A DNA stretch of 9,073 nucleotides from a bacterium. Lineage in GTDB: Bacteria; Blakebacterota; Blakebacteria; Blakebacterales; Blakebacteraceae. Below, one piece after another: positions 1 to 9,073 of the stretch. Location: the NCBI GenBank assembly GCA_025774205.1, contig JALGWK010000137.1, positions 1 to 9,073 of the forward strand, read 5' to 3'. Numbering within the stretch: position 1 is the stretch's first letter; each line of letters opens with the position of its first letter. The notes beneath the pieces are model-generated. The model had not been told where the DNA came from. It ran no database searches and was given only the letters and a program-made list of their open reading frames with translations. The position numbers were made by a program, and so were the translations under genes.

Positions 1-9
1 TGTTATTCG

Positions 10-38
10 TGGACAACCCCCCTGCAGTCACCTACTAT
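10..38 (+). promoter_or_regulatory. Putative sigma70-like promoter for the GGDEF gene
   Basis: TGGACA at 10-15 matches the TTGACA -35 consensus at five of six bases. After a 17-nt spacer, TACTAT at 33-38 matches the TATAAT -10 consensus at four of six. Transcription would start near 45, leaving a leader of about 40 nt before the ATG at 88. Spacing and position fit, but no experiment supports it and such matches occur by chance. I see no operator-like palindrome near it. Confidence 0.33.
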
Positions 39-87
39 CAAACCTTGGACGGACTTGCAATTTCCACACAGCCGCTACAAGTATGTC

Positions 88-1395
88 ATGACAAACGAAC
101 AGGTCACGCGTCTCAGGATGCTCCTCAAGGATCTGGAGACCGCCGATTCGGTCGATGGTGTCTTCAAGCATATCGTCGATGGCGCCTCTGAACTCCTGCT
201 GGCGGAGAAGATTTCGATCGTTGCCCGGACGGAGACCGGTCTGCTACAGGTCCGGGCGCTCCACTGGCCGGCTCTCGAATCGAACGAGGGCATCGCCGGT
301 CAGGTCCTTGCCACCGGCGATCCGATCCTGGTCACCGACGTCGCGAACGATCCCCGCCTGCTCGGATTCCGGTCCGCGCGCTACCAGAGTTCCTCCTTCA
401 TGAGTGTGCCGATCGTCTCCGGCGGCAAACCGGTGGCGGTGCTCAATGTCACCGACAGCCATTCACGGGCGGCATTCAGCCAGGCCGACCTGGAACTTAC
501 CGCCCTGGTCGCGGAAATGGCCGGCATGAGCCTCGAACGACATCGCTACCTGGCCAGTATCGATGAGTTGCAGCGTGAATCGGTCACTGACGCCCTGACC
601 GGTCTCGGGAACCGGCGGCACTTTGAGCAGCGGATGCTCAGTGAGATCAGCCGGGCCCGCCGGTTCGGCCAGCCGATGAGCCTCATCATGATCGATATCG
701 ATGATTTCAAGATCTACAACGACACCTGGGGACATCCGGCGGGTGATGCCGCGCTCAGAGCGCTCTCCCGGCTTCTCCTGGTGAACGTCCGTTCGATTGA
801 TGATGTCATCAGGTACGGCGGCGAGGAGTTCGCCATCATTCTTCCCCAGACACCGATCGACCTGGCCACGGTGGTAGCCGAGCGTATACGGGCGGCGGCC
901 AACCAGATCGAGATCGATGGAGTAGCAGACACGACCGGAACCTATTTCAGTGTTTCCATCGGTGTCTCCGCCTATCCAAGGGACGCCAGGGATGATCAGG
1001 AACTTCTCAACCACGCCGACATCGCGCTCTACATGGCCAAGTCGGACGGTAAGGACCGGGTGGTGGTCTTCGAGCACCTGAAAGAGGACGAGCGCCGGAA
1101 CCATCGACGGATCCCGATCCGCCTGAACACGGTCATCAGTGGTGAGGACAGCGAGGGAGCCTTCGAGGAACAGACGATGATCCGGAATATCTCCTCGGGC
1201 GGTGCCCTGGTCGGTCACCGGCGGGAGATCAGCATCAACACGCCGCTCCGGCTGGAGATACAGAGCCCCTTCATCTCCATCGAAGGAACTCCGGTCTTCC
1301 TGGAGATCGACGGCAACCTGGTGCGCAGGGAGAGCAGCCAGGAAGGATTGTTCGGAGCCGTGGCCTTCAGCCGGGAACTGAAGCGATTCTCCTGA
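88..1395 (+). CDS. GAF-GGDEF-PilZ diguanylate cyclase
   Basis: This 435-residue protein probably makes cyclic di-GMP from two GTP and also binds it. No signal peptide or membrane segment is seen, so it should be cytoplasmic. Order of domains: a GAF sensor (about residues 15-150, with the typical MSVPIVSGGKPVAVLNV strand region), a GGDEF domain (about 165-325) opening with DALTGLGNRR at 168, and a C-terminal PilZ domain (about 333-435). The active-site loop is GGEEF at 244-248. The metal/GTP segment DIDDFK...ND..GH is present. RSID at 235-238, five residues before GGEEF, is an intact RxxD product-inhibition site. PilZ has its RxxxR element (RNHRR, 337-341) and NISSGG at 367-372, matching the [D/N]xSxxG motif. 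I prefer the ATG at 88 over the in-frame TTG at 55 because residues before it resemble nothing in the family; neither has a strong ribosome binding site. The ligand of GAF cannot be read from sequence. Confidence 0.93.
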   Translation: MTNEQVTRLRMLLKDLETADSVDGVFKHIVDGASELLLAEKISIVARTETGLLQVRALHWPALESNEGIAGQVLATGDPILVTDVANDPRLLGFRSARYQSSSFMSVPIVSGGKPVAVLNVTDSHSRAAFSQADLELTALVAEMAGMSLERHRYLASIDELQRESVTDALTGLGNRRHFEQRMLSEISRARRFGQPMSLIMIDIDDFKIYNDTWGHPAGDAALRALSRLLLVNVRSIDDVIRYGGEEFAIILPQTPIDLATVVAERIRAAANQIEIDGVADTTGTYFSVSIGVSAYPRDARDDQELLNHADIALYMAKSDGKDRVVVFEHLKEDERRNHRRIPIRLNTVISGEDSEGAFEEQTMIRNISSGGALVGHRREISINTPLRLEIQSPFISIEGTPVFLEIDGNLVRRESSQEGLFGAVAFSRELKRFS

Positions 1396-1455
1396 CCGAC
1401 GCCGGAAGCCTTTTCCCTGTACCCCGACCCCCATCATCCGCCATCTTGCGGTCCC

Positions 1456-1521
1456 ATGAATGAGAATACACAGGAAACCGCGTATCCGCGGATAGACCTC
1501 AAGAAGGGCCATGATCGTCGC
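1456..1521 (+). pseudogene. 5' remnant of the methyltransferase gene (true N-terminus, other frame)
   Basis: From the ATG at 1456 this frame reads MNENTQETAYPRIDLKKGHDRR. The last part, PRIDLKKGHDRR, resembles the start of COG1092/RlmI-type methyltransferases, where a 'L(K/A)KGRE+' segment leads into the conserved HPWVFSG(E/A)I of the PUA domain. After about 1521 the frame loses similarity. The recognisable protein resumes in the next frame at about 1523 with RTPGELVRVHDSKGRFLG. The HPWVFSG block is absent from all frames. An apparent loss of about 60 nt (n = 2 mod 3) at 1516-1526 explains both the missing block and the frame change. No clear Shine-Dalgarno sequence precedes this ATG. The assignment rests on a short match. 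Confidence 0.6.
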
Positions 1522-2515
1522 CCGCACGCCGGGAGAACTGGTCCGGGTGCACGACTCGAAGGGTCGTTTCCTGGGGACCGGGTACGTCAATCCCCACTCC
1601 CTGATAGCCGTCAGACTGCTCAGGCGCAGTGAGGGCCCGATCGATCAGGCCTTCCTTGAGGCCAGGATCGATGCTGCCCTGGCGCTTCGTGATCGTCTCT
1701 ATCCTGATGAGGATGCCGTCCGTCTTATCTACTCGGAGAGCGACGGACTGCCCGGTCTGGTGGTGGATCGGTACCGCGACCACCTGGCTGTGCAGGTAAC
1801 GACCGCAGGCATGGAACTCCTTCTGCCCGGGCTCCTCGATCTGCTCGAAACGCGAACCGGCTCCCGCTGCGTGATCGCCCGGAACGATGTCGGCATCCGC
1901 CGTCTGGAAGGACTCGACGAACGGGTGGAAATCCTCCGTGGTGATCCCGATGAGGAACTGGAGATCGAGTACGAGGGTCTCCGCCTGAGGGTCGATCTGC
2001 CGGGCGGCCAGAAGACCGGACTCTTCCTGGATCAGCGCGACAACCAGCGAACCCTGCTCCCCTGGTGTTCCACGGGAGAGGTGCTCGACTGCTACTGTTA
2101 CCAGGGGACCTGGTCGCTCCTGGCTCTCCGGAACGGCGCCTCGCGGGTGATCGGTATCGACAGCTCAGCCGACGCCCTCACGCTGGCTGCCGTCCATGCC
2201 GGGTTCGACCTCGTGATCGTCGATCCTCCGGCCTTCGTGAGGAGCCGGAAGCACCTCAAAGCAGGTCTCCGCGGTTATCTCGACCTGAACCGGAAAGCTC
2301 TCGATGTGGTCGCGCCCGGCGGTACCCTGGTGACCTGTTCCTGCTCACATCATGTTCGACCGGAGGTCTTTCTCGATACACTCTCTCACGCGGCGGGGCT
2401 GGCCGGCCGGCACGTCCGGGTCCTCGCCGCGCTCGGGCAGAGCCGCGATCATCCTCCCCTTCTGGCCGCTCCCGAAACCGCCTACCTGAAGTGCCTGGCC
2501 CTCCATGTGGAGTAA
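1511..2515 (+). CDS. RlmI-like class I SAM-dependent rRNA methyltransferase (COG1092), internally deleted
   Basis: The family transfers a methyl group from S-adenosylmethionine to a base of 23S rRNA (E. coli RlmI makes m5C1962). The 334-residue frame has the second half of a PUA RNA-binding domain (GELVRVHDSKGRFLG..Y.NPHSLIAVRLL), the linker motif ESDGLPGLVVDRY, the region GGQKTGLFLDQRDN, the SAM-binding motif I region VLDCYCYQGTWSLLAL (from residue 191), DPPAF at 238-242 and CSCSHH around 276-281. Two parts are missing. The PUA start lies in another frame upstream (1456-1521). Inside the Rossmann domain, SSADALTLAAVHA runs straight into GFDLVIVDPPAF at about 2195-2203, without the usual 30-35 residues (the 'RNAxLNG...F...DAF..L' helix and strand that carry the acidic SAM contact). 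The ATG at 1511 is therefore only the first in-frame start; an in-frame TAG at 1493 blocks extension. Translated as it stands, the protein would probably not bind SAM. It ends 9 nt before nfo and probably shared its transcript. Confidence 0.85.
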   Translation: MIVARTPGELVRVHDSKGRFLGTGYVNPHSLIAVRLLRRSEGPIDQAFLEARIDAALALRDRLYPDEDAVRLIYSESDGLPGLVVDRYRDHLAVQVTTAGMELLLPGLLDLLETRTGSRCVIARNDVGIRRLEGLDERVEILRGDPDEELEIEYEGLRLRVDLPGGQKTGLFLDQRDNQRTLLPWCSTGEVLDCYCYQGTWSLLALRNGASRVIGIDSSADALTLAAVHAGFDLVIVDPPAFVRSRKHLKAGLRGYLDLNRKALDVVAPGGTLVTCSCSHHVRPEVFLDTLSHAAGLAGRHVRVLAALGQSRDHPPLLAAPETAYLKCLALHVE

Positions 2516-2524
2516 GACCGCACG

Positions 2525-3463
2525 GTGATCCGGCAGGTGACGGAGGAACCGGGACCTGCCGTCGAAGCCACCGGCGGGCTCCTGCTGGGCAGCCACATGT
2601 CGGTCGCCGGCGGCGTCTCGCTCGCCTTCGGTCGCGCGGAGGAATACGGCTGCGCGGTCGCGCAGATCTTTGTGAAGAACAACAACCGCTGGCGGGGAAC
2701 CCGGCTGACGACCGGCGAGATCGACGCCTTCTGGGCCGAGCGTGAACGCACCGGGATCTGGCCGGTGATCGCCCACAACACCTACCTGGTGAACCTGGCG
2801 TCGGCTCATCCCGCCATCAGGGAGCGCTCCATAGCCTGTACCATCGACGAACTGAATCGCTGCCAGGCGCTCGGCCTGTCCGGACTGGTGATCCATCCAG
2901 GTGCCCACGGAGGGGCGGGAGTCGAGAAAGGGATTCGTCGGATGACCGCCGCGCTCCACCGGGTCATTGACCGGACGCCGGAAGTCGGGACCAGGATTCT
3001 GCTCGAAACAACGGCCGGGCAGGGCACCACCCTCGGACGGAGCGCCGGGGAACTGGCGCTGATGCTGGAATCGATCGACATTCCCGAACGGACCGGGATC
3101 TGCCTCGACAGCTGTCACATTTTCGCGGCCGGGTATGAACTGCGTGACAGTGAGGGTTATGAGCGGACGATGCATGAATTCGACGCCCTGGTCGGATTGA
3201 AAACGATCAAGGCCATCCATCTGAATGACAGCAAAAAACCCCTGGGATCGTTCAGGGACCGCCACGAGCACATCGGTGAGGGAGAGATCGGTGAGGCCGG
3301 ATTCCGCAACCTCATGAGAGGGGGAAGCCGACCGGAAGAACCTGGCGCGCCTGCGCCGCCTGGCACGACCATAGTCAGGTCAAAACCGCGGCATTCAAGC
3401 GGCGCCATGGATATTCGACAAGAACATCTGGAACATCTCCGGAGGGTCTTCCGTACCATGTGA
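2525..3463 (+). CDS. nfo: Endonuclease IV (apurinic/apyrimidinic endonuclease), C-terminus frame-shifted
   Basis: Endonuclease IV cleaves DNA 5' of abasic sites in base excision repair, using three zinc ions in a TIM barrel. The likely start is the GTG at 2525, because the first family block, LLGSHMSVAGG, precedes the first usable ATG. Eight of the nine zinc ligands are recognisable: H84 (AHNTY), H124 (HPGAH), E161 (ETTAGQG), D195 and H198 (CLDSCHIFAAGYE), H232 (HLNDSK), D245 and H247 (DRHEHIGEGEIG). The ninth, the glutamate of the usual 'P.ILET' block (E261 in E. coli), is missing. After FRNLM, ending at residue 264, similarity stops; the remaining 48 residues to 3463 are an out-of-frame tail. 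The genuine tail is in another frame at 3318-3374. The open frame therefore encodes a protein that should lack repair activity, unless the loss is an assembly error. It lies 9 nt behind the methyltransferase gene. Confidence 0.9.
   Translation: MIRQVTEEPGPAVEATGGLLLGSHMSVAGGVSLAFGRAEEYGCAVAQIFVKNNNRWRGTRLTTGEIDAFWAERERTGIWPVIAHNTYLVNLASAHPAIRERSIACTIDELNRCQALGLSGLVIHPGAHGGAGVEKGIRRMTAALHRVIDRTPEVGTRILLETTAGQGTTLGRSAGELALMLESIDIPERTGICLDSCHIFAAGYELRDSEGYERTMHEFDALVGLKTIKAIHLNDSKKPLGSFRDRHEHIGEGEIGEAGFRNLMRGGSRPEEPGAPAPPGTTIVRSKPRHSSGAMDIRQEHLEHLRRVFRTM
3318..3374 (+). pseudogene. nfo: Displaced genuine C-terminus of endonuclease IV
   Basis: In the frame ending at the TAG 3372-3374 the sequence reads EGEADRKNLARLRRLARP and stops. 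This fits the end of bacterial endonuclease IV proteins, which close with 'LETPKG....D..NL..LR.L'. The upstream gene is in a different frame up to FRNLM (3302-3316). A missing segment of about 50 nt (n = 2 mod 3), encoding roughly 'DPRF..VP.ILETPK', would join the two parts in frame. That segment would carry the final zinc ligand. The true stop of the ancestral gene is thus 3372-3374, and the open frame beyond it is accidental. Confidence 0.8.
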
Positions 3464-3508
3464 TGTTTCGGATACCCCTAAGCACCTGAGTGCAGGCTAA
3501 GGACAGAC
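3375..3508 (+). other. Intergenic region between nfo and the efflux locus
   Basis: If the true nfo stop is at 3372-3374, these 134 nt are non-coding. They hold one copy of a hairpin-forming repeat (3384-3407), a 9-nt near-perfect tandem repeat (GAACATCTG at 3422-3430, GAACATCTC at 3431-3439), and a weak composite hairpin: AACATC at 3432-3437 with GATGTT at 3462-3467, enclosing CGGA 3440-3443 with TCCG 3450-3453. No run of T follows, so it is not a clear intrinsic terminator. AAGGA at 3499-3503 is the ribosome binding site of the adaptor gene. I could not find a convincing promoter here, although one is expected. Confidence 0.5.
3384..3407 (+). repeat. Dispersed stem-loop repeat, copy 1
   Basis: AACCGCGGCATTCAAGCGGC, continuing GCC, matches 8170-8193 at about 19 of 23 aligned positions. 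The core can fold as a stem, positions 3387-3392 with 3399-3404, with one mismatch (3390/3401) around the loop ATTCAA. It starts 10 nt after the genuine nfo stop. The similarity seems to go on weakly to an 'AT.TCGAC' about 12 nt downstream. It could be a REP-like extragenic element or a factor-independent 3' end lacking a U tract. Confidence 0.42.
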
Positions 3509-4759
3509 GTGGACATAGCGCGAGAGCCCAGAAAGAAAACGGGCCGATACATCTGGATCTCAGTTGGCGTGATGGCGGTGATCGCCGTCACCCTGTGGCT
3601 GCGCGGGCTTGAACCCGCCGCACCGACGGTGGATGGCGCGATCATCTGGACCGGTACCGTCGAGGAGGGCGACATGTACCGCAAGGTACGCGGAACCGGG
3701 AACCTGCGTCCGAAGAACCTGCTGTTTATCACGGCCACCACCGGCGGCAAGGTCGAGGAGATCTTTGCCGAACCGGGACTCGAGGTTGAACCGGAGACAG
3801 TCCTCCTCATCCTCAGCAATCCCGACGTGGAACTCGATGCCCTCCAGGCCCAGCAGGTGCTCCTCGCCGCCGAGGCCAATTACGAGAATCTCAGGGGCAA
3901 CCTCGAGACCAGCCTGCTCAACCAGCAGGTCACCGTTGCCCGAACCCGGAACCAGCTCCGGGACGCGCAGCGCCGTCTTGATTCCTACAACGAGGTGAAG
4001 GAGGAAGTCTCCCGCCTCGACCTGGAACGAACCCAGGACGAGGTCGAAGAACTCACCTCCCGCATGGAGATCGAACAGCGCACCATGGAGCTGCTCGAAG
4101 CAAGCATGGGGCGGACCCTGAGCGCCGAGCGGGAGGCGCTGGAACGGCGCCGCGACCTGGCCGATTTCCAGCAGGACCGGGTCAACGCGCTCCACGTGAA
4201 AGCGGAATCGCAGGGGATCCTTCGTGAGCTGCAGCCTGAGAAGGGGCAGTGGATCAATGCCGGACAGCCCCTGGGTGTCATCATCCAGCCGGGTGACCTC
4301 GAGGCGGTGGTCGGCATTCCTGAAGTGCAGGCAAAGGACGTCCGGGTCGGACAGGAAGCTATCGTCGATACACGGTCCACCGGCGGGCGGGAGATCCCGG
4401 CGCGGGTTTCCCGTATCAATCCTTCAGCCTCAGGCGGTCTGGTGACCGTCGATATCGAAATCCTGGGTGAACTCCCCAATGGCGCTCTGGCTGACCAGAG
4501 CGTGGAGGGGATCATCACCATCGAACGACTCGAAAATGTGCTTTACATGAGCCGGCCGACGATCGGTCAGGCCAACAGCAGGGTAGGGATGTTCAAGATC
4601 GTTGATGACGGCCAGTACGCCGTCCGTGTCACGGTTGAGATCGGACAGACCTCGGTGAATAATATCGAGATCCGGGGTGGATTGGAGCGGGGGGATGTAG
4701 TGATCCTCTCAGATATGGCCCGTTGGGATGAATTCGACCGAGTGAGGATCCGGAGGTAA
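3509..4759 (+). CDS. Periplasmic adaptor (HlyD/MacA-type membrane fusion protein)
   Basis: This 416-residue protein should link an inner-membrane ABC transporter to an outer-membrane channel. It has a basic N-terminus (REPRKKTGR), one membrane anchor at about 14-31, the first half of a lipoyl domain (about 47-110), a long charged, Q/L/E-rich alpha-helical hairpin (about 112-235), the second lipoyl half (HVKAESQGILRELQPEKGQW), a beta-barrel domain (about 270-345, with IPEVQAKDVRVGQEA) and a membrane-proximal domain ending in GGLERGDVVILSDM. Length and domain order look complete. The start is a GTG at 3509, five nt after AAGGA; later ATGs would cut the anchor. No lipobox cysteine is seen, so it is a membrane-anchored rather than a lipoprotein adaptor. 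It is followed by two ATPases and a TolC protein, which fixes its role as the adaptor of this pump. The substrate cannot be inferred. Confidence 0.92.
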   Translation: MDIAREPRKKTGRYIWISVGVMAVIAVTLWLRGLEPAAPTVDGAIIWTGTVEEGDMYRKVRGTGNLRPKNLLFITATTGGKVEEIFAEPGLEVEPETVLLILSNPDVELDALQAQQVLLAAEANYENLRGNLETSLLNQQVTVARTRNQLRDAQRRLDSYNEVKEEVSRLDLERTQDEVEELTSRMEIEQRTMELLEASMGRTLSAEREALERRRDLADFQQDRVNALHVKAESQGILRELQPEKGQWINAGQPLGVIIQPGDLEAVVGIPEVQAKDVRVGQEAIVDTRSTGGREIPARVSRINPSASGGLVTVDIEILGELPNGALADQSVEGIITIERLENVLYMSRPTIGQANSRVGMFKIVDDGQYAVRVTVEIGQTSVNNIEIRGGLERGDVVILSDMARWDEFDRVRIRR

Positions 4760-4767
4760 ACCGGATC
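4747..4767 (+). promoter_or_regulatory. Hairpin across the adaptor stop codon
   Basis: GATCCGG at 4747-4753 and CCGGATC at 4761-4767 form a perfect 7-bp stem with a 7-nt loop. The TAA stop codon (4757-4759) is inside the loop. No T run follows, so a normal intrinsic terminator is unlikely. An mRNA-stabilising or processing structure between adaptor and ATPase is possible. Confidence 0.4.
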
Positions 4768-4864
4768 GAATGTGTTCTGGATCAGAAGTCCGTTGCATCA
4801 CCGAGGAGATCGAATGACGACGGATTTGTGACTCAGGACACGTAATAATCTGGAAGGGAAGAGA

Positions 4865-5603
<739 letters not shown>

Positions 5604-5605
<2 letters not shown>

Positions 5606-5638
5606 GATCCGCTCCCTGAACCGGGACGACCGGATCCT
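5604..5638 (+). promoter_or_regulatory. Hairpin at the stop codon of the first ATPase gene
   Basis: AGGATCCG at 5604-5611 pairs perfectly with CGGATCCT at 5631-5638. Inside it, TCCC 5613-5616 pairs with GGGA 5623-5626 around a 6-nt loop. The TAG stop (5603-5605) overlaps the left arm. The arms resemble those of the hairpin at 4747-4767. There is no T run behind it. Confidence 0.42.
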
Positions 5639-5775
5639 TACCGACACACTCTCCTCATTTCATGTGGCGCGGCGGCATCGCCGCCGCGTTGCGCGCGGGG
5701 TTTACCGGACAGGCCGGAACGGCGGCGCTGCTTCCGGTCTTCGACAAGGTATGACATGACGGCAGGTGGGAGCCG
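5606..5775 (+). other. 170-nt non-coding gap between the two ATPase genes
   Basis: The gap is unusually long for two genes of one locus. It contains two hairpins (5604-5638 and 5664-5692). The only short frame is an ATG at 5662 with a stop at 5752-5754 (30 codons). It has no ribosome binding site and mostly translates the GC-rich hairpin, so I do not call it a gene. No fragment of a permease is recognisable in any forward frame. GGTGGGAG at 5765-5772 is the ribosome binding site of the second ATPase. Confidence 0.55.
5664..5692 (+). promoter_or_regulatory. Very GC-rich hairpin in the ATPase-ATPase gap
   Basis: CGCGGCGGC at 5668-5676 and GCCGCCGCG at 5680-5688 form a perfect 9-bp stem with loop ATC. 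In RNA, G.U and G-C pairs (5664-5667 with 5689-5692) could extend it to 13 pairs. A structure this stable between two genes may act as a pause, a barrier to 3'-5' decay or a partial terminator. It lacks the T run of an intrinsic terminator. Confidence 0.5.
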
Positions 5776-6450
5776 ATGATCAGAACAAGGGAACTCGAGA
5801 AATTCTATCAGGCCGGGCCGACCAGGACGTACGTGCTCAGGCAGGTCGACCTGGATGTCGGGGAGGGTGAGTTCATCACGGTCATGGGACCTTCAGGGTC
5901 CGGGAAGACTACCATGCTGAGCATCATCGGCATGCTTGACGGTGAGTGGAACGGTGAATTCACGTTTTTCGACCACCCCGTCCATGCCATGAAACCGAAG
6001 GAGCGGGCCGCGCTCAACAAGCAGTACATAGGTTTCGTTTTCCAGCAGTATCACCTTCTCGAAAGCCTGACCGTCTACGAGAACCTCGAGATTCCGCTCT
6101 CCTACCGGAACATCAAGCAGTCGAAACGGGCCGGTATGGTTGCCGATCTCCTCGATCAGTTTCAGATCGTGGGGAAGAAGGACCTCTATCCCAGCCAGCT
6201 CTCCGGTGGTCAGCAGCAGCTGGTGGCCGTCGCCAGGGCGGTGGTAGCCAGCCCGAAACTGATCCTGGCCGACGAACCGACAGGGAATCTCCATTCACGG
6301 CAGGGTAAGGAGGTCATGGACCTCCTGAAATCACTGAACGATGACGGCACCACGATCATCCAGGTCACCCACAACGAGAAATGGGCTGACTATGGAGACC
6401 GGATCATCAATCTCTTCGATGGCTGGATCGTGGACGAACCTCAGACCTGA
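5776..6450 (+). CDS. ABC transporter ATPase, MacB/LolD-like with variant D-loop (second)
   Basis: This 224-residue ATPase is related to the preceding one but clearly distinct. Walker A is GPSGSGKT at 38-45, the Q-loop glutamine is 90 (FVFQQYHLLESLTVYENLEIPLSYR), the signature LSGGQ is at 142-146, Walker B has D166 and E167, and the H-loop is H199 (QVTHN). Two positions differ from the usual pattern. The residue after LSGGQQQ is leucine (149), where arginine is normal. The D-loop reads GNLHS, with His173 in place of the usual aspartate. I recall LSGGQQQL and NLHS occurring together in ATPases next to ADOP-type permeases, so this looks like a subfamily trait rather than damage. The start at 5776 follows GGTGGGAG. 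With the first ATPase it may form a heterodimer, or each may serve a different permease. TolC follows 32 nt after its stop. Confidence 0.93.
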   Translation: MIRTRELEKFYQAGPTRTYVLRQVDLDVGEGEFITVMGPSGSGKTTMLSIIGMLDGEWNGEFTFFDHPVHAMKPKERAALNKQYIGFVFQQYHLLESLTVYENLEIPLSYRNIKQSKRAGMVADLLDQFQIVGKKDLYPSQLSGGQQQLVAVARAVVASPKLILADEPTGNLHSRQGKEVMDLLKSLNDDGTTIIQVTHNEKWADYGDRIINLFDGWIVDEPQT

Positions 6451-6482
6451 TAGTGATCTGAATGGCCCACAGGGGGGCTGAC

Positions 6483-8153
6483 ATGATGAGATCGGCAGAG
6501 CGGGAATCCCGGATGATATCGATCGCGAGGAGGATCACCGAGGGCGCGATTTCGCTCCTGGTCGCGGGCATGGTCATGCCCGTGATATCGGCGCAGCAGA
6601 CCGGGATCGAGCTGGGACCATCGGGCGGCATCTTCACGCAGGCCGACGCCGATATGGTTCTGGATCTCGAGGGCGCGGTCGACCTGGCCCTGGACAGATC
6701 ATTCTCGATCTACACCCTGAAGCAGCAGTACCTGCAGACCAACTACCTCCTGGAGAACGCCAAGCGGCAGCTCAGAACCCGGATTGACTGGAACTCAACC
6801 CTGCCCGGCATCAACCAGATGATCACCCCTGAACTGCTGAGTACCGGAGGCGGATTCCAGGAACTCGTGTTCCTCCGTGACAGTTCGAAGTGGCTGCACG
6901 GTGAAGTCAATATCATCCAGCCCCTGATCACGAACGGGCGGATCGTCTTATCCTCGGGGATCGTCGGCTTCGACGCTGACCGGGCCCTCCCCGCGCCCCT
7001 GGCCGATGTAGCCGCCCGCTCGGTCCAGCCCTCGATCGGCGTGCAGTTCAACCAGCCCCTCTTCCAGTACAACGAAGTGAGGGGAGCCCTGCAGAATGCC
7101 AGACTCTCACTTGAAGGACTGCAGCTCAGCTACACTGAAGACGAGCTGCAGCGGATCAACCAGGTCTCGCGGCAGTTCTACGTGCTCTTCGCCCAGCAGA
7201 CGGCGCTCGGTCTGGCCGACACCCTCTATCAGCAGAGCGAGCGGAACTACCAGTCGGGAGTCAACCGGTACAACGCCGGACTGCTGGCCGAGACCGATGT
7301 CATGCAGCTCAATGTGACCCGGATGAACGACCTCGACGCGCTGGAGAGCGCCCGCAACATTCTGGAACAGCAGCAGTTCGCCTTCAACCGCCTGGTCGGG
7401 CTGGAGCTCGACCTGCAGGTCTGGGCCGACGCGAGTATCGATTACGTACCGATCGAGGTCGATCTCGACCGGGCCCTTCAACTCGCCTTCGAGAGACGCT
7501 CCGACATGCGGCGCTCCGAGATCGAACAGGAACTGTTCCAGCTGCAGCTGAAGCGGCAGAAGAGCATCGGCCGTCCCGACCTGCAGCTCAATGTCGGATA
7601 CGACGTCACCGGAAACTCGAGCCTGTCGGCCACCCCCGATGACGACTGGCAGTTCCACTTCGACGAGTCGCTGAATCCCGATAACCGCAGCCCCAATACG
7701 AACATTACCCTTACACTGGCCATCCCGCTCTTCGACTGGGGCCGGAATGCCTCCCTGGTGGAGAGACTGGCGTCGATGATCCAGGTTCAGGATCGGCAGG
7801 TCGACGAGGTCCGGCAGGAACTGATCCGGATGGTGACCGACCGGGTGCGGGCCGTCGAGAGCGCCATGCGGCGATTCGCCATCCAGGAGGCGAACGTCCA
7901 GGTGGCGGAGACCTCCTACGGTTTCACCCAGCGGCGGTTCGACCGGGGAGAGATCACCTTCACCGAACTCGCCCAGGCGCAGGATCTGCTCGCCCGGACC
8001 CGTACGAACCACCTGACCGCGCTCATCAATTATGAGATGGCCAAGGCCGACCTGAAGGAGATAACCCTCTGGGACTGGGAGACAAACCAGCCCGCAGCCC
8101 AGAGGACGCAGCCCCCGGAGCCGTTCGAACGGAACCGACGCCGGGACCGTTAG
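6483..8153 (+). CDS. TolC-family outer membrane efflux protein
   Basis: This 556-residue protein should form the trimeric outer-membrane channel of the pump. The N-terminus has a basic region and a hydrophobic stretch (about residues 18-37, ending PVISA) that looks like a signal peptide. Two outer-membrane efflux repeats follow (about 55-290 and 300-540). They contain long helical segments and amphipathic strands such as NIIQPLITNGRIVLSSGI and 'TLTLAIPLFDWGRNASL'. The end of repeat two, 'FDRGEITFTELAQAQDLL....T....L.NYEMAKADL', is characteristic. The charged tail ending in NRRRDR is probably periplasmic. I chose the ATG at 6483 (6486 is equally possible) because AGGGGGG at 6471-6477 is correctly placed for it; an earlier in-frame ATG at 6462 lacks a site. 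Length suits the family and I see no internal loss. It belongs with the adaptor and ATPases upstream. Confidence 0.92.
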   Translation: MMRSAERESRMISIARRITEGAISLLVAGMVMPVISAQQTGIELGPSGGIFTQADADMVLDLEGAVDLALDRSFSIYTLKQQYLQTNYLLENAKRQLRTRIDWNSTLPGINQMITPELLSTGGGFQELVFLRDSSKWLHGEVNIIQPLITNGRIVLSSGIVGFDADRALPAPLADVAARSVQPSIGVQFNQPLFQYNEVRGALQNARLSLEGLQLSYTEDELQRINQVSRQFYVLFAQQTALGLADTLYQQSERNYQSGVNRYNAGLLAETDVMQLNVTRMNDLDALESARNILEQQQFAFNRLVGLELDLQVWADASIDYVPIEVDLDRALQLAFERRSDMRRSEIEQELFQLQLKRQKSIGRPDLQLNVGYDVTGNSSLSATPDDDWQFHFDESLNPDNRSPNTNITLTLAIPLFDWGRNASLVERLASMIQVQDRQVDEVRQELIRMVTDRVRAVESAMRRFAIQEANVQVAETSYGFTQRRFDRGEITFTELAQAQDLLARTRTNHLTALINYEMAKADLKEITLWDWETNQPAAQRTQPPEPFERNRRRDR

Positions 8154-8262
8154 CGCCCTGTCACGCACCAACCGTCGCATTCGAGCGGCGCTGTATCTCG
8201 ACTGACTCTCCTTGGTGTCCTGTCGCATGATGGGCATCAGCCCGAAAGGAGTCTCACGTCAC
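8154..8262 (+). other. Gap between tolC-like gene and permease
   Basis: These 109 nt carry the second copy of the stem-loop repeat (8170-8193). AGCGCC at 8152-8157, overlapping the TolC stop, can pair with GGCGCT at 8187-8192, so an alternative larger fold exists. AAAGGA at 8245-8250 is the likely ribosome binding site for the permease ATG at 8263, though its 12-nt spacing is long. No promoter is convincing. Confidence 0.45.
8170..8193 (+). repeat. Dispersed stem-loop repeat, copy 2
   Basis: AACCGTCGCATTCGAGCGGC, continuing GCT, matches 3384-3407 closely. Positions 8173-8178 (CGTCGC) pair with 8185-8190 (GCGGCG), including one T.G wobble, around loop ATTCGA. The stem is better paired here than in copy 1. 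Both copies sit 10-17 nt after a gene end, here the TolC stop at 8151-8153. Confidence 0.42.
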
Positions 8263-8550
8263 ATGGATTCCCTGCTCTTCGATCTCCGCTTCGGTTTCAG
8301 ATCACTCTTCCGGAAACCGGAAATCACGGTGACAGCCGTCCTCGCGCTGGGACTGGGCATCGGCGCCTGTACCGCCATTTTCAGCGTGGTGAACACTGTT
8401 CTCCTCCGACCACTGCCCTTCGACCGACCCGACCTGATCATCTCCATCTCATCGCCCGCAGAGAACACCCTGTCGACTTCCACCTCACCGGCCAACTTCC
8501 TCGACTGGCAGGCTGAGGCAAACACCATCCCGGACCTTTCAGCCTGGTGA
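8263..8550 (+). pseudogene. ADOP/MacB-type ABC permease, N-terminal fragment
   Basis: The first 95 codons are a typical start of an FtsX-fold permease of the acidobacterial duplicated orphan permease type: MDSLLFDLRFGFRSLFRKPE, then a membrane segment of about 20 residues (VTAVLALGLGIGACTAIFSVVN, roughly 21-42), then TVLLRPLPF. The periplasmic MacB-PCD region follows, with TSPANFLDWQAEANTIPDLSAW. The frame then stops at TGA 8548-8550. In relatives about 45 more residues lead to an acidic 'EED..' turn and VVVLSH. Here VVVLSH appears one frame over only a few codons later. A loss of roughly 130-140 nt (n = 2 mod 3) at about 8545-8552 accounts for both. The start at 8263 follows AAAGGA. As read, only one membrane helix and a stub would be made. 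It would have been the inner-membrane partner of the ATPases. Confidence 0.82.
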
Positions 8551-9073
8551 GTCTGATGAGGACGCCGTGGTGGTGCTCAGCCACCGGATCTGGCAGTCGC
8601 GGTTCGGCGCCGATCAGGGGGTCGTCGGTGAGACGGTCGTCCTGAATGATCGCTCCCACACGATCCTCGGGGTGATGCCGCCGGGATTCAACTTCACCGC
8701 CGACTACGATCTCTGGGTGAGGGCGTACGAATATGGCGTTCCGGCCCCGAGCTTCTCGCTGGGGGAGAACTGGAACGAGATCCGCGGTCTCGGGTATTTC
8801 CGGGTCGTGGGACGTCTGCGGGAGGGGGCCGCGATCGGGCAGGCCGACGCCCAGCTGTCGGCCATCGCCACCCGCCTGCGGGAGGAGTTCCCCGACAGCA
8901 ACTGCAACGACGATGCCGGGGCAATCTCCTACAGTGAGGTCCTGACCGGGGATATCCGGGTGGACCTGCTCCTCCTCATGGGGGCCGTCGCCCTGGTGCT
9001 CCTCATCGCCTGCGCCAACGTGGCCAACCTGCTCATGTCGAGGGCCCTCGGTCGTCAGCTCGAGATATCGGTG
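8549..9073 (+). pseudogene. ADOP/MacB-type ABC permease, continuation in shifted frame, cut by window edge
   Basis: This frame opens with GESDEDAVVVLSHRIWQSRFG and continues the periplasmic domain (GVVGETVVLNDRSHTILGVMPPGF...DLWV), the 'GYFRVVGRLREGA' strand, the 'ADAQLSAIATRL' helix and the start of the FtsX membrane domain, LLLLMGAVALVLLIACANVANLLMSRALGR. No start codon or ribosome binding site suits an independent gene, so it is the other half of the gene beginning at 8263. The frame is open to the window end; a complete ADOP permease would need several hundred more residues. The identity of the family is clear. Whether the break is biological is not. Confidence 0.82.

Follow-up and report, generated by a model that had tools for sequence, protein, structure and literature searches.

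The question raised by this locus is whether an endonuclease IV gene (nfo) that lacks the segment with its last zinc ligand is broken in the organism or only in the assembled sequence. The window, which is the whole stretch of 9,073 nt analyzed here, is contig C408 of a metagenome-assembled genome (MAG) of 3.09 Mb in 527 contigs, with a completeness of 85.85% and a contamination of 4.84%; its fragmentation suggests that the assembly was made from short reads. It was compared with the MAG of a relative from the same genus (G001), in which the nfo locus is L026 (also L248, G001:C320; public record JALGVQ010000043), and with two further relatives from the same family, one of which is labelled Candidatus Latescibacterota. 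The nfo region of the window contains the following features.

2525..3317, + strand: endonuclease IV (nfo) body, in frame to ...GFRNLM (TIGR00587, 253 bits; protein 82% identical to that of the same-genus relative)
3317..3318, + strand: junction of a 47-nt loss (nucleotide alignment to L026; E261 position from the alignment with PDB entry 1qtw)
3318..3374, + strand: true nfo C-terminal tail EGEADRKNLARLRRLARP with its stop codon, in a different frame from the body (translation)

The open reading frame from 2525 to 3463 scored well above the TIGR00587 cut-off of 129.65 bits and covered positions 2 to 248 of the 279 profile positions, which places it in the Nfo family. In the nucleotide alignment the window had a single gap versus L026, of exactly 47 nt (2 mod 3), and the letters flanking the junction were CGCAACCTCATGA on the left and GAGGGGGAAGCCGACC on the right. 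The protein of the relative ends with FRNIM, NDRRLRDIPKILETPK and EGDADVVNLARLRHLAVL before the stop, and the same arrangement was present in the two other relatives of the family. In the window, FRNLM is followed by the tail in another frame, with 12 of 18 residues equal to those of the relative's tail. The earlier note had placed the real tail out of frame and had put the loss at about 50 nt (n = 2 mod 3), and the alignment bore out both statements. The frame of the nfo body remains open to 3463, and the extension from 3318 to 3463 gave no family match in the profile search or in the alignment with E. coli Nfo.

The block NDRRLRDIPKILETPK, missing in the window, includes the glutamate that aligned with E261 of E. 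coli Nfo. By alignment this residue of the ILET motif corresponds to position 261 of PDB entry 1qtw, as the earlier note had proposed; PDB entry 2nqh has glutamine there. Glu261 of E. coli Nfo has been described as a zinc-bound residue activating the water (PMC13113976). The window protein aligned with E. coli Nfo no further than residue 249, and the ILET block was found in none of the six frames between about 3301 and 3482, again in agreement with what had been claimed. Among 80 nfo loci fetched, the tail pattern was located in 62 and the other 18 were left unscored; the Glu-Thr pair was kept in all 62 family members scored (53 by script and 9 by eye). The contig thus lacks the C-terminal segment that carries the last zinc ligand, an absence attributed to missing sequence. 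A programmed frameshift or a translational bypass was rejected because the lost block occurs in no frame.

Two further genes on the same contig were interrupted in a similar way.

1456..1520, + strand: true N-terminus MNENTQETAYPRIDLKKGHDRR of an RlmI-like 23S rRNA methyltransferase, severed from the remainder (alignment to L026; sequence reading)
1520..1526, + strand: methyltransferase junction at which a net 56 nt (2 mod 3) are lost (gaps of 49 + 7 nt versus L026)
1526..2515, + strand: remainder of the RlmI-like methyltransferase (L026 alignment; NCBIfam matches in two stretches)
8212..8550, + strand: N-terminal fragment of an ADOP-family permease, stop after ...PDLSAW (TIGR03434, profile positions 2-93)
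8567..9073, + strand: continuation of the ADOP-family permease in a different frame (TIGR03434, profile positions 145-306)

The methyltransferase does not really start at the ATG at 1511, which appears as a start only because the frame is broken. The same gene had an in-frame loss of 84 nt at 2203/2204, between the motifs GIDSSADALTLAA and DLVIVDPPAF. The permease match breaks off at profile position 93 and resumes at 145, with a stop codon and a shift of frame separating the two parts; about 130 nt are probably missing at 8546-8566, a size estimated from the profile gap and not from a same-genus sequence. With three losses in 7.2 kb aligned, versus about 0.45 expected, the window contig lies above the average (P about 0.01); this counts against a fault of the assembly as the cause, although the contig was chosen post hoc.

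The region from 3509 to 8153 is an exporter operon with an HlyD-type adaptor, two ABC ATPases and a TolC-like protein, and the ADOP permease fragments follow it. The best NCBIfam match of the ABC ATPases was DarD, below its cut-off. In the relative's MAG the second ABC ATPase copy (window 5776-6450) shifts frame near its end, at about 16357 of L248. A short intergenic repeat (approximately CCCTGTCACGCAACAACCGTCGCATTCGAGCGGCGCCGTATC), which looks like a REP-type element, was present in both MAGs and lies at 8160-8215 and 3380-3415 of the window; the 3391 copy, which closely follows nfo, is degenerate and could match by coincidence. Other copies were seen in L120, L186, L234 and L238 of the window's MAG and in L140, L151, L153, L154 and L165 of the relative. 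A strict pattern gave 6 copies in the 444 kb and 5 copies in the 661 kb sampled, respectively, and BLAST gave more.

The comparison of the two MAGs was made on sampled contigs and comprised 31 collinear chains with 151 kb of the window's MAG. Of the fetched contigs below about 3 kb, most consisted of N and were left out, and a gap of 28 N remains in one fetched contig. In the aligned 151 kb the window's MAG had 12 blunt losses of 37, 43, 47, 56, 58, 60, 69, 78, 84, 91, 102 and 127 nt, most of them in coding sequence; the one of 58 nt, in L123, is possibly intergenic. Eight of these passed a filter of at least 70% identity in both 30-nt flanks and a gap of at least 40 nt, as did three losses in the relative's MAG (65, 76 and 70 nt, all frame-breaking), while four further losses in the window's MAG (37-91 nt) were removed by this filter, on flank identity or on size, and were recognized by visual inspection of the alignments. 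The count excludes in-frame gaps of smaller size, e.g., 24 nt in the TolC signal region and 33 nt in carbamoyl-phosphate synthase, since these may be natural. Among the genes affected were ornithine aminotransferase, which lacks the segment SGAEAVETAFKAARK (written also GAEAVETAFKAARKWGEKVK), a YoaA/DinG-type helicase and an ABC transporter ATPase. Five of the 12 losses in the window's MAG were in frame; as one third would be expected by chance (P = 0.37), there was no sign of frame selection. The losses were scattered over contigs regardless of frame or gene function, as expected for local assembly errors, and long chains free of losses also exist (e.g., L277/L163 and L186/L162). In the sampled part of the window's MAG a blunt loss in this size range (37-127 nt) thus recurs roughly every 12-13 kb and disrupts or shortens conserved genes.

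Short in-frame tandem duplications (QLIRLGGQQLIRLGG, and LQYLRGHRGRSDP twice) were observed in L250 (G000:C440) near 357 and 209 and in L251 (G000:C429) near 5016. They sit near the ends of these two contigs, which share end sequence, and may likewise reflect local assembly error in the window's MAG.

At the junctions tested, the homology with the relative's lost segment was only 0-2 nt, and the lost segments had neither unusual GC richness nor a clear excess of hairpins or folding compared with random stretches. A deletion mediated by repeats or hairpins was rejected on these grounds. The differences between the nfo body and that of the relative were distributed over codon positions 1, 2 and 3 as 35/22/120, and those of the methyltransferase as 19/19/87 and 12/4/44; this bias is the mark of purifying selection on both genes. 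Either the breaks arose extremely recently or the organism itself does not carry them.

It is concluded, with a probability of roughly 0.87, that nfo is an ordinary endonuclease IV gene which is incomplete in the contig through missing sequence at a blunt assembly join. Missing sequence was favoured because other genes and contigs as well as the relative's MAG show the same pattern. The assembly of short metagenomic reads would have dropped pieces of about 40-130 nt at many places and joined the two sides bluntly, and one such join would have taken 47 nt from nfo and broken the frame; the responsible step of the assembler can be guessed as, e.g., the closing of a scaffold gap with its sequence left out. 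Both the cell and the raw reads presumably still contain the lost bases. The suggestions of the earlier note that a single loss (n = 2 mod 3) explains all observations and that the contig may be missing bases therefore stood, whereas its alternative of a dead AP endonuclease did not, in view of the similar losses elsewhere in the contig, in the MAG and in the MAG of the relative. A real and very recent deletion of 47 nt, which inactivated nfo and left abasic sites to other enzymes such as the lyase activity of endonuclease III, would fit the clean loss of the family block from every frame, and an endonuclease III gene (nth) is present in the MAG. It is nevertheless unlikely, since other conserved genes were struck similarly throughout this MAG, since the relative's MAG also has such losses and since body and tail of nfo show no decay; in addition, the incomplete MAG yielded no other AP endonuclease, so that a genuine loss would be costly. 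The earlier note had suggested looking for a second nfo or xthA, and neither these nor another contig with an intact block were found in the 85.85% complete MAG. Its only PF03372 protein was rejected as a substitute XthA, as it carries what looks like a lipoprotein signal and does not match the XthA equivalog; the relative's MAG has two PF03372 proteins. As the MAG is only 86% complete, the missing AP endonucleases carry little weight, and a genuine loss would become still more improbable if nfo were the sole enzyme of this kind. That a free-living bacterium of this lineage has really and recently lost its only AP endonuclease, with endonuclease III and other lyases repairing its abasic sites, is highly improbable.

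Blunt losses on many contigs could also be produced by a truly decaying genome, in which many real pseudogenes arise through small deletions. However, the same genes are conserved at the protein level with a strong third-position bias, the junctions lack homology, housekeeping genes were struck, and the events are mostly single and clean in frames that are otherwise open, which makes decay slightly less probable still. The least credible explanation was that the lineage naturally makes a shortened, working endonuclease IV that ends in the frame-2 tail to 3463. The open frame would allow such a protein, but the extension matches no family and contains the normal tail out of frame. A natural ending after FRNLM with the frame-2 tail had been proposed for comparison with close homologues; the three closest relatives carry the normal tail, and no homologue ending like the window was seen among the relatives examined.

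A break of nfo as a real feature of the organism is not supported, and missing sequence in the metagenome assembly is most likely. Since blunt losses of this kind occur in other conserved genes of the contig, across this MAG and also in that of the relative, the loss in nfo says nothing about the organism. The finding matters mainly as a warning about gene breaks derived from MAGs. At the rate of blunt losses observed, apparent pseudogenes, missing active-site blocks and odd C-termini from this MAG should not be taken as biology without support from reads, and the same caution applies to a lesser degree to the sister MAG.

The window protein shares the motifs DSCHIFAAGY, HLNDSK and DRHEHIGEGEIG with the Nfo family (TIGR00587; PF01261); what differs is that the contig lacks the last-zinc-ligand segment and has the tail out of frame. 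Localized assembly errors giving incomplete or incorrect protein-coding genes are known in uncurated MAGs (Chen et al. 2020, PMC7111523). The window probably likewise has localized faults at joins that harm protein-coding genes, which may be collapsed scaffold gaps or errors of another type.
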